Source: Neobacillus nitrireducens
GTDB lineage: Bacteria > Bacillota > Bacilli > Bacillales > Cytobacillaceae
Direction of reading: 5' to 3'
NCBI RefSeq assembly: GCF_030915405.1
Contig: NZ_CP133262.1
Location: 4,989,001-5,053,000, forward strand
Length of the DNA: 64,000 bases
Below the pieces are notes generated by a model, which saw nothing but the letters and a program-made list of their open reading frames with translations, did not search any database and was not told the DNA's origin. How positions within the stretch are numbered: the first letter of the stretch is position 1; the number at the start of each line of letters is the position of its first letter. A program made the translations under genes and the position numbers. Below, in pieces: positions 1-64,000 of the stretch.

Positions 1-122
1 TTAATGGAGTTTTAAAAGGTGATTCCACCATGAAACTAATGGAGTTACTAAGAGATAAAATCAAAACAAGTGATACACAAATGCAAGAGGCAGTCAAAGT
101 ATTAAAGGGAACGATGAAATAA
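1..122 (+). CDS. C-terminal end of an unidentified protein (partial)
   Basis: An open frame runs in from the left edge and stops at 120-122. It encodes about 39 residues, mostly charged and helical in character (ending LKGTMK). An internal ATG at 30 has no convincing SD, so the frame is read as the tail of a longer gene. It is followed directly by a rho-independent terminator. I do not recognise the family from this fragment, and no function is proposed. Confidence 0.5.
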   Translation, partial: NGVLKGDSTMKLMELLRDKIKTSDTQMQEAVKVLKGTMK

Positions 123-131
123 ACAAGAAGT

Positions 132-164
132 GACCCGACTCTCTAGAGTTGGGTTCATTTTTTT
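132..164 (+). terminator. Rho-independent terminator
   Basis: A hairpin of ACCCGACTC paired with GAGTTGGGT (one G-T wobble) is followed by a T-rich run. It closes the gene entering from the left edge. Confidence 0.8.
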
Positions 165-201
165 AGCTTGCAATTTTTGATTGGTAGAAAGGAAATAGAG
201 A

Positions 202-1116
202 ATGAAAAAAGCTGAGGTTTATATATTATCCGGATTTTTAGGCAGCGGGAAAACAACCCTATTAAAACGTTTGTTAGAGGATGAACAGACATCAGGAAGA
301 AAAACAGCCGTTATGATGAATGAACTAGGGAATGTCTCGATCGACTCTGATGCAGTTACGGGGGAGGATGTTTCCTTAAAAGAGCTGCTAGGCGGCTGTA
401 TATGCTGTTCCATTCAAGACAAGCTTGAAGCCCAGCTGCAAGGCTTGCTGCTAGATGAAAAACCCGACGTCATTTATATTGAGACAACTGGTGCTGCACA
501 CCCTGTGGAGGTTATAGATGCAATCCTTTCTCCATTGTTTGCAGATAAATTATTGATAAAAGGCATACTAACAACAGTAGATGGTACGAGATGGATGGAT
601 AGAAAATTATTAAGTCCACAGCTTCAGCAATTGATTCTCGAGCAAGTTAGGCATGCGAATTTTATTGTTATTAACAAAATGAATGAACTAGAAGCGAAAG
701 AACAAGCAAAGATAACCTTCGAAATTCAATCGATCAATCCATATGCTAGATGTCTCCTCACTAATTATTCACAGGTGCCACTTGATCAGTTGCGAAAGCT
801 TTCTGTTTCTTTCGAAAAGGTTGAGCAAAAATCACAGCAAATAAAATTAAATTTATCGACCTTTGTTTATCAATTTAAAACAGTCATCAGCCATACCGAA
901 TTTGAGGATTTTTTAAAAAGGTTACCTGATAGCATTTACCGAATAAAGGGGTATGTTAAATTTGATTATTCGGATTTTCCTTTCTTATTTCAATATTCAT
1001 ATGGGATGCCGATTTATTTAAAAGAAGACATGAATATGCCATTAAACCTTGTGTTTATTGGTGAAGATATAAGTTGGGGAGAGATTGAAACGCAACTAGG
1101 GAATCTTGAACTGTAA
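202..1116 (+). CDS. CobW/COG0523-family GTPase (metallochaperone)
   Basis: A 304-residue P-loop GTPase of the CobW/COG0523 (ZNG1/YciC-like) family, whose members deliver zinc or other metals to client enzymes in the cytoplasm. Seen directly: Walker A GFLGSGKT at residues 11-18, the family metal-binding motif GGCICC at 64-69, an ETTG switch segment, an NKMNE guanine-specificity motif and a C-terminal CobW_C-type region. The ATG follows an AGAAAGGAAA SD. It stands alone between terminated units. No Zur-like operator was recognised upstream, so zinc control is unproven. The metal and client cannot be assigned from sequence. Confidence 0.85.
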   Translation: MKKAEVYILSGFLGSGKTTLLKRLLEDEQTSGRKTAVMMNELGNVSIDSDAVTGEDVSLKELLGGCICCSIQDKLEAQLQGLLLDEKPDVIYIETTGAAHPVEVIDAILSPLFADKLLIKGILTTVDGTRWMDRKLLSPQLQQLILEQVRHANFIVINKMNELEAKEQAKITFEIQSINPYARCLLTNYSQVPLDQLRKLSVSFEKVEQKSQQIKLNLSTFVYQFKTVISHTEFEDFLKRLPDSIYRIKGYVKFDYSDFPFLFQYSYGMPIYLKEDMNMPLNLVFIGEDISWGEIETQLGNLEL

Positions 1117-1201
1117 GAAAAATACCATGATTTTATGAATGATAAATTCCTCTTCAGGTAACTCTTTTAATGTAGCAAAGTTTTTGTACAAGGAGGATAC
1201 A

Positions 1202-2023
1202 ATGAAGAGGGTAGTGACTTGTTTTCTGTTTATTTATATCCTCCTATCTGGTCAAGGGGTTCAAGCAGAATCGACAATCAGTTATAAAATCGAGATGTTA
1301 AACTGGAAAGAAGTAAATCAACTTCTCCCAAAGTACACGAAATTTACCGTTATGGACTTAGAAACGGGAAAAAGGTTTAAGGTGCAACGACGTGCGGGCA
1401 GCCACCATGCGGATGTCCAACCATTAACCTCTAAAGATACAAAGGTAATGAAACGTATTTATGGTGGAAAATGGAGCTGGAAACGGCGTGCAATTATTGT
1501 TATCCATAAGGATCAATGGATAGCGGGCTCCATGCATGGAATGCCTCATGGTGCTGGAGCCTTAGCGAATAACTTTCCGGGTCACTTTTGTATTCATTTC
1601 TATGGTAGTACGACCCATCGTACTAACTCAATGGACCTATCACATATGCTGATGGTTTTAAAAGCATCCGGAAAGTTAAATCAGTATTTAGGAAAGGCAA
1701 ATCCCTATGAGGTGATCAATGCCTATGTTGCAGGATTAAAGCAGCAGGATGCCCGGATTACCTCACAAGCCTCATTACAAGAAATCAAATGGAAGCCTAT
1801 TTTAGCGGTTATAGAAAATATTAGAATTTCTCGAATGGAATTCTTACCCGCAGAGGATTTAACAAATGAAATTAGTTTGGATGTACCGATTGATGTGGAC
1901 TGGTACATTAAAGATAGGGGCCGGCAATCCTTTAGAGGCGACATACATCTGATAAGATTTTCACCAATGGATGCGTGGAAAGTGGATTCACAGGACTTTT
2001 TAAAGGAAAATAACCTTAAATAA
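1202..2023 (+). CDS. Secreted protein with GHFCIHFxGSxxH motif, unknown function
   Basis: The start is set at ATG 1202 because an AAGGAGG SD lies just before it; an upstream in-frame ATG at 1139 has none. Residues 1-21 form a signal peptide (MKRVV, a hydrophobic core, VQA cleavage region). The mature part has blocks of conserved-looking residues: a GSHHAD segment, GGKWSWKRR, MHGMPHG and GHFCIHFYGSTTH. The His and Cys placement is reminiscent of cysteine-dependent cell-wall enzymes such as YkuD-type L,D-transpeptidases, but the canonical HxxxGxxxS..GC spacing is absent. An extracellular or cell-wall role is inference; I do not know the family. Confidence 0.7.
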   Translation: MKRVVTCFLFIYILLSGQGVQAESTISYKIEMLNWKEVNQLLPKYTKFTVMDLETGKRFKVQRRAGSHHADVQPLTSKDTKVMKRIYGGKWSWKRRAIIVIHKDQWIAGSMHGMPHGAGALANNFPGHFCIHFYGSTTHRTNSMDLSHMLMVLKASGKLNQYLGKANPYEVINAYVAGLKQQDARITSQASLQEIKWKPILAVIENIRISRMEFLPAEDLTNEISLDVPIDVDWYIKDRGRQSFRGDIHLIRFSPMDAWKVDSQDFLKENNLK

Positions 2024-2072
2024 AAAAACATCCTTTTTGTTGGACTCCCCCAATAAAAAGGATGTTTTTTTT
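2022..2072. terminator. Bidirectional terminator
   Basis: A long stem of ACATCCTTTTTgTTGG with CCAAtAAAAAGGATGT is flanked by A and T runs. It lies between two convergent genes and can serve both. Confidence 0.85.
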
Positions 2073-2080
2073 GAAATCGG

Positions 2081-2326
2081 CTAAATCGGTTGTTCGCCAA
2101 ATTTAATAAAGGTACGTTCAACTTCTATTAGTCCGCAGGCACCGCATTGAACACGGAACTCTGGACCTTTATAAGGAAGATGGAATGGTTCTAAATCATT
2201 TTCACCATATTCTTGAATGACCGCTCCCGATTGAGGGTCAAGCTTAACAGAATGGGATACTTGTTGAATCACATTAAAGCGGCTCCGATTCGTTTTGCAA
2301 TTTGGACATTTATAAGGTGTTGACAT
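2081..2326 (-). CDS. Small zinc-ribbon protein, function unknown
   Basis: An 81-residue protein with two Cys pairs, CPNC near residue 8 and CGAC near residue 61, as in a zinc ribbon. The SD GGAGAAAG precedes the ATG. The pairs are separated by a polar linker of about 50 residues. It is convergent with the secreted-protein gene and shares its terminator. Bacillus genomes carry several such orphan zinc-ribbon proteins; I cannot assign this one a role. Confidence 0.6.
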
Positions 2327-2341
2327 ATAAGCTTTCTCCTT

Positions 2342-2400
2342 CCATGGTGTCTAGTTCCATCGCCCTGCGACAAATGGACGCGGCTAAACAGGCGATTCCA
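2342..2400. repeat. Possible degenerate intergenic repeat
   Basis: This segment begins GTGTCTAGTTCCATCGCCC, which resembles the start (GTGTCTAGCTCCAGCGCC) of an intergenic repeat I recall from related Bacillaceae. No second full copy is in the window. The element near 17195 shares only the TCCAGCGC part. Weak evidence. Confidence 0.25.
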
Positions 2401-2485
2401 CTTTTCAAGACTTGTTAATATCTATGTTTTGCAATGCTGATGGTAAATATGTAACAATGCAAGTGAAGACAAAGGAGGGGATTAT

Positions 2486-2764
2486 TTGTCGATAGAAAAA
2501 ATGTCCTTTGATGATCTTTTAAATGAATATCGGAAGATTTGGAATAATCGTTTACTAGATACCGAGGGCAGTGATAGTAAGGGGACTTTGCTCGACGCTA
2601 TTAAAGGGGAGCTTCAGGATGCAAACTCACATCCTCGAACTAGGAAGGACAAGTATGAGAAATACTATTCTGCCATCAAAAGAGTAATCGATTCAACGGT
2701 TTCGGAAGAAGCCAAGTTAATGATAATTAAAATTCATAATCAAGTGATGGAAGAATTAAGTTAG
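2486..2764 (+). CDS. Hypothetical 92-residue protein
   Basis: TTG start supported by an AAAGGAGGGG SD. The protein is highly charged and predicted mostly helical, with no signal peptide and no recognised motif. It lies 13 bases upstream of the YtkA-like lipoprotein gene and is probably cotranscribed with it. Function unknown. Confidence 0.55.
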   Translation: MSIEKMSFDDLLNEYRKIWNNRLLDTEGSDSKGTLLDAIKGELQDANSHPRTRKDKYEKYYSAIKRVIDSTVSEEAKLMIIKIHNQVMEELS

Positions 2765-2777
2765 GAGAGAGGGAACC

Positions 2778-3236
2778 ATGAAAAAGCTTTTCGTCTTTTT
2801 GATGACTATTTTATGTTTGAGCATTATTATTTCTTGCAGTAATAAAAAGGAACAAGCTGATGATTTACCGCAGATGGTAGATGTAGCCTTATCCGTTAAA
2901 CCAGATCCAGGTAAAATAAATGAGCCAATAACATTTGAAGCAAAAGTTACACAAGGGAAAGATAAAGTAGCGGATGCAGAGGTTATTTTTGAGATTTGGC
3001 GGTCAAAAGATGACAAGCATGAAAAGGTAGAAATTAAACATACCGAAAATGGAATCTATCGCCTTGAAAAATCCTTCTCTCAAGAAGGAACGTATTATAT
3101 CATTTCTCACGTTACAGCAAGAGATATGCATAATATGCCTAAAAAGGAATTTACGATCGGAACACCGAGTGAACCAGAGGATGCTGCCAAGAAGGACACT
3201 ATGGATGGCATGGAAATGAATGAAGATAGTCATTAA
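2778..3236 (+). CDS. YtkA/FixH-like lipoprotein
   Basis: A 152-residue predicted lipoprotein. It has a hydrophobic signal with lipobox IISC (Cys about residue 20), then an immunoglobulin-like domain typical of the YtkA/FixH family. Features are the PDPGKINEPITFEAKV start, a central EVIFEIW strand and the EGTYYIISHVTARDMHNM end. The tail is Met/Asp/His-rich (MDGMEMNEDSH), which could bind metal. The SD is GGAGAGAGGGAACC. YtkA-like proteins are linked with copper handling and cytochrome oxidase assembly in some bacteria; here that is inference only. Confidence 0.7.
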   Translation: MKKLFVFLMTILCLSIIISCSNKKEQADDLPQMVDVALSVKPDPGKINEPITFEAKVTQGKDKVADAEVIFEIWRSKDDKHEKVEIKHTENGIYRLEKSFSQEGTYYIISHVTARDMHNMPKKEFTIGTPSEPEDAAKKDTMDGMEMNEDSH

Positions 3237-3245
3237 AACAAAAGG

Positions 3246-3277
3246 AAAGGACAGTCGATTTTGGCTGTCCTTTTAAT
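3246..3277 (+). terminator. Rho-independent terminator
   Basis: The stem AAAGGACAG/CTGTCCTTT ends in a T run just after the YtkA-like gene. Confidence 0.8.
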
Positions 3278-3295
3278 CCCCATCACAATGGGCTT

Positions 3296-3781
3296 TTAAT
3301 AGATTTCGGTAACGTCAATTTGTGAAAACTGCAGATCAACATTTTTAGGGATTTTTACTTCAAGCATGCTTTCTTTGAAAGTAGCTGTTGCTCCTTTCTT
3401 TTTTACAATTGCAGGGAGGGTTATCGTGTGTTTATCTTCATGAAGAGGGATATGTTCGACGATTAGTTGATTAGTTGTATAATAAATACGGAGTTGTTTC
3501 ACCCATTCATCTTTTTTTAGTGGAATTCTAACATACACATAATCGTGGGTCTCAAAGACAGATGAATTCAAAATACCCTTAGTCGAGTCTAGCGATGGTC
3601 CCGATGGTTGTAATTTTTGAAATATGTCTTGAGGGTTCATAACTCCCTTCATGTTTGCAGGCATGAATTTCCCCATTAGTTCTTGCACATAATTATTTAT
3701 TTCTTCAGGCTTCATTTTTGTCATCTTATCCTTCATATCTTTATCAAAAGGGAATATATTCCAAGGTAACACGGGTCTCAT
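3296..3781 (-). CDS. Hsp20-fold protein, GerT-like
   Basis: A 161-residue protein. The N-terminus (PWNIFPFDKDM) is followed by a helical KMKPEEINNYVQELMGKFMP segment. An alpha-crystallin-type beta-sandwich spans about residues 75-160, with YVYVRIPLKK, LIVEHIP, TITLPAIV and a closing ATFKESMLEVKIPK strand. Family knowledge: such N-terminally modified Hsp20 proteins in Bacillus include the spore germination protein GerT and coat-associated CotM-type proteins. The gene is monocistronic and divergent from the downstream SDR. A spore role is inferred from similarity, not shown. Confidence 0.55.
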   Translation of the reverse strand: MRPVLPWNIFPFDKDMKDKMTKMKPEEINNYVQELMGKFMPANMKGVMNPQDIFQKLQPSGPSLDSTKGILNSSVFETHDYVYVRIPLKKDEWVKQLRIYYTTNQLIVEHIPLHEDKHTITLPAIVKKKGATATFKESMLEVKIPKNVDLQFSQIDVTEIY

Positions 3782-3955
3782 CCTTTCCGTCTTTCCAGAT
3801 ATCTTATCCTATGCTAATAATTGCCCATCCGTTATAAAAACTTAGTCTTTGTGCCAAGTAAGTTATCACTAATGGTTACTATAATTTGCATTAATAATTG
3901 TTTCTTTTTAACATATAGTTAAGAGAGAAATTCTAAAATAGAGAGGTAATGATTT

Positions 3956-4717
3956 GTGAGAAAGAAAACGGCTTTGATAACGGGAGGAGCTTCTGGTATT
4001 GGCAAAAAAACCGCTTTTTATCTTGCGGAAAATGGGTATCAGTTAGCCATTAACTATCGTAAAAGTAAATCCGAAGCAATTTCTTTAGCAAACCAACTGA
4101 CTACTCGTTATGGAACAAAGAACATCGCATGCCAAGGCGATGTATCGAACAAAGAGGAGTGCATCCGCCTTGTCAATGAGGTCCTGTCCTCTTTTCCTAC
4201 GGTAGATGTTTTAGTTCATAATGCCGGTCCATACATACATGAAAGAAAAAAGCTGACAGATTATTCCTTTGATGATTGGAATTATATAATCCAAGGAAAT
4301 TTAAGTGCAGTATTTTATTTGTCAAAATTAATTATTCCTTCCATGCGAATCCAAAAATGGGGAAGAATTATTACCATCGGATATGACCGCGTAGAAACCG
4401 CACCAGGTTGGATCTATCGTTCGGCCTTTGCCGCAGCCAAGACAGGTGCTGCCTCTCTAACAAGGACAATTGCGATCGAAGAAGCGGAGCACGGAATAAC
4501 GGCAAATATGGTCTGTCCAGGTGATATAATCAGCGAATGGAAAGAACGTGATATCGAGGATGCGAGAGGAAATGGTTCGATTGGACGTCAGGGAACAGGA
4601 GAAGATATAGCTAGAGTAATTGCCTTCCTAACGGATGAAAAATCGGACTTAATTACAGGGAGTATTATTCCTGTGACTGGTGGACTGGACGTATTAGGAA
4701 AAGTACTTAAGAATTAG
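3956..4717 (+). CDS. Short-chain dehydrogenase/reductase with altered active site
   Basis: A 253-residue Rossmann-fold SDR starting at GTG behind AGAGAGGTAATG. The cofactor motif TGGASGIG is at residues 9-16, NAG is present, and the helix with the catalytic Lys reads SAFAAAKTGAA. The canonical YxxxK Tyr is therefore Phe, and the usual catalytic Ser region reads TIGYD. The C-terminal PGDI and TGSIIPVTGG segments are typical. It resembles the B. subtilis YtkK type by recollection. With Ser and Tyr both missing, ordinary SDR catalysis is doubtful; it may have shifted chemistry or a binding role. Confidence 0.75.
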   Translation: MRKKTALITGGASGIGKKTAFYLAENGYQLAINYRKSKSEAISLANQLTTRYGTKNIACQGDVSNKEECIRLVNEVLSSFPTVDVLVHNAGPYIHERKKLTDYSFDDWNYIIQGNLSAVFYLSKLIIPSMRIQKWGRIITIGYDRVETAPGWIYRSAFAAAKTGAASLTRTIAIEEAEHGITANMVCPGDIISEWKERDIEDARGNGSIGRQGTGEDIARVIAFLTDEKSDLITGSIIPVTGGLDVLGKVLKN

Positions 4718-4808
4718 TATAATTTTTTGAACTATTTGATTTTCAAGAATGAAAACTGCTGCCTTTGTAGACAATAGATAGTAATCATCTATGAAAGGAG
4801 CAAAGAAA

Positions 4809-4967
4809 ATGAGTTTTAATATGAATAGAATCAATCCTAATCAAACCCAAGTATTTTTTCATGATGGCCGCTTTGAAACATTGACGAATGAGGAACTAGA
4901 TGAATTTTTGCTCCAAATGGGTCTTAGTGACGTGAACGAAAGCATTGAGCAAAATATAACGGAATAA
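4809..4967 (+). CDS. Small hypothetical protein (52 residues)
   Basis: ATG at 4809 preceded by GAAAGGAGC. It encodes 52 residues with a patterned acidic core (FFHDGRFETLTNEELDEFL). The strong SD, good codon use and a terminator just downstream support a real gene. No family recognised. Confidence 0.55.
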   Translation: MSFNMNRINPNQTQVFFHDGRFETLTNEELDEFLLQMGLSDVNESIEQNITE

Positions 4968-4991
4968 TAAGAGATATTATTCATTAAACTG

Positions 4992-5030
4992 CAAAAAAAA
5001 AGCAAACGGCCGTGGCCATTTGCTTTTTTA
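4992..5030. terminator. Bidirectional terminator
   Basis: The stem GCAAAcGGCC/GGCCaTTTGC is flanked by A and T runs between convergent genes. It overlaps the stop of the GNAT gene. Confidence 0.85.
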
Positions 5031-5588
5031 TGCTTCCAGCAATTGTGAATCGTCTGATTGAACCGCACCATTTCGCATAAGGTAAAAGGTGTACTGATCT
5101 TTTGGAATCTCATATAAATCATATACTTCATTATTTGCATTTAATTGCTCATAAATTGCTTTTCTGGTTTCATTTGCTTTGATAACATAAGGAAGTTTTT
5201 CCGCAGCTTTGATGGAGCGAATATTCACCTTGCGGATGCGCATAAAAACTGTCTCAATCCCTATTTCATAAAAAAGTTCTTGGAAAAAGGCATCCTTAGC
5301 CGGGTAATTATAACCCTTGCCATGATAGGGCTTGCCAAGCCATGTTCCTAAAAAACCAGCATTGTCTTCAATATCAAATAGATTAATTGTACCGATTGGT
5401 GCACCCCATTCGTCGAGGATCGTTCGTGAAATTAATTCACCGCGTTCTTCGGCTTCAATGGTTTGTTTGGTCATAAATAAGAATTCTTCATAGGAATCAG
5501 CTTTCTGGCGTACAAAAGGGAAGACATCAGGGTGCGTCATTAATTCGTACAATGTGTGGCTGTCATGAAGATCACGTTTTTTAAGCAT
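5028..5588 (-). CDS. GNAT-family N-acetyltransferase
   Basis: The start is placed at ATG 5588 because GGAGGG lies 6 bases upstream; the longer frame to 5621 lacks an SD. The 186-residue protein has the RimJ/RimL-like GNAT layout. A core strand TINLFDIEDNAGFLGTWLG is followed by KPYHGKGYN (acetyl-CoA binding) and KVNIRSIKAAEKLPYV near the C-terminus. GNAT enzymes transfer acetyl groups from acetyl-CoA to amines. The substrate is unknown. The leader upstream contains a tRNA-like structure (see that entry). Confidence 0.75.
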   Translation of the reverse strand: MLKKRDLHDSHTLYELMTHPDVFPFVRQKADSYEEFLFMTKQTIEAEERGELISRTILDEWGAPIGTINLFDIEDNAGFLGTWLGKPYHGKGYNYPAKDAFFQELFYEIGIETVFMRIRKVNIRSIKAAEKLPYVIKANETRKAIYEQLNANNEVYDLYEIPKDQYTFYLMRNGAVQSDDSQLLEA

Positions 5589-5671
5589 GAATATCCCTCC
5601 ATTAGGGCATTCCGATCCCATGTCAAAAGAAGCGGTCCACCCTCGAAATTTTTTATAAAGTTACTAAAAAA

Positions 5672-5742
5672 TTCCGGGGTGGGAATCGAACCCACTAGAA
5701 CCAGTAAAACTGGTGGCGCACCATTTGCCTTCCCTATATCAT
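5672..5742 (-). other. tRNA-like remnant in the leader of the GNAT gene
   Basis: Read on the minus strand, there is a three-base-pair D-arm-like GGC..GCC hairpin with TGGT in its loop. A CCAGT/ACTGG hairpin follows with too short a loop for an anticodon arm. Then comes TTCTA and a perfect T arm, GTGGG-TTCGATT-CCCAC, followed by CCCGGAA. No matching 5' acceptor strand or CCA is present, so this is not a working tRNA by eye. It may be a tRNA pseudogene or a structured leader. Confidence 0.35.
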
Positions 5743-5893
5743 TTTTTGGTTAACAGAATGTGTTCGTAAACCCCCATCGTATTCAGGTCTCTAAAACATT
5801 TCACTTAGAGTATAATACAAGAAAAAAGCTAAAAAATAAATAGGTTTTTTGTGTATTTTTCGATAATATTTATTACCAATTTTCTACAGATTT

Positions 5894-7021
5894 TTAGGTT
5901 CCTAGATAGATCATTTCACCGCCAATCATCGTCCACTTAGGCTTTGCCAAGTAATGGAATGGATGATGGCTCCAAAGCACTAAATCTGCCTCTTTACCCT
6001 CTTCGATACTTCCGAGTTTATGGCCTAATTTCAAATTCTTTGCTGGTAGAATTGTAATTCCTTCTAATGCTTTTTGCTCGGATAATCCTTCACGAACCGC
6101 TAAACTCGCGCAAATATTTAAGTATTGAATGGGTGTATATGGATGGTCCGTAATAATTGATACTTCGACACCGTGATTCGTTAGTTCTTGATAGGTTTTC
6201 CACGTTTTATTTTTTAACTCGACTTTGGATCTACGCGTCAATGTAGGCCCAACAGAAACCTTTAACCCTAATCCAGACAACTCACTAGCGATTAAGTGTC
6301 CTTCCGTGCAGTGTTCAATTCGTAAATCAAGATTAAATTCTTCTGCAAAACGAAGTGCAGAAATAATATCATCCGCACGATGGGCATGGATTCTAACCGG
6401 AATTTCTCTTTTTAAGGCCATGACGATAGGCGCGACTCTGGGTAAATCCGGATTATCTGTATGGATTGCTTGGTAGAAGGCTTCCCTAAGCATTCCCATA
6501 ATCCCCATTCTTGTAATGGAATCATTGTTGCCGTGGCTATGAATTCTTTTTGGATTTTCCCCCAGAGCAATTTTTAAACCTGAAATACCTTGAATAATCA
6601 TTTTTTTTATATTTTTACCAGTTGTTTTGATAACGGAGGTTGTTCCGCCAATAACGTTGGCACTTCCCGGCATGACATGGACCGTCGTAATGCCGCTTTT
6701 GACTGCATCCGTGAACGCGGGGTCCAATGGGTATACCCCATCGATTGCCCGAATGTGGGGTGTGAGGGCTTCAACCGTTTCATTTGCGTCATTCCCGGCC
6801 CAGCCCGTGCCTTCATCATATAGACCTAAGTGAGTATGAACATCGATAAAGCCTGGAAAAAGGAATAATTCCCCACAATCAATTATTTTTACATCTAAAT
6901 TTGTGGTTATATTTTTTCCGATTTTTTCAATTCTTCCTTCTTCAATAAGGACATCGCATTGATGGATAGGTCCTGAAGTAATTGGATATACCGTTGCGTT
7001 TTTTAAAAGAATTTTTTTCAT
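5894..7021 (-). CDS. Amidohydrolase-superfamily metal-dependent hydrolase
   Basis: A 375-residue cytoplasmic TIM-barrel hydrolase of the imidazolonepropionase/YtcJ-like amidohydrolase group. Metal-ligand motifs in order are FPGFIDVHTH, a GLKIALGENP segment with the candidate bridging Lys, RIHAHRADD, RIEHCTEGH and the final Asp in SIITDHP. The small beta-domain is built from both termini (ATVYPITSGPI; LGSIEEGKEADLVLW). Such enzymes hydrolyse amide or amine bonds of cyclic or peptide substrates. The substrate cannot be inferred from the unlinked neighbours. The ATG has an AAGGTTTTATT upstream, so the SD is weak. Confidence 0.8.
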   Translation of the reverse strand: MKKILLKNATVYPITSGPIHQCDVLIEEGRIEKIGKNITTNLDVKIIDCGELFLFPGFIDVHTHLGLYDEGTGWAGNDANETVEALTPHIRAIDGVYPLDPAFTDAVKSGITTVHVMPGSANVIGGTTSVIKTTGKNIKKMIIQGISGLKIALGENPKRIHSHGNNDSITRMGIMGMLREAFYQAIHTDNPDLPRVAPIVMALKREIPVRIHAHRADDIISALRFAEEFNLDLRIEHCTEGHLIASELSGLGLKVSVGPTLTRRSKVELKNKTWKTYQELTNHGVEVSIITDHPYTPIQYLNICASLAVREGLSEQKALEGITILPAKNLKLGHKLGSIEEGKEADLVLWSHHPFHYLAKPKWTMIGGEMIYLGT

Positions 7022-7190
7022 AATAAAACCTTTCTGTACGTTGTTTATAGTTATTTTATCGATTTTAACAAGTTGCGTGCCATAGGGGAAGTTGATCCGA
7101 TAAATTTTTTCACGGATTATGAAACCTTTTAAATAAAGCGGCGTAAATAGTAATGAATATTAAAAATATATTCCAATGGGGGAATAGAAA

Positions 7191-7514
7191 ATGGTAAATA
7201 ATGATGAAAGGTTAATGGCTGCCGGTATTTATGTGTTAAGTATATTTTTCCCAGTTATCGCACCGTTAGTAATCTGGATAATAAAAAAGGATGAGTCATC
7301 ATTTATTGATTATCATGGCAGGGAATATTTCAACTTTTTGATTTCCTATACCGTTTACTTTTTTGTCAGCGGAATCTTAACCATCATCTTAATAGGATTT
7401 GTTGCCTTAGCGGTATTAGGGGTCATGCTCTTTGTGTTTACTATTATTGCCGCAATTAAAGCATATGAAGGAAATGAATATCGATTCCCGTTGATTTTTA
7501 GACTGATTAAATAA
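7191..7514 (+). CDS. DUF4870 membrane protein
   Basis: A 107-residue integral membrane protein with three to four hydrophobic helices. It carries the DUF4870 pattern: an N-terminal NNDERLMAAGIYVLSIFFPVIAPLVIW helix, the FIDYHGREYFNFLISY centre and a final IKAYEGNEYRFPLIFRLI. SD GGGGGAA. Function of the family is not established. It is terminated before the ABC transporter operon. Confidence 0.75.
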   Translation: MVNNDERLMAAGIYVLSIFFPVIAPLVIWIIKKDESSFIDYHGREYFNFLISYTVYFFVSGILTIILIGFVALAVLGVMLFVFTIIAAIKAYEGNEYRFPLIFRLIK

Positions 7515-7532
7515 ACCTGCAACTAGAACCCG

Positions 7533-7563
7533 AACCCGACAAAGAATTTTGTCGGGTTTTAAA
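7533..7563 (+). terminator. Rho-independent terminator
   Basis: The stem AACCCGACAAA/TTTGTCGGGTT with trailing T run follows the DUF4870 gene. Confidence 0.85.
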
Positions 7564-7624
7564 GGATTTTTCGGTTCAAATGTAAAATAAAGTAATAAGA
7601 AAGAAATTACGGGGGTGGAAATAA

Positions 7625-7822
7625 ATGGATGTCTTGGTAAATAATTTACCAATTATAGCACCAATCCTTATCATTCAACTGATATTAATAATCGTTGCCA
7701 TTATTGATTTAATCCGTATAGAGACAACAAATGGCCCAAAGTGGCTGTGGGCACTCCTCATTTTATTCATTAACATAATCGGACCGATTCTCTATTTCGT
7801 GATTGGAAGGAAGCGGGACTAA
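7625..7822 (+). CDS. yxlE: YxlE-like small membrane protein (PLDc_N domain)
   Basis: A 65-residue protein with two membrane helices and the PLDc_N signature (WLWALLILFINIIGPILYFVIGR). It begins after a GGGGGTGG SD and its stop overlaps the ATG of the ABC ATPase by one base. In B. subtilis the order yxlE-yxlF-yxlG occurs in the sigY operon, where YxlE takes part in negative control of SigY. The same order here supports the assignment. No sigY, yxlC or yxlD homologue lies upstream, so here it is more likely an accessory subunit of the exporter. Confidence 0.7.
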   Translation: MDVLVNNLPIIAPILIIQLILIIVAIIDLIRIETTNGPKWLWALLILFINIIGPILYFVIGRKRD

Positions 7823-8730
7823 TGCCTCTCATTCAAATAAGTCATTTAAAAAAAAGCTTCAAAGGGACAGAAGTGATTAAAGGTATTGATTTCCAATTAG
7901 ATAAAGGGAAATGTATTGCTCTTTTAGGACCGAATGGGGCGGGGAAAACAACCACGTTACGGATGCTTTCTGGGCTAATGGAACCGACGGATGGAACGAT
8001 CATTTTTACTGATGCCAAAAAAGGAGAAGATATTCGTGAACTAATTGGGTACCTGCCGCAATTTCCAGTCTTTTACGAATGGATGTCAGGTCTAGAATTT
8101 TTGTCCTATGCAGGCAGACTTGCTGGCTTAGATCGTAGGGAGGCCAAGGCCCGATCCTTAGAGCTATTAAAATTGGTAGGGATATTGGAGGCGAAAAATC
8201 GTAGAGTAGCTAAATATTCAGGCGGGATGAAACAGCGGTTAGGAATTGCCCAAGCCCTTATTCATCGCCCTCAGCTTATAATGCTCGATGAACCAGTCTC
8301 TGCATTAGATCCAATCGGAAGAAGAGAAGTATTGGATTTGCTTGAAGGTCTTAAAAAGGAAACTACGATTCTTTTCTCCACACATATTCTAAATGACGCG
8401 GAAGAAATATGTGATGAGATTTTATTTCTGCATAATGGAAAAATTGTCGAGTCCGGATCCATGGTGGAGCTTCGGGAACGACATCAACAACCAAAAATTG
8501 ATTTGTTCTTTACTGGAAAGTCTTTAGAATATGCTGACATATTTTCAAATCATAAACTTACTCACTCCATCAGTGTAGAAGGGAATAAGGTTAGTGTTTT
8601 TGTAACGAATATCGTTTTAGCAAGACAGGCATTCCTGAGATTGATTTCGGAACAAAACATGCCCCTTGAAAAATTTGAAGTAAGCAGTATGACCCTTGAA
8701 GATGTATTCATGAAGGTGGTGGGGAAATGA
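7822..8730 (+). CDS. yxlF: ABC transporter ATP-binding protein (YxlF-like)
   Basis: A 302-residue ATPase subunit. Walker A GPNGAGKT at 36-43, Q-loop region LPQFP, signature YSGGMKQR, Walker B LIMLDEP, D-loop SALD and the STH switch histidine are all intact. A C-terminal extension of about 90 residues follows, as in YxlF/CcmA-type exporters. It overlaps both neighbours (1 base with the yxlE-like gene, 4 with the permease), so the three are translationally coupled. Substrate unknown; the family includes drug, bacteriocin and Na+ exporters. Confidence 0.85.
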   Translation: MPLIQISHLKKSFKGTEVIKGIDFQLDKGKCIALLGPNGAGKTTTLRMLSGLMEPTDGTIIFTDAKKGEDIRELIGYLPQFPVFYEWMSGLEFLSYAGRLAGLDRREAKARSLELLKLVGILEAKNRRVAKYSGGMKQRLGIAQALIHRPQLIMLDEPVSALDPIGRREVLDLLEGLKKETTILFSTHILNDAEEICDEILFLHNGKIVESGSMVELRERHQQPKIDLFFTGKSLEYADIFSNHKLTHSISVEGNKVSVFVTNIVLARQAFLRLISEQNMPLEKFEVSSMTLEDVFMKVVGK

Positions 8731-9506
8731 ACCAATGGTTGACTTTATTCCAAAAAGAGTTAATAGAAATGTGGCGGAATTTCAAATGGATTTGGGTACC
8801 GATTACCTTTATTTTATTAGGTGTTTCAGAGCCATTATCTAGTTATTATATGCCGCAAATTATAGATTCACTGGGCGGATTGCCTGAAGGAACGGTAATC
8901 GAAATCCCGCCACCCACTGCATCTGAGGTTTTAATCCAAGGGTTGAGCCAATATACGACCATCGGTGTATTAATTATCGTCCTTTCAACAATGGCTATCC
9001 TTGCGGGTGAAAGAAAAAGCGGTGTGGCTGCGATGATATTAGTAAAGAATGTTTCTTACTTTTCCTTTGTTACAGCAAAGTGGGCTGGTGGCCTCTTATT
9101 GTTATGGCTTTCGCTTTTAATTGGCTCAATTGCGACATGGTATTATACCGGTATCTTATTTGATTGGATACCAATGGATGTTTTTTTTCAGTCGTATTTC
9201 CTATATGGCTTATGGCTTACGGTTGTTTTAACATTGACGGTCTTTTTTAGTGCCTCCCTATTGACACCCGGAATAGCAGGATTTAACTCTTTAGCAGTGG
9301 TGTTTATTTTCACAATAGTAACTGGTGCTCTATCCAATTGGCTTGAATGGAGCCCGTCACAACTAACAAACTATGCAAATGAGATGCTATTGTCAAGTGG
9401 TACTCCGGATGATACGCTGCCTGCTAGTCTATTAACATTAGCCTGTATCATCATCCTGCTTTGGCTTAGTGTGTTTATTTTTAGAAAAAAAGAACTAGCC
9501 TCTTAA
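8727..9506 (+). CDS. yxlG: ABC-2 type permease (YxlG-like)
   Basis: A 259-residue membrane protein with six predicted helices and a large extracytoplasmic segment after the first helix. It matches the ABC-2/NatB-like permease layout. It starts at an ATGA overlap with the ATPase gene and completes the YxlEFG-type exporter. It has no recognisable substrate motif. Confidence 0.8.
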   Translation: MNQWLTLFQKELIEMWRNFKWIWVPITFILLGVSEPLSSYYMPQIIDSLGGLPEGTVIEIPPPTASEVLIQGLSQYTTIGVLIIVLSTMAILAGERKSGVAAMILVKNVSYFSFVTAKWAGGLLLLWLSLLIGSIATWYYTGILFDWIPMDVFFQSYFLYGLWLTVVLTLTVFFSASLLTPGIAGFNSLAVVFIFTIVTGALSNWLEWSPSQLTNYANEMLLSSGTPDDTLPASLLTLACIIILLWLSVFIFRKKELAS

Positions 9507-9596
9507 CGGAGTCATTTCATTTTGTATATTTATGTGGAAGGGCTATAATGGCAATTAACTATTAAGTTTAATGTTAACAGGAAAGGGCGTCGCAAC

Positions 9597-10451
9597 ATGG
9601 AAAACCAAGTCGGTTTGGTACTTGAAGGTGGTGGGATGCGCGGAGTTTACACTGCTGGGATCCTTGAATTCTTTTTAGAATCACAGTTGTTTTTTCCTTA
9701 TGTTATTGGGGTTTCTGCGGGTGCTTGCAATGCCGCCTCGTATTTGTCAAAGCAAAAAGGGAGAAATAAAACCGTTACAATTGAATATGCTTCTGACCCA
9801 AGATACATTTCATGGAAAAATTACTTTCGAAATCGGCAATTTTTTGGCATGGATTTTATTTTTGACGATATTCCCAATAAACATGTACCCTACCATTATG
9901 ATGTATTTTATAATAGTCCTTCTGAATTTGTAGTCGGGACAACCGATTGTCACACGGGAGAGCCTGTTTATTTTAATAAACAAGAATATGGGAACGACCT
10001 TTTAACGGTGTTGCGTGCATCAAGCTCGTTGCCATTTATTGCACCAGAAGTTCATTTTAAAGACAAACTTTTACTTGATGGTGGAATCAGTGATCCCATT
10101 CCAATTAAAAGAGCACAGTTGGATGGGTTTTCAAAAAATATTGTCATCTTAACTAGAAACCAAGGCTATCTGAAAAAGCCCTCAAAATTTCACTTTCTTG
10201 TAGATCGGAAGTACCCTGATTACAAAGGCTTGCAACAGTCACTTCGAAACCGATACCAAATCTATAATGAAACCGTTGAATACCTTGAACAGGAAGAAAA
10301 AGAGGGGAATGTATTGATCATCCGCCCCACAAAGCCGTTAAAGGTCGGTAGAATGGAACGGAATCCACAAAGATTAGAAGATCTATACAATCAAGGTTAC
10401 GCGGATGCCAAAGCATCAATGACCTCGATTATTAGTTATATTAATGCTTAA
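9597..10451 (+). CDS. Patatin-like phospholipase
   Basis: A 284-residue patatin-fold serine hydrolase. Oxyanion motif LEGGGMRGVY at about 9-18, nucleophile GVSAG with Ser40, and the catalytic Asp161 in DGGISDP form a Ser-Asp dyad. It hydrolyses acyl ester bonds of lipids; the closest recalled relatives are the E. coli YjjU-type bacterial patatins. There is no signal peptide, so it is cytoplasmic or peripheral on the membrane. SD GGAAAGGGCG. Monocistronic, with its own terminator. Confidence 0.85.
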   Translation: MENQVGLVLEGGGMRGVYTAGILEFFLESQLFFPYVIGVSAGACNAASYLSKQKGRNKTVTIEYASDPRYISWKNYFRNRQFFGMDFIFDDIPNKHVPYHYDVFYNSPSEFVVGTTDCHTGEPVYFNKQEYGNDLLTVLRASSSLPFIAPEVHFKDKLLLDGGISDPIPIKRAQLDGFSKNIVILTRNQGYLKKPSKFHFLVDRKYPDYKGLQQSLRNRYQIYNETVEYLEQEEKEGNVLIIRPTKPLKVGRMERNPQRLEDLYNQGYADAKASMTSIISYINA

Positions 10452-10484
10452 GAGAAGGGACCCAACTAGTCTCTTCTTTTTTAA
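10451..10484 (+). terminator. Rho-independent terminator
   Basis: The stem AGAAGGGAC/GTCTCTTCT followed by a T run after the patatin gene. Confidence 0.7.
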
Positions 10485-10564
10485 TGTGAATTCAAATCTC
10501 CTATCATTTTTTTAGCTTTCATTAAATAAACTAGGACTAGAGGAATTGATAAGGAGTTTTCTAG

Positions 10565-11350
10565 ATGAAAATAAATGAATATTACCGGGATACAGCTAAT
10601 TTGAACCTAAATGGTAGTATTGCTGCGCTAATTCCAGCCATCGTCTTTGTTGCTGGCAATCTTTTTTTTATTAAAAACAAAGAAATAATGATATTAATAA
10701 TCCCATTCCTGATTTATAGTTTAATTTGTTTTCAAATCTACCTTTTTAGGATGAGGCAGTCATTGTCAATAGACAGGAATTTAATGAATTCCGAGCGCAA
10801 CCTTCAGTCTTTATTTGAGGCACGACATTTACTTGTGTTATTTCTGAATACCAATTCCTCACGCCTGCTCCTCTATTTTCCGGATGGGCATCTGGCAGGA
10901 ATGATTGAGAGATTCGATGGCAAAGGATTAAAGAAATTTAGCCATTCGAAAATTTTTGCACTCTATCATTTGGATAATGAAGCCATCGGATATTTTAAGG
11001 TGAGTGGCCGAAAGGTTATTAAAATAGATGTATTTGATCAAAATAGACAATATTTAGGTCGCTTTGAAAAAAGGAAACTCGATTGGAGGACTAATAAGAA
11101 GAAATTACTAGATCCGAAAGGGAGGTATATTGGTGCTATCGAAGGCTCTTCTACTTTTATGGATGAACAAATTATAACAAGCAATCCGCTTCCGGACGGC
11201 CGGCTTCGCCGGGGATGGATGCCCATCGAATGGAGTCCGCTATTTCCAGAGCCCAATACACCAGTCCTCTCATTAAGAGAGACATTATCTGAACAGGACA
11301 AGCTCCTTCGAATGTCTTTTATCATTAACGAATATTTTATCGAAAGATAG
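10565..11350 (+). CDS. Membrane-anchored protein of unknown function
   Basis: A 261-residue protein. Two membrane helices lie at about residues 17-60, followed by a soluble region of about 200 residues rich in beta strands (LLLYFPDGHLAGMIERFDG, AIGYFKVSGRK). The repeated pattern FDxNRQYLGxFE / LDPKGRYIGAIE suggests a duplicated small motif, reminiscent of the tubby-like fold used by LURP/scramblase-related proteins, but this is a guess. SD AAGGAG upstream of the ATG. Possible promoter-proximal partner of dapF, 79 bases downstream. Confidence 0.55.
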   Translation: MKINEYYRDTANLNLNGSIAALIPAIVFVAGNLFFIKNKEIMILIIPFLIYSLICFQIYLFRMRQSLSIDRNLMNSERNLQSLFEARHLLVLFLNTNSSRLLLYFPDGHLAGMIERFDGKGLKKFSHSKIFALYHLDNEAIGYFKVSGRKVIKIDVFDQNRQYLGRFEKRKLDWRTNKKKLLDPKGRYIGAIEGSSTFMDEQIITSNPLPDGRLRRGWMPIEWSPLFPEPNTPVLSLRETLSEQDKLLRMSFIINEYFIER

Positions 11351-11429
11351 AAGCTTCGACAGTTTCCCTCACGAACATTGTTTGATATGATGAATTAAAC
11401 ACTTTTATCAATTTTGTGGGGGTTTTACG

Positions 11430-12413
11430 ATGCAAATCAAGTTAATAAAAGGTCATGGATCGGGTAATGACTTTCTAATCATCGACGAAATATCAAATGG
11501 ATATGCTTTTACAGAAAAAGAACGTGCAGACCTCGCGAAGTTGTTATGTAATCGTCAATCTGATTTAGGTGCGGATGGCATTCTTTTCATTATGCAAAGC
11601 GAAAACGCAGATGGTAGAATGCGCGTATTTAATGCTGACGGGTCGGAGGCTTCGATGTGCGGAAATGGACTTCGACTTGTGGCTAGATACGTTTGCGAAC
11701 ATTTGGGGCGGAGTAAAGCTGTGATTGAAACGATGAAAGCGAATCTAAAAGTCAGCAAGCAAATAGAGCTTGAAAAGGATATCCACACCTACCAAGTGGA
11801 AATTTCGCCGGTCTTGTTTGAATTAAAAGCTCTTCCATTAAATTTAAATAAGCCAACATTATACAATGAAAGAATCGAAGAACTTTCTGAGGATTTAAGG
11901 TTTACAGCACTAGCTGTTCCGAATCCACATCTAATTGCCATTGTGGATGATGAACAGCTCCAAGGTGACCTACAGAAACAACTTAGTGAAAAAGTGAATG
12001 GTCCCAATGAGTTATTTCCAGATGGTGTTAATGTAAGCTTTGTTAAACACTTACAGCCTGGTTCCATTTATGTAAGGACATTTGAGCGCGGTGTTGGGTT
12101 TACGAATGCTTGTGGTACAGCCATGTCTGCCTCAACACTCGTCACTTGTTTACACGGATTAAATACCTTCGAAGAAGTAGTCAATGTTTTTAATAATGGT
12201 GGCAGAGTACAGTGTGTCGTCCATCAAAACGAAGGGAAATACACCATCGACTTGATTGGAAATGCAACCTATCTTTATAATGCAACAGTCAATGTTGACC
12301 TCGAGCAGGGGGCGTTTACTATCTCTTCGAAAATGGAATGGATGGAACAATCATCATATGAGAAGCTCCAATCAGAAGCACAAAGGTATCTCAAAACTGA
12401 AATCAAAGGATAG
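11430..12413 (+). CDS. dapF: Diaminopimelate epimerase
   Basis: A 327-residue DapF-type epimerase that interconverts LL- and meso-diaminopimelate for peptidoglycan and lysine synthesis. The two catalytic cysteines are visible: Cys77 in SMCGNGLR and Cys228 in NACGTAMSAS. The GHGSGNDF N-terminal and ERGVGFT motifs are present. It is about 40 residues longer than the usual 280-290, and the second motif reads ACGTAMSA rather than the common ACGTGACA. It may therefore be a divergent copy. SD GTGGGGGTTTT. The stop lies inside the shared terminator stem. Confidence 0.85.
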   Translation: MQIKLIKGHGSGNDFLIIDEISNGYAFTEKERADLAKLLCNRQSDLGADGILFIMQSENADGRMRVFNADGSEASMCGNGLRLVARYVCEHLGRSKAVIETMKANLKVSKQIELEKDIHTYQVEISPVLFELKALPLNLNKPTLYNERIEELSEDLRFTALAVPNPHLIAIVDDEQLQGDLQKQLSEKVNGPNELFPDGVNVSFVKHLQPGSIYVRTFERGVGFTNACGTAMSASTLVTCLHGLNTFEEVVNVFNNGGRVQCVVHQNEGKYTIDLIGNATYLYNATVNVDLEQGAFTISSKMEWMEQSSYEKLQSEAQRYLKTEIKG

Positions 12414-12432
12414 GTATTCCCTATCCTTTTTT
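12405..12432. terminator. Bidirectional terminator between dapF and ligD
   Basis: AAAGGATAGG pairs with CCTATCCTTT, with flanking A/T runs. It contains the dapF stop codon and abuts the ligD stop. Confidence 0.8.
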
Positions 12433-14262
12433 GGTGCCCTTTTTTAGGATCTCTAATACAGGTGCAAATGGCTGAATTGATTTTGTTTGATAGTAATTCG
12501 AAAAAGGATCCCCTTGCCGGCGAATACGCTTGATTACATTTTCCATAGTAAACGAAACAGAAACGAGCTTTTCATTCACTTCCTCCCAATAAAGCGGGGT
12601 GGCAACACCACCATGTTCATTTCCTCGCATAGAATAAGGTGCGACAATTGTTTTTCCTTCGCTATGTTGCACATAGTCAACATAAAGCCTGCTCCCGCGC
12701 TTTTTTTTCATCCTTTCAATCGTAAAAGAGTCAGGATCCTTGGAAATTAAATATTCCGCAATAAAGCTTGTAAATAACCTGGTATCATCATATGTAAATT
12801 TATTTTCGGGCAGTGGGAGATAAATTTGCAGCCCTTTGTTCCCGGAGGTTTTAATGAACCCAATTAAATTTAATTGATCGAAGACTTCTTTAATGTGCAG
12901 TGCCGCCTTTATTGCCAATTGAAAGTGGTCCCTGGAAGGGGGGTCTAAATCAAAGACAATTTCACTGGGTCCGCTGCTATGAATGGTTTGAAAAGGTATA
13001 TGAAACTCTATTGCTATTTGGTTGCCCAGCCAAACGAGAGTTTTAAGATTATTGCATAAAATATAGTCAATCCCTTCTGAAGAATGTGTTTGCACGAATT
13101 CAGGGGCATAATCCGGGCAGTTCTTTTGATAAAACGCTTCACCGAACATTCCGTGTGGAAAACGGATGACAGTTAACAAGCGGTCTTTTAATAATGGCAG
13201 CATAAACGGTGAAATTTCTCTTAGGTAAAGGATATAATCAGCTTTTCGGATCGAAAGTTTATCCCATAGTGGTTTATCCGGATGGGTAATATCTAAGTCT
13301 TCCGGCAAGTTTTTTTGAGCGAAAATAAAACGATCATAGGTACATAAAGATGGTTCTAGATCAAAGCGAAACCGATCAAAATGCGGCTCCCGAAGCTGAT
13401 TTTCATAAAGTTCTAAATATTTTACTTCAATGCAAATGGCCGGTTCAACAATAATCATTTGTTCATCTTCTCGGATCATGTTTTGTTTTATCGTTTGCTG
13501 CAAAGCTTGTTTTTCCTCAGGTCTAAAGCCGAAAAGAACTTGACCGATTGGGTAGCTTTTATTTTCCTTATAGACACTGACATAAAAATAACCATTTGTT
13601 TTATCATATGAGCTAATAAAACAGCTGACAAATTTCCAATTTTTATATTTCAGCCATTGTAAGGATCGCTTTCCTTCCTCCCATAGACTGTTCTTGTGTT
13701 TGGCAATAATTCCTTCCCCATCATTTAAAACCACCTTCTCCCATAGCAAATCAAAATTATCATTGGCCTGGACAAGCTGAAGTAATTGTTCATTATAGGG
13801 GTCCGCTTCTAGTTCTAACCCGATTTTTTGAAACAGTTTGATGAGTTCCTTCTTTCTTTTTTGAAAAACAAGGGAACGTAATTCTTTTCCGGCAATCATC
13901 AGAACATCAAACACCATCAGGCGGCAGGGGGATTTGTGGGCTTGTTCGTTAATTTTTCGTTCCGATTTTAAGCGTCCCCGGACTTGAATCATCGAGAAAT
14001 TAGCTTTATGTGTATTTTCTAATGAGACGAGTTCCCCATCTAACTGAAGAGGCAAGAAGGGCTTAAATTGTTCTTCATAGTCTAACAAAAAATCCTTTAT
14101 TTCTGGAAATTGTGCGAGAAGTGACTTTCCGTTTCTGCTGGTCAGTACTATTCCTCGTGAATTCCATTCCAAAATAGCCCGAAATCCATCATATTTGACC
14201 TCGTAGAGCCAATCAGGATGTTCCGGTAAATCAAATGTAAGGCTTGGCAGCATCGGCTTCAT
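12421..14262 (-). CDS. ligD: ATP-dependent DNA ligase/polymerase LigD
   Basis: The start is chosen at ATG 14262, 9 bases after AGAAGGGA; this gives 613 residues, matching B. subtilis LigD (about 611). The N-terminal ligase domain contains the adenylation Lys23 in VKYDG and the ELVS and GEGIIAK motifs. The C-terminal primase/polymerase domain (about 320-600) has the catalytic DLD in EIVFDLDPP. It seals and fills double-strand breaks with Ku in non-homologous end joining, important in dormant or germinating spores. No nuclease domain is present, as usual in Bacillus. It is divergent from ku. Confidence 0.93.
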   Translation of the reverse strand: MKPMLPSLTFDLPEHPDWLYEVKYDGFRAILEWNSRGIVLTSRNGKSLLAQFPEIKDFLLDYEEQFKPFLPLQLDGELVSLENTHKANFSMIQVRGRLKSERKINEQAHKSPCRLMVFDVLMIAGKELRSLVFQKRKKELIKLFQKIGLELEADPYNEQLLQLVQANDNFDLLWEKVVLNDGEGIIAKHKNSLWEEGKRSLQWLKYKNWKFVSCFISSYDKTNGYFYVSVYKENKSYPIGQVLFGFRPEEKQALQQTIKQNMIREDEQMIIVEPAICIEVKYLELYENQLREPHFDRFRFDLEPSLCTYDRFIFAQKNLPEDLDITHPDKPLWDKLSIRKADYILYLREISPFMLPLLKDRLLTVIRFPHGMFGEAFYQKNCPDYAPEFVQTHSSEGIDYILCNNLKTLVWLGNQIAIEFHIPFQTIHSSGPSEIVFDLDPPSRDHFQLAIKAALHIKEVFDQLNLIGFIKTSGNKGLQIYLPLPENKFTYDDTRLFTSFIAEYLISKDPDSFTIERMKKKRGSRLYVDYVQHSEGKTIVAPYSMRGNEHGGVATPLYWEEVNEKLVSVSFTMENVIKRIRRQGDPFSNYYQTKSIQPFAPVLEILKKGTKKG

Positions 14263-14393
14263 CGTAAAATTGTCCCTTCTTTTTAATTTATTTTGTTTAA
14301 TTATTATCAAATTCATCCTTTTTCCAATTGTTTTTAGGAATGTGATTGTTTTAAAGTCGCACAATAGAAACAAAAAGAATGGAGAATTACAAG

Positions 14394-15224
14394 ATGCATA
14401 CCATGTGGAAGGGTAGTATTAGTTTTGGGCTTGTTAACATTCCCATCAAGCTCCATACGGCGACAGAGGATAAAGATATCAAGCTGCGGACTTTGCATAA
14501 CAAATGTCATGCCCCAATTAAATATGAAAAAATTTGTTCTGTTTGTGAGGAAGAAGTAAAACCTGAGGATATCGTTAAGGCTTATGAATATACAAAAGGT
14601 AAATTTGTTGTCCTCGATCATGACGAACTCGAAAAGTTAAGAAAAGAAAACGAAGAGAAAGCAGTTGAAATTATTGATTTTGTCAAAATGGAACAAATTG
14701 ATCCAATCTATTACGATCGAAGCTATTATATGTCTCCGAGTGAGGGAGGCGGAAAAGCCTATTCCTTGCTTCGAAAAGCATTGCTGGAGTCGCAAAAAGT
14801 GGGTCTTGCCAAAATCATTATTCGCTCTAAAGAGCAATTAGCAGTCATTCGGGTATATGAAAATATATTAGTCATGGAAACGATACATTATCCCGATGAA
14901 GTTCGTAAAGCAGGGGATGTACCAAGTGTTCCTTCAGAAGATAAAGTGACGAAAAGAGAGTTGGACACAGCCATTTTATTGATCGATCAATTAACAACAG
15001 AGTTTGAACCAGAAAAATACACAGATGACTATCGAACTGTACTGCTTGAATTGATTGAATCGAAACGAAACGGCCAAGAAACAGTATCAGCGGCAACGAA
15101 GGAAGTAGCATCCAACGTCACTGACTTAATGGCGGCATTACAGGCATCCATTGATCGGACAAAATCTAAAAAGGCTGTAGCACCCAGAAAGAAAGCGGCA
15201 CCAAGAGTCAAAAAGGAAGCATAG
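14394..15224 (+). CDS. ku: Non-homologous end-joining protein Ku
   Basis: The start at ATG 14394 is preferred (AATGGAGAA SD 9 bases upstream) over 14379. The roughly 276-residue protein begins MWKGSISFGLVNIPIKLHTAT, the conserved bacterial Ku opening, and contains the central CSVCEEEVKPEDIVKAYEY segment. The tail (KSKKAVAPRKKAAPRVKKEA) is Lys-rich and may bind DNA. Ku homodimers ring broken ends and recruit LigD. The two genes are divergent with 131 bases between starts, unlike the ykoUV tandem arrangement of B. subtilis, so a bidirectional control region is likely. Confidence 0.93.
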   Translation: MHTMWKGSISFGLVNIPIKLHTATEDKDIKLRTLHNKCHAPIKYEKICSVCEEEVKPEDIVKAYEYTKGKFVVLDHDELEKLRKENEEKAVEIIDFVKMEQIDPIYYDRSYYMSPSEGGGKAYSLLRKALLESQKVGLAKIIIRSKEQLAVIRVYENILVMETIHYPDEVRKAGDVPSVPSEDKVTKRELDTAILLIDQLTTEFEPEKYTDDYRTVLLELIESKRNGQETVSAATKEVASNVTDLMAALQASIDRTKSKKAVAPRKKAAPRVKKEA

Positions 15225-15237
15225 GGAAAGTGTTAAC

Positions 15238-15268
15238 GACCGATTCGAATTTTCGAATCGGTTTTTTG
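15238..15268 (+). terminator. Rho-independent terminator
   Basis: The stem ACCGATTCGAA/TTCGAATCGGT with a T6 tail follows ku. Confidence 0.9.
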
Positions 15269-15340
15269 CAGTTCTTGTATCCATTAATACTGCATATTTT
15301 TAATAAATGTATTTATTGTAAATATTGGGGGAGATATACT

Positions 15341-16303
15341 TTGGCTGTTAATGTACTCATGTTTACTGATCCGGGTATCGATGATTCATTTGCGATCATG
15401 TATGCCTTACTAAATCCAAAAATAAACTTGGTTGGCATTGTCAGTGGTTATGGAAATACACCAAAAGAAAAATCGGTTAAGAATACTGCCTACCTGTTAA
15501 CTTTAGGAGGTAGAGAGGATATTCCAATCATAGCTGGTGCCGCAGGACCTCTATCAGGTGAAACAATCGTATATTATCCTGAGATACATGGCAAAGATGG
15601 ATTAGGACCAATCAAGCCTCCCGATACTATTCAGAATGTAAAGGTTTATGATATTAACAAAATTCTTGAAATTGTAAATCAGTATACTGGCGACCTTGTG
15701 ATTGTCTCTGTTGGAAGACAGACTGAGTTAGCATTAATGTTTATCCTCTATGGGAATGATGCTTTAAAGGAAGTAAACACATTTTATATTATGGGCGGGG
15801 CTTTTTTGGTCCCCGGGAATATTTCTGCTGAAGCAGAGGCAAATTTTTTTGTTGATCCGATTGCTGCAGACACGGTCATGGAAAAGGCTCATAATATTCA
15901 TTTATTTCCGTTAAATATTACAAATAAAGCACTCATAACTCCAGATATTATTGACTATCTAAGTAAAAACAGCCCGACACCTTTTAAGCCGCTATTAAAG
16001 CCAGCCTTTGATTATTACTATAAAGCCTATCAAAAGAATGTACCCGGTATTAAAGGAGCACCTCTTCATGATGTGGTCCCGTTAATGGCATTAACAGAAC
16101 CGGATTTGGTAAAGTATATCCCGAGAAGAGTAAGAGTAGAGCAATTTGGTAATGCCAAAGGCAAAAGCATCGCTGATTTTCGACCAAAACCAGATAAAGA
16201 ACCGATTAATTCGCTTGATTACATTGGCATGGAAGCTGATATACAAAAATTTATCGTCAATTTCATGGAAATATTTTTACAGGGAGATTTTAATAAACAA
16301 TAA
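15341..16303 (+). CDS. Nucleoside hydrolase (IunH/RihA family)
   Basis: TTG at 15341 is preferred because GGGGGAG lies 7 bases upstream. That removes 37 implausible leading residues and puts the catalytic motif near the N-terminus as usual. The 320-residue protein has FTDPGIDDSFA (the DxDxxxDD Ca2+-binding motif, here with a Thr in place of the first Asp), VSGYGN, YPEIHGKDGLG and IMGGAF. Family enzymes hydrolyse the N-glycosidic bond of ribonucleosides. The missing first Asp and lack of linked salvage genes leave the substrate open. Confidence 0.8.
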   Translation: MAVNVLMFTDPGIDDSFAIMYALLNPKINLVGIVSGYGNTPKEKSVKNTAYLLTLGGREDIPIIAGAAGPLSGETIVYYPEIHGKDGLGPIKPPDTIQNVKVYDINKILEIVNQYTGDLVIVSVGRQTELALMFILYGNDALKEVNTFYIMGGAFLVPGNISAEAEANFFVDPIAADTVMEKAHNIHLFPLNITNKALITPDIIDYLSKNSPTPFKPLLKPAFDYYYKAYQKNVPGIKGAPLHDVVPLMALTEPDLVKYIPRRVRVEQFGNAKGKSIADFRPKPDKEPINSLDYIGMEADIQKFIVNFMEIFLQGDFNKQ

Positions 16304-16330
16304 TGAAACTCAGAATAGGTTTCATTATTG
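16299..16330 (+). terminator. Terminator-like hairpin
   Basis: A perfect 11-bp stem AATAATGAAAC/GTTTCATTATT contains the stop codon of the hydrolase gene. The downstream tract is only moderately T-rich, so termination strength is uncertain. Confidence 0.55.
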
Positions 16331-16369
16331 TATAAAAATTATATAAATTTCCTACTTTTTGAAATTTGA

Positions 16370-16398
16370 TTGACTGTAAAGCTAAATTAGGGTAAAAT
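16370..16398 (+). promoter_or_regulatory. SigA-type promoter of the cold-shock gene
   Basis: TTGACT and TAAAAT are separated by 17 bases, which would start transcription near 16405. This leaves a 5' untranslated leader of about 150 bases. Confidence 0.6.
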
Positions 16399-16404
16399 AA
16401 AATT

Positions 16405-16554
16405 ACGCTTTTAAGTTAGTTAAATATTTATAGTTTAGTAGTCGTAACTGCACGAAAAATGTGGGTAATGTCTATGCCCAAACGTGTCAGTACGTCTTTT
16501 TTATTTTTTTATATGTAATAAATTAAAAGTGAACTATATTTTGGGGGTTTTTTC
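16405..16554 (+). promoter_or_regulatory. Long 5' leader of the cold-shock gene
   Basis: The leader contains a GGGTA..TGCCC hairpin and an ACGT-bounded hairpin that ends in a long T-rich tract (about 16498-16510). It looks like a structured or attenuating leader. Long structured leaders are known for csp genes, where they respond to temperature. The SD is TTGGGGGTTTT. Confidence 0.45.
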
Positions 16555-16755
16555 ATGAACAACGGTAAAGTTAAATGGTTTAATGCAGAAAAAGGATTCG
16601 GATTTATTGAAGCTGATGGCGGTCAAGACGTATTCGTTCACTTTTCAGCAATTCAATCTGAAGGCTTCAAAACATTAGAAGAGGGCCAATCAGTTTCTTT
16701 TGAAATCGTTGAAGGCGCTCGTGGACCACAAGCTTCTAACGTTAAAACAGTTTAA
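16555..16755 (+). CDS. Cold-shock protein (CspA family)
   Basis: A 66-residue single cold-shock domain, full length for the family. The RNA-binding motifs RNP1 (KGFGFIE) and RNP2 (VFVHF) are intact, as is the [10 protein letters not shown] opening. It acts as an RNA chaperone in the cytoplasm that prevents secondary structure at low temperature. It lies behind a long leader and is followed by a YdjO-type gene, which suggests a cold-response neighbourhood. Which of the B. subtilis paralogues (CspB/C/D) it matches cannot be settled. Confidence 0.93.
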
Positions 16756-16766
16756 TTCTTTTATAA

Positions 16767-16803
16767 TAAAGGTGATGCACCATTTTTTAGCATCACCTTT
16801 TAT
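16767..16803 (+). terminator. Rho-independent terminator
   Basis: The stem AAAGGTGATGC/GCATCACCTTT with T tail follows the csp gene. Confidence 0.9.
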
Positions 16804-16944
16804 CTATATGATATTTTTACTGCGAGAAAAGTAGACTCACAGTCAATAAGCTGCTGCTAAATGATGTTTGATATTTTCCATATTGTTTAGCTAACAAACA
16901 AAGTATTTAAAACAGTCATGCACTAATTACAAGGGGTGATCGTT

Positions 16945-17148
16945 TTGGCGTTTGGTAGAAAAAATGATGAGGAAATCAAATTAGAAGAAACTAAAATCTG
17001 GGTATGTAGTTCAGACACGTGTAAATGCTGGATTCGCGACAATTTTAAAAGCACTGAAGTGCCTTTATGTCCAATCTGCAAAAGTGAAATGACTGAAAGT
17101 ACTAAAGAATTACAAGTTATTCACAATCATAGTAAGAACTTTATGTGA
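16945..17148 (+). CDS. YdjO-family cold-inducible zinc-finger protein
   Basis: TTG at 16945 is chosen (SD AAGGGGTG, 6-base gap) over GTG 16936, which overlaps the SD. The 67-residue protein has a treble of Cys motifs: WVCSSDTCKCWIRDNF and LCPICKSEM, a small zinc-binding fold typical of YdjO. B. subtilis YdjO is cold-inducible. Position just after the cold-shock gene agrees with this. A paralogue occurs at 54101-54286. Confidence 0.75.
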   Translation: MAFGRKNDEEIKLEETKIWVCSSDTCKCWIRDNFKSTEVPLCPICKSEMTESTKELQVIHNHSKNFM

Positions 17149-17155
17149 TCAATAG

Positions 17156-17192
17156 GTAGCAGGGAGGTGTAATCACTCCCTGCTATTTTTAT
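17156..17192 (+). terminator. Rho-independent terminator
   Basis: The stem TAGCAGGGAG/CTCCCTGCTA followed by T5 after the YdjO gene. Confidence 0.9.
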
Positions 17193-17194
17193 TA

Positions 17195-17250
17195 TCCAGC
17201 GCAAGCGCCCTAGGCCTGTCGTGAGCTGGACAGGGCGCTTGTGCTTTTCT
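17195..17250. repeat. Palindromic intergenic element
   Basis: AGCGCAAGCGCCCT (17198-17211) pairs with AGGGCGCTTGTGCT (17232-17245) over 14 bp with one wobble. A competing short stem TCCAGC/GCTGGA uses 17195-17200 and 17225-17230. It sits between convergent genes next to a conventional terminator. GC content is far above the surroundings, as for dispersed intergenic repeats of Bacillaceae. Confidence 0.5.
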
Positions 17251-17534
17251 TATTCCTTGGCATTTTCTCTACAATAGGCAAGAACCAATGCTTCTTCATC
17301 TTCTTCGAGTTCAAAGTCAAGTACCTTTTCGCTCACGATTTCATAAAGATAGAAGTTAGTAATTTTGTCACCATTTTCGTCGCTAACGAAAATGGTTCTA
17401 AGACCTACTCCTTGATCCGAATAAAGCTCATCCTCTTCATCCACAGCAAGTTCTAAAAAAAACTCATAACGGTCACCTGATAATAAACCGAATGGATCTT
17501 CTAATTTTTCAACTGAGTGTCCAGTAATGTTCAA
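17250..17534 (-). CDS. DUF6509 family protein
   Basis: TTG at 17534 has AGAGGA 8 bases upstream and is preferred to the longer frame from 17579. The 94-residue product is acidic, with GHSVEKLEDPFGLLSGDRYEFFLELAVDEEDELYSDQG and a closing ELEEDEEALVLAYC helix. That is the pattern I associate with DUF6509. Cytoplasmic; function unknown. It is convergent with the YdjO gene. Confidence 0.65.
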   Translation of the reverse strand: MNITGHSVEKLEDPFGLLSGDRYEFFLELAVDEEDELYSDQGVGLRTIFVSDENGDKITNFYLYEIVSEKVLDFELEEDEEALVLAYCRENAKE

Positions 17535-17784
17535 AAATATCATCCTCTGCAAAGTATTCATCCTTACTATTATACACATTTTTAATTCAACAAGAAAAAC
17601 TGTATAGCATTGTTATAAATATTTTTCTCGTATTGTAGAAATTTTCCATAATTATTTCATACCATTTTGAAATAAATGTGAATAATTCCATATATGGGAT
17701 TCCTATATTGAAGGAATAAGGTAAGATAAATTTGTATAGAAGTAATCATTAAAATAGAAAGTGGTGACAGTTATTAACTATACT

Positions 17785-17800
17785 TGTGAATTATTTCACA
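17785..17800 (+). promoter_or_regulatory. Fnr box ahead of the torD-dms cluster
   Basis: TGTGAATTATTTCACA matches the TGTGA-N6-TCACA consensus exactly. It lies only 17 bases before the torD-like ATG, almost touching the SD. A degenerate second copy (TGTGAATAATTCCATA) is at 17677-17692, about 40-50 bases upstream of a possible -10 (TAAGAT at 17722). Anaerobic control by Fnr is likely; the arrangement is unusual. Confidence 0.7.
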
Positions 17801-17817
17801 AATAGGGAGAGGAAAGA

Positions 17818-18489
17818 ATGAATACAACGACAGAAACATTACATATTCAATTACAGCCGTTTTTTTTATCTAGAAAAAAATATTATCAGCTCCTTCATTT
17901 GCTATTTTCGGTACCCGCTACAGGTGAGTTATTAGTAGAAATTCAACATAATGGTAATTTGCGGGGATTAGAAGAAATTCATGATGGCGGAAAAATACTT
18001 CGCAATTTTTTTGAACATATGACAGTTGAACAAATTGAGAGGGAGAATGAAGAATATCAACGTCTTTTTATTGGGCCGGGCCCGCTAGTAGCACCACCTT
18101 GGGAGTCTTATTATCGGAGCAGAGAACACTTGCTATTTGAGGAATGGACTTATCAAATCAGGGAGCAATACCATCTTTTTGGTCTTCAATACAAAAATGA
18201 AAATAATGAACCTGATGATCACTTAATACCCGAATTAGAATTTATGCTTTATCTTGTAGATTTATGTTTACAAGAAACAGAGACTGATAGACTAGTAGAA
18301 TTAATATCAAGCCAAATTCACTTTCTTGAAAACCATTTAACGATGTGGATTCCATATTTTTGTAAACGAATAATTGAACAGACAAATAGTCAGTTGTACC
18401 TCGGAGCATCCATGCTTCTTGAGGACTTATTAACTTTTGATTTGACCACTTTACTTGAAGTAAGGGAGGCATTACCTGATGTCAGATAA
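17818..18489 (+). CDS. TorD/DmsD-family molybdoenzyme chaperone
   Basis: A 223-residue all-helical cytoplasmic chaperone of the TorD/DmsD family. It carries the family signature YQRLFIGPGPLVAPPWESYYRSREHLLFEEWT (about residues 79-110). Such proteins bind the Tat signal of a molybdopterin enzyme and hold it until the cofactor is inserted. Its last 11 bases overlap the start of the dmsA-like gene, so the client is evident. SD GGGAGAGGAAAG. An exact Fnr box lies just upstream. Confidence 0.85.
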   Translation: MNTTTETLHIQLQPFFLSRKKYYQLLHLLFSVPATGELLVEIQHNGNLRGLEEIHDGGKILRNFFEHMTVEQIERENEEYQRLFIGPGPLVAPPWESYYRSREHLLFEEWTYQIREQYHLFGLQYKNENNEPDDHLIPELEFMLYLVDLCLQETETDRLVELISSQIHFLENHLTMWIPYFCKRIIEQTNSQLYLGASMLLEDLLTFDLTTLLEVREALPDVR

Positions 18490-20872
18490 GAATACCTTGA
18501 AGGATCTATTATCAAATAAAATGCAACGGCGTACATTTTTGAAATGGTCAGGCGCAATTGGAATTCCTGTTATTGCCGGCGGCATTGGTACAAAGATGCT
18601 CGTCGATCATAAAGAAGAGCCAAAGACAGCCAATGCCAAGGATACGGAGAAAATTATTTCAACATGCAGTATTAATAATTGTGGTGGCCGCTGTGTTATC
18701 AAAGCACATGTTAAAGATGGGATGGTCGTTCGAGTAAGTACTGATACACAAGAAAGCGGCGATCTATCTACCCCACCACTTAGGGCATGTGTAAGGGGTA
18801 GAAATTACCGGAACATGCTATATGATCCAGATCGCTTAAAGTATCCTATGAAAAGGGTTGGGAAACGAGGCGAAGGGAAATTTAAAAGGATATCTTGGGA
18901 GGAAGCCATTGAAACGATTGCTTCTGAAGTAAAACGAATTGGGGATAAATATGGGCCAGAATCAAGATATGTAAACTATGCATCTGGTCAAAGTTGGGGA
19001 TTACATGGCGGGAAAAATGCAGCAAGAAAATTATTGTCTCTAACAGGCGGTTTTTTAAACTATCGAAATGACTATAGTTCCGGAGCAGGAAATGTAGCCA
19101 CACCCTATACATATGGCACGAATAATACAGGCAGCAGCTTTGACTCTCTTTTACACTCAAAATACATTATTTTATGGGGACAAAATCCATCGGAAATGAT
19201 TTTTTCTACACCATATCGAGAATATTTAATGCAAGCTAAGAGAAACGGCGCTAAAATCATTGTCATTGACCCGCGTTATACCGATACAGCCATTGCCTTT
19301 GCTGATGAATGGATTCCGATTCTCCCGACGACTGACAATGCGATGATGGATGCAATGGGTTACGTTATCGTTAAAGAAAAATTACATGACCAAGCATTTC
19401 TAGATAAATATTGTATTGGATTTGACGGAGACCATATGCCGGATGGGATAGCAAAGAGTGAATCCTTAAAAAGCTATTTATTGGGTGAAAAAGATGGGAT
19501 TGAGAAAACACCTGAATGGGCCGAGGGAATTTGCGGCGTCCCTGCGGGGAAAATTCGAGAAATTGCACGGGAATATGCTAAATCTAAGCCTGCTGCCCTA
19601 ATTCAAGGTTGGGCAGCACAGCGACAAGCGTATGGTGAACAATTCATGCGTGGCGGGGCACAGCTTGCCTGCCTAACAGGAAATGTCGGCAAGTTAGGCG
19701 GTTGGGCCGCCGGGACCGGATATTGGAGCCGTTCGGACATTGTATATCCATTTTCATATGAAAACCCTGTTAAAGCTTCGATTCCATGCTTCCTTTGGAC
19801 GAAGGCTGTTGAAAAAGGAACAGAAATGACAGCAGCGGATGGATTAGAAGGTACTGATAAATTAACAACAAACATCAAATTAATTTTCAATATGGCAGGA
19901 AATATGCTAATTAATCAGCATGCTGATATCAATAAAACAACTAAGCTTCTTGAAGATGAAAGTAAAGTAGAGTTCATTGTAGTCAGTGATATTTTTATGA
20001 CACCAAGTGCAAGGTTTGCGGATATTTTGCTGCCGGGAACTACTTTCTTTGAGCGCTATGATATTGGCGTCCCTTGGTGTTTTGGTGATTACGTTGTATT
20101 TGGTGATAAAACGATTGAACCGCTGTTTGAATGTCGCGATGAATACGATGTGTTTGCAGAAGTGGCAGATAAATTGGGACTAAAGGAAAAATTTACTGAA
20201 GGTAAAACGACACTTGACCTTGTTAAAGAAAGTGTGGAGAGGACAAAGAAAGAGTTGACTCCTGACTTCCCTTCGTTTGAAGAATTCCGAAGAAACGGGG
20301 TTCATCATTTTAAATATGATTCACCACTTATCGGTTTTAAAGAGCAAATTGACGACCTTAAGAAACATCCGTTCGAAACTCCTTCAGGTAAAATTGAGCT
20401 ATTCTCGAAGGCATTATGGGATATGAATCAGCAGGATGAAATTCCAGCGATTGCGAAATACATTTCTTCATGGGAAGGACCACAAGACCCAATTATTAAC
20501 AAGTTTCCGTTGCAGTTGATTAGCTGGCATTATAAACGGAGATGTCACTCTACCTATGATAACCAAGCGTGGCTCGAAGAAGCTGCCAAGCAAGAGATGT
20601 GGATGAATCCAAAAGATGCTGAGAAACGTGGGATAAAAGCTGGTGATCGAGTTCAGGTATATAATGAGCGGGGCTCAATCTATATCGATGTAAAGGTGAC
20701 ACCGAGAATCACTCCGGGCGTGGCGGGTATCCCCCAGGGAGCATGGTTTACGCCTGATAAAGATGGACTTGACCAAAGGGGTTCTGTTAATGTGCTGACT
20801 TCACAACGGCCAACAGCCCTCGCTAAATCAAATCCACAACTAACGAACTTAGTTGAAGTGAAAAAAGCGTAG
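18479..20872 (+). CDS. dmsA: DMSO reductase-family molybdopterin oxidoreductase, catalytic subunit
   Basis: A 797-residue Tat-exported enzyme. The Tat motif is QRRTFLK (Arg17-Arg18) with a hydrophobic h-region. The N-terminal [4Fe-4S] ligands are Cys63, Cys68, Cys72 and Cys104. NDYSSGAGNV supplies a Ser at the molybdenum-ligand position, as in DmsA/TorA, not Cys or Sec. MGD-binding blocks (ILWGQNPSEM, LPTTDNAMMDAM) and a molydopterin-dinucleotide domain complete it. It probably reduces S- or N-oxides at the outer membrane face. The exact acceptor (DMSO, TMAO, other) cannot be read from sequence. Confidence 0.85.
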   Translation: MSDKNTLKDLLSNKMQRRTFLKWSGAIGIPVIAGGIGTKMLVDHKEEPKTANAKDTEKIISTCSINNCGGRCVIKAHVKDGMVVRVSTDTQESGDLSTPPLRACVRGRNYRNMLYDPDRLKYPMKRVGKRGEGKFKRISWEEAIETIASEVKRIGDKYGPESRYVNYASGQSWGLHGGKNAARKLLSLTGGFLNYRNDYSSGAGNVATPYTYGTNNTGSSFDSLLHSKYIILWGQNPSEMIFSTPYREYLMQAKRNGAKIIVIDPRYTDTAIAFADEWIPILPTTDNAMMDAMGYVIVKEKLHDQAFLDKYCIGFDGDHMPDGIAKSESLKSYLLGEKDGIEKTPEWAEGICGVPAGKIREIAREYAKSKPAALIQGWAAQRQAYGEQFMRGGAQLACLTGNVGKLGGWAAGTGYWSRSDIVYPFSYENPVKASIPCFLWTKAVEKGTEMTAADGLEGTDKLTTNIKLIFNMAGNMLINQHADINKTTKLLEDESKVEFIVVSDIFMTPSARFADILLPGTTFFERYDIGVPWCFGDYVVFGDKTIEPLFECRDEYDVFAEVADKLGLKEKFTEGKTTLDLVKESVERTKKELTPDFPSFEEFRRNGVHHFKYDSPLIGFKEQIDDLKKHPFETPSGKIELFSKALWDMNQQDEIPAIAKYISSWEGPQDPIINKFPLQLISWHYKRRCHSTYDNQAWLEEAAKQEMWMNPKDAEKRGIKAGDRVQVYNERGSIYIDVKVTPRITPGVAGIPQGAWFTPDKDGLDQRGSVNVLTSQRPTALAKSNPQLTNLVEVKKA

Positions 20873-20884
20873 GGAGTGAATAAG

Positions 20885-21472
20885 TTGGAACAGCTAGGAT
20901 TTTATATTAACCAAGGCCTCTGTTCAGGGTGTAAAGCCTGTAGTGTGGCTTGTAAGGATAAAAATAATCTCGATGTCGGAATTAATTTTCGAAGGGTATA
21001 TACTTATGAAGAAGGAGCGTATATTCAGCAACCGACCAATGGAATCGTCCATAATATCAAAGCCTTTTATTTTTCGATTTCTTGCAATCATTGCACCAAT
21101 CCGAAATGCTTGCCAATCTGCCCCACTGGAGCGATTGTGAAGAATAAAGAAACAGGGGTTGTTAGGATTGATCAAGATATTTGTCAAGGGGTTCAACTAT
21201 GTGTAAAAGCATGTCCTTACGGTGCCCCACAATATAATCAGAAGGTCTTTAAATCAAATAAATGTGATTTTTGTATGGATCTGCAGAAAAAGGGTGAGGA
21301 ACCTGTTTGTGTAGCCACCTGTCCAATGAGGGCGATTGAATTTGGCCCTGTTGAAGAGTTAAGAAAGAAGTATGGCAATGTTAGTCAAATTAAAGGAATG
21401 CCAAGTAATGCAATTACCCATCCTAACATCGTGATAACTCCGCACAAAGATGCGAAATTGTCTAGTTCATGA
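20885..21472 (+). CDS. dmsB: DmsB-like iron-sulfur subunit
   Basis: TTG 20885 is taken as start (AGGGAG SD, 8-base gap), giving 195 residues and a DmsB-like short N-terminus. There are four ferredoxin Cys groups: CSGCKACSVAC, CNHCTNPKCLPIC, CQGVQLCVKAC, and CDFC with CVATC. It should carry electrons from the quinone pool to the catalytic subunit. In the third group the second Cys is Val (CQGV), so that cluster has lost one ligand and could be [3Fe-4S], as in the E. coli DmsB Cys102 variants. No DmsC-type membrane anchor follows. Confidence 0.85.
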   Translation: MEQLGFYINQGLCSGCKACSVACKDKNNLDVGINFRRVYTYEEGAYIQQPTNGIVHNIKAFYFSISCNHCTNPKCLPICPTGAIVKNKETGVVRIDQDICQGVQLCVKACPYGAPQYNQKVFKSNKCDFCMDLQKKGEEPVCVATCPMRAIEFGPVEELRKKYGNVSQIKGMPSNAITHPNIVITPHKDAKLSSS

Positions 21473-21498
21473 GGCGTGTAGGAAACAAGAAATATACC

Positions 21499-21541
21499 AG
21501 CTGCAGGACTTAGGATGATTCGGTCCTGCAGCTTTTTATTG
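21499..21541 (+). terminator. Terminator/attenuator between dmsB and polyferredoxin genes
   Basis: AGCTGCAGGAC pairs with GTCCTGCAGCT over 11 bp, followed by TTTTTATT. It lies only 12 bases before the next start codon, so it either ends the dms operon or lowers expression of the polyferredoxin. Confidence 0.8.
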
Positions 21542-21552
21542 AAGGTGGTCAG

Positions 21553-22458
21553 ATGTCTCTTTTGGTAAAATGGCTTGAAAGTATGCATGTAGATTTGAAG
21601 ATTACCAATAAATGTTCACGAAACAAAAATGTTCGATCCACCTGCACCTTTTGCTTGGAATTGTGTAAGTACGGGGCATTAGAGATCAATCAGCAATCCA
21701 TAGAAATCAATCAGTCACAATGCACATCATGTGGTGATTGTGTCATCTCCTGTCCGATGTCAGCAATCGAAGGAATTGCCGTAACGAGGGAATTCGAAGA
21801 AAATAGCCTTATATATAAGGAAGATTACACCCCAACTGAAAAAGAATTGTTGATTTATAAAAAAAGAGGTCTACATGCGATTACACTTAACGGAGCTCCA
21901 CTCAATGATAAATGGAAATTTGTACTAACTGAGACCAATAGGATGTTAGGTCAACTCGATCAAAGATCCATTGAGGTGGTTCAGAGAAAAAATGTTGAAA
22001 AACTTTCGCGGAGAGATTTATTCACTTCAATGCAGTCAGGTGGGAAAAAGCTAGCTAAAAGTTTGACTCCGGCTTCATGGAAACTGGAAGCAAATGAGTG
22101 GACCCTAGCAAACTATTACCCGGAATATCAATTTTACACAGTAGAGCTGGATAAAGACAAATGTACATTTTGTAAAGCTTGTTTTACCTTTTGCAACCAA
22201 AAGGTGTTTCAATTAAAGGACACTAGTTTACAAATCGAAAGTAATAATTGTGTAAACTGCACCGATTGTGTAGATATTTGTCTAGAGGATGCCATTCAAA
22301 TAACTCCACAAATAAAGAAAAAAGTTAATTATCAGGAACCTATTCATGCTAAGAAATGCTTAGATTGTGGCCAATCATTTCACTCGTTACAAGCAGAAAC
22401 GGTGAAATGTCCGGTCTGTGTGAATAGGGATCCTGAATGGTTAAGCCCCTATCAATAA
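21553..22458 (+). CDS. Polyferredoxin with C-terminal zinc ribbon
   Basis: A 301-residue cytoplasmic protein. The first Cys group is CTFCLELC and the second CTSCGDCVISC. A central linker of about 110 residues follows, carrying a twin-Arg-like SRRDLF. Then come CTFCKACFTFC and CVNCTDCVDIC, and a terminal zinc-ribbon pair CLDCG / CPVC. Two of the groups look complete for [4Fe-4S] binding; the CTFCLELC group has an upstream Cys possibly completing it. SD GAAGGTGG. Its place after dmsB suggests it feeds electrons to, or helps assemble, the reductase. Confidence 0.7.
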   Translation: MSLLVKWLESMHVDLKITNKCSRNKNVRSTCTFCLELCKYGALEINQQSIEINQSQCTSCGDCVISCPMSAIEGIAVTREFEENSLIYKEDYTPTEKELLIYKKRGLHAITLNGAPLNDKWKFVLTETNRMLGQLDQRSIEVVQRKNVEKLSRRDLFTSMQSGGKKLAKSLTPASWKLEANEWTLANYYPEYQFYTVELDKDKCTFCKACFTFCNQKVFQLKDTSLQIESNNCVNCTDCVDICLEDAIQITPQIKKKVNYQEPIHAKKCLDCGQSFHSLQAETVKCPVCVNRDPEWLSPYQ

Positions 22459-22465
22459 GACAACG

Positions 22466-22497
22466 AAAAAACGCCGGAAATCTCCGGCGTTTTTTAA
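22466..22497 (+). terminator. Rho-independent terminator
   Basis: AAAAAACGCCGGA/TCCGGCGTTTTTT stem and tail follow the polyferredoxin gene. Confidence 0.9.
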
Positions 22498-22545
22498 ATA
22501 AATAAAAACACGATAATTCGGCGTGTTTTGAAAGAATACGTATGA

Positions 22546-22634
22546 AGGAGAAGATGAGATTCGAACTCACGCAACGGTTAGCCGTCCTAGCGCATTTCGA
22601 GTGCGCCCCCTTATAACCACTTGGGTACTTCTCC
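22546..22634 (-). tRNA. tRNA-Ser (anticodon CGA)
   Basis: A class II tRNA on the minus strand. Acceptor GGAGAAG/CTTCTCC, anticodon loop CTCGAAA in a GCGCA stem, a long variable arm (GGACGGCTAACCGTTGC region) and a T arm GAGTTCGAATCTC. CCA is not encoded. It reads UCG codons. Confidence 0.93.
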
Positions 22635-22645
22635 ATTATATATTA

Positions 22646-22719
22646 TGGAGCGGGTGAGGGGAATCGAACCCCCGCCGTCAGCTTGGGAAGCTGAAATTCT
22701 ACCATTAAACCACACCCGC
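22646..22719 (-). tRNA. tRNA-Gly (anticodon CCC)
   Basis: Minus strand. Acceptor GCGGGTG/CACCCGC, discriminator T and an encoded CCA. Anticodon loop TTCCCAA in a TCAGC/GCTGA stem; T arm GGGGGTTCGATTCCCCT. It lies 11 bases upstream of tRNA-Ser in transcription order, probably one transcript. Confidence 0.93.
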
Positions 22720-22798
22720 ATCATCTCCTAAATAACCATATACATTATATCATAATAATAAAATTTAGTGTAGAAAAAATTTTGCAATCCAAGAAAAT

Positions 22799-22825
22799 TT
22801 CAAATAACATTCAAAGACGTTCAAA
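22799..22825 (+). promoter_or_regulatory. Three TTCAAA direct repeats, candidate FruR operator
   Basis: TTCAAA occurs at 22799, 22810 and 22820, about one helical turn apart. DeoR-family repressors such as FruR often bind phased direct repeats, and the fruR gene begins about 100 bases downstream. The assignment is inference. Confidence 0.45.
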
Positions 22826-22859
22826 TTTTGATTGTTTTTGAAAGAAAATGATTGATTTG

Positions 22860-22873
22860 TGCAATCGTTTTCA
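22860..22873 (+). promoter_or_regulatory. cre site (CcpA binding)
   Basis: TGCAATCGTTTTCA fits the cre consensus TGNAANCGNNNNCA. It is positioned between the tRNA genes and fruR, which implies carbon catabolite control of the fru operon. Confidence 0.65.
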
Positions 22874-22917
22874 GTATTATGTAATTATGAAGAATAAAAA
22901 ATCCAGGTGGTGATGCC

Positions 22918-23670
22918 TTGTTAACGCCAGAACGTCATCGAATCATAATGCAATTATTAAAAGCTAAAAATGTAGTTAAAATAAATGAAATTATGGAGTT
23001 AACCGATTCTTCGGAGTCAACAATTCGCCGAGATCTTTCACAATTAGAGGACCAAAAGTTCTTAAAGAGAATCCATGGAGGTGCCTCAAGATTACAAGGG
23101 AAGCTTCAAGAGCCTAGTATGATTGAGAAATCCTCCAAAAACCTTCAAGAGAAACGGTTGATTGCCCAATATGCAGCCAGTTTAGTAGAAGAGGGTGACT
23201 GCATTTATCTTGATGCTGGGTCAACTGTGATTGAAATGATTGAATTCCTTCCGTCAAAGGAAATCGTTGTTGTCACAAATGGGTTAATGCATTTAAAACC
23301 ATTATTGGATAAAGGCATCTCAACCTATTTAATTGGCGGCTTGGTAAAGCAGAATACAAATGCTTTCATCGGAAGGGGAGCTTTAGCGGGCCTAGAACTA
23401 TACCGTTTTGATAAATGCTTTATGGGTGTAAATGGTATCCATCCACAATTTGGCTTTACAACTCCAGACCAGGAGGAAGCAATGGTGAAGCAAAAGGCAA
23501 TTGCTCTTTCAAGAGAAACCTATGTATTAGCGGATCATACAAAATTTGCTGAAATCTCGTTTGCCAAAATTGCCGATATCCAAGAGGCGGCCATTATTAC
23601 CGATGAAGCAGATGATGAAACGCAGAAGCAATACGTAAATAGAACAACAATAAAGGTAGTGACATCATGA
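22918..23670 (+). CDS. fruR: Fructose operon regulator, DeoR family
   Basis: A 250-residue DeoR-type repressor starting at TTG behind GGTGGTGATG. The N-terminal winged helix (ERHRIIMQLLKAKNVVKINEIMELTDSSESTIRRDLSQLE) carries the family STIRRDL recognition helix. The C-terminal DeoRC sensor domain contains YLDAGSTVIEM and ITDEADD. It likely senses fructose 1-phosphate and represses this operon when the sugar is absent. It overlaps fruK by 4 bases. Confidence 0.9.
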   Translation: MLTPERHRIIMQLLKAKNVVKINEIMELTDSSESTIRRDLSQLEDQKFLKRIHGGASRLQGKLQEPSMIEKSSKNLQEKRLIAQYAASLVEEGDCIYLDAGSTVIEMIEFLPSKEIVVVTNGLMHLKPLLDKGISTYLIGGLVKQNTNAFIGRGALAGLELYRFDKCFMGVNGIHPQFGFTTPDQEEAMVKQKAIALSRETYVLADHTKFAEISFAKIADIQEAAIITDEADDETQKQYVNRTTIKVVTS

Positions 23671-24581
23671 TATATACATTAACTTTGAATCCTTCAGTGG
23701 ACTATATAGTCAAACTCGAGAGCTTTCAGCTAGGAGAGCTAAATCGTACAGTAAATGAGGCAAAGTTTCCAGGTGGAAAAGGCATCAATGTCTCAACTGT
23801 ATTAAAACAATTTGGAAGCAAAAGTAAGGCACTTGGGTTTATTGGCGGCTTTACTGGAGCTTATATTGAACAATATCTCCAAAATGAAGAAATTGATACG
23901 AATTTTGTTCAGGTTGATGAAGATACACGCATCAATGTAAAGATTAAAACGGGTCAAGAGTCAGAAATTAATGCCTTGGGTCCAAACATTTCAGAACAAA
24001 ACTTCGCACTTCTAAAACAAAAAATTCAACACTTAGGAGCAGAAGATTTATTAGTACTAGCTGGAAGTATCCCTGCTAGCTTACCTAAAACAACCTATGA
24101 GGAACTTGTAAAAATTTGCAAAGAAAACGGAGCACAATTTGTTGTGGATGCAGAAGGAGATTTATTAAAAAAGGTCCTTCCCTATCACCCATTTTTAATC
24201 AAGCCGAATCATCACGAGCTAGGTGAATTATTTGATACAAGCATTACTACCGCAGAAGAAGTGATCCCTTATGGCAAAAAGCTCGTAGAAATGGGTGCGG
24301 AAAATGTCATTGTTTCATTAGCTGGCAGAGGGGCGGTGCTGATCAATAGCGAAAAAGTACTTTTTGCAAAAGTTCCAAGTGGTGAAGTGAAAAATTCAGT
24401 TGGTGCAGGGGATTCTATGGTTGCTGGTTTCTTGGCGGCATATGAGCGAACTAGAGAGATTGAAGAAGCTTTTCGGTATAGTGTTGCATCAGGTAGTGCA
24501 ACTGCCTTTTCACTAGGCTTATGCTCGAAGGAAAAAGTAGAAGAACTTCTTCCGCAAGTTCATATTAAAGAGATTCGTTAA
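23667..24581 (+). CDS. fruK: 1-phosphofructokinase
   Basis: A 304-residue PfkB-family kinase that phosphorylates fructose 1-phosphate to fructose 1,6-bisphosphate. Signatures are TLTLNPSVDY, the PGGKGINVS sugar-binding segment, and the C-terminal VGAGDSMVAGF motif with the catalytic Asp. It sits between the regulator and transporter genes, overlapping fruR and 17 bases from fruA. Confidence 0.93.
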   Translation: MIYTLTLNPSVDYIVKLESFQLGELNRTVNEAKFPGGKGINVSTVLKQFGSKSKALGFIGGFTGAYIEQYLQNEEIDTNFVQVDEDTRINVKIKTGQESEINALGPNISEQNFALLKQKIQHLGAEDLLVLAGSIPASLPKTTYEELVKICKENGAQFVVDAEGDLLKKVLPYHPFLIKPNHHELGELFDTSITTAEEVIPYGKKLVEMGAENVIVSLAGRGAVLINSEKVLFAKVPSGEVKNSVGAGDSMVAGFLAAYERTREIEEAFRYSVASGSATAFSLGLCSKEKVEELLPQVHIKEIR

Positions 24582-24598
24582 GGGAGAGAAAAACAATC

Positions 24599-26461
24599 AT
24601 GAAAATTACTGAATTATTATCAATAAATACGATTCTATTAAATATTGAAGGTAACCAAAAAGAAGACACGATTGATCAGCTTGTTGAGGTCCTGTTTAAG
24701 GCGGGGAAAATATCGGACCGTACTGAATTTAAAGCTTCAATCTTAAAACGTGAAGAACAAAGTACAACAGGTATTGGGGATGGAATTGCCATTCCGCATG
24801 CGAAAACAAAGGTAGTAAATGAAGCAGCGATTGTCTTTGGGAAATCTGCCGCAGGTGTTAATTATGAGTCATTAGACGGGAAACCTGCACATTTATTCTT
24901 TATGATTGCTGCCCCGGAAGGTGCGAATAATACACATTTAGAAGCATTAGCAAGACTATCTGGTTTGCTAATGAAAGCGGAAGTAAGGTATGAGCTTTTA
25001 AAGGCAACAACTCCTGAAGAAATCATTGACACGATTAACCGATATGACAAAGAGGAAAAGCAAGAAACGGTATTAACGAATAAAAAGAATTTTATTGTGG
25101 CAGTTACAGGTTGTCCCACAGGTATTGCCCATACCTATATGGCAGCCGATTCCTTAAAAGCTAAGGCAGTTGAAATGGGTGTAGATATAAAGGTAGAGAC
25201 AAATGGTTCGGGCGGTGCCAAAAATGTCCTGACAACAGATGAAATTGATAACGCCACAGCTGTCATTATTGCAGCAGATATCAATGTTGAAATGGAACGT
25301 TTCAACGGCAAACACGTCATTCAAGCAGCGGTAGCTGAAGGAATTCGCCGCCCTGAGCAACTATTAGATAAAGCCCTAAAACAGGATGCACCTATTTATC
25401 GAGGGAATGGCGGGAAAAGTGAAAAAGGATCCGACCAAAAAGGGTCACGTACTGGCTTTTATAAGCACTTAATGAATGGTGTTTCAAATATGCTGCCATT
25501 TGTTGTCGGTGGTGGAATTCTAATTGCCATTTGCTTTATGTTTGGTTATAACTCATTTAAGCCTGACGATCCCTCGTATAACCAGATTTCAGAAGCATTA
25601 ATGACGATTGGCGGCGGTAACGCATTTGGACTTATTGTACCTGTACTTGCAGGGTTTATCGCCCTTAGTATTGCAGATCGGCCAGGTTTTGCTCCAGGTA
25701 TGGTTGGTGGAATGATGGCTGCAAGTGGTGGAGCTGGATTCCTTGGCGGATTGGTTGCAGGTTTTCTAGCAGGTTATGTTGTCCTTCTTCTTAAGAAAGT
25801 ATTTGCTGGACTTCCAAGATCTTTAGAAGGTATTAAAAGTATCCTAATTTACCCTCTTTTTGGTATAGCAATCACAGGTTTCATCATGCTTTATGTAGTA
25901 AACAAACCAGTTGCTTGGTTAAATGGAACAATTGCGGATTGGTTGACAGGTCTTGGTACCGGTAATGCAGTACTATTAGGTATCGTTCTTGGTCTTATGA
26001 TGTCCTTTGATATGGGTGGTCCAGTTAACAAAGCTGCCTATGTATTTGGAACAGGTTTATTAGCAAGCGGCGTATATGAGCCAATGGCTGCCATTATGGC
26101 CGCTGGTATGGTACCACCGCTCGCAATTGCGCTCGCAACTACATTTTTCAAAAATAAATTTAATGACCTGGACAGAGATGCGGGAAAAGCATGTTATGTT
26201 ATGGGCTTATCCTTTATTACTGAAGGGGCAATTCCATTTGCCGCAGCCGACCCATTGCGTGTCATTCCTTCGGTTATGGCAGGTTCAGCAATCGCAGGTG
26301 CGTTGTCAATGGCCTTTGGAATTGGGCTCCGTGCTCCGCATGGCGGAATATTCGTAGTTCCATTGGTTGAAAATGGTGCTCTTCTTTACGCACTGGCTAT
26401 TTTAGTGGGTTCAGTTGTATCCGCACTATTAATTGGTTTTCTAAAAAAACCAGTGAAATAA
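24599..26461 (+). CDS. fruA: PTS fructose transporter subunit IIABC
   Basis: A 620-residue fused permease. EIIA (about 1-145) has His67 in GIAIPHAK. EIIB (about 163-260) has Cys172 in TGCPTGIAHTYMAA. EIIC (about 285-617) is the multi-helix membrane domain, with MMSFDMGGPVNKAAY and ITEGAIPFAAADP. It takes up fructose and delivers fructose 1-phosphate to FruK. Start ATG after GGGAGAG. All phosphorylation sites are intact. Confidence 0.94.
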   Translation: MKITELLSINTILLNIEGNQKEDTIDQLVEVLFKAGKISDRTEFKASILKREEQSTTGIGDGIAIPHAKTKVVNEAAIVFGKSAAGVNYESLDGKPAHLFFMIAAPEGANNTHLEALARLSGLLMKAEVRYELLKATTPEEIIDTINRYDKEEKQETVLTNKKNFIVAVTGCPTGIAHTYMAADSLKAKAVEMGVDIKVETNGSGGAKNVLTTDEIDNATAVIIAADINVEMERFNGKHVIQAAVAEGIRRPEQLLDKALKQDAPIYRGNGGKSEKGSDQKGSRTGFYKHLMNGVSNMLPFVVGGGILIAICFMFGYNSFKPDDPSYNQISEALMTIGGGNAFGLIVPVLAGFIALSIADRPGFAPGMVGGMMAASGGAGFLGGLVAGFLAGYVVLLLKKVFAGLPRSLEGIKSILIYPLFGIAITGFIMLYVVNKPVAWLNGTIADWLTGLGTGNAVLLGIVLGLMMSFDMGGPVNKAAYVFGTGLLASGVYEPMAAIMAAGMVPPLAIALATTFFKNKFNDLDRDAGKACYVMGLSFITEGAIPFAAADPLRVIPSVMAGSAIAGALSMAFGIGLRAPHGGIFVVPLVENGALLYALAILVGSVVSALLIGFLKKPVK

Positions 26462-26468
26462 GACGAAA

Positions 26469-26503
26469 TGAAAGGGCTGAGGAAATTTCCTCAGCCCTTT
26501 TGT
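26469..26503. terminator. Terminator between fruA and the MFS gene
   Basis: AAAGGGCTGAGGAAA pairs with TTTCCTCAGCCCTTT, T tail on both sides. It overlaps the 3' end of the convergent transporter gene. Confidence 0.88.
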
Positions 26504-27777
26504 TCCTGTCCTTGAGGCTTGATAGCTAGCAATGCAACAAGTGCTGCAATGATACTGAAACTACCCAAAAGAATAAAAATCCAATGAGTCGCATTTTTTA
26601 ATAACAAAGCAATAATCGGAGGTCCAGCAGCTACTCCGATGAATCTCATCGAACTGTAAATAGAAGAAATCGTTCCTCTTTCTTCTTTTTCAACGCCTTC
26701 GGTAATTAATGCATCTAAGCATGGAAGACCTGCACCGATACCAACTCCGCTGATAAGAAACATGGTGATCATGTACCAAAGCTTGATTGAAAACCATAAT
26801 GCACCTATGGATAAGGCTGTAGCGAGAATTCCAGCAAAGGTTATCCATTTCATCAATATCTTGTTTTTCTTGATCACCTTGCCACTTATAAAGGATGAAA
26901 GACAAAGTGCACCGAGTGGTAATGCCAGAAAAAACCCTTTTTTAATATCTTTAATGCCATATTCCTTTTCAAAAATCTCCGAAAGGTAAAACAAAATCCC
27001 AAACAGGACTAGCATCAGGATGCCGCCAATAAAAAATATTGCATAAAGCCAGCGACCCTTTTCTGTAAAGGTTTTTTTCACATTGCTGAAAAATTCTTTA
27101 AAGGGAATTGGTTTATTAGTTGATTTTGGACTTTTAACCAGAAACATGATCATCAAGACGGAAATAGCACAAAAAACAGGGAAAGAAAAAAAAGGTATAA
27201 ACCAAATAAATCCCGCTAGAAAAGCCCCTAAAATAGGGCTTAATACCTTACCAAATGTATTGGATGTTTCTATTAGACCCAAACAACAACTAACATCATC
27301 CTCATTCTTAAACATATCACCAACCAAGGGCAGGACAATAGGGGCAGCTCCTGCAGCACCGACCCCTTGGAGGGCGCGGCCTGCTAAAATAATCCAATAC
27401 GCATCATCGAGTTTCCATGCGGCAAATCCTGAGATGAGTCCGCCAATTCCTGCTATGATGAGACTGGGGATAATAACCTTTTTTCGACCGATATGATCTG
27501 ATAAGTATCCTGCAACAGGTATTAAAAAAATAGCAACAATCGAATAAACCGTAATAATCATACTTGTTTGGAAAGAAGATATGGATAATTTACTTTCCAT
27601 TGAAGGTAGAACTGGTATTAACATTGAATTCCCCAATGTCATGACTAAAGGAATGGAAGACAGTGATAGGATCGCCCACTTTTGATTAGATATCTCATCG
27701 GACCGCTTTTGTCCAGCTGCAGATTGTTTCTTTTTTGCAGCTTTTGGATTTTGGCTTAAATGTTCAATATGTTCCAT
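26491..27777 (-). CDS. MFS transporter, drug:H+ antiporter-like
   Basis: A 428-residue major facilitator protein of about 12 helices. A polar N-terminal tail of about 30 residues (Lys-rich) precedes the first helix. Motif A appears as GYLSDHIGRKKV, and GRALQGVGAAGAAPI resembles the DHA1 antiporter motif in helix 5. No dedicated regulator is adjacent. The substrate is unknown. A weak SD, GGCGGGAT, precedes the ATG. Confidence 0.82.
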   Translation of the reverse strand: MEHIEHLSQNPKAAKKKQSAAGQKRSDEISNQKWAILSLSSIPLVMTLGNSMLIPVLPSMESKLSISSFQTSMIITVYSIVAIFLIPVAGYLSDHIGRKKVIIPSLIIAGIGGLISGFAAWKLDDAYWIILAGRALQGVGAAGAAPIVLPLVGDMFKNEDDVSCCLGLIETSNTFGKVLSPILGAFLAGFIWFIPFFSFPVFCAISVLMIMFLVKSPKSTNKPIPFKEFFSNVKKTFTEKGRWLYAIFFIGGILMLVLFGILFYLSEIFEKEYGIKDIKKGFFLALPLGALCLSSFISGKVIKKNKILMKWITFAGILATALSIGALWFSIKLWYMITMFLISGVGIGAGLPCLDALITEGVEKEERGTISSIYSSMRFIGVAAGPPIIALLLKNATHWIFILLGSFSIIAALVALLAIKPQGQEQKG

Positions 27778-27937
27778 TAATCTTCTATCCCGCCTTCATG
27801 TTTAAGCTATTATTACTATTAGCTTATTGATAAAAAAAAAACCCGGAATAGGGTTCCTTTAATTGGAATAAGCTAAATGACAACTGTTTTGGAAAATCAT
27901 AAGTTTTTGTCCATTTAGAATGTTCTAAAATTTACTC

Positions 27938-27966
27938 TTGACATTAATGGTATTTTTGCGTAGGAT
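27938..27966 (+). promoter_or_regulatory. SigA-type promoter of the trp operon
   Basis: TTGACA and TAGGAT are separated by 17 bases, giving a start near 27973, directly before the T-box leader. Confidence 0.7.
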
Positions 27967-27974
27967 AAATATCA

Positions 27975-28286
27975 ATCAATAGTAATTGTTAATACTTAAC
28001 TCGTTGAGCAAGAGGAGTACACTAATTTTATTCTTTCAAGAGAGTCGGGGTAGGTGGGAGCCTGATAAGAATGGATTTGTGGAATGGACTTGTGAGAGGC
28101 ATCTTGAAATCATCAGTAGGGATGCACGGAGCTCCACCGTTAAAAGGATAGGATATCGAACAAAAATGTTCCGTATCTGAAGAGGAAGCAGGTTTTCTAT
28201 CTGCTTCAAATGGAGGTGGCACCACGACCATAGAATCGTCCTCTATATGCGTAAATTTTTGCGCATATAGAGGACGATTTTTTTTA
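27975..28286 (+). ncRNA. T-box riboswitch (tryptophan)
   Basis: The leader has a Stem I region with a GGTGGGAGCC K-turn-like segment, and a specifier candidate TGG at 28085-28087 (GAATGGACT). A central stem includes GGAGCTCCACCGTTA. The conserved T-box antiterminator core TGGAGGTGGCACCACGA is at 28211-28227. A strong terminator follows. Uncharged tRNA-Trp would stabilise the antiterminator and switch on trpE and the rest. The Trp specifier agrees with the downstream genes. Confidence 0.88.
28236..28286 (+). terminator. Regulated terminator of the T-box leader
   Basis: CGTCCTCTATATGCG pairs with CGCATATAGAGGACG, followed by T8. It competes with the antiterminator 10 bases upstream. Confidence 0.92.
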
Positions 28287-28306
28287 TTTTCGAAGGGAGT
28301 CAGAAA

Positions 28307-29695
28307 ATGGAAATTAAAACTGGTTATTTCATAAAGGAGATCAAAGGAGACACGCTTACGCCAATCTCCATTTTACAAAAAATGAGTGGGAATAAGAAGT
28401 TTTTATTGGAAAGTTCCCATAAGTACAATGATTCTGGAAGATATTCCTTCATCGGTGCTGATCCCGCCTTTGAGCTCATTTCGAGCGGTGATAGCAACGA
28501 AATTATTTCGAGGAATGGGGACAAGGAAGTATTAAAGGGTAACCCTCTCGAAGTGTTAAAAAACCTTATCCCTCCCATAGATTATGAAGAATCTCCCTTT
28601 CCGTTTATTGGAGGGGCTGTAGGATATGTGGGATATGACATTATCAGGCAATATGAAGTGATTGGAGAGGAACATCCAAACGGAATGGAGATGCCAGATG
28701 TCCATTTAATGTTTTATGAAGAAGTCATTGTCTTTGATCACCTTGAAGATAAGGTTTTGATTTGTGGTTGTCCTTTAACTAAGGAGAGCGATAACGCTTT
28801 AATTGAGAAGAGAATTGAAGAAAGAATAGAGGAGCTAAAAAAGCCAACTTTCTATGCAACTGACGAGCCGTTTTATTTTTCTGGATTTGTCTCAGAAACA
28901 ACAAAAGAAACCTTTATCAAGAATGTAGAAATTGCCAAAGAACATATTTTAGCTGGTGATATTTTTCAAGTGGTTCTTTCAAGACGAATGAAATCAACCT
29001 TTAACGGAGAACCTTTATCACTTTATCGTAAGCATCGTGCGAATAATCCCACTCCTTATATGTTTTATATTGATTTTGATGCATATACCGTTATTGGTTC
29101 ATCTCCCGAAAGCTTACTTAAAACAAGGGAAAGAACAGTCATTTCGAATCCCATCGCAGGAACAAAAAGACGAGGGAGAACGACTGAAGAAGATTTGCTG
29201 ATAGAAAAGGAATTGAAAAATGATGAAAAGGAACTTGCAGAGCATAAGATGCTTGTCGACCTTGGCAGGAATGATCTCGGGAAAATCAGCGAGTTCGGTA
29301 CGGTCCAGGTGGATAAGTATATGACAGTAGAGAAATACCGCCATGTAATGCATCTTGTGTCAGAAGTAAGCGGCCAATTAACGACAGATAAAACTGCAAT
29401 CGATGCTCTTGCGGCCTGTCTTCCTGCCGGGACCGTTTCAGGGGCTCCAAAGGTTCGGGCCATGGAGATTATTAACTCGTTGGAAAAATCAAAACGAGGC
29501 TTATATTCAGGGGCGGTAGGATACTTATCAGCGGATGGAAATATGGATTTTGCCCTTGCCATTCGAACCATGGTTTTAAAAGAGGGTTTGGCCTATATTC
29601 AAGCGGGTGCGGGAATCGTGTATGACTCGAATCCAGAGTCGGAATATCTAGAGACGATAAATAAACTTAATTCTTTCTTGGAGGGTGAGAAATGA
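28307..29695 (+). CDS. trpE: Anthranilate synthase component I
   Basis: A 462-residue chorismate-utilising enzyme making anthranilate with glutamine-derived ammonia from TrpG. The C-terminal chorismate-binding half carries RERTVISNPIAGTKRRGR, LVDLGRNDLGK and GAGIVYDSNPESEYLET. An LLESS segment near residue 33 is the usual tryptophan feedback site. The SD is AAGGGAG. It is the first gene after the T-box and overlaps trpG by 4 bases. Confidence 0.95.
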   Translation: MEIKTGYFIKEIKGDTLTPISILQKMSGNKKFLLESSHKYNDSGRYSFIGADPAFELISSGDSNEIISRNGDKEVLKGNPLEVLKNLIPPIDYEESPFPFIGGAVGYVGYDIIRQYEVIGEEHPNGMEMPDVHLMFYEEVIVFDHLEDKVLICGCPLTKESDNALIEKRIEERIEELKKPTFYATDEPFYFSGFVSETTKETFIKNVEIAKEHILAGDIFQVVLSRRMKSTFNGEPLSLYRKHRANNPTPYMFYIDFDAYTVIGSSPESLLKTRERTVISNPIAGTKRRGRTTEEDLLIEKELKNDEKELAEHKMLVDLGRNDLGKISEFGTVQVDKYMTVEKYRHVMHLVSEVSGQLTTDKTAIDALAACLPAGTVSGAPKVRAMEIINSLEKSKRGLYSGAVGYLSADGNMDFALAIRTMVLKEGLAYIQAGAGIVYDSNPESEYLETINKLNSFLEGEK

Positions 29696-30303
29696 TTTTA
29701 TTGATTGATAATTTTGATTCGTTTACATTCAACCTCTATCAATATCTTGGAGAATTAGGGGAACAAATTACCGTGTTTAGAAATAATCAACTAACAATGG
29801 AACAAATCAGAGAATTAAATCCAAAAGCAATTATTCTTTCCCCTGGGCCTGGGAAACCGGAGAAAGCCGGGATTTGTATTGAATTGATTCAAACATTCTA
29901 TGATAAAATCCCGATTTTAGGGATTTGTCTTGGGCATCAGGCCATTGGAGCTTCCTTCGGTGGAAAGATTCAAAGAGCAACACTCATCAAACATGGTAAA
30001 ACATCGATGATTTCGCATCATCGCTTAGGGCTTTTCAAAGGGCTTCCCACCCCTGTAGATGTGATGAGGTATCATTCATTAATTATTGAAAAAAGTAGTA
30101 TTCCTGATGTATTAGAGTGTATCGCATATTCTGAAGAGGATCAGGAAATTATGGCCATAAAACATCGTCAATTTCCTGTTTACGGTCTCCAGTTTCATCC
30201 TGAGTCAATTGGTACTCCTTCGGGAAAGGAAATCATCAAGAACTTTTTAAATGAGATAGAAAGGATGAAGAAAAATGAAGAATTACTTACTCCAATTAGC
30301 TGA
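29692..30303 (+). CDS. trpG: Anthranilate synthase component II (glutamine amidotransferase)
   Basis: A 203-residue class I glutaminase. The nucleophile Cys79 lies in GICLGHQAIG, with HPES supplying the His-Glu of the triad. In B. subtilis the single TrpG/PabA is encoded in the folate operon; here it is within trp. It might also serve 4-amino-4-deoxychorismate synthase if there is no other pabA in the genome. Its end overlaps trpD by 29 bases. Confidence 0.93.
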   Translation: MILLIDNFDSFTFNLYQYLGELGEQITVFRNNQLTMEQIRELNPKAIILSPGPGKPEKAGICIELIQTFYDKIPILGICLGHQAIGASFGGKIQRATLIKHGKTSMISHHRLGLFKGLPTPVDVMRYHSLIIEKSSIPDVLECIAYSEEDQEIMAIKHRQFPVYGLQFHPESIGTPSGKEIIKNFLNEIERMKKNEELLTPIS

Positions 30304-31303
30304 ACATGAATCATTCTCTGAAAACCAGATGAAAGAAGCCGTTAATTTTATTTTGGGTGAGGAAGTTTCAGAATCTGAAATTGCTGCCTTTTTAATGGGT
30401 TTGAAATCAAAAGGAGAAACAGTCGAAGAAATTACCGGGATTGTAAAAGCCATGAAAGCAAATACATTGAAATTTAAAGAGGAATTTTCAGGTGTTCTTG
30501 ATAATTGTGGGACCGGAGGAGACGGGTCTTCGAGTTTTAATGTGAGTACCACTTCAGCGTTTGTTATTGCTAGTGCCGGAATCCCTGTAGCCAAACATGG
30601 AAACAGGAGTGTCTCAAGCAAAACAGGCAGTGCCGATGTCCTTGAATATTTAGGAGTAAATTTAAATCTATCTGCGCAAAGAACGGAAGAAATTCTACAG
30701 GAAATCGGAATATCCTTCTTATTCGCACCTAATGTTCATCCCAAATTGAAGAAAGTAATGATGGTTCGCAAACAACTTAAGATTCCAACTATATTTAATT
30801 TTATCGGTCCGCTAACTAATCCGATTGAGTTGGACTATCAATTGCTAGGTGTGTATCGTAGAGATCTTTTAAATGTGTTTGCTGAAGTTCTTCAAAAGTT
30901 GGGCCGCAAGCGCGCCATTGTCGTTAATGGAGCTGGCTTTATGGATGAAGCATCACTCCAGGGTGAAAATCATTTAACTATTTTAGAGGATGGGAAGATC
31001 ACCAACCTGTCATTTAATCCTGAAGAAGTGAATCTCCCTCAATACGATAACAGCAATATTAAAGGTGGGGACTCCAAGGAGAATGCTGAAATATTAATCA
31101 AAGTCTTAAAAGGAGAAAAAGGTGCGTACCGAGATACAGTACTACTTAATTCGGGACTTGGTATATACACAGCGGGGAGAGCAAACTCCATTAAGGAAGG
31201 TATCCAAATAGCGAGTGAAATTATTGATTCTGGAGCCGCATATGAAAAATTAAACAAGGTGATTGAGAAATCAAATGCAGCAGGTCAGAAAGAGGCGATA
31301 TAA
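30275..31303 (+). CDS. trpD: Anthranilate phosphoribosyltransferase
   Basis: A 342-residue enzyme that attaches phosphoribose from PRPP to anthranilate. The PRPP loop is NCGTGGDGSSSFNVST, followed by KHGNRSVSSKTGSADVLE and NFIGPLTNP, all diagnostic. It begins inside trpG, so translation is coupled. The stop codon abuts the trpC GTG. Confidence 0.95.
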   Translation: MKNYLLQLAEHESFSENQMKEAVNFILGEEVSESEIAAFLMGLKSKGETVEEITGIVKAMKANTLKFKEEFSGVLDNCGTGGDGSSSFNVSTTSAFVIASAGIPVAKHGNRSVSSKTGSADVLEYLGVNLNLSAQRTEEILQEIGISFLFAPNVHPKLKKVMMVRKQLKIPTIFNFIGPLTNPIELDYQLLGVYRRDLLNVFAEVLQKLGRKRAIVVNGAGFMDEASLQGENHLTILEDGKITNLSFNPEEVNLPQYDNSNIKGGDSKENAEILIKVLKGEKGAYRDTVLLNSGLGIYTAGRANSIKEGIQIASEIIDSGAAYEKLNKVIEKSNAAGQKEAI

Positions 31304-32095
31304 GTGGCAACAATCTTAGATAAAATCATTGATGAAAAGAGAAAAGAGGTCCTTCTCCTTCGAGAAGGAAACCAACCAATACTAGATACTGTTCTCCCTA
31401 AAAGGTCTTTTATACAAAAGCTGCATACAGCCGGTGAAATATCGATTATATCTGAATTTAAGCGCGCATCTCCATCAAAAGGAATTATTAACAACACAAT
31501 TGAGCCATCCTATCAGGCTTCGATATACGAAGAGTATGGTGCTTCAGCCATTTCTGTCCTTACAGACCAAACCTTTTTTAAAGGGTCCTTCTCCGATTTA
31601 AAAGCAGTTCGGAGTAAAGTAAACCTGCCAATTCTATGTAAGGATTTTATCATTGATCGGCTCCAAATTAATTTTGCTGCGTTTCATGGGGCAGATATTA
31701 TTTTATTAATAGTAGCAGCTTTAGATAATGATAGCTTGCGAGACCTTTTTGAATATGCTAAAAGCTTAGGCTTGGAGGTATTAGTTGAGGTCCATAATGA
31801 GCAGGAACTCGATAGGGCCCTGAAAATGGGCGCAAAGCTGATTGGCGTGAATAATCGGGACTTAAAAACGTTTCAAGTTTCGCTGGAAGTAACAGAAAAT
31901 TTAGCTTCTACCGTAATAAACTCTGGGGCTTATCTTATTAGTGAGAGCGGAATTCAACATCCAGAGGATGTAAAGCGAGTCAGGAATGCAGGAGCAAACG
32001 GGATATTAGTTGGAGAGGCTTTGATGAAAAGTTCAGATGTAAAGCAATCCTTTTCGGACTTTCGCATCCCTCTTAAAGAAGGTGTAAAAAGATGA
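31304..32095 (+). CDS. trpC: Indole-3-glycerol phosphate synthase
   Basis: A 263-residue TIM-barrel enzyme closing the indole ring. Motifs are ISEFKRASPSKG, LCKDFIIDRLQI, LGVNNRDLKTF (here LIGVNNRDL) and ISESGI near the end. GTG start directly after the trpD stop, with AAAGAGG upstream in trpD. The last 4 bases overlap trpF. Confidence 0.95.
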   Translation: MATILDKIIDEKRKEVLLLREGNQPILDTVLPKRSFIQKLHTAGEISIISEFKRASPSKGIINNTIEPSYQASIYEEYGASAISVLTDQTFFKGSFSDLKAVRSKVNLPILCKDFIIDRLQINFAAFHGADIILLIVAALDNDSLRDLFEYAKSLGLEVLVEVHNEQELDRALKMGAKLIGVNNRDLKTFQVSLEVTENLASTVINSGAYLISESGIQHPEDVKRVRNAGANGILVGEALMKSSDVKQSFSDFRIPLKEGVKR

Positions 32096-32709
32096 AAGTG
32101 AAAATTTGTGGAATAACCGATGTTGAGACGGGGATTGCGGCCGCTGAATACGGGGCAGATGCGCTAGGGTTTGTGTTTGCTGAAAGTAAACGCAGGATTT
32201 CCATTGAGAAAGCAAAAGAAATTATTGCACATTTGCCTAAAGAGGTCTTTAAGGTCGGTGTGTTTGTCAATGAAACAAGAGAGAGCATAGAAACAATCGC
32301 TTCTGCTGTTGGGCTTACACATATTCAATTACACGGAGACGAAAGTGCGTCATTCAGTGAATCTCTTTCACTGCCAGTCATAAAAGCCATTAGTTTTCAA
32401 GGGAATGAAAGTTTAGCGGCTTTGGCTGATTTATCAAATGACTTCATCCTGCTAGACAGCCCCAAAGGGAAATACAGAGGTGGAAATGGGAAGGTATTTA
32501 ATTGGAATGAGGTAAATCCTCATTTGCTTTCTAGCAAAAAAATTATCCTTGCCGGCGGGTTGCATGCAGACAATGTTGAAGAGGCAATAAAAATTATTAG
32601 GCCCTTCATGGTAGATGTAAGCTCAGGCGTAGAAACTGAGGGGAAGAAGGATTTAAAAAAGATTCAAGCATTTATTAATATAGCAAAAAGCACATTTGTG
32701 GGGAGGTAA
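32092..32709 (+). CDS. trpF: Phosphoribosylanthranilate isomerase
   Basis: A 205-residue TIM barrel. The catalytic Cys7 and general acid Asp are in KVKICGITD and [26 protein letters not shown] forms the phosphate site. It performs the Amadori rearrangement before TrpC. It ends 5 bases before trpB and shares the operon. Confidence 0.94.
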
Positions 32710-32714
32710 AGGGA

Positions 32715-33914
32715 ATGAACACATATACATTACCAAATGAAAGTGGACACTTCGGTATTTTTGGAGGAAGATTTGTCCCGGAAACATTAATGAAGGCAGT
32801 AATCGAACTTAGTGAGGCCTATGAAAGTGCCAAAAAGGATCCTTCCTTTCAAGCCGAGATAGGGCAGTTGTTAAAAAACTATGTGGGTAGAGAAACGCCA
32901 TTGTACTATGCAGAAAACTTAACCCGCCATGCGGGAGGAGCTAAAATTTTTCTGAAAAGAGAAGATTTAAACCATACTGGAGCTCATAAAATTAACAATG
33001 CCATTGGGCAGGCACTCCTTGCGGTACGAATGGGAAAGAAGAAAATTGTTGCTGAAACAGGCGCAGGTCAGCATGGTGTCGCAACTGCCACCGTTTGCGC
33101 TTTATTAAATCTTGATTGTATCGTTTTTATGGGGGAAGAAGATATCAAAAGGCAGGCACTAAATGTATTTCGAATGGAACTGCTGGGTGCAAGGGTCGTC
33201 AGTGTTACTTCTGGAAGTGCAACATTAAAAGATGCAGTAAACGAAGCCTTAAGATACTGGGTAGAAAATGTAGATGATACCCACTATTTATTGGGTTCTG
33301 TTATGGGACCACACCCTTTTCCACAAATGGTAAGAGATTTTCAAAGTGTGATTGGAAAGGAAACAAAACAACAATTCCAATTATGTGAAGGAATGCTTCC
33401 AGATGCCTTGGTCGCCTGTATTGGCGGTGGAAGCAATGCAATGGGGATGTTCTACCCGTTTATTGAGGATGAGAGCGTCAGTCTATATGGAGTGGAAGCT
33501 GCAGGTCAGGGAGTTGATACAGAATATCATGCCGCATCGTTAACAAAAGGAAGTCCGGGTGTATTACATGGTGCACTGATGTATCTCTTACAGAATCAAG
33601 ATGGTCAAATTCAAGAAGCGCACTCCATTTCAGCTGGCCTTGATTATCCTGGCGTTGGACCAGAACATAGCTATTTACATGACATTGGTCGAGCAGCCTA
33701 TCACTCGATTACTGATAAAGAAGCGTTAGAAGCATTTCAGCTTTTATCGAAACTTGAAGGGATCATTCCTGCATTAGAGAGTGCACATGCAATTGCTTTT
33801 GCTGTAAAACTTGCTGCAGAAATGGATAAGTCAAAAAACATCGTCGTGTGTCTATCAGGTCGCGGAGATAAAGATGTTGATACTGTGAAAACTAGGCTAA
33901 GAGAGGAGAGATAA
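32715..33914 (+). CDS. trpB: Tryptophan synthase beta chain
   Basis: A 399-residue PLP enzyme that condenses indole with serine. The Schiff-base Lys92 lies in HTGAHKINN. The PLP phosphate loop is GGGSNAMG, and [16 protein letters not shown] is the C-terminal cofactor segment. Standard TrpB1 length. Three bases separate its stop from trpA, consistent with equimolar complex formation. Confidence 0.96.
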
Positions 33915-33917
33915 ATA

Positions 33918-34703
33918 ATGAACCGTTTCGAACAAGCATTTTCAGCATTGAAAAAAAACAATAAAAAAGCTTTTGTACCCTACATAATGGCAGGGGATGG
34001 CGGGTTGGATTGTTTGGTTGACCGCCTAATAATATTGGAGAGAAATGGTGCAACTGCTATTGAAGTTGGAGTCCCTTTTTCAGACCCTGTTGCCGATGGG
34101 CCAACCATTCAACGGGCTGGCATTCGGGCACTTGAGAACGGAACCACTTTAAAGGGGATTATTGCAGAAATAAGAAAAGCGAGACAAGAGGTTTCTGTTC
34201 CAATCCTATTGATGACCTACTTGAATCCCATTTATTCCTATGGCATCAATGAATTTGTCAAAGATATTCGCCTAGCCGGTGTGGACGGGTGTATTATTCC
34301 CGATTTGCCAATCGAAGAGGAGGAAATTATTACTCCTCAGCTTGAAGAGGCGGAAATAGAATTGATTCGACTTGTTACGCTCACAACACCGATGGAGAGA
34401 ATTAAGACCATTTCAAGCAAGGGAAAAGGCTTTTTATATACAGTTACCATAAAGGGGATTACGGGGGCAAGAAATGAATATGATTCAGAATTGAATCAAT
34501 TTTTATTGGCAATAAAAGAAGTGAGTCCCATTCCTGTACTGGCCGGCTTCGGTATTTCAAGTCAAGATCAAATACTAGACTTAACAAAATACTGTGATGG
34601 AGTTATTGTCGGTAGTAAAATTGTCGATTTATTTAACAGTCAAAACCTGCTAGAGCTAGAAAAGTTGATGTCAGTGTTTAAATCAAAATCAGAAATCGTA
34701 TAG
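33918..34703 (+). CDS. trpA: Tryptophan synthase alpha chain
   Basis: A 261-residue TIM barrel that cleaves indole-3-glycerol phosphate and channels indole to TrpB. The catalytic Glu and Asp are in IEVGVPFSDPVADGPTIQ. GFGISSQDQ and GVIVGSKIV form the phosphate-binding end. It is the last gene of the operon and is followed by a clear terminator. Confidence 0.95.
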   Translation: MNRFEQAFSALKKNNKKAFVPYIMAGDGGLDCLVDRLIILERNGATAIEVGVPFSDPVADGPTIQRAGIRALENGTTLKGIIAEIRKARQEVSVPILLMTYLNPIYSYGINEFVKDIRLAGVDGCIIPDLPIEEEEIITPQLEEAEIELIRLVTLTTPMERIKTISSKGKGFLYTVTIKGITGARNEYDSELNQFLLAIKEVSPIPVLAGFGISSQDQILDLTKYCDGVIVGSKIVDLFNSQNLLELEKLMSVFKSKSEIV

Positions 34704-34744
34704 GAAAAAGGTCTACTCTCTTCCAAGTGAGTAGACCTTTTTAG
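34704..34744 (+). terminator. trp operon terminator
   Basis: AAAAAGGTCTACTC pairs with GAGTAGACCTTTTT. A 14-bp stem. Confidence 0.92.
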
Positions 34745-34869
34745 TACAACGTGTCATTTGTTACTGCGAGAATCCCCTATTATTACTATAATATAGTTTA
34801 CGGAATTGTTTTTTAAACGGCTGTTGCTTAACGGCTAAACTAACCAGCATTTAGTAAGGATGAGGGATT

Positions 34870-35445
34870 ATGAAGGTTTATGAAACGATACTTTCTATTC
34901 TAGAAGAAAAAGGACCATTACCTATTCCGGCAATTTGCCAAGAGGTCAATCACGTCCTTAGTTCAAATCGCGAAAAACCAATCCTTCCAGCACAGATTAT
35001 ATCGATTGTCACAAGAAAAAAGGATTTATTTCGCGTGAACGGCGGAAGAATTTCAATTCACCCAGATAAATATCCATTTTCATTAATTGCTTCTCTTGAA
35101 AGTTTTGGTGACATTTCTTACCAAGTTCGCGTTAATTTCGTGAAGAATCGTTTTGCAGCTTTGGTCTGGCGAAATAAAGAAAATCTTCAGCCCTTTTCGG
35201 ATTTCCAAGCGATTGCTCCTGGCGACCTGGAAGAATTTAAAAGAGAACTTTATAGTATGAATATCTGGGAGTGGAAACCAACCTATCGAAGTGAAGACGG
35301 AATAATTATCGAAGGGAAATACTGGTCTGTAAAGTTAATTACAAAAGGTAAAGTTTATGTAAGTGAAGGAACTAAAAGCTTTCCGGAAAACTGGGATCAG
35401 TTTTGTAATGCAGTTGAAAAATTAACAGGTACACCATTTCATTAG
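34870..35445 (+). CDS. Hypothetical protein with N-terminal winged-helix (HARE-HTH-like) domain
   Basis: A 191-residue protein. The first 75 residues (YETILSILEEKGPLPIPAICQEVNHVL ... QIISIVTRKKDLFRVNGGRISI) fit a HARE-HTH/DEK-type winged helix as in the RNA polymerase delta subunit. The rest is a mixed alpha/beta region (WEWKPTYRSEDGIIIEGKYWSVKL) that I do not recognise. SD GGATGAGGGA. It stands alone after the trp terminator. A nucleic-acid-binding role is inference. Confidence 0.55.
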   Translation: MKVYETILSILEEKGPLPIPAICQEVNHVLSSNREKPILPAQIISIVTRKKDLFRVNGGRISIHPDKYPFSLIASLESFGDISYQVRVNFVKNRFAALVWRNKENLQPFSDFQAIAPGDLEEFKRELYSMNIWEWKPTYRSEDGIIIEGKYWSVKLITKGKVYVSEGTKSFPENWDQFCNAVEKLTGTPFH

Positions 35446-35483
35446 TAGATGAATATCGAACCCAACCAGTAATTCCCAGCTTC

Positions 35484-35512
35484 TTGAAAGCTAAAGATAT
35501 ATCCTGTATAAT
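35484..35512 (+). promoter_or_regulatory. SigA-type promoter of mnmH
   Basis: TTGAAA, a 17-base spacer and a consensus TATAAT; predicted start near 35519, 130 bases before the mnmH ATG. Confidence 0.75.
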
Positions 35513-35563
35513 GAGTTTATACCATATTAAGAAAATATCTTGATGATTATATTTATTTTTCTG

Positions 35564-35600
35564 AAACTTCCCGTTGTGGAAGTTTTGTTTGTTTTTATTA
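35564..35600 (+). terminator. Possible attenuator hairpin in the mnmH leader
   Basis: AAACTTCC pairs with GGAAGTTT across a 6-base loop, followed by a T-rich tract (TGTTTGTTTTTATT). It lies between the promoter and start codon, so it could end transcription early. Confidence 0.5.
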
Positions 35601-35648
35601 AATATTTCATTTTTATGAAAATTTACTTGTACAAGGAGCGTAAATTAG

Positions 35649-36740
35649 ATGAAAGAAATGTCGGTTGAAGATCTTTTTACAATAAAGAACCAAGTGATCA
35701 TTGATATACGCTCACCGATTGAGTTTAAAGATGGGGCAATTCCAGGGGCAATCAATGTTCCCTTATTTACAGATGAGGAACGGCAAATAATCGGAACTAT
35801 TTACAAACAAGAAGGAGCAGCAATTGCTAAATGGAGAGCAATGGAGATTGTCTCTCCGAAAATTCCCGAACTCCTTCAAACGATAAAGAAATGCGTGTCA
35901 AATGATACAGAGCTTATAATCCATTGCTGGCGCGGTGGAATGCGAAGTAAGGCTGTGGTTACATTTTTAGAGTTTGCCGGAATTTATTCATGGCGTTTAG
36001 TAGGTGGTTATAAAGCATACCGCCAATATATTCTTGGACAACTGCCGACCATGCTTCCTAACAAAGCAATCGTCCTCCATGGATTAACAGGTGTTGGAAA
36101 AACAGAGGTCTTAAAGATATTGAACAAGAAGGGATATCCTATCCTAGACCTTGAAGAGATGGCGGGGCACCGTGGGTCGATATTCGGAACGATTGGTCTT
36201 AGTGACGGCCATAACCAAAAGACCTTTGATTCCCTTTTATTTAAGGGACTTCTAGACATAAAAGATGCCGAGTATTTTCTAGTTGAAGCAGAAAGCAAAA
36301 GAATTGGAAAAGCTGTTCAATCTGAAGAATTAATGGATAAAAAAATGGAAGGTATTAACATCAATCTGAGCACCCCTATTGATCAACGGGTAAAACATCT
36401 TGTTTCCGAGTATGTAGAGCCATACCAGGAGGAAACATGGTATTTCGATAAGATTTCTAATGGGATTGAAAAGGTATTAAGACGGGTTAAGGATGCTGAC
36501 ATTAAAAAATCACTCATAGATACGTTAACTGCTCGAAATTATCCTGAAATGATTCGAATTTTGCTTGAACATTATTATGATCCACGCTACGACCATGCAA
36601 AACAAGAGTATGAAGGGGAATTCTTTGAAATATATGCCGAACACCCAAGTGATGCAGCAGAAAAAATTGCTGCAAGGCTTAATCAATTATCCTTTTATCC
36701 TATACAGGAATTAAATGTTTATAATCGTATGATAAAATGA
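35649..36740 (+). CDS. mnmH: tRNA 2-selenouridine synthase (SelU/YbbB)
   Basis: A 363-residue fusion of a rhodanese domain and a P-loop domain. The catalytic Cys93 is in HCWRGGMRS and the Walker A motif GLTGVGKT is at 145-152. MnmH converts 2-thiouridine at the wobble position of certain tRNAs into 2-selenouridine, through a geranylated intermediate, using selenophosphate. Its presence implies SelD elsewhere in the genome. It agrees with the selenocysteine formate dehydrogenase at 57.6 kb. SD AAGGAGCG. The leader carries a possible attenuator. Confidence 0.92.
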   Translation: MKEMSVEDLFTIKNQVIIDIRSPIEFKDGAIPGAINVPLFTDEERQIIGTIYKQEGAAIAKWRAMEIVSPKIPELLQTIKKCVSNDTELIIHCWRGGMRSKAVVTFLEFAGIYSWRLVGGYKAYRQYILGQLPTMLPNKAIVLHGLTGVGKTEVLKILNKKGYPILDLEEMAGHRGSIFGTIGLSDGHNQKTFDSLLFKGLLDIKDAEYFLVEAESKRIGKAVQSEELMDKKMEGININLSTPIDQRVKHLVSEYVEPYQEETWYFDKISNGIEKVLRRVKDADIKKSLIDTLTARNYPEMIRILLEHYYDPRYDHAKQEYEGEFFEIYAEHPSDAAEKIAARLNQLSFYPIQELNVYNRMIK

Positions 36741-36742
36741 TT

Positions 36743-36775
36743 GAAAAACCGCTGAATCCTGTCAGCGGTTTTTTC
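36743..36775 (+). terminator. Rho-independent terminator
   Basis: AAAAACCGCTGA/TCAGCGGTTTTTT stem after mnmH; it also lies at the 3' end of the convergent sda gene. Confidence 0.9.
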
Positions 36776-36787
36776 ATTGGGTTTATG

Positions 36788-36922
36788 CTATCGATTTTTA
36801 AATGGTTTTAAGCCACGTCGTTTGATTTCATCCTTTAAGATTTTAAGCCATTCTTTTTCCTTGTCAGACTTTAATGCATCCCGATACGAAAAAACTAACT
36901 GCTCATTACTCATAATTTTCAT
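36788..36922 (-). CDS. sda: Sporulation histidine kinase inhibitor Sda
   Basis: A 44-residue protein behind GAGGAGG. The pattern MSNEQLVFSYRDAL...KEWLKILKDEIKRRGL follows the Sda helical hairpin (LSDELLIESYxxA...FIxLIxxEIxRRxL in B. subtilis). Sda binds the KinA dimerisation domain and stops sporulation when DNA replication is perturbed. The ATG at 36922 is 11 bases from the SD; the alternative ATG at 36913 is further away. Identification rests on the helix pattern. Confidence 0.75.
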   Translation of the reverse strand: MKIMSNEQLVFSYRDALKSDKEKEWLKILKDEIKRRGLKPFKNR

Positions 36923-37151
36923 TTTTATGAATGCCTCCTCGGAAAAGTGGATTGAATATTCAGTTTTTATAATTGTAATGGTTTTTACTCGTTTTGAGAA
37001 CCAAAAGTTAATAAAATTTTAAAATAGTTCACATTTAAAAACTAAAAACCGATTTTATTTTAAAAAATTTTAATTATTCCCTGGTTGCACAACTGTGGTG
37101 GTATTGATTATACTAGAAATTGGACAATGACCGAAAGGAACGGTGGCAACA

Positions 37152-37355
37152 ATGATTCATCTATCATGGCGTGATCGTGAAACAGTTAAGAAAATAAAAT
37201 GCGTTCATACGGATGCGAAAAAATTTCTAGTCAATAATGCCTTAACGGCTGGAAAAATTTATGATGTAAAAAATGAGACGGAAGAATTTTATTACATTAT
37301 TGATAATACTGGAAAAGTAGGCGGTTTTTACAAGGAGTATTTCCAGGATGCATAA
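37152..37355 (+). CDS. DUF6501 family protein
   Basis: ATG 37152 is chosen; a GTG at 37143 sits too close to the AAAGGAA SD. The 67-residue product (IHLSWRDRETVKKIKCVHTDAKKFLVNNALT, then YYIIDNTGKVGGFYKEYF) is a small beta-rich protein common in Bacillus with no known function. A terminator follows. Confidence 0.65.
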   Translation: MIHLSWRDRETVKKIKCVHTDAKKFLVNNALTAGKIYDVKNETEEFYYIIDNTGKVGGFYKEYFQDA

Positions 37356-37362
37356 ATAAACA

Positions 37363-37394
37363 GGACTGTGGAGTATAGGCCGCAGTCTTTTCTT
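37363..37394 (+). terminator. Rho-independent terminator
   Basis: GACTGTGG/CCGCAGTC stem with T4 tail. Confidence 0.75.
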
Positions 37395-37416
37395 ATGGAA
37401 AAAAGGGGATAGAAAA

Positions 37417-38007
37417 ATGACTAAATTGTGGGACGAACTATTTTCGTTACAAGGGGAAATAGTAAAATTAATTCCAATTAGCATGGACCATTTAGAGGCC
37501 TTGTGGGATGCGGCCAAACCAGATGAAATCTGGACGTATATGGCCACAAAGGTTCGCTCGAAAAAAGAAATGGAAGATATGATAATAGCTTCATTAAAAG
37601 CCAGAGAAAATGGAACAGAATACACTTTCACCGTTGTAAACAATGAAAATCGAGTGATTGGCAGTACCCGATTTCTAGATATACTCCCACAACATAACAG
37701 TGCGGAAATTGGCTCGACGTGGTATCACCCCGATGTGTGGCGGACAAAAGTAAATACAGAATGTAAATTTCTTTTATTAAATCATGCATTTGAGGTATGG
37801 AAACTTACTCGTGTTCAATTAAAAACGGATTCCCGAAATATACGATCTCAATATGCAATAGCTAGAATTGGTGCCGTAAAAGAAGGCGTATTACGGAAGG
37901 ATCGAATCATATCAGATGGCCACGTAAGGGATACAGTCTTTTTTAGTATCCTTTGTGATGAATGGAAGGAAGTAAGCACACAATTAAATATAAAATTGCA
38001 AAGATGA
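37417..38007 (+). CDS. GNAT acetyltransferase, RimJ/RimL-like
   Basis: A 196-residue GNAT enzyme. The acceptor-binding N-terminus is VKLIPISMDHLEALWDA. The acetyl-CoA region reads AEIGSTWYHPDVWRTKVNTECK, with the usual glycine-rich loop replaced by WRTKVN. TRVQLKTDSRNIRSQYAIARIGA is the C-terminal conserved helix. It likely acetylates a protein N-terminus or small amine. SD AAAAAGGGGATAG. Confidence 0.78.
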   Translation: MTKLWDELFSLQGEIVKLIPISMDHLEALWDAAKPDEIWTYMATKVRSKKEMEDMIIASLKARENGTEYTFTVVNNENRVIGSTRFLDILPQHNSAEIGSTWYHPDVWRTKVNTECKFLLLNHAFEVWKLTRVQLKTDSRNIRSQYAIARIGAVKEGVLRKDRIISDGHVRDTVFFSILCDEWKEVSTQLNIKLQR

Positions 38008-38088
38008 GAAGATGCACGACTATCTTAACCAATCAATATGGTTAATAATAATAGGAACATTTATTGAATTTGTACTAGGGGTGAAACC

Positions 38089-38481
38089 GTGATTTATTTC
38101 TGGGTTGGACTGGGTGGGATTGCCGGCAGTTTGTTCCGATATTTATTATCAGTAATGGCAGTGGCAATCGGGGGAAAGGAATTTCCAATCGGAACCCTTT
38201 TTATTAATGTAACTGGTGCCTTTTTGCTTGGTTTTATGACAAATTATTTTGTGGGTTCCAATAAGATTCATCCTTATCTGAAGACTGCACTTACCACTGG
38301 TGTCATTGGTTCATTTACAACCTTTTCAACATTTTGCTTTGAAACGGTTCATTTATTTGAAACAGGAAAAATCATATTTGGTGTCCTTTATTTATTTGCT
38401 AGTTTATTAGGGGGACTCTTTTTTGTTAAGGCAGGAATGAAACTTGGTGAGCAAGTAAATAAAACTAGGAGCGTTCTATGA
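38089..38481 (+). CDS. crcB: Fluoride channel CrcB/Fluc, subunit 1
   Basis: A 130-residue, four-helix membrane protein of the Fluc family that exports fluoride. It has GGIAGSLFRYLLS, GTLFINVTGAFLLGF (the conserved Asn lining the pore) and TTFSTFCFETV. GTG start behind AGGGGTG. It overlaps the second crcB by 4 bases. Paired genes of this kind encode subunits that assemble in opposite orientations. Confidence 0.92.
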   Translation: MIYFWVGLGGIAGSLFRYLLSVMAVAIGGKEFPIGTLFINVTGAFLLGFMTNYFVGSNKIHPYLKTALTTGVIGSFTTFSTFCFETVHLFETGKIIFGVLYLFASLLGGLFFVKAGMKLGEQVNKTRSVL

Positions 38482-38831
38482 AAGAGATATTATTTATTTC
38501 AATTGGGGGGTTTATAGGGGCAATTGCCCGTTTTAAAATTAACCAATCAATGTACAATAACAAAGGTTTTCCTATTGGTACGCTAACAGTCAATTTAATT
38601 GGTGCTTTTCTTTTAGGTCTCTTATTCGGTTTACATGTACAGGGGTCTTTATATTCTTTGTTGGGAATTGGATTTATGGGCTCGTTTACGACGTTTTCAA
38701 CCTTAATGCTTGATGCCATAAAACTTAATATAGAAAATAAGAAAAAGTTGTATTACGGTTATTTGCTAAGCAGTTACACGATAGGGATCATACTGGCTTT
38801 TTGTGGGCTTTGGTTAGGAAGGAAGATATAA
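38478..38831 (+). CDS. crcB: Fluoride channel CrcB/Fluc, subunit 2
   Basis: A 117-residue partner of the preceding subunit: GGFIGAIARFKIN, GTLTVNLIGAFLLG and FTTFSTLMLD. The positive-charge distribution differs from that of subunit 1 (here KR residues lie after helix 1 and 3), in keeping with inverse insertion. Together they form an antiparallel heterodimer. No fluoride riboswitch was found upstream. Confidence 0.92.
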   Translation: MKEILFISIGGFIGAIARFKINQSMYNNKGFPIGTLTVNLIGAFLLGLLFGLHVQGSLYSLLGIGFMGSFTTFSTLMLDAIKLNIENKKKLYYGYLLSSYTIGIILAFCGLWLGRKI

Positions 38832-38866
38832 AAAAGAAGCATTCGATGATGCTTCTTTTTTACAAA
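38831..38866. terminator. Bidirectional terminator between crcB and yidC
   Basis: AAAAGAAGCATTC with GATGCTTCTTTT, A and T runs on each side. Confidence 0.85.
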
Positions 38867-38870
38867 AAAT

Positions 38871-39665
38871 TTATTTTTGTTTAACTTGAACTTTCGGTGT
38901 CTTATTCGTTTGATAAAGGGATTTGCTGATCATTGTTTGAACAATTAAGAATGTACCGCCAACTACCCAATAAAGAGGCAGGGCTGCAGGAGCATTAAAA
39001 GAAAACATGACAATCATTAAGGGTGACATTAATCCCATGTATTTCATTTGGGCTTGCTGAGCAGAAGGCATATTGGACTGGGAAACTTTAAACTGAAAAT
39101 AGTATATAACCCCAGCAATAATTGTAATAATGATATCCGGATTTCCCAGACTAAACCATAAAAACTCGTGGGTTTTTATCTCTTGTGAACCGCGAATCGC
39201 ATAATAGAAGCCAGTCAAAATAGGCATTTGAATGATCAATGGCAAACAGCCCATATTTAATGGATTAACATTATGCTTTTTATAAAGGCCCATCATTTCA
39301 GCTTGAAGTTCTTGTTTCTTCTTAGGATCCTTTTCCGTTTTCATCCTTGTTTGAATAACGTCCATTTCAGGCTTTAAGACATCCATCTTTTCTTTCATAC
39401 CCATTTGATTTTTATACTGCCTAAGCATAAACGGCATTAACGCAAGTCTGATAATTATAGTAACAAGAATGATCGCCAAACCGTAGTTTCCATTAAAGAA
39501 TTCCGCAACGGAATGGATAGATATTGAAAAAGGATTGACAACGTAATGTTGGAAAAATCCATTATTGTTCGTTCCTTTTTGTGCTTGAGATGAACAAGCT
39601 GATAATAATAATGTGGTTAAGCCGAGCAGTGAGAATAGTAATAGTGAAGAGCGTTTTGTTTTCAT
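38871..39665 (-). CDS. yidC: Membrane protein insertase YidC (OxaA/YqjG-type)
   Basis: The start is ATG 39665 with AGGAGGAAAT immediately upstream. The 264-residue lipoprotein has lipobox LSAC and the five-helix YidC/Oxa1 core. Conserved features are IIIRLALMPFMLRQYKNQ (with the cavity Arg), a helical cytoplasmic hairpin (EKMDVLKPEMD...), GCLPLIIQMPIL and PLYWVVGGTFLIVQ. It inserts membrane proteins with or without SecYEG. The SD is fully sequestered by the end of the upstream MifM-like gene, which marks it as the regulated YidC2 (YqjG) type. Confidence 0.9.
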   Translation of the reverse strand: MKTKRSSLLLFSLLGLTTLLLSACSSQAQKGTNNNGFFQHYVVNPFSISIHSVAEFFNGNYGLAIILVTIIIRLALMPFMLRQYKNQMGMKEKMDVLKPEMDVIQTRMKTEKDPKKKQELQAEMMGLYKKHNVNPLNMGCLPLIIQMPILTGFYYAIRGSQEIKTHEFLWFSLGNPDIIITIIAGVIYYFQFKVSQSNMPSAQQAQMKYMGLMSPLMIVMFSFNAPAALPLYWVVGGTFLIVQTMISKSLYQTNKTPKVQVKQK

Positions 39666-39718
39666 ATTTCCTCCTAAAATGTTGTGAATATATTTAATAA
39701 GCGAATAGGGAGGAAATA
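39665..39718 (-). promoter_or_regulatory. SD-sequestering stem ahead of yidC
   Basis: In the transcript, TATTTCCTCC (39718-39709, inside the MifM-like reading frame) is perfectly complementary to GGAGGAAATA (39674-39665), the yidC SD plus the first base of its ATG. The loop is 34 bases and contains the upstream stop codon. The stem should block yidC translation unless a ribosome sits on the left arm. Confidence 0.8.
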
Positions 39719-39987
39719 GGTTCTTCGGTATCATCCTGAGAATATTCTTTTCTACGAAAATATATAACAATTCTTTTCAGAATAAAGCTTCCATTTAAAC
39801 AACTTTTCTTTCGGTAAAGAACTAATGGGTGAGTGATATTTGTCCTTGCCGGATCAGATAAGGAACCAACAAAAGAATACTCCACACTCCATGCCCATAA
39901 TAATTTTAATGCGATTCCTAAAAAGATACTTACGTATAGAGCGTTTAGGGCATTGATATCTGAACTATCAATAAGCAATTGAAACAA
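39694..39987 (-). CDS. mifM: MifM-like translation-arrest regulatory peptide
   Basis: A 97-residue peptide, TTG start with GAGGTGA 6 bases upstream, ending 28 bases before yidC. One N-terminal membrane segment (about residues 14-33) is followed by a basic stretch. The C-terminus has R72-I73-x2-Y76-F77-R78-R79 and an acidic run D85-D86-T87-E88-E89, eight residues from the end. B. subtilis MifM (95 residues, upstream of yidC2) has, as I recall it, R69-I70-x2-W73-I74-R75-K76 and a DEED cluster where ribosomes stall. It should sense failing membrane insertion and open the yidC SD. Confidence 0.72.
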   Translation of the reverse strand: MFQLLIDSSDINALNALYVSIFLGIALKLLWAWSVEYSFVGSLSDPARTNITHPLVLYRKKSCLNGSFILKRIVIYFRRKEYSQDDTEEPISSLFAY

Positions 39988-40020
39988 ATATTATCACCTC
40001 ACTTAAATGTCAATGATATG

Positions 40021-40049
40021 AGTATATCTGAGATAGGAAAAAGAATCAA
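40021..40049 (-). promoter_or_regulatory. SigA-type promoter of the mifM-like/yidC unit
   Basis: On the minus strand, TTGATT, a 17-base spacer and TATACT. Transcription would start near 40014, about 15 bases before the GAGGTGA SD. Confidence 0.6.
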
Positions 40050-40136
40050 TTTAATAATTGCTTTAATGCCATATTTTGAAGACATTACTAATTACTAAAA
40101 AAGAAAAATTGACTACTGAAACCTTCTTACTTTAAA

Positions 40137-40166
40137 AAAACACTGATTCAGTAGTGAATCAGTGTT
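40137..40166 (-). terminator. Terminator of the pfl operon
   Basis: AACACTGATTCA pairs with TGAATCAGTGTT, with T7 on the minus strand. The pflA stop codon is in the stem. Confidence 0.85.
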
Positions 40167-40908
40167 CGATCGGTGCCTTCCAGTGTGCTGTAATCAATTT
40201 ATAAGCAAACTCGACTTTTTCTTCGCTAGGGGGTTCAACAGAATTAAGTTGATATTCATGTCCAAGTGCTTCCCACTTATACACTCCGAGTTTGTGATAC
40301 GGCAAGATTTCAATCTTTTGGACGTTTTTAAGTGTACCAATGAACTCGCCAAGTTTTTCTAGATCTTCCGGTTCATCGGTAACGGTAGGGACAAGTACAT
40401 GACGCACCCATATTGGAACTTGATGGTCTGATAAAAACGTTGCAAATTCTAGAATATGATCATTAGCCATTCCAGTTAACTGGATATGCTTTTTACGATT
40501 AATATGCTTTAAATCAAGAAGAACTAAATCGGTATACTGCAAGAGTTCTTCAAGCTGTTCGATAAAAAGCTTGGAATGGGAAAAGCAGCCGCCGGATGAA
40601 TCAATGGTCGTATGAATTCCTTTCTTTTTGCATTCCTTGAACAATTCCGTTAAGAAAGGAATTTGCAACAATGGTTCCCCACCACTTACGGTAATTCCTC
40701 CGCCCGAAGATTGAATAAAAGGGAGGTAGGACATAAGATCATCCATGATATCGGAAACAGCCATTTCTTTGCCAGTGCCGATTTCCCAAGTATCAGCATT
40801 ATGGCAAAACTGGCACCTTAATAGGCAGCCTTGTGTGAAAATTACATAACGGATTCCTGGTCCGTCGACTGTCCCTAATGTTTCAATTGAATGAATATTT
40901 CCGTTCAT
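40159..40908 (-). CDS. pflA: Pyruvate formate-lyase activating enzyme
   Basis: A 249-residue radical SAM enzyme. The [4Fe-4S] motif CxxxCxxC is at Cys28, Cys32 and Cys35. GGGITVSGGEPLLQ is the SAM-binding GGE motif. It abstracts hydrogen from the glycine of PflB to create the stable glycyl radical. It lies downstream of pflB, separated by a strong hairpin that probably lowers its expression relative to PflB. Confidence 0.94.
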   Translation of the reverse strand: MNGNIHSIETLGTVDGPGIRYVIFTQGCLLRCQFCHNADTWEIGTGKEMAVSDIMDDLMSYLPFIQSSGGGITVSGGEPLLQIPFLTELFKECKKKGIHTTIDSSGGCFSHSKLFIEQLEELLQYTDLVLLDLKHINRKKHIQLTGMANDHILEFATFLSDHQVPIWVRHVLVPTVTDEPEDLEKLGEFIGTLKNVQKIEILPYHKLGVYKWEALGHEYQLNSVEPPSEEKVEFAYKLITAHWKAPIEH

Positions 40909-40929
40909 GATGATGATCCCCCTTAGTAT

Positions 40930-40959
40930 AACCGGAGCCCTACTTAAAGGGCCCCGGTT
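40930..40959 (-). terminator. Intercistronic hairpin between pflB and pflA
   Basis: AACCGGgGCCCT with AGGGCtCCGGTT in the transcript, without a following T run. More likely an RNA-processing or stability element, or a weak attenuator, than a full terminator. Confidence 0.6.
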
Positions 40960-40965
40960 TTGTTC

Positions 40966-43194
40966 TTATAGTGACTCGTGGAATGTACGATTAATTACAT
41001 CTAATTGTTGTTCTTTTGTTAATTTAATAAAGTTAACTGCATAACCAGAGACACGGATAGTTAATTGTGGATAAAGCTCTGGGTGTTCCATTGCATCAAT
41101 TAGTGTTTCGCGATTAAAGACGTTAACATTTAAATGATGACCTGCTTTGATGGCATAACCATCTAGGATTGATACTAGGTTGCGTACTTGGCTTTCTTCT
41201 TCTTTACCTAATGCTTTAGGAACGATAGAGAAGGTATTTGAAATTCCATCCATTGCATAGTTGTAAGGAAGCTTTGCAACGGAAGATAGGGAAGCTAATG
41301 TTCCTTTTGTGTCACGTCCATGCATTGGGTTAGCACCCGGTGCAAACGGTTCTCCCATACGACGGCCATCAGGAGTGTTACCAGTTTTCTTACCATATAC
41401 CACATTTGATGTAATCGTCAAGATAGAAAGGGTATGAACTGAGTCACGGTACGTTTGATGCTTGCGAAGTTTTTTCATGAATGTCTTAAGAACTTCAACA
41501 GCAATCTCATCGACACGGTCATCATTGTTTCCGTATTTAGGGAAGTCACCAGTTGTTTCAAAATCAACTGCAAGCCCATTTTCATCACGGATTACTTTAA
41601 CTTCACCATATTTAATGGCACTAAGTGAGTCAGCAACAACGGATAGGCCAGCAATACCTGTTGCCATCGTACGAAGGATCTTCGTATCATGAAGAGCCAT
41701 TTCAATTCTTTCATAGCTGTATTTATCATGCATATAGTGAATAACATTTAATGTATTAATATATAGACCAGCAAGCCATTCCATCATTAGATCAAACTTC
41801 TGCATTACTTCCTCATAATTTAATACTTCAGAAGTAATTGGCTGATATTGTGGTCCAACTTGGATTTTTAATTTTTCATCCACGCCGCCATTAATCGAGT
41901 AAAGAAGGGCTTTAGCAAGGTTTGCACGAGCACCGAAGAACTGCATTTGCTTACCAATTTCCATTGCTGATACACAGCAGGCAATTCCATAATCATCGCC
42001 ATATTCAGGACGCATAATGTCGTCGTTTTCATATTGAATCGAGCTAGTTTTAATCGACATATTGGCACAATACTTTTTAAAGTTTTCAGGTAACTGTGGG
42101 GACCATAATACTGTTAAATTCGGTTCTGGTGCAGCACCTAAGTTTTCTAATGTATGAAGGAAACGGAATGAGTTTTTCGTTACAAGTGAACGACCATCAT
42201 TTGCCATACCGCCAATGGATTCTGTTACCCATGTAGGGTCTCCACTGAATAATTCATTATAATCTGGTGTACGAGCAAATTTAACAAGACGAAGCTTCAT
42301 AATAAAGTGGTCAACAATTTCTTGAACCGCTTCTTCAGTTAATGTTCCGTTTTGTAAGTCTCTTTCTACATAAATATCTAAGAATGTTGATACACGACCA
42401 AGGCTCATCGCAGCACCGTTTTGTTCTTTAATTGCAGCTAAGTAACCAAAGTAGACAAACTGGAATGCTTCAACCGCATTTTTTGCAGGCTGGCTGATAT
42501 CAAAACCATAGCTGTTAGCCATTTCCTTTAGTTCTTTTAAAGCGCGGATTTGTTCAGCAAGTTCCTCGCGTAAACGCATATTATCTTCAGTCATTACCTT
42601 ACTAGTATTCTTTTGATCTTTTTGCTTTTCTTGAATTAAGAAGTTTACACCATATAATGCAACTCGACGATAATCGCCAATAATACGGCCACGGCCATAT
42701 GCATCAGGAAGTCCTGTAATAATGGCTGCTTTACGAGCAAGCATCATTTCATCTGTATAAGCATCGAAAACACCTTGATTATGAGTTTTACGTAAGTCAG
42801 TAAAGAATTTTTCAATTTCAGGGTTTAATTGATATCCGTAAGCTTCACAAGCTGCTTTCGCCATGCGGATTCCACCAAACGGCTGCATTGAACGATTAAA
42901 AGGCTTATCGGTTTGTACACCAACTATTTTTTCAAGATCTTCATTAAGGTAACCAGGACCATGGGAAGTAATAGTAGAAACGGTTTCGGTGTCCATATCT
43001 AACACGCCGCCATTTTCACGCTCTTGCTTAGTTAATTCCATTACTTGTTCCCAAAGCTTCGTAGTTGCTTCAGTAGGACCTGATAAGAAAGAATCATCTC
43101 CTTCAAAAGGAGTAAAGTTTTTAAGGATAAAATCTCGAACGTTAACTTCTGTTGACCAAACACCTTTAGTAAATCCATTCCAATGTTCCATCAT
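40966..43194 (-). CDS. pflB: Pyruvate formate-lyase (formate acetyltransferase)
   Basis: A 742-residue glycyl-radical enzyme that converts pyruvate and CoA to acetyl-CoA and formate without oxygen. The active-site pair is Cys406-Cys407 in IACCVSAM. The glycyl radical is Gly717 in [12 protein letters not shown] after GAGGTGAAAA, with a second in-frame ATG next to it. Formate made here could feed FdhF at 57.6 kb. The upstream region has two TTTGTGAA half-sites. Confidence 0.96.
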
Positions 43195-43498
43195 TTTTCA
43201 CCTCATATTTTTTATGAAAACTATATAACAGTTTTGGTATTTCCTTTATGAATAGAGTATAACAGATAATTTGTGAAAAAAGGTACGTATATTAGTAACT
43301 AATTGTTAAGGTTTTGTGAAGTCCTATTTAAAAGGATTTCTTTGGAATTTCAGAGTTTGTTATTAGAGAGTTCAGAAAAACTATCAAAAACTGTACTATA
43401 ATTATTTAACCTAATTTGGAATCTGTTATATAAGAAGAAAGCTTTGTTTACAAGTTGTTAATAGCATTAACTATCCAAGCAGAACTAACTACCCAAAT
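43195..43498 (-). promoter_or_regulatory. pflB upstream region with redox-type half-sites
   Basis: There is a 300-base non-coding stretch. On the minus strand a TATACT -10 lies at 43261-43256. TTCACAAA half-sites are at 43277-43270, in the -35 zone, and at 43320-43313. Neither is a complete Fnr or Rex palindrome. Redox control is plausible but not established. No other feature seen. Confidence 0.35.
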
Positions 43499-43528
43499 GA
43501 AAAAAGCAGGAGAAGATCTCCTGCCTTA
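43499..43528 (-). terminator. Rho-independent terminator
   Basis: GGCAGGAGA/TCTCCTGC stem followed by T6 on the minus strand, overlapping the stop of the cupredoxin gene. Confidence 0.85.
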
Positions 43529-43975
43529 ATCCACTACTATATAAGCAATCATTGGACCATTTTTAGCGCGGTCGGAATGAACCTTACAAATCAATCGATA
43601 AGTACCTTCTTTTTCAAACTGAAGCGGTACAACCGTTTCTTCACCTTTTTTCACCAGCCCTTTTATTTTAGTACCTTCTATATAAAAGGGATGCTCCTCG
43701 CCGTTTATCCCACTAATTAATAACCGCACCTTTTCCCCTTTTTCCATGAAGACTGTACCGGGATCCCAGCGATAAGCCTCCATTTCTTTCCCATTTTCCA
43801 TTTTTGTACTAAATTCAGCAGTAACCATGTGAATTTCGCGGATACCTTTTCCTTCCTGGTTAAAGACAGTTGCATCTCCGGCTTTTAACATAAACCATGC
43901 GGATAGGGAAAAAAGTACAACACCAATAGCTAAAAAAAATAGGAGTGTTTCCTTTTTAAAGACTACAAATTTCAT
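43526..43975 (-). CDS. Membrane-anchored cupredoxin
   Basis: A 149-residue protein. One N-terminal membrane helix (about 9-31) leaves a cupredoxin domain outside. Type I copper ligands are visible as His in EEHPF and the Cys-x2-His-x6-Met loop CKVHSDRAKNGPM. The sandwich resembles nitrous-oxide reductase/cytochrome oxidase subunit II-type domains but lacks the two-copper CuA loop. It is probably an electron carrier or copper donor. SD GAGGTATG. Confidence 0.8.
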   Translation of the reverse strand: MKFVVFKKETLLFFLAIGVVLFSLSAWFMLKAGDATVFNQEGKGIREIHMVTAEFSTKMENGKEMEAYRWDPGTVFMEKGEKVRLLISGINGEEHPFYIEGTKIKGLVKKGEETVVPLQFEKEGTYRLICKVHSDRAKNGPMIAYIVVD

Positions 43976-44286
43976 TTCATACCTCCTCGGATATTTGTCC
44001 TACTTTATTCTTATGCTTAGTAGGTTAGGAAACTTGTCTCTTTTTTGTAAGTTTGTGCTCTATTTGAAAAATATATCTCGTTGAACTTGGCCTTTTTTCA
44101 TGGTTGAACAGTAAAAAAAATGTCTACAATGGGGATAAATACTTAGAACTTTGAAAATGTATTTCTTTGTTTTTACTGTTGAAAAGTTTATAGTAAAATG
44201 AGGAATAAAATGAATAATTTGAAGGTGGACTTCTGAGTCAAAACATAAGACTTAGTTGTATAAGCTTAAAAAAATAGGTGGTTAGC
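43976..44286. other. Intergenic region, nothing distinct
   Basis: About 310 AT-rich bases between divergent genes. It must hold two promoters, but I see no clear -35/-10 pair with correct spacing, no repeats and no small gene with an SD. Confidence 0.5.
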
Positions 44287-46818
44287 TTGTTGGGGATTAG
44301 AAGAGAAAAGATTTTAAAAATCGTAAAATTTATTTTCCCGTTGTTACTGTTAATCTTTGCAATGATAGAAATGAAAAAATTTACCCAAAATTTAAATATG
44401 GAATTACTGAAAGATGAACTAAGCCAGCTTAATGTAGGTCTTCTTCTATTAATAATAGCAATCACCTTCGTCGCTGTATTACCAATGTTGCTTTATGATG
44501 TGGTATTAATAAGGATTTTAAAATTAAAAGTCTCCTTAAGGATCCTTTTAGAACAATCGTTCATTGCGAATTCTTTTTCTAATTTAATCGGCTTTGGTGG
44601 AATAATAGGGGCAATGCTGCGGACGTACTTCTTTCATAAACTCGAACAGGATAAGCGAAAGCTTTTAGGGGTTATTGCTTCTGTATCCTTATTTTATTTA
44701 ACGGGGATATCAGTGCTCTCATGGCTTGTTATCATTAAATATCGGAACTTTCCACTATTTGTTGATACCAAATGGCTTTATTTTGCAGTTTTAGGTGTCG
44801 GTTTATATTTACCGCTTTTTATTATTATACATATGATTAAGTCACGAAAGGGCAGTCAGTCACTGTTAAGTCCAAGTATTACTTTAAAACTTATTTTGGT
44901 ATCAATTTTCGAATGGCTGTCAGTATTTTTTGCGATTGTGATTTTGTGCAGGATATTGGGGATAGAAATCACTATTGAGCGTCTATTTCCTGTCTATATT
45001 GTAGCTGCTTGCGCTGGGATAATTAGCATGATTCCAGGCGGGCTGGGATCTTTTGATTTAGTGTTTATTTGGGGGATGCAAGAGTTACTTGTTCCCGAAG
45101 AAAAAGTGCTTGTTTTACTGTTATTTTATCGGATTGGCTATTATTTTTTACCTTTCCTATTAAGTCTGGTTTTCTTTGTAAAACTGTATTGGGTGAAATG
45201 GAATCAAACCTGGAATGACCTTCCGAAAGCAATTGTCCAAGGTTTTAGTCACGTCTTGTTAACGATGTTGGTTTTTTTGTCAGGACTAATCCTGCTTTTA
45301 TCTGCAAGTGTTCCAGGAATTACGTCCAGACTAAAGGTAGCCCAGGAGCTATTAGCGTTTCCAATCATTAACATTTCACATCAATTATCTGTTGCGGCAG
45401 GATTTTTGTTATTAGGGTTATCTAGAGGTATTGAATATAGTGTTAAGAGAGCGTATGAGTTGACGATGTTCGCACTAATCCTTGCGGCCTTATTTTCTAT
45501 TTTTAAAGGGATTGATTATGAAGAAGCTATATTTCTAATTGTCGTCGCTTTATTACTTAGAATGTCTAAGGGGCAATTTTATCGCGAAAGTTATGTTCTT
45601 ACTTGGGGGAAAACGGGTTTTGATATTACCCTTATTTTAATGATTACTACAATGTATCTCTTAATAGGGTATGCCAATTTACCAATTTCAAAAATAGAAA
45701 TCCCTACTAGGCTTTTGCCATATGTAATTATTGATTATCGCGATTTATTTATGAGTGCAGTAATAGGACTCGTGATTGCCTTATTAATTCTATTGTTTGG
45801 CTATTTGATTAGTTTGCCTAAAAAGTGGACATTAGAGCGGTCGATTGGTCAGGAAGAAGAAATAAATGCACACTTTTCCAAGTATCATGGAAAGGTATTA
45901 TCCCACTTAATTTTTTTACATGACAAATTCATTTTCTGGAACAGTAAAAAGAATGTTTTAATCTCTTATCAACTATATGCAGACAAGTTAGTTATTCTTG
46001 GTGATCCGATTGGAGAGAAAGATGAATTATCTAATGCCATTGAGGAATTTCAGGAAGTAGCCGATTTACATGGTTATACTCCTGTTTTTTATCAAGTCAG
46101 TGATGACATTCTTCCATATCTCCACGGGCACGGCTTTGCTTTTTTTAAATTAGGTGAAGAAGCGTTTGTAGATTTGAAAAGTTTCTCTTTATCAGGAAAC
46201 AAAATGAAGGGTTTACGGGCATTAAGAAATAAATTTGCTCGAGCAAACTATTCTTTTGAAGTAATTGATCCTCCATTTACAGAGGGGCTTATGGAAGAAC
46301 TGAGCGGAATCTCTAATGAGTGGCTCCTCGGGAGAACGGAGAAGGGGTTTTCATTAGGGTTCTTTGATGAAGACTATTTAAAGAAGGCTCCAATTGCAAT
46401 TGTAAAGGATGAAAAAAAGCAAATACTGGGCTTTATGAGCATTATGTATGTTTACGATGACTATCAAACCATTTCTGTCGATTTGATGAGATTTAGACCA
46501 GAAGTATCATCAGGTACGGTTGATTACCTCTTCCTATGTTTATTTGATTGGGCAAAGGAACAGGGGTATAGCCGCTTTAATATGGGGATGGCCCCACTTG
46601 CGAATGTAGGATTATCAAGGTTTTCTTTTCTTAGCGAGAAAATTGCTGCGCAAATATTTTTAAATGGACACTTTATTTACCATTTCCAAGGGCTTCGCAA
46701 ATTCAAACAAAAATATACTGACAATTGGGAGCCTAAATACTTGGCCTATCGCAGAAAATCGTCCTTACCATTAATAATGGCGCAAATAACTTTATTGATA
46801 TCGAAAAAAAGAAACTAA
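44287..46818 (+). CDS. mprF: Phosphatidylglycerol lysyltransferase MprF
   Basis: TTG 44287 is chosen (AGGTGG SD, 5 bases) over GTG 44278, giving 843 residues. The N-terminal flippase (about 14 helices, to about 515) contains SMIPGGLGSFDLVFIWG. The C-terminal cytoplasmic synthase domain (about 530-835) carries GDPIGEKDE, GFMSIMYVYDDYQT and DLMRFRPEVSSGTVDYLF. MprF transfers an amino acid, usually lysine, from tRNA to phosphatidylglycerol and moves the lipid outward, giving resistance to cationic peptides. Full length and intact. Confidence 0.93.
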   Translation: MLGIRREKILKIVKFIFPLLLLIFAMIEMKKFTQNLNMELLKDELSQLNVGLLLLIIAITFVAVLPMLLYDVVLIRILKLKVSLRILLEQSFIANSFSNLIGFGGIIGAMLRTYFFHKLEQDKRKLLGVIASVSLFYLTGISVLSWLVIIKYRNFPLFVDTKWLYFAVLGVGLYLPLFIIIHMIKSRKGSQSLLSPSITLKLILVSIFEWLSVFFAIVILCRILGIEITIERLFPVYIVAACAGIISMIPGGLGSFDLVFIWGMQELLVPEEKVLVLLLFYRIGYYFLPFLLSLVFFVKLYWVKWNQTWNDLPKAIVQGFSHVLLTMLVFLSGLILLLSASVPGITSRLKVAQELLAFPIINISHQLSVAAGFLLLGLSRGIEYSVKRAYELTMFALILAALFSIFKGIDYEEAIFLIVVALLLRMSKGQFYRESYVLTWGKTGFDITLILMITTMYLLIGYANLPISKIEIPTRLLPYVIIDYRDLFMSAVIGLVIALLILLFGYLISLPKKWTLERSIGQEEEINAHFSKYHGKVLSHLIFLHDKFIFWNSKKNVLISYQLYADKLVILGDPIGEKDELSNAIEEFQEVADLHGYTPVFYQVSDDILPYLHGHGFAFFKLGEEAFVDLKSFSLSGNKMKGLRALRNKFARANYSFEVIDPPFTEGLMEELSGISNEWLLGRTEKGFSLGFFDEDYLKKAPIAIVKDEKKQILGFMSIMYVYDDYQTISVDLMRFRPEVSSGTVDYLFLCLFDWAKEQGYSRFNMGMAPLANVGLSRFSFLSEKIAAQIFLNGHFIYHFQGLRKFKQKYTDNWEPKYLAYRRKSSLPLIMAQITLLISKKRN

Positions 46819-46950
46819 TTTCTTGACCAGTGGGGCATACCCGCTGGTTTTTTACTTTCTACAATAATAATATTCACTTTAAAACTATTATTTAGCATGA
46901 CAATCTGGTAGTATGGAATAGGAAATAATGTAAAAGTTGGGTGTTATCTA

Positions 46951-48108
46951 TTGAAAAAGTTTGTTTCCGTAATTTTACTATTGCTACTCATTTGTACTAA
47001 TCATTTAACCATCTATGCGGCTAATAAGGGACCGCTAGAATTGAAAAGTAAAGGAGCTGTTTTGTTAGATTCGGATACAGGGGCGGTTCTCTTTGCGAAA
47101 AATGCGGATAAGAGAATGTACCCCGCAAGTCTAACGAAAATAGCGACTGCAATTTACGCGATTGACAAGGGGAAATTAGACAGCATCGTCACTGTTAGCA
47201 GTAATGCAGTAAGACAAGATGGGACAAGGGTTTATTTAAATGAAGGGGAGAAAGTCCCTTTAAAGCAATTGATACAAGGTATGCTCGTTAATTCCGGAAA
47301 TGATGCAGCTGTTGCAATTGCAGAACATTTAGATGGAAGTGTCGAACAATTTGCTGTTAATTTGAATGGATATTTAAAATCAACAATTGGTGTCCATAAC
47401 ACCCATTTTATTAATCCTAACGGTTTGTTTGATAAAAACCACTATACTACAGCAATGGATTTAGCTATTATAACTAATTATGCTATTAAAAATCCTGTTT
47501 TTGCAGAAATCTTCGGGACGAAGATCCTCAAATGGACAGGGCAATCTTGGAAAACGAATATCCTTACCCACCACAAAATGCTAAAAGGTGAATTTGCTTA
47601 CCCAGGGGTAACGGGCGGTAAGACCGGGTATACAGTCAAAGCAAAGCAAACGCTTGCTACTACTGCGAGAAATGCGAATATAAAGTTGACCGCAGTCGTT
47701 TTGAATTCTGAACAACAAAGAGATAAATATGATGATACTGCCCTTTTGTTCAATTACGGTTTTAAGAACTTTCAGCATGAAATATTAAAGCAGGGTGAGA
47801 TTTATATAAAGGATAATAAAGAATTTTATCCTGAAATGGATACGCTTATCACAGAGTCAATTAGCGGGACGACCAAAGAGTTAAGTAATGACGGGAATTT
47901 ATCGATAAAAAATCATAACGGGCAGGTTGTCCAGTTAGTAACACTGAAATATAAAGAACCAGTACCTAAGAACATTCCAGTAAAAAGTGAAAATATTACT
48001 GTAAAGAAAGAGCAGGTTTCCCATCTTAATGCCATTTATGGTTTGGTGATTATTGCCTTTGCTGTAATTTTTATTGGTGTTAGGAAGAAGATTATTAAAA
48101 AAATCTAG
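46951..48108 (+). CDS. D-alanyl-D-alanine carboxypeptidase (PBP5/DacF-type)
   Basis: A 385-residue low-molecular-weight penicillin-binding protein. TTG start. Signal peptide at 1-24. The catalytic motifs are Ser60-x-x-Lys63 (ASLTK), Ser115-Gly-Asn and Lys224-Thr-Gly. A C-terminal beta domain is followed by one membrane helix (about 358-378) with a basic tail, giving an anchored enzyme. It trims the terminal D-Ala of peptidoglycan stem peptides. It resembles B. subtilis DacF/DacA, but the exact paralogue is uncertain. Confidence 0.88.
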   Translation: MKKFVSVILLLLLICTNHLTIYAANKGPLELKSKGAVLLDSDTGAVLFAKNADKRMYPASLTKIATAIYAIDKGKLDSIVTVSSNAVRQDGTRVYLNEGEKVPLKQLIQGMLVNSGNDAAVAIAEHLDGSVEQFAVNLNGYLKSTIGVHNTHFINPNGLFDKNHYTTAMDLAIITNYAIKNPVFAEIFGTKILKWTGQSWKTNILTHHKMLKGEFAYPGVTGGKTGYTVKAKQTLATTARNANIKLTAVVLNSEQQRDKYDDTALLFNYGFKNFQHEILKQGEIYIKDNKEFYPEMDTLITESISGTTKELSNDGNLSIKNHNGQVVQLVTLKYKEPVPKNIPVKSENITVKKEQVSHLNAIYGLVIIAFAVIFIGVRKKIIKKI

Positions 48109-48118
48109 TTGAACGATG

Positions 48119-48160
48119 AAAGCCATGAAAAGGAGGATGAAACCCTTTCATGGCTTATAT
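48119..48160 (+). terminator. Rho-independent terminator
   Basis: AAGCCATGAAAaGG/CCcTTTCATGGCTT stem after the carboxypeptidase gene; tail moderately T-rich. Confidence 0.75.
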
Positions 48161-48208
48161 TCCTTTTACTTACAAATAGAGTTTATCAATTGAAGATTGA
48201 AATAAAAA

Positions 48209-48235
48209 AAGACTAAAGTTAATCCTTTAGTCTCC
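48209..48235 (-). terminator. Rho-independent terminator
   Basis: AGACTAAAG/CTTTAGTCT stem with T7 on the minus strand, downstream of the UPF0180 gene. Confidence 0.8.
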
Positions 48236-48251
48236 TAAGAAAATTACCTCA

Positions 48252-48494
48252 TTATTGCAGTCTACTTTCCACTTGTTGACATACTTCGTCAGCAGACAGG
48301 CCTCTTGCATCTATAACTGAGCCCTTTGTAAAGGTATCCTGCATTCCCATTACATTTGAATCCAATCCTGTCACTACACAACAATCGCAATTCTGAGCGT
48401 CTGACTCCTGCTTTAATTCAACCACATCATGACCCTTTTCACGTAATGCTGCCTGAACTTGTCCAAGAGATTCTTCTACACCAATTTTTGCCAT
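48252..48494 (-). CDS. UPF0180 family protein (YkuS-like)
   Basis: ATG 48494 with GGAGGTG 7 bases upstream is preferred over 48503. The 80-residue product ([26 protein letters not shown], then [19 protein letters not shown] and [13 protein letters not shown]) is the UPF0180/YkuS pattern. It has a Rossmann-like beta-alpha-beta fold and a CxCC cluster. Cytoplasmic; function unknown. Confidence 0.82.
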
Positions 48495-48594
48495 ACAAAA
48501 CACCTCCTCCTCTAGATTATTTTGCTTAACTTTATCTGAATTATTCGGAATAAGTAGCTATTATCATCCAAAAGCTAATAGGGGAGGTGTAAAA

Positions 48595-48726
48595 ATGGGA
48601 AAACGTAAAAAGGATCCATCAACCATCGGATTGGCTTCCTCGCAAGTAGAAGGCCAGGGAACAACAACAACTGAAACGGGTTCACGAACGGAACCGTCAT
48701 CGAGAAGAAAACAGAAGAAGGATTAA
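48595..48726 (+). CDS. Small basic protein, YuzL-like
   Basis: 43 residues, ATG behind GGGGAGGTG. The composition is Lys/Arg-rich at both ends with a Thr/Ser-rich centre (GKRKKDPSTIGLASSQVEGQGTT). This matches the small YuzL family of spore-formers, by recollection. It is too short for standard gene callers. Possibly spore-associated; no direct evidence. A strong terminator follows. Confidence 0.6.
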   Translation: MGKRKKDPSTIGLASSQVEGQGTTTTETGSRTEPSSRRKQKKD

Positions 48727-48729
48727 AAA

Positions 48730-48768
48730 AATAGCACCCACATTATCGTATGTGGGTGCTGTTTTCTT
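48730..48768. terminator. Bidirectional terminator
   Basis: AGCACCCACA/TGTGGGTGCT stem followed by T-rich sequence, between convergent units. Confidence 0.88.
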
Positions 48769-50412
<1,644 letters not shown>

Positions 50413-50577
50413 AATATCTACTGATTATACCATTAAAATAGAAGAAGAGCGAATTCTTTAAGTTAGTGTTCATTTTTAAAGAAAAATTTTCTAAAAAAAT
50501 TTCTCGGATTTCACACTTTATTCATATTTTTGTTGTAGAATTGGGGTATATAGCAAGTAAAAGAAGGTGTGAGAAAG

Positions 50578-50712
50578 ATGACAAAAAATCAACTGACTGA
50601 ACTCGTAAACAAGTTAAAAAAGGCCGGTATAAAAGCGAGTTTAACCAAACCAAAGTCAAATTACCTTATTTCTTTACAGCAATTAAAAAAATACCCTTCA
50701 TCTGTTAATTAA
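50578..50712 (+). CDS. Small hypothetical protein (44 residues)
   Basis: ATG preceded by AGAAGGTG. The product is a basic amphipathic peptide (TKNQLTELVNKLKKAGIKASLTKPKSNYLISLQQLKK). The first half forms a plausible helix and the overall pattern could be a tiny DNA- or RNA-binding domain. Clear SD and terminator support expression. Family not recognised. Confidence 0.5.
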   Translation: MTKNQLTELVNKLKKAGIKASLTKPKSNYLISLQQLKKYPSSVN

Positions 50713-50729
50713 ATAGGAAGTAAATTAGT

Positions 50730-50768
50730 AAAAAGCGATTAATCCCAAGTGGATTAATCGCTTTTTTT
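50730..50768. terminator. Bidirectional terminator
   Basis: AAAGCGATTAATCC/GGATTAATCGCTTT stem with T7, between the small gene and sco. Confidence 0.9.
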
Positions 50769-51369
50769 ATTCTAACTTATCCATAACCTTGTCGTAAACT
50801 TCTTTTTTATCAAAGCCTTTTCCCATCGGAAATTTGGCAATAAATTTATTATTCTCATCAACCAAAAAAGTAAAGGTTGAATGGACGAATTGACCATTAC
50901 CTGGGTCTTTAAATTGAAATTGCATCGCATCCGTCACTTTTTTAAGTTGTTGCCTATCCCGTTTAATGTTTGCCTTTTCTCCTGTTAAGAACAACCATTG
51001 TTTGTTGTTATCTATCTCAAACCCCTTCATATAATCAGTTAAGACCTCGGGTGTGTCTCGGTAAGGATCGATGGTAATTGTTAAAAATTCAATCTCCTTA
51101 CCAAAAACACCGACCTTTTCAAAGTCACTTTTCAAGTCAATCATTTTTTGTGTAGTGGTTGGACATATATCAGGACAATGAGTGTAGATGAATTCAACTA
51201 GTTTTAATTTAGTCCGGTCCTTACCAAAATTATATGAATCACCGTTTTGGTCAATCAAGGTAACTTCTGCAGGTATTTTCGCATTTGCATCGCGAACGAG
51301 AAAGAAAGAAATTCCTGCTGCAATCCCGATTAATACGGTAAGACTGCATATTAAGTAGATCTTTTTCAT
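50767..51369 (-). CDS. SCO1/SenC-type copper chaperone
   Basis: ATG 51369 is taken as start (GGAGGGATACAT). The 200-residue protein has an N-terminal membrane anchor (about 5-25) and a thioredoxin-like outer domain. Copper ligands CPDIC (THCPDICPTTTQK) and the distal His in FVHSTFTFLVD are present. It delivers copper to the CuA centre of cytochrome oxidase, as YpmQ/BsSco does in B. subtilis. No oxidase gene is adjacent. Confidence 0.9.
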   Translation of the reverse strand: MKKIYLICSLTVLIGIAAGISFFLVRDANAKIPAEVTLIDQNGDSYNFGKDRTKLKLVEFIYTHCPDICPTTTQKMIDLKSDFEKVGVFGKEIEFLTITIDPYRDTPEVLTDYMKGFEIDNNKQWLFLTGEKANIKRDRQQLKKVTDAMQFQFKDPGNGQFVHSTFTFLVDENNKFIAKFPMGKGFDKKEVYDKVMDKLE

Positions 51370-51540
51370 ATGTATCCCTCCTACCTTTAAGATAAAGAAG
51401 TTATCAGAAAAAAGATATGGATATTTTGTGAACAAAAGTTAGTGCAAATAAGTGTTTCCTATATACTGTATTATTATTGATTGTATTATTAAATTGCTGC
51501 TTAATTAGTGTCGTTAAACTATGTAAGACTCAATTGTAAA

Positions 51541-51569
51541 TTGACAAGAGTTGTCATTTATGTTATTCT
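51541..51569 (+). promoter_or_regulatory. SigA-type promoter of the MutS2-paralogue unit
   Basis: TTGACA, a 17-base spacer and TATTCT. Predicted transcription start near 51576, leaving a leader of about 330 bases. Confidence 0.7.
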
Positions 51570-51626
51570 TTGAAATAATTGAATTTTTCCAATTAAGCGC
51601 TACGCTTTTATAAAGGAGTATGTTTT

Positions 51627-51650
51627 ATGTTAGGTGTCGTTCTTAACTAA
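51627..51650 (+). CDS. Leader peptide MLGVVLN
   Basis: An AAGGAG SD 8 bases before ATG and a seven-codon reading frame ending in TAA. Its last codons (GTT CTT AAC T) form the left arm of a perfect 10-bp stem with 51731-51740. Short uORFs in such a position usually sense translation by stalling. The stalling signal is not known. Confidence 0.7.
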   Translation: MLGVVLN

Positions 51651-51740
51651 TCCAATCAATTGGATATTTTTCATTCCTATTCTTGTTCATTTTTTTATGT
51701 GAATAAAGGCTTATTTAAGTATGGGGATGGAGTTAAGAAC
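51639..51740 (+). promoter_or_regulatory. Long-range antiterminator-type stem
   Basis: GTTCTTAACT (51639-51648) is the exact reverse complement of AGTTAAGAAC (51731-51740). The left arm overlaps the end of the leader-peptide frame, so ribosome position decides whether the stem can form. A small hairpin TCCAAT/ATTGGA followed by TATTTTT (51651-51672) lies within. Confidence 0.7.
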
Positions 51741-51777
51741 AATGGGCCACATAAACATGCATCTTTTACCAAGATTG

Positions 51778-51810
51778 CTGTGTACATCCGTGTAGACAGT
51801 TTTTATTTTG
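51778..51810 (+). terminator. First leader terminator
   Basis: CTGTgTACA/TGTAgACAG (8 of 9 pairs) followed by TTTTTATTTT, about 100 bases before the MutS2-paralogue start. Confidence 0.75.
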
Positions 51811-51855
51811 GGTAAATAGTTGTATGGATAAATAAGTGAAATTATTATTTCATTT

Positions 51856-51895
51856 AGCCGCAATGACATTGTTCATTGCGGCTATTTTTAATTTA
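51856..51895 (+). terminator. Second leader terminator
   Basis: A perfect 11-bp stem AGCCGCAATGA/TCATTGCGGCT with ATTTTTAATTT tail, ending just before the AAGGAGG SD of the MutS2 paralogue. Confidence 0.85.
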
Positions 51896-51909
51896 AGGAG
51901 GAAAAAACC

Positions 51910-53844
51910 GTGAACCAACATACCTTTAACACTTTAGAATTCCAGCAGATAAAAGAAGCCATCGCAAGTTATGCATTAACAATAGAAGGAAAAGAAAAAA
52001 TTGAGTGCCTGTCACCATCAACAAATTTGAAGCAAATAGAGGCTTGGCTTGATGAGGTTTTTGAGGCAGTTGAGATTTTGAATAAAAGTGCTAGTGTTCC
52101 TGTTCATGGTCTTGAGGGGATGAATGCAATATTAAATAGCATGAATAAAGGAGTAGCACTTAGAGCTGATCAGTTGGCTAAACTTTATGATTTTTTGGAT
52201 TCCTGTGGAAAAATGCGAAGGTATATGAAAGATAAAGAATATTACGCACCAAGGGTATCTTCCTATGTAAATGCAATTGATGATTTACCGGAGCTTGCCA
52301 ACGAAATTATCCGCTGCATCCGAAATGGTCGTGTCGATGACTATGCAAGCAAAGAGTTATTAAAGATAAGGAAACAATTGGCGATTCAAGAGGAACGGCT
52401 GAAGGAAAAAACCTTGCAGCTGATCAGATCCAATAAATATAAGGCTTATTTGCAAGAAAATATAGTGAGTCAGAGAAATGGCCGATATGTGATTCCCATA
52501 AAAAAGGAATATCGGAACAAAATTAAGGGGACGGTGTTAGATACTTCTGCTTCTGGATCCACCCTTTTTATGGAGCCGGAAGAAATAGCTGTTTTTCATG
52601 ATCAATTAAATTGGCTATTTGCAGATGAAGAAGTAGAAGTACAAAAAGTTTTAAACTATTTAACAGGATTAGCAGAAGAGAAGGAACAGAAAATTCGTAC
52701 AGCGATTGAAACCATGATTCATTATGATTTCTTATTTGCAAAAGCTAAGTATAGCCGCTCAATTCATGGGTCTAGGGTGAGAATTAATGAATCAGGAGAG
52801 ATAGACTTAATTTCAGCAAAACACCCACTATTAGGTGAAAAGGCAGTCCCATTATCATTAAAACTCGATAAACACACGCAGGCATTAGTAATTACGGGCC
52901 CAAATACGGGCGGGAAAACTGTAGCCATCAAAACAGTTGGTCTATTAACCTTATTGGTTCAATGCGGCCTTCATATTCCTGCTGAGCCAAAAAGTAATCT
53001 AAACATCTTTGAGCGGATCTTAGTGGATATTGGGGATGGGCAAAGTATCACTGAAAATTTAAGTACATTTAGTTCGAGAATTGTGAATATCATTGGAATC
53101 TTGAAGGAAACCCATTATCGAACATTGGTTTTATTAGATGAACTAGGATCAGGGACTGACCCAGGAGAAGGTATGGGGCTCGCTACCGCCATATTAGAAA
53201 CTTTATTTGAAAAAGGGGCCACCATCCTAGCAACAACTCACTACAGTGAGATTAAAGAATTTGCTGAAAATTATCCGGGTTTTATTAATGGATCGATGGA
53301 ATTTGATATCACTACTTTAAGCCCGACCTATCGCTTGATAGTTGGTCGAGGAGGGGAGAGTCAGGCATTTGCCATTGCATTAAAGCTTGGGATTCATCCG
53401 AAAATCATTGAACGGGCTCATAATATTACTTATAAGGAAGAAAAGAACTATACCACTGAAATCACTGATACTTGGAAACTGAAGGAGTTGGAAAAACAGG
53501 TAATAATAAATAAATATAAGGACTTAAGGAAAAAATCTAAAATAGAGATGAAAGTTCCACTCTTTCATCAGGGGGATAATGTTAAAATATCTCCAACAAA
53601 TGAGTTTGGGATTATCTATACGGGGCCAGATCAACTTGGAAATTACGTGGTCCAAATAAAAGAGAAAAAGCATACGATAAATCATAAACGAATCAATTTG
53701 TATATTCCTGCAAGGGAGCTCTATCCAGACGATTATGATTTTGATATAATTTTTCATTCAAAAGAAAACCGTAAGAAAGATAAACTGCTCTCAAAAGGAC
53801 ATCAAGAAAATATGACAATAGAATATAAAGAAAAGAAAAATTAA
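51910..53844 (+). CDS. MutS2 paralogue lacking the Smr domain
   Basis: A 644-residue MutS2-type ATPase, GTG start behind AAGGAGG. An N-terminal core/clamp region (1-310) has the YVIPIKKEYRNKIKGTVLDTSASGSTLFMEP segment. The ATPase has Walker A GPNTGGKT (330-337), Walker B LVLLDELGSGTDP and the ATTHYSE switch. The C-terminus stops after a short KOW-like beta region and has no Smr endonuclease domain, unlike the 785-residue B. subtilis MutS2 (RqcU), which acts on collided ribosomes. The attenuated leader suggests induction by a translation inhibitor. Confidence 0.85.
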   Translation: MNQHTFNTLEFQQIKEAIASYALTIEGKEKIECLSPSTNLKQIEAWLDEVFEAVEILNKSASVPVHGLEGMNAILNSMNKGVALRADQLAKLYDFLDSCGKMRRYMKDKEYYAPRVSSYVNAIDDLPELANEIIRCIRNGRVDDYASKELLKIRKQLAIQEERLKEKTLQLIRSNKYKAYLQENIVSQRNGRYVIPIKKEYRNKIKGTVLDTSASGSTLFMEPEEIAVFHDQLNWLFADEEVEVQKVLNYLTGLAEEKEQKIRTAIETMIHYDFLFAKAKYSRSIHGSRVRINESGEIDLISAKHPLLGEKAVPLSLKLDKHTQALVITGPNTGGKTVAIKTVGLLTLLVQCGLHIPAEPKSNLNIFERILVDIGDGQSITENLSTFSSRIVNIIGILKETHYRTLVLLDELGSGTDPGEGMGLATAILETLFEKGATILATTHYSEIKEFAENYPGFINGSMEFDITTLSPTYRLIVGRGGESQAFAIALKLGIHPKIIERAHNITYKEEKNYTTEITDTWKLKELEKQVIINKYKDLRKKSKIEMKVPLFHQGDNVKISPTNEFGIIYTGPDQLGNYVVQIKEKKHTINHKRINLYIPARELYPDDYDFDIIFHSKENRKKDKLLSKGHQENMTIEYKEKKN

Positions 53845-53847
53845 TCT

Positions 53848-53885
53848 TTCAAGCCTTCCTAATTAAGGAAGGCTTGAATTTTTAG
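53848..53885. terminator. Bidirectional terminator
   Basis: TTCAAGCCTTCCT/AGGAAGGCTTGAA stem with T5 tail between the MutS2 paralogue and a convergent small gene. Confidence 0.9.
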
Positions 53886-54022
53886 TTACTCTTTTTAGGA
53901 TCAAGATACCTTTGCGCCAGTAAATTCTTGACTTCATTGTAACTCAAGCCGGATTGTCTGTTTAACTTCTTCACTTCTTCGATATTCGTTCCCACATTCG
54001 TATATCTTTTTTGAATCATCAT
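53882..54022 (-). CDS. Small hypothetical protein, gamma-SASP-like segment
   Basis: 46 residues with AGGAG 11 bases before ATG (a second ATG follows at once). The core TNVGTNIEEVKKLNRQSGLSYNEVK recalls the TNxQxVKxxNxxS repeats of gamma-type small acid-soluble spore proteins, but is not diagnostic. Monocistronic. Confidence 0.5.
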   Translation of the reverse strand: MMIQKRYTNVGTNIEEVKKLNRQSGLSYNEVKNLLAQRYLDPKKSN

Positions 54023-54100
54023 TCTTTTTATCACTCCTAAGGTTTCTGGAAATGAAAAGTCACTTTTTTGTACATACTAATAAAAAAGGAGGCGGTTCCC

Positions 54101-54286
54101 ATTTTTTATGGTAAAAGAGCGAAAGAAGAAGAAATTGAAACAATCTTGGTTGATACTGAAATTTATTCATGTGTTGATGAAGCGTGTATTGGTTGGATGA
54201 GGAAGGACTTTGTTGCAGATGACTTACTCTGCCCAATGTGTGGCAATGAAATGCTACAGGAAATGAGAGAGCTTCCACAAATTTAA
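54101..54286 (+). CDS. YdjO-family zinc-finger protein with ATT start
   Basis: AAGGAGG lies 8 bases before ATT at 54101. The frame from there gives (M)FYGKRAKEEEIETI, which lines up with (M)AFGRKNDEEIKLEET of the paralogue at 16945. The only other start, TTG 54068, has no SD and lies upstream of this one. Zinc-type motifs are SCVDEACIGWMRKDF and LCPMCGNEM. ATT initiation is rare (infC is the known case) and would keep expression low. Function as for YdjO, possibly cold response. Confidence 0.7.
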   Translation: MFYGKRAKEEEIETILVDTEIYSCVDEACIGWMRKDFVADDLLCPMCGNEMLQEMRELPQI

Positions 54287-54302
54287 TAAATTATCTATTT
54301 AT

Positions 54303-54336
54303 AAAGACTGTCATGAAGAATTGACAGTCTTTTCTT
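54303..54336. terminator. Terminator between ydjO-like and splA genes
   Basis: AAGACTGTCA/TGACAGTCTT stem with T-rich tail; also overlaps the splA 3' end. Confidence 0.85.
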
Positions 54337-54583
54337 ATTCGCAAAAATCGAAGAAATGAGCTTCAAATGCTTTTTTTGCTGATTCAGAACTACTAAATAG
54401 AGCATCGTCCTCTTCGAGTTCAAGAAATTTCTCATTAAGATATAAGGCTAACGTATTTGGGTTTTTGGGATGTTGGACAATTTCGGCAGTCTTAATGTTT
54501 ACGGCAGTTAGTATAGCAGGATTCCGATAAAGAACAAATACTTCATCACCCGGTTTAGCATTAGCGATATCAATCATCCCCAT
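54335..54583 (-). CDS. splA: SplA-like transcriptional regulator
   Basis: An 82-residue protein. The pattern PGDEVFVLYRNPAILTAVNIKTAEIVQHP, then LALYLNEKFLELEEDDALFSSSESAKKAF, matches SplA of B. subtilis (PGDxVxVxYRNP, AEIVxHP, DDALFxS). SplA is a TRAP-related regulator of the spore photoproduct lyase operon splAB. Here no splB follows; a convergent ydjO-like gene does. It may act in trans or be reused. It lies 20 bases after a 54-codon gene, probably one transcript. Confidence 0.75.
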   Translation of the reverse strand: MGMIDIANAKPGDEVFVLYRNPAILTAVNIKTAEIVQHPKNPNTLALYLNEKFLELEEDDALFSSSESAKKAFEAHFFDFCE

Positions 54584-54603
54584 ATTATTTAACCGCCCTT
54601 CTT

Positions 54604-54768
54604 CTATAAATTTTCATTTTGTTGTTGAATTTCGTCCCCGCTAATCAAGGTATTGGCTTCTTCAAGATTTCTAAGCTCATCTACAGAATCCCCGGAAACT
54701 GTTTTTGTATTATCGGCAAACGTTTCTTTTAAAGAGTCTCTAGATCGGTCCTTACGAAAATTAAACAT
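54604..54768 (-). CDS. Small hypothetical protein upstream of splA
   Basis: 54 residues, AAGGAG 9 bases before ATG. Hydrophilic and acidic, begins FNFRKDRSRDSLKETF, no hydrophobic core, probably disordered. Its stop is 20 bases before splA, so they are likely cotranscribed. A spore-protein role is possible but unproven. Confidence 0.5.
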   Translation of the reverse strand: MFNFRKDRSRDSLKETFADNTKTVSGDSVDELRNLEEANTLISGDEIQQQNENL

Positions 54769-54880
54769 TCATTTCAACTCCTTATCTTAAGGTTTTGCTT
54801 CGTGGATGGGGTTTATGCTTGGCTAATTCTCTCCTAAACGGAAATAAATTGAATATAAACCATGATCTTCGCCTGACAAC

Positions 54881-54908
54881 AAAAAACTCTCCATAAAGGA
54901 GAGCTTTG
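54881..54908 (-). terminator. Rho-independent terminator
   Basis: AGCTCTCCT/GGAGAGTT stem with T6 on the minus strand, after the YhfH-like gene. Confidence 0.75.
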
Positions 54909-54913
54909 AAGTG

Positions 54914-55048
54914 CTATTCTTCTTTTTTAGCTAAGCAGCGGTCGCATTCCATAAAGTAACTTTCTGCTTGCTCCTCCATATGCTGACCACATTCACAACA
55001 TTCCTTTTTTTGCAAAGTACGAAAAAACTCAACTGGATTCATTAACAT
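54914..55048 (-). CDS. YhfH-family small zinc-ribbon protein
   Basis: 44 residues behind AAGGAGGAG. Starts LMNPVEFFRTLQKKECCECGQHMEEQAESYFMECDRC. CxxC pairs at both ends form a compact zinc ribbon. It fits the YhfH family of Bacillus by recollection. Too short for common gene finders. Function unknown. Confidence 0.65.
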   Translation of the reverse strand: MLMNPVEFFRTLQKKECCECGQHMEEQAESYFMECDRCLAKKEE

Positions 55049-55346
55049 AATAAAACTCCTCCTTTATTAATACAGTTTATTTATAACGCTCTTGTTATAG
55101 TACAGTATAGCCGAAATAAATAAAAATGTGTAGGCTTTTTTTAAAAAAATTTGCCCCTTTTTAATAAATAAGTCTTTTATCACAAATTCGAATTTATTCC
55201 ATTTTTAAAAAGTTTAATGAAAAAATAATTTATCGGATAAAATATAGAGAAAATGACAATCTTCGATATTTAATGCTTCCATAACATTGCGATTTCCATT
55301 ACAATCATAGTAGAAAAGCAATGTGGAAATAGGAGGAGGCTGGTAA
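55049..55346. other. Intergenic region between divergent genes
   Basis: About 300 AT-rich bases. A GGATAAAATATAGA segment near 55233 could hold a -10 for the kinase gene and GTACTATAAC near 55100 one for the YhfH gene. Neither has a good -35. No further structure seen. Confidence 0.35.
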
Positions 55347-57503
55347 ATGAATGCAATGATTGGGACTTTTCAGCCTTATTTCATTATAATTGCCATTGGT
55401 TTAACCATCATGGCAGCTTATACTGCATTAGATATGTTTACTTTAATAAAGTCATCTGAACAGAATAAAAATAAGAGGCTTCTCTTTTTGGGCGGAACGC
55501 TATCGATGGGAGTCGGGATATGGATTATGAACTTTATTGGTCTCATTTCCGCAGATACCAATCGGTTTGCGAGCTATCATATTCCACTAACATTTCTTTC
55601 GATGGTCATAGGAATTGCATTTACAGGAATGGCTTTCCTCTCATTTTATGGAAAACAAATTAAATTTAATCATTTAATTCTCGGCAGTGTATTCCTAACC
55701 TTGGCTGTAATTTCTATACATGTCATCGGTTTATATGCTATGAATGGAAATACCAAATATAATTTCTTATTGCTTCTTATTTCAGGACTCTTAATCTTTG
55801 GATCCTTTTTATTTTCTCTCTGGATTCTTTTTTCATCAAAAAGTTTTACCCAAAGCAATCAGGTTTGGTTAAAACCTATTAGTGCGATAATTATGTCATT
55901 AGCCATTATCGAAGGACATTTTCTTTTAACAAGAGCCACGATTACCACTACAATTCTTGAAAGTTCAAATGTGGATAGTCCGCTTTTCCTATATCTAGTA
56001 CTATTCGTTTCTATTTTGATAATCGGTGGGTTAATCTTATCGAGTACATTGATTAGTAAACAATTAGTGACAACGGATACAAACTTAAAGGACATCAAAG
56101 CTGCGCTTGATGCTTCAACCATTGTTGCCATTACAGACCCGTTTGGAAATATTATTTATGTAAATGATAAATTCGAGGAAATTTCTAAGTATAATCAGGA
56201 AGAGATTATCGGAAAGAATCATAGAATTTTAAATTCGGGCTACCATTCTAAAGAGTTCTTCAAAGACTTATGGGGCACGATTCAATCGGGAAAAATCTGG
56301 CGTGGAGAAATTCGAAATAAAGCGAAGGATGGGAACTTTTATTGGGTCGATACCACCATTGTTCCTTTTTTGAATAATAAAGGTAAACCTGTTCAATATA
56401 TTGCAATACGGTCAGATATTTCTAATCGAAAACGTGCCGAAGAGCATCTTAAAGAAACGATCAAAGAGAATATTGATATAAAATTTGCTCTTGATCAATC
56501 ATCGATAGTCGCTTTTACTGATGCAAAAGGAATGATCACCAGTGTTAATGACAAATTCTGTGAGATTTCTAAATACAGTCGAGAAGAAATACTCGGCAAG
56601 GACCACAATATTCTAAATTCTGGGTACCACCCAAAGGACTTTTTCAAAAATCTTTGGAAAACGATTGGGTCAGGAAATGTCTGGAAGGGCGAAATCAGAA
56701 ATAAAGCCAAGGATGGTACTTATTATTGGGTGGATACAACGCTTGTTCCATTTATTGATGGTCAAGGAAAGCCATACCAATACCTTGCTATTCGAAATGA
56801 TATTACTGAACGGAAGCGAACAGAAGAGGTAATAAATCGACAGGATAAACTAGCAGCGGTTGGTCAATTAGCTGCGGGTGTGGCACATGAAATTCGCAAT
56901 CCACTTACTTCAATGAAAGGCTACGCGGAATTCTTACAATTAGATGAAAAAGATCCTGAGCGAATGGAGTTTTTAAATATCATTCTCGATGAAATTGATC
57001 GGGTTAATACCATTGTTGAAGACTTTATGGTATTAGCAAAACCTAAAGCCGTTGAATTAGAAGAAAAGAATGTTGTTCCTGTTATTCAGAATGTAGTCTC
57101 GTTGCTGGAATTTGAAGCAAGGAAGAAAAATGTTCGTTTGACTTTTGATTGTTGCCAGGAAATTATCCAAATTGAATGTGATGAAAATCGTTTAAAGCAG
57201 GTATTTTTAAATTTCATCAAAAATGGTATTGAAGCTATGCCAAATGGTGGAGAACTTCATGTGAAAACAATGATCCAAGATAACAATGTTCAAATATCCA
57301 TTCAAGACACCGGTGTCGGAATTTCCAAAGAAAAATTAAAAAAACTTGGGGAACCCTTTTACACAACCAAGAAAAATGGAAATGGCTTAGGTTTAATGGT
57401 TAGCTTTAAGATTATTGAGAGCCATAACGGTAAGGTCTTTGTTGAAAGTGAACCAAATAAAGGAACAACCTTTAATATCCTATTACCAGCAAAAACAGCC
57501 TAA
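55347..57503 (+). CDS. MHYT-PAS-PAS sensor histidine kinase
   Basis: A 718-residue membrane kinase, ATG after AGGAGGAGG. Seven helices at 1-235 form an MHYT-type domain; the key motif reads GVGIWIMNFIGLIS. PAS1 (about 245-365) and PAS2 (about 375-490) are near duplicates, sharing ILNSGYH, KxFFKxLWxTI, GEIRNKAKDG and YYWVDTT. HisKA has the phosphoacceptor His514 in AAGVAHEIRNPLTS, and the ATPase domain has N-box NGIEAMPNGG. MHYT domains may sense O2, CO or NO through copper. No response regulator is adjacent, so it may be an orphan, KinA-type phosphorelay kinase. Confidence 0.9.
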   Translation: MNAMIGTFQPYFIIIAIGLTIMAAYTALDMFTLIKSSEQNKNKRLLFLGGTLSMGVGIWIMNFIGLISADTNRFASYHIPLTFLSMVIGIAFTGMAFLSFYGKQIKFNHLILGSVFLTLAVISIHVIGLYAMNGNTKYNFLLLLISGLLIFGSFLFSLWILFSSKSFTQSNQVWLKPISAIIMSLAIIEGHFLLTRATITTTILESSNVDSPLFLYLVLFVSILIIGGLILSSTLISKQLVTTDTNLKDIKAALDASTIVAITDPFGNIIYVNDKFEEISKYNQEEIIGKNHRILNSGYHSKEFFKDLWGTIQSGKIWRGEIRNKAKDGNFYWVDTTIVPFLNNKGKPVQYIAIRSDISNRKRAEEHLKETIKENIDIKFALDQSSIVAFTDAKGMITSVNDKFCEISKYSREEILGKDHNILNSGYHPKDFFKNLWKTIGSGNVWKGEIRNKAKDGTYYWVDTTLVPFIDGQGKPYQYLAIRNDITERKRTEEVINRQDKLAAVGQLAAGVAHEIRNPLTSMKGYAEFLQLDEKDPERMEFLNIILDEIDRVNTIVEDFMVLAKPKAVELEEKNVVPVIQNVVSLLEFEARKKNVRLTFDCCQEIIQIECDENRLKQVFLNFIKNGIEAMPNGGELHVKTMIQDNNVQISIQDTGVGISKEKLKKLGEPFYTTKKNGNGLGLMVSFKIIESHNGKVFVESEPNKGTTFNILLPAKTA

Positions 57504-57643
57504 GGCGGGGGAGCAAATCTCTCGTCTTTTTAATTTCCAAATTTTTCATTCAAGAAATAGACAAAAAATTCTTCGAAAAGGAATCAATAAACTTCTAAAA
57601 TAGATTAATATGTTTATATAGGTAAATATGTTTTTTTGAGGGA

Positions 57644-59710
57644 GTGAACATGGTGGGAGAAGCAAATTTTGTTAAAACAATCTGCGGATACTGTGGTACT
57701 GGTTGCGGCTTAGTCCTTGAAGTCAAAGACAACCGAATTATGAAAATCCGTGGCGACAAGGAAGCACCAGTGAACAAGGGGCAAACATGTGTAAAAGGTG
57801 CATTTGCCTATGAATACGTACATGCGAAAAATAGATTAACATCTCCACTCATTAGGAAAGCAGGGAAGCTAGTCGAAACGACTTGGGATGAAGCCTATCA
57901 ATTCATTGCTAGTCAATTATCCAATATAAAAACTACTTGGGGTTCAGACTCGATTTCCATGTTTGCTTGCGCGAGAAACACAAACGAGTCCAACTTTGTC
58001 ACTCAAAAATTTATGAGGGCGGTTATTAATAGTAACAATATTGATGGCTGTAACCGTACTTGACACGCCTCTAGCGTTGCCGGTCTGGCAACTGTTTTTG
58101 GAAGCGGTTCACCAACTAATACACTAGATGATATTGATCGAGCAGAAGTATTACTTTTGATGGGATCAAATACAACCGAAGCACATCCTATCATTGCAAA
58201 TCGAATGAAAAAAGCTGCAAAAGCCGGGTTGAAAATAATTGTGGTAGATCCAAGGAAAATTGATATGGTAAAATCCTCCCATCGTCATTTGCAATTAAAC
58301 GTTGGCTCAGATATTGCACTTATCAATGCCATTATTCGAGTGATCCTAAAAGAAGGATTATACAATCAAGAGTTTGTTCAACAAGTTACGCTTGATTTTG
58401 AGAAGTTAGAAAAACAAGTTGAGCCTTTTACTTTGGAATACGCTGCTTCAATTACCGGTTTAAATGAGGAAGATATTGCTGCAACGGCAAGAGAGTATGC
58501 TACTTCAAACGGTTCCATGATTGCGTACACTCTTGGAATTACAGAACATCACTGTGGTGTTAATAATGTCTTGGATATTGCCAATTTAGCCTTGTTGACT
58601 GGGAATATCGGTAAACCAGGCGCTGGTGTCATGCCGCTTAGAGGTCAGAATAATGTTCAAGGTGCAGGAGATATGGGATGTTTGCCAAACCAACTAACAG
58701 GTGGAATGAGCATAGCAAATAGTGATTCCAGGGCCAGGTTTGAAAGGGAATGGAATGTTGAACTAAACACTAGAATTGGTGACACACAAACAAGAACTTT
58801 TGATCGAATTGAGACAGGTGAATTAAAGGCGCTTTATGTGATTGGTGAAAATCCGCTCCTTGCTGATGTACACATGAATCATACACAAACATTGTTTGAA
58901 AAGCTTGACCTATTAATTGTTCAAGATATTTTCCTAACGGAAACAGCAAAAATGGCTGATGTTGTATTGCCAGCACGTTCATGGGGTGAAGTGGATGGAA
59001 CATATACCAACACTGATCGTAGAGTTCAACGGGTTCGTAAAGCAGTAGAACCCCACCCTAATGTGAAAGAAGACTGGGAAATACTTTGTGAATTATCAAC
59101 ATTAATGGGTTATCCGATGCACTATAATAACAGTGAAGAAATCTGGGATGAGGTCAGAAAACTAGCTGGTGAGATGTACGGTGGCATTACGTATGAAAGA
59201 CTTGATAAGGAGTATGGAATTCATTATCCTTGCCCTGATGAAAATCACCCAGGAACACTTATCTTGCATGAGAGGTTCCACCAACCAGAGTCGTTACCAA
59301 CAAAGTCCACTTTTATACCAGTAGATTATACGGCACCATTAGAACTACCTGATGCTGATTATCCGTTTACTCTAACAACTGGAAGGCGTTATGAATCATA
59401 CAATACTCATTCTCAGACACGCCATTATGCTGCTGGAGTTAAGTTAAAACAAACGGAAGAAACTGTGGATATTCATCCCAATGATGCAACAGATTTAGGG
59501 ATAACAGATGGTGAAGTGGTTCAGGTTCGCTCAAGAAGAGGCGAACTGCAAGTCAAGGCTAAGATCACAGAACAAGTAGTGCCAGGGCTCGTTTTTATGA
59601 GCTTCCACTGGAGCGAGACACCGACCAATGTCTTAACCTTAAATGAGTTTGATCCTATCTCAGGAACTGCCGAATTTAAGGCATGTGCGGTTGCGATATC
59701 GAGGATATAA
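57644..59710 (+). CDS. fdhF: Selenocysteine-containing formate dehydrogenase
   Basis: One 688-residue molybdo-enzyme when the in-frame TGA at 58061-58063 is read as selenocysteine; both halves are in the same frame. Sec is residue 140 in CNRTUHASSVAGL, the molybdenum-ligand position and number of E. coli FdhF. A [4Fe-4S] cluster is held by Cys12, Cys15, Cys19 and Cys47. FDH-type MGD motifs (LMGSNTTEAHP, MPLRGQNNVQGAGDMG, TLTTGRRYESYNTHSQT) follow. It oxidises formate to CO2 in the cytoplasm; there is no Tat signal. SD GAGGGAG. Automated callers would split it into two genes. Confidence 0.93.
58061..58096 (+). promoter_or_regulatory. Bacterial SECIS element
   Basis: The UGA is followed after 12 bases by GTTGCC-GGTCT-GGCAAC, a perfect 6-bp stem (58076-58092) with the GGUCU loop. 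Codons GGT CTG fall in the same register as in the E. coli fdhF SECIS. It should bind SelB carrying Sec-tRNA. Confidence 0.88.
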
Positions 59711-59723
59711 AAAATTTTTAAAC

Positions 59724-59756
59724 AACGCAGTTTAATCACTGCGTTATTTTTTTTGT
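59724..59756 (+). terminator. fdhF terminator
   Basis: AACGCAGT/ACTGCGTT stem followed by ATTTTTTTT. Confidence 0.85.
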
Positions 59757-59818
59757 TGATACCATGCTTATCGGTGCGAAGCACAAGAATCAAAAAGCAC
59801 CAGGCAATATTATCGGCC

Positions 59819-59849
59819 TAAAAAAACAAGCCGGATTTATCCGACTTGT
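59819..59849 (-). terminator. narK terminator
   Basis: AACAAGtCGGA/TCCGgCTTGTT stem with T7 on the minus strand, overlapping the narK stop region. Confidence 0.8.
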
Positions 59850-61138
59850 TGTGTAAGTGACTTTGCTGCAGTGGCTTTTCTTTGATAGAAATACCAGTTG
59901 AGTCCAAATGCTACTACATAAAAACCGATAAAGAAGTAAAAAGCAGTAACTGGAGTGCCAGTTGCTTTAACAGACCATCCGAAAAGCTTTGGAATAAAGA
60001 ATGATCCGTAGGCTGCAAATGCAGCTGAAAATCCGATTACGGGTGCTGCTTCTTTAGGAATAAAAAGGTTCGGAATCATTTGGAATGTCGAGCCAGATCC
60101 AATACCAGATGCAATGAATAGGATTAAAAAGGATAATAAGAATCCTGCAAATTGTTTTCCATTTAGGAAGTAAATAACTCCTGTTGCGCCAATTCCCATA
60201 ATGACTAAGACATACGCAGTCACCTTTGCGCCACCCAGTTTGTCTGCCATCCAGCCGCCTAAAGGTCTAGCTGCTGCAGCTACTAATGCACCAAGGAAGG
60301 CAAGTGAAATATGCTCAGGAAATTGTGATCTTAATAAAAGTGGAAATGCCGCAGAATAACCGATGAATGAACCAAAAGTTGCGACATAAAGTGCTGTCAT
60401 AATCCATGTGTGCTTTCGTTTTACAATCACAAACTGGTCCGCAACGGATTGCTTTGCACCTGGTACATTATCCATTTTGAACATGGCTAAAACCGTTAGA
60501 ATGACGATTGGAATGACCCAAATAAATGCTGCGTTCTGTAACCAAACTTCTTGACCATTTGCTAAAACTTGCTTATTGCCAACTAATGCAAAAGTTCCTG
60601 AAGTAATAATTAATGGTGTAACGAATTGCACCACAGATACACCCATGTTTCCTAAACCGCCATTAATACCTAGTGCTGTTCCTTTTTCCTTTTTTGGAAA
60701 GAAGAAGCTAATATTTGCTGAAGAGGATGAGAAATTACCACCGCCAAGACCACAAAGGGCTGCAAGCAATAACATAATTGAAAATGGTGTTTCCGGGTTT
60801 TGGACCGCAAATCCAATCCCAATCGCTGGGATCGCCAAGACTGCTGTTGAAATAACTGTCCAGTTTTTTCCGCCAATCGAGCCGACTGCGAATGTATATA
60901 CAAAGCGAAGAGTAGCACCAACGAGACCTGGAATAGCGGCAAGTGTAAAGAGCTGTTCTTCAGTAAAATGGAAGCCGATGTCGTTAAGTCTAACAGCTAC
61001 CACTGACCATATCTGCCAAACGATAAATGCCATCATTAAAGAAGGGACAGATATCCATAGATTTCGTCGAGCATGCTTTTTTCCTTCTGCGTTCCAAAAC
61101 TTTTCGTCTTCTGGATTCCAATAATTAATTCGCGCCAT
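59837..61138 (-). CDS. narK: Nitrate/nitrite transporter NarK
   Basis: A 433-residue MFS protein of the nitrate/nitrite porter family. It has a soluble N-terminus (NYWNPEDEKFWNAEGKK) and 12 helices. The two nitrate signatures are GLGGGNFSSSSANISFFFP (helix 5) and the less conserved GIGSGSTFQMIPNLF (helix 11). It exchanges nitrate for nitrite or imports nitrate for anaerobic respiration. SD AGGAGG. The promoter carries a perfect Fnr box at the activating position. No narGHJI genes are in the window. Confidence 0.92.
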   Translation of the reverse strand: MARINYWNPEDEKFWNAEGKKHARRNLWISVPSLMMAFIVWQIWSVVAVRLNDIGFHFTEEQLFTLAAIPGLVGATLRFVYTFAVGSIGGKNWTVISTAVLAIPAIGIGFAVQNPETPFSIMLLLAALCGLGGGNFSSSSANISFFFPKKEKGTALGINGGLGNMGVSVVQFVTPLIITSGTFALVGNKQVLANGQEVWLQNAAFIWVIPIVILTVLAMFKMDNVPGAKQSVADQFVIVKRKHTWIMTALYVATFGSFIGYSAAFPLLLRSQFPEHISLAFLGALVAAAARPLGGWMADKLGGAKVTAYVLVIMGIGATGVIYFLNGKQFAGFLLSFLILFIASGIGSGSTFQMIPNLFIPKEAAPVIGFSAAFAAYGSFFIPKLFGWSVKATGTPVTAFYFFIGFYVVAFGLNWYFYQRKATAAKSLTQQVG

Positions 61139-61206
61139 TTTGTTTTTCCTCCTAAAATTACTCTCAAAGTTTATTTAAAAAAGTTAGTGTTCTTGTTTGT
61201 GTTTTT

Positions 61207-61250
61207 ACTATAAACCAGAGCGTAACAAGAATTTTGTGACGTACGTCACA
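61207..61250 (-). promoter_or_regulatory. Fnr-activated narK promoter
   Basis: TGTGACGTACGTCACA at 61235-61250 is a perfectly palindromic Fnr box. A TATAGT -10 on the minus strand (61212-61207) would start transcription near 61200, which puts the box centre at about -41.5, the class II activator position. No -35 is needed in this arrangement. Confidence 0.85.
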
Positions 61251-61325
61251 AAAATGGTGAACGAAATGTGAACACACAGAAGATGACAAAAAGTTGTAAT
61301 AATTTGATTTTCCTTTAGAAAAAAT

Positions 61326-61350
61326 AAAAACCTTCCACTGGGGAAGGTCT
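61326..61350 (-). terminator. Terminator of the PAS-fused transporter gene
   Basis: ACCTTCC/GGAAGGT stem with an AT/T-rich tail on the minus strand. Confidence 0.75.
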
Positions 61351-61369
61351 CGATTGGTATTGCCTTTTT

Positions 61370-62866
61370 CTAGGACTTTTCGTTATCTTCATAAAACATT
61401 CCAACATAGTTTTTAATTTCGCCTGCATCATCTTTGATGGCTGTGATTGTTAGCCATTCTCTATATATATCATTGTTTTTCCGCTTATTCCAAATATACC
61501 CTTCCCAAACTCCCTTTGCCTTTAAACTATCCCACATTTTGTTGTAAAATTCATTGTTATGTTCACCGGATTGAAGAACACTTGGGGTTTTACCAATTAC
61601 CTCAGTTGGACTATAGCCAGTAATTTTTGTGAAAGCGGGATTGATACTTTGAATTATACCGTGAACATCTGTTACACAAATGCCATCTAACGCATGGTTA
61701 ACAATCTTTGCTGAAATATCCAGCTTATCTTGATAATATAACCATACTACAATAACCAGACTTGCTAAGGAAAATTCAGATAAGGACATAAACCCGATTG
61801 CATAATGACCGGTCCAATTAAAGAGAATGGTGAGAATGATTGGCGGAAAAAAACCACCAAGCCCACCCATCGCTGAAACAATTCCATTCACAATACCCGC
61901 TTGTTTTGAAAAATATAATGGAACAAGTTTAAAGATTGCCCCATTTCCTAATCCCGCGAAGAACGCAACTAATAAGCAGCCAAAGGAATAAATCGGCAGA
62001 GAAGGAGTAAAGGACAAAAGAAATCCTGCAAAAGTTAGGCTAAAGAAGACTGCCATTAAAATAAGAAAAGGATTAATTTTATCGCCCAACCATCCACCTA
62101 TCGGTCGAAAAAAGGTTGCCAAAGCAATAAAACCAGCAGTCCTTAGTCCTGCATCCACTTTGTCTAATTCAAAGTGATTAACTAAAAATGAAGGTAGATA
62201 AATAGTGAAGGCGACAAAGGAACCGAAAGTGATAAAATAAAATAAACTTAGAAACCATAGTTTTGGATTTTTATATACCTCTTTGATTTGGTCTGTTAAG
62301 GAAATGTTAACTTTTCGTTCTTTTCTGTCCCCCAAAATAAAGTTTAAAAGAGCAAAAATTAATACGACGATTAGGAATATTTTAATCGTGGTTCTCCACC
62401 CGTAGGCAGTAGCAAGTACGGGTGCGGAAAAGGATGTTATCGCTGTTCCGATATTACCAGCACCGTAAATTCCGTTAATAAAGCCATGCTTTGATTTTTC
62501 ATAATATTTGGGTAGTGAAGTAACACCGACGGAAAAAACAGCGCCGCCAATCCCAAGTAAAAATCCACCAAGAATTAATGTTAGCAGTGAATTGGCATAA
62601 CTTAACAAGGCAATTGGAATAATCAGAACAATAAAGCTGATGGTAAATAATGTTCGAGCACCATAGCGATTGGTCCAGTAACCTATCGGAACACGAAGCA
62701 GGGATCCGAGGATTACCGGGACGGCCGTTGCCCAAGCAATTTGAGTAGAAGTAAGATTTATATCCGCTTTAATAAAGGGCATAAGTGATGATATTAATAC
62801 CCAAACCATAAAACCTGCTACAAGGCTTCCAGTTTGTACAATTAGTTGTTTAGTTCCTTGCTTCAT
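61370..62866 (-). CDS. NarK/NasA-like MFS transporter fused to a C-terminal PAS domain
   Basis: A 498-residue protein. Residues 1-380 are a 12-helix nitrate/nitrite-porter-like transporter (MVWVLISSLMPFIKADINLTSTQIAW, RPIGGWLGDKINP, GNGAIFKLVPLYF). Its nitrate signatures are degenerate compared with NarK next door. From residue 388 to the end is one PAS domain (ALDGICVTDVHGIIQSINPAFTKITGYSPTEVIGK, then WEGYIWNKRKNNDIYREWLTITAI), with no kinase or GGDEF output. The fold order suggests sensing coupled to transport. SD AAGGGGGATTTTT. It is a single frame, so the fusion is not an annotation artefact. Confidence 0.88.
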   Translation of the reverse strand: MKQGTKQLIVQTGSLVAGFMVWVLISSLMPFIKADINLTSTQIAWATAVPVILGSLLRVPIGYWTNRYGARTLFTISFIVLIIPIALLSYANSLLTLILGGFLLGIGGAVFSVGVTSLPKYYEKSKHGFINGIYGAGNIGTAITSFSAPVLATAYGWRTTIKIFLIVVLIFALLNFILGDRKERKVNISLTDQIKEVYKNPKLWFLSLFYFITFGSFVAFTIYLPSFLVNHFELDKVDAGLRTAGFIALATFFRPIGGWLGDKINPFLILMAVFFSLTFAGFLLSFTPSLPIYSFGCLLVAFFAGLGNGAIFKLVPLYFSKQAGIVNGIVSAMGGLGGFFPPIILTILFNWTGHYAIGFMSLSEFSLASLVIVVWLYYQDKLDISAKIVNHALDGICVTDVHGIIQSINPAFTKITGYSPTEVIGKTPSVLQSGEHNNEFYNKMWDSLKAKGVWEGYIWNKRKNNDIYREWLTITAIKDDAGEIKNYVGMFYEDNEKS

Positions 62867-63197
62867 AAAAATCCCCCTTTAATTCCCATGTTCTTGTATT
62901 ATTCCTCAAACTGCCGCTTAATATCTTAAGAAAGTGTGTTCATTAACATGGAAAAATTTACTTCTTGTATTATAGAACAATATGTAGACGTTGAACAGTG
63001 AGTTATGACACACATTTGACACACTTAATTAATAAATTTTGTAAGTAGTTTATTATTCGAAATTGTAAAGTTTTCCTGTATTATTGATTTACGATTATTT
63101 AAAATAGTGAACCTAGGAATAAAATAAAAAAGTCATAGGTTCACATGATTATTAATTGTTTGCTTAAAATAACTATACTATGAAAAGGGAGAAAATT
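62867..63197. promoter_or_regulatory. Divergent control region with TGACACAC direct repeat
   Basis: A 330-base non-coding, AT-rich stretch between divergent genes. TGACACAC occurs twice 11 bases apart (63007 and 63018), one helical turn, a plausible response-regulator site. TTGACA within the second copy might also be a -35. No Fnr box and no riboswitch-like structure recognised. Confidence 0.4.
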
Positions 63198-64000
63198 ATG
63201 CTGCGTAAAAAGGTATATCTTGATCCGCCGAAGATTCTAGTTCTGGGTTTTGGTTTAATTATTGTCATAGGGGCTTTTTTACTGACCTTGCCGGCTTCGA
63301 CTGCAAATGGGCAGGGGTTGCCATTTTTAAATGCCTTGTTTACTGCCACCTCAGCGACTTGCGTAACTGGTTTGGTTGTCGTCGATACTGGCACCACTTT
63401 TACGATATTCGGGCAAATAACGATATTATGCATGATTCAAATCGGTGGCCTTGGATTTATGACGTTTGCTACTTTCTTTGCCTTCTTAGTTGGGAAAAGA
63501 ATTTCTTTAAAAGAAAGGATTTTACTTCAAGAATCATTAAATAATCTATCAATGGAGGGGATTGTTCGCTTAGCAAGACGAATTTTGATTTTTACAGCCG
63601 TCATTGAGTTAGTCGGTGCCATGCTTTTATCTATTCGTTTTTCATTTGATATGCCAATCGGGAAGGCCCTTTATTATGGAATATTTCATTCGATTTCTAA
63701 TTTTAACAATGCCGGGTTTGACTTAATGGGTGAGTTTCATAGTTTAACAAGTTATGTTGACGATCCAACTGTTACTCTAACGGTTAGTGCATTAATTATA
63801 TTAGGTGGGATTGGCTTTATCGTTATGAACGAACTGTTTGAATATCGTGTTTCAAAACGGTTATCACTACATACAAAGATTGTCTTAATGACGAGCACTG
63901 TGTTAGTTGTAGTTGGGGCGGCAGGTATTTTTTTGCTAGAATATTCCAACGGTTTAACGCTAAAACCCTTATCGTTATTAGGGAAAATACTTGGGTCATT
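63198..64000 (+). CDS. Ktr/Trk-type potassium transporter, partial
   Basis: Starts at ATG 63198 behind AAAAGGGAGAAAA and runs off the right edge (267 codons seen). It is a KtrB/KtrD-type channel subunit. The first membrane-pore-membrane unit has SATCVTGLVVVDTGT as selectivity-filter loop, and the second has SNFNNAGFDLMG. Length, spacing and the MLRKKVYLDPPKILVLGFG opening fit KtrB/KtrD. It imports K+ (with Na+ in some) with a KtrA/KtrC regulator. No regulator gene is seen in the visible part. Confidence 0.9.
   Translation, partial: MLRKKVYLDPPKILVLGFGLIIVIGAFLLTLPASTANGQGLPFLNALFTATSATCVTGLVVVDTGTTFTIFGQITILCMIQIGGLGFMTFATFFAFLVGKRISLKERILLQESLNNLSMEGIVRLARRILIFTAVIELVGAMLLSIRFSFDMPIGKALYYGIFHSISNFNNAGFDLMGEFHSLTSYVDDPTVTLTVSALIILGGIGFIVMNELFEYRVSKRLSLHTKIVLMTSTVLVVVGAAGIFLLEYSNGLTLKPLSLLGKILGS

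What the first reader, a model, noticed from the sequence alone, without database searches (positions are those of the whole stretch)
39665..39987. MifM-like arrest peptide controlling yidC through SD sequestration
Seen: a TTG-started 97-codon frame with its own SD and promoter precedes yidC. It has one N-terminal membrane segment, an R-I-x2-Y-F-R-R motif and a D-D-T-E-E run near its end. The last codons (TATTTCCTCC) are perfectly complementary to the yidC SD (GGAGGAAATA). Known: B. subtilis MifM stalls at an acidic C-terminal cluster when membrane insertion by SpoIIIJ fails, which opens the yidC2 SD. Inferred: the same switch here, in a sequence that is strongly diverged, so it tests which residues matter. 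The peptide would be easy to miss in annotation.
Basis: partly seen in the sequence, partly recalled or inferred. Interest (0 to 1): 0.85.

Follow-up and report, generated by a model that had tools for sequence, protein, structure and literature searches.

The report
MifM-family sensor peptide upstream of yidC2
A short, easily overlooked gene in a Neobacillus genome most likely makes a ribosome-stalling peptide of the known MifM family that switches on a backup membrane-insertion protein; it is a well-supported new member of a known kind, with some unusual residues at the expected stalling site.

Summary
A 97-codon TTG frame (39694-39987, minus strand) ends 28 nt before yidC2. It has its own promoter and Shine-Dalgarno (SD) sequence, one N-terminal hydrophobic segment, and a D85-D-T-E-E run followed by a 10-bp complement of the yidC2 SD. 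It is in 58 of 59 other genus genomes searched (Neobacillus by named relatives). The protein is under purifying selection, but codons 91-93 (anti-SD) show the reverse: synonymous change is rare (pS 0.11; 0.50-0.72 elsewhere) while amino acids drift, so that stretch is held at RNA level. The computed cost of opening the yidC2 SD falls from 8.5-11.7 to 3.8 kcal/mol when a ribosome sits at codon 88. A profile of 58 leaders of other genera matches this frame at E 6.6e-18; without its Bacillus rows it matches B. subtilis MifM at 6.6e-7. Its residue register is doubtful: profiles put R72 on MifM W73, not R69, though direct pairwise scoring does not decide. MifM is known, with 572 homologues in print. 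Stalling and YidC-dependent release are inferred, not shown. The open question is a possibly re-wired arrest core (Arg72, Pro90) against an unchanged uL22 loop.

The parts
39694..39987 (-). Leader peptide gene (mifM homologue), 97 codons, TTG start, TAA stop
   Evidence: homologues in 58 of 59 other genus genomes searched; start codon TTG in 57 and GTG in 1 of 58 distinct genus ORFs, window included
40021..40049 (-). Promoter TTGATT-17-TATACT of the leader-yidC2 unit
   Evidence: not above chance alone; conserved place in the genus
39994..40000 (-). SD of the leader, GAGGTGA
   Evidence: similar SD in nearly all genus loci listed
39889..39942 (-). Hydrophobic segment, about residues 16-33
   Evidence: 17-residue hydropathy maximum 1.9 from residue 16; about 52 residues from its end to D85
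39718..39786 (-). Predicted arrest region, residues 68-90 (F I L K R I V I Y F R R K E Y S Q D D T E E P)
   Evidence: pN/pS 0.27 in the genus; L70, R72, R78, K80 in 51 of 51, P90 in 50 of 51; residues 68-89 aligned with MifM 69-90 by joint alignment and profile
39721..39735 (-). Acidic run D85-E89
39709..39718 (-). Anti-SD, 5' arm of the stem, inside codons 90-93
39665..39674 (-). yidC2 SD and first base of its start codon, 3' arm of the stem
38871..39665 (-). yidC2 (264 aa, YidC/Oxa1 family)
   Evidence: PF02096 150.7 bits; below the SpoIIIJ equivalog cut-off, 220 of 377 bits; the other YidC gene lies between ORFs that I read as rnpA and jag (names recalled)
38827..38864 (-). Terminator-like hairpin after yidC2
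40138..40167 (-). Hairpin followed by a T-run between the upstream pflA-like gene and the leader, probably ending the upstream unit
   Evidence: 13-bp stem, -16.5 kcal/mol, z -3.34; not in the terminator list

Best explanation
It is the Neobacillus member of the MifM family: a monitoring-substrate leader peptide for yidC2. SHOWN in silico: a conserved coding leader with one N-terminal hydrophobic segment, a conserved basic-then-acidic C-terminal motif at fixed spacing, and a pairing between codons 90-93 and the yidC2 SD that is held at RNA level. INFERRED: when YidC/SpoIIIJ inserts the nascent peptide, the pull lets the ribosome pass and the stem re-forms, so yidC2 is off; when insertion capacity is short, the ribosome halts with its P-site at about codons 88-91, covers the anti-SD, loosens the yidC2 SD, and yidC2 is made as backup.
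For: Present in 58 of 59 other genus genomes searched. Codons 91-93 pS 0.11 and pN 0.21 against pS 0.50-0.72 in the other segments; Ser codons in residues 89-96 are TCC in 86 of 95, elsewhere in 68 of 459. Opening cost of GGAGGA 11.65 kcal/mol folded from codon 85 (8.54 from codon 60), 9.15 with the P-site at codon 86, 3.80 at codon 88; genus median 9.9 to 3.3 at codon 90, a drop of 1 kcal/mol or more in 57 of 58. Profile of 58 leaders of other genera hits the window frame at 6.6e-18 (best of 2000 shuffles 0.0063), profile-profile probability 99.2%; the set without its two Bacillus rows hits MifM of PDB 3J9W at 6.6e-7 (best shuffle 0.09). A leader of this kind precedes 58 of 62 yidC2-type genes examined in the order (53 by detector, 5 more by eye). 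Leader presence goes with a GGAGG SD on yidC2: 80 of 84 with a leader, 4 of 39 without (labels partly by eye, genomes not independent).
Against: No stall data. If the profile register is right, two residues important in B. subtilis, R69 and W73, are not conserved (F68, R72), and the position of E88 is Ser/Thr/Pro in 46 of 51. The genus profile alone does not significantly find MifM. In the stalled model the SD stays largely paired: median unpaired probability 0.14, up from 0.018, none of 58 above 0.6, partly by pairing with early yidC2 codons; sequence shuffled upstream of the SD gives 0.22, and only 27 of 58 leaders have 5% or fewer of their 40 shuffles at or below them. Outside the order only 22 of 56 examined yidC2-type genes have a leader.
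Confidence: 0.9

Rival explanations
1. Plain translational coupling: ordinary translation of the leader opens the stem and lets yidC2 be translated; there is no programmed arrest and no sensing.
For: The stem and its position inside the leader are enough for coupling; no stall can be shown here.
Against: Coupling needs no conserved peptide, yet residues 68-90 and the hydrophobic segment are conserved (pN/pS 0.27 each), and the anti-SD starts 17-18 nt after the acidic run in 47 of 57 leaders, where a ribosome halted there would cover it.
Confidence: 0.06
2. A small membrane protein with its own function in the membrane, cotranscribed with yidC2 by chance.
For: N-terminus and hydrophobic segment have the lowest dN/dS (0.06-0.09, synonymous sites near saturation).
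Against: The C-terminal tail is free (residues 94-96 pN 0.53) and lies beside an RNA element; 58 of 62 yidC2-type genes examined in the order have such a leader, although a single-sequence search found it in only 1 of 40 genomes outside the genus.
Confidence: 0.03
3. A riboswitch or RNA thermometer in which the stem answers to a ligand or heat, and the open frame is incidental.
For: Perfect 10-bp SD-masking stem.
Against: No Rfam family reaches its threshold at 38700-40300 (the two weak matches are eukaryotic snoRNAs far below it); the frame is under protein-level selection.
Confidence: 0.01

Closest known systems
MifM (YqzJ) of Bacillus subtilis, upstream of yidC2 (yqjG)
   Same: Same place, similar length (97 and 95 codons), N-terminal hydrophobic segment, C-terminal acidic run (D85-E89; MifM D86-D89), SD-masking stem, a separate spoIIIJ; arrest regions align without gap through other genera; uL22 loop VDEGPTLKRFRPRAMGRA identical.
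   Different: In the profile register W73 is Arg in 51 of 51, R69 is F/I/M/L in 48 of 51, the E88 position is Ser/Thr/Pro in 46 of 51; Pro90 follows the acidic run in 50 of 51. The stem's 5' arm lies inside the leader codons, whereas the MifM stem is described as intergenic (PMC6037786, introduction read).
CliM of Clostridia, upstream of a yidC gene
   Same: YidC-monitoring arrest peptide with N-terminal membrane segment and repressive mRNA structure (PMC13183943, passages seen).
   Different: [quoted passage not shown] its earlier name gives the motif K-Y-x-I-W, which the window leader lacks.
ApcA of actinobacteria, upstream of yidC2
   Same: Arrest peptide upstream of yidC2 (PMC10987492, passages seen).
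   Different: R-A-P-G arrest sequence, which the window leader lacks.

Membership tests
MifM family (yidC2 leader) | Open frame directly upstream of, and in the same direction as, a yidC gene | tested here: met
   28 nt between stop and yidC2 start
MifM family (yidC2 leader) | Target is the second yidC; the primary spoIIIJ lies elsewhere | tested here: met
   two PF02096 genes in the genome; the other between ORFs that I read as rnpA and jag
MifM family (yidC2 leader) | N-terminal localisation signal followed by at least 30 residues (published selection rule) | tested here: met
   hydropathy 1.9 at residues 16-32, then over 60 residues; SignalP/TMHMM not run, topology not tested
MifM family (yidC2 leader) | Negative charge below -0.3 in a 5-residue window within residues 70-100 (rule read in PMC10987492, section 19) | tested here: met
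   DDTEE at 85-89, -0.8 per residue, counted by hand (idpr not run)
MifM family (yidC2 leader) | Short spacer from membrane segment to arrest site (published median 54, passage in PMC10987492) | tested here: met
   about 52 residues from residue 33 to D85
MifM family (yidC2 leader) | mRNA structure that masks the yidC2 SD | tested here: met
   (computed, not probed)
MifM family (yidC2 leader) | Sequence relationship to MifM | tested here: met
   through intermediates: 6.6e-18 and 6.6e-7; direct genus profile against MifM 0.064, not significant
MifM family (yidC2 leader) | Ribosome stalls near the acidic run; release depends on YidC | not testable with these tools
   needs toeprint and reporter assays
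B. subtilis-type MifM arrest core (not part of the published selection rule) | R69, I70, W73, I74 and E88, important or in contact in B. subtilis | tested here: inconclusive
Profile register: I70 and I74 kept (I69, I73), R69, W73 and E88 not (F68, R72, T87). Outside the genus W73 is Trp in only 35 of 58 leaders, so it does not define the family.

The most novel reading that the evidence does not exclude
In Neobacillus the MifM arrest core has been re-wired on an unchanged uL22 loop: Arg fixed at the Trp73 site, no acidic residue at the Glu88 site, and a near-invariant Pro90 that would be the incoming or last-added residue at the stall, so that halting depends on a basic tunnel contact plus a proline rather than on Trp73 and Glu88. 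That would be a distinct arrest mechanism inside one family. (Odds lowered from 0.30 to 0.25 because the check showed that direct pairwise scoring does not settle the register.)
Probability: 0.25. Interest if true: 0.55.

Novelty: new member of a known kind. Interest (0 to 1): 0.36.

Why it matters
It places a known sensor in a genus where it is near-universal and where residues thought central to stalling appear changed while the uL22 loop stayed the same, which makes the question of which contacts cause the arrest directly testable. It also gives a clear case of codons kept for RNA pairing: amino acids drift while synonymous sites are nearly frozen. No Pfam or NCBIfam model detects the leader at E up to 1, so a profile of these leaders would help annotation.

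Tried and rejected
Pfam and NCBIfam gave no hit to the leader at E up to 1 (PHROGs and PADLOC not searched). phmmer of the leader against PDB sequences gave only a chance hit, E 0.99. The alignment search over 398 genomes of the class found 6 at E up to 0.01, own included; two of them (G205, G433) look like chance, one (G383) lies next to a yidC2. Homology was therefore reached through yidC2 neighbourhoods. The PF02096 survey of the class printed only the best matches, mostly SpoIIIJ-like as far as I can tell, and was replaced by a YidC2 query. Rfam: nothing over threshold. Promoter scan in the window alone: not above chance. Mononucleotide shuffles of the mRNA between the acidic run and the SD were a weaker test than synonymous recoding, because the SD also pairs with early yidC2 codons. 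Literature: 'Neobacillus' with 'arrest peptide' and yidC, MifM, Paenibacillus found no paper in the held library; MifM with Bacillaceae found one, on ribosome rescue by its title. Whether Neobacillus leaders are among the 572 published homologues could not be checked (no supplements readable).

Full report
What is there. On the minus strand, between a pflA-like gene (40159-40908, name recalled) and yidC2 (38871-39665), lies a 97-codon frame, 39694-39987, starting with TTG. A hairpin followed by a T-run lies behind the upstream gene (the consensus scan did not list it), then comes a TTGATT-17-TATACT promoter, and a terminator-like hairpin follows yidC2, so leader and yidC2 probably form a two-gene unit. 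The genome holds one more YidC gene, between ORFs that I read as rnpA and jag, the usual place of spoIIIJ, so the window gene is the second copy. Named relatives with 71-99% identical leaders are Neobacillus drentensis, N. cucumis and Bacillus/Neobacillus isolates without species name.

Is it a gene. The leader is found, without internal stop, in 58 of 59 other genomes of the genus that were searched. In 51 aligned sequences (of 57 distinct proteins; five with length differences or ambiguous bases and the one from another family left out) residues 2-93 have pN/pS 0.31; residues 2-33 have dN/dS below 0.1, with synonymous sites near saturation. The start codon is TTG in 57 and GTG in 1 of 58 distinct sequences. 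The one genus genome without a hit, G033, has a yidC2 whose frame seems to begin right behind a leader-type SD (GCGAGGTGATATTA-TTG), without leader, GGAGG SD or the first 37 residues of the window protein: it looks like a deletion that joined the leader's initiation site to the yidC2 body; one draft genome, not examined further.

The RNA element. TATTTCCTCC in codons 90-93 pairs perfectly with GGAGGAAATA of the yidC2 SD. Three signs show that the pairing is selected. (a) Complementarity exceeds synonymous recoding on average (21.6 against 14.5 in 57 leaders; 20 of 57 individually at p<0.05). (b) Ser codons in residues 89-96 are TCC in 86 of 95 cases, elsewhere in 68 of 459. (c) Codons 91-93 have pS 0.11 and pN 0.21, while the other segments have pS 0.50-0.72: the bases are kept, the amino acids (I/V/F, S/F, F/S/L) are not. 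The pairing begins 17 or 18 nt after the D85 codon in 47 of 57 leaders, at 19-21 nt in nine and at 28 nt in one.

The switch. The computed cost of opening GGAGGA is 11.65 kcal/mol folded from codon 85 and 8.54 folded from codon 60; a ribosome assumed to cover 16 nt from the first base of its P-site codon leaves 9.15 at codon 86, 6.22 at 87, 3.80 at 88 and 3.57 at 90. Genus medians are 9.9, then 4.7 at 88 and 3.3 at 90; 57 of 58 fall by at least 1 kcal/mol. Against the simple picture, the SD does not become free: the median unpaired probability rises only from 0.018 to 0.14, no leader exceeds 0.6, and shuffles of the upstream part give 0.22, because the SD then pairs weakly with early yidC2 codons. 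That a ribosome can compete with a 3-4 kcal/mol structure but hardly with one of 9-12 is inference.

Family. The leader itself finds no Pfam, NCBIfam or PDB relative. I therefore collected regions upstream of yidC2-type genes: 62 in the order (all hits to the window YidC2 at E 1.1e-66 or better among 130 genomes, a cut I chose) and others in the class. A detector requiring an N-terminal hydrophobic segment and a later acidic run found leaders in 53 of the 62; five more are visible by eye (L099, L106, L108, L119, L129); four have none (L104, L111, L116, L133). Outside the order 22 of 56 examined have one. One leader, L136, matches PDB 3J9W chain AZ, MifM, at 6.2e-48. A profile of 58 non-genus leaders recovers the window frame at 6.6e-18, 2000 shuffles of it reaching 0.0063 at best, and all 56 distinct genus proteins above every shuffle. 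Without its two Bacillus rows that set still recovers MifM at 6.6e-7 (best shuffle 0.09); the Neobacillus profile alone does not (0.064, best shuffle 0.11). Membership rests on intermediates, and on position and anatomy.

Residues. The joint alignment is gapless from MifM 62 to 90: window I69 is I70, R72 is W73, I73 is I74, R78 is R79, D85 is D86, T87 is E88, and the profile without Bacillus and Neobacillus aligns both proteins the same way there. In print, W73, I74 and H68 to alanine compromise stalling and R69, I70 matter (PMC4423224, passages seen), and E88 contacts the peptidyl transferase centre (PMC6037786, introduction read). In the profile register I70 and I74 are kept; R69, W73 and E88 are not: R72 is Arg in 51 of 51, residue 87 is Ser 28, Thr 14, Pro 4 of 51, and Pro90 is present in 50 of 51 with varied codons. 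Outside the genus W73 is Trp in 35 of 58. The uL22 stretch VDEGPTLKRFRPRAMGRA is identical to that of B. subtilis. Because MifM stalls at several successive codons (PMC6037786), a one-codon shift could bring E88 of the window to the place of MifM E88; the re-wired core is a lead, not a result.

Known or new. MifM, its stem and its YidC sensing are established, and a 2024 survey lists 572 homologues from 592 Firmicutes genomes (PMC10987492, section 19 and passages read). This is a new member of that family at most; it may already be in that list. What is added here is the genus-wide RNA-level constraint, the doubt about the residue register, the possibly changed core, and the predicted opening at codon 88.

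Noticed in passing
L086, L112, L118-L120, L125-L127, L130, L134, L159, L162-L165, L168-L179, L181, L185, L186: In these leaders the frame does not stop before yidC2 but runs 37-119 nt into it, usually reading the SD as Gly-Gly and often ATGG as Trp. A ribosome that does not stall would run over the yidC2 start, so occlusion might add to or replace the stem; SD masking is weak in L162 and L163 but strong in L164 and L165. In 14 loci of one such clade (of 18 tried; the rest did not match my search pattern) synonymous change in yidC2 is lowest in the overlap (pS 0.23, then 0.33, 0.42, 0.55), suggestive only, since gene starts often show this.
   Followed up: partly
L166 (genome G033, contig 44): The only genus genome without a leader hit has yidC2 directly behind a leader-type SD and TTG, without leader or GGAGG SD: apparently a natural deletion that frees yidC2 from the switch.
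   Followed up: partly
123 yidC2 upstream regions: A GGAGG SD on yidC2 goes with having a leader (80 of 84) and its lack with having none (35 of 39): a strong SD seems to be kept mainly where it can be masked. Genomes are related, so the Fisher p overstates this.
   Followed up: partly
L082 (G543): Leader that stops inside its acidic run (SEDPDAG-stop), with 52 nt to yidC2 and little computed SD masking: possibly a stall at termination or a decayed leader.
   Followed up: no
window 38089-38831, + strand: Two overlapping small membrane-protein ORFs (130 and 117 aa) that look like a crcB pair (recalled, no call), convergent with yidC2 and ending beside its terminator-like hairpin.
   Followed up: no
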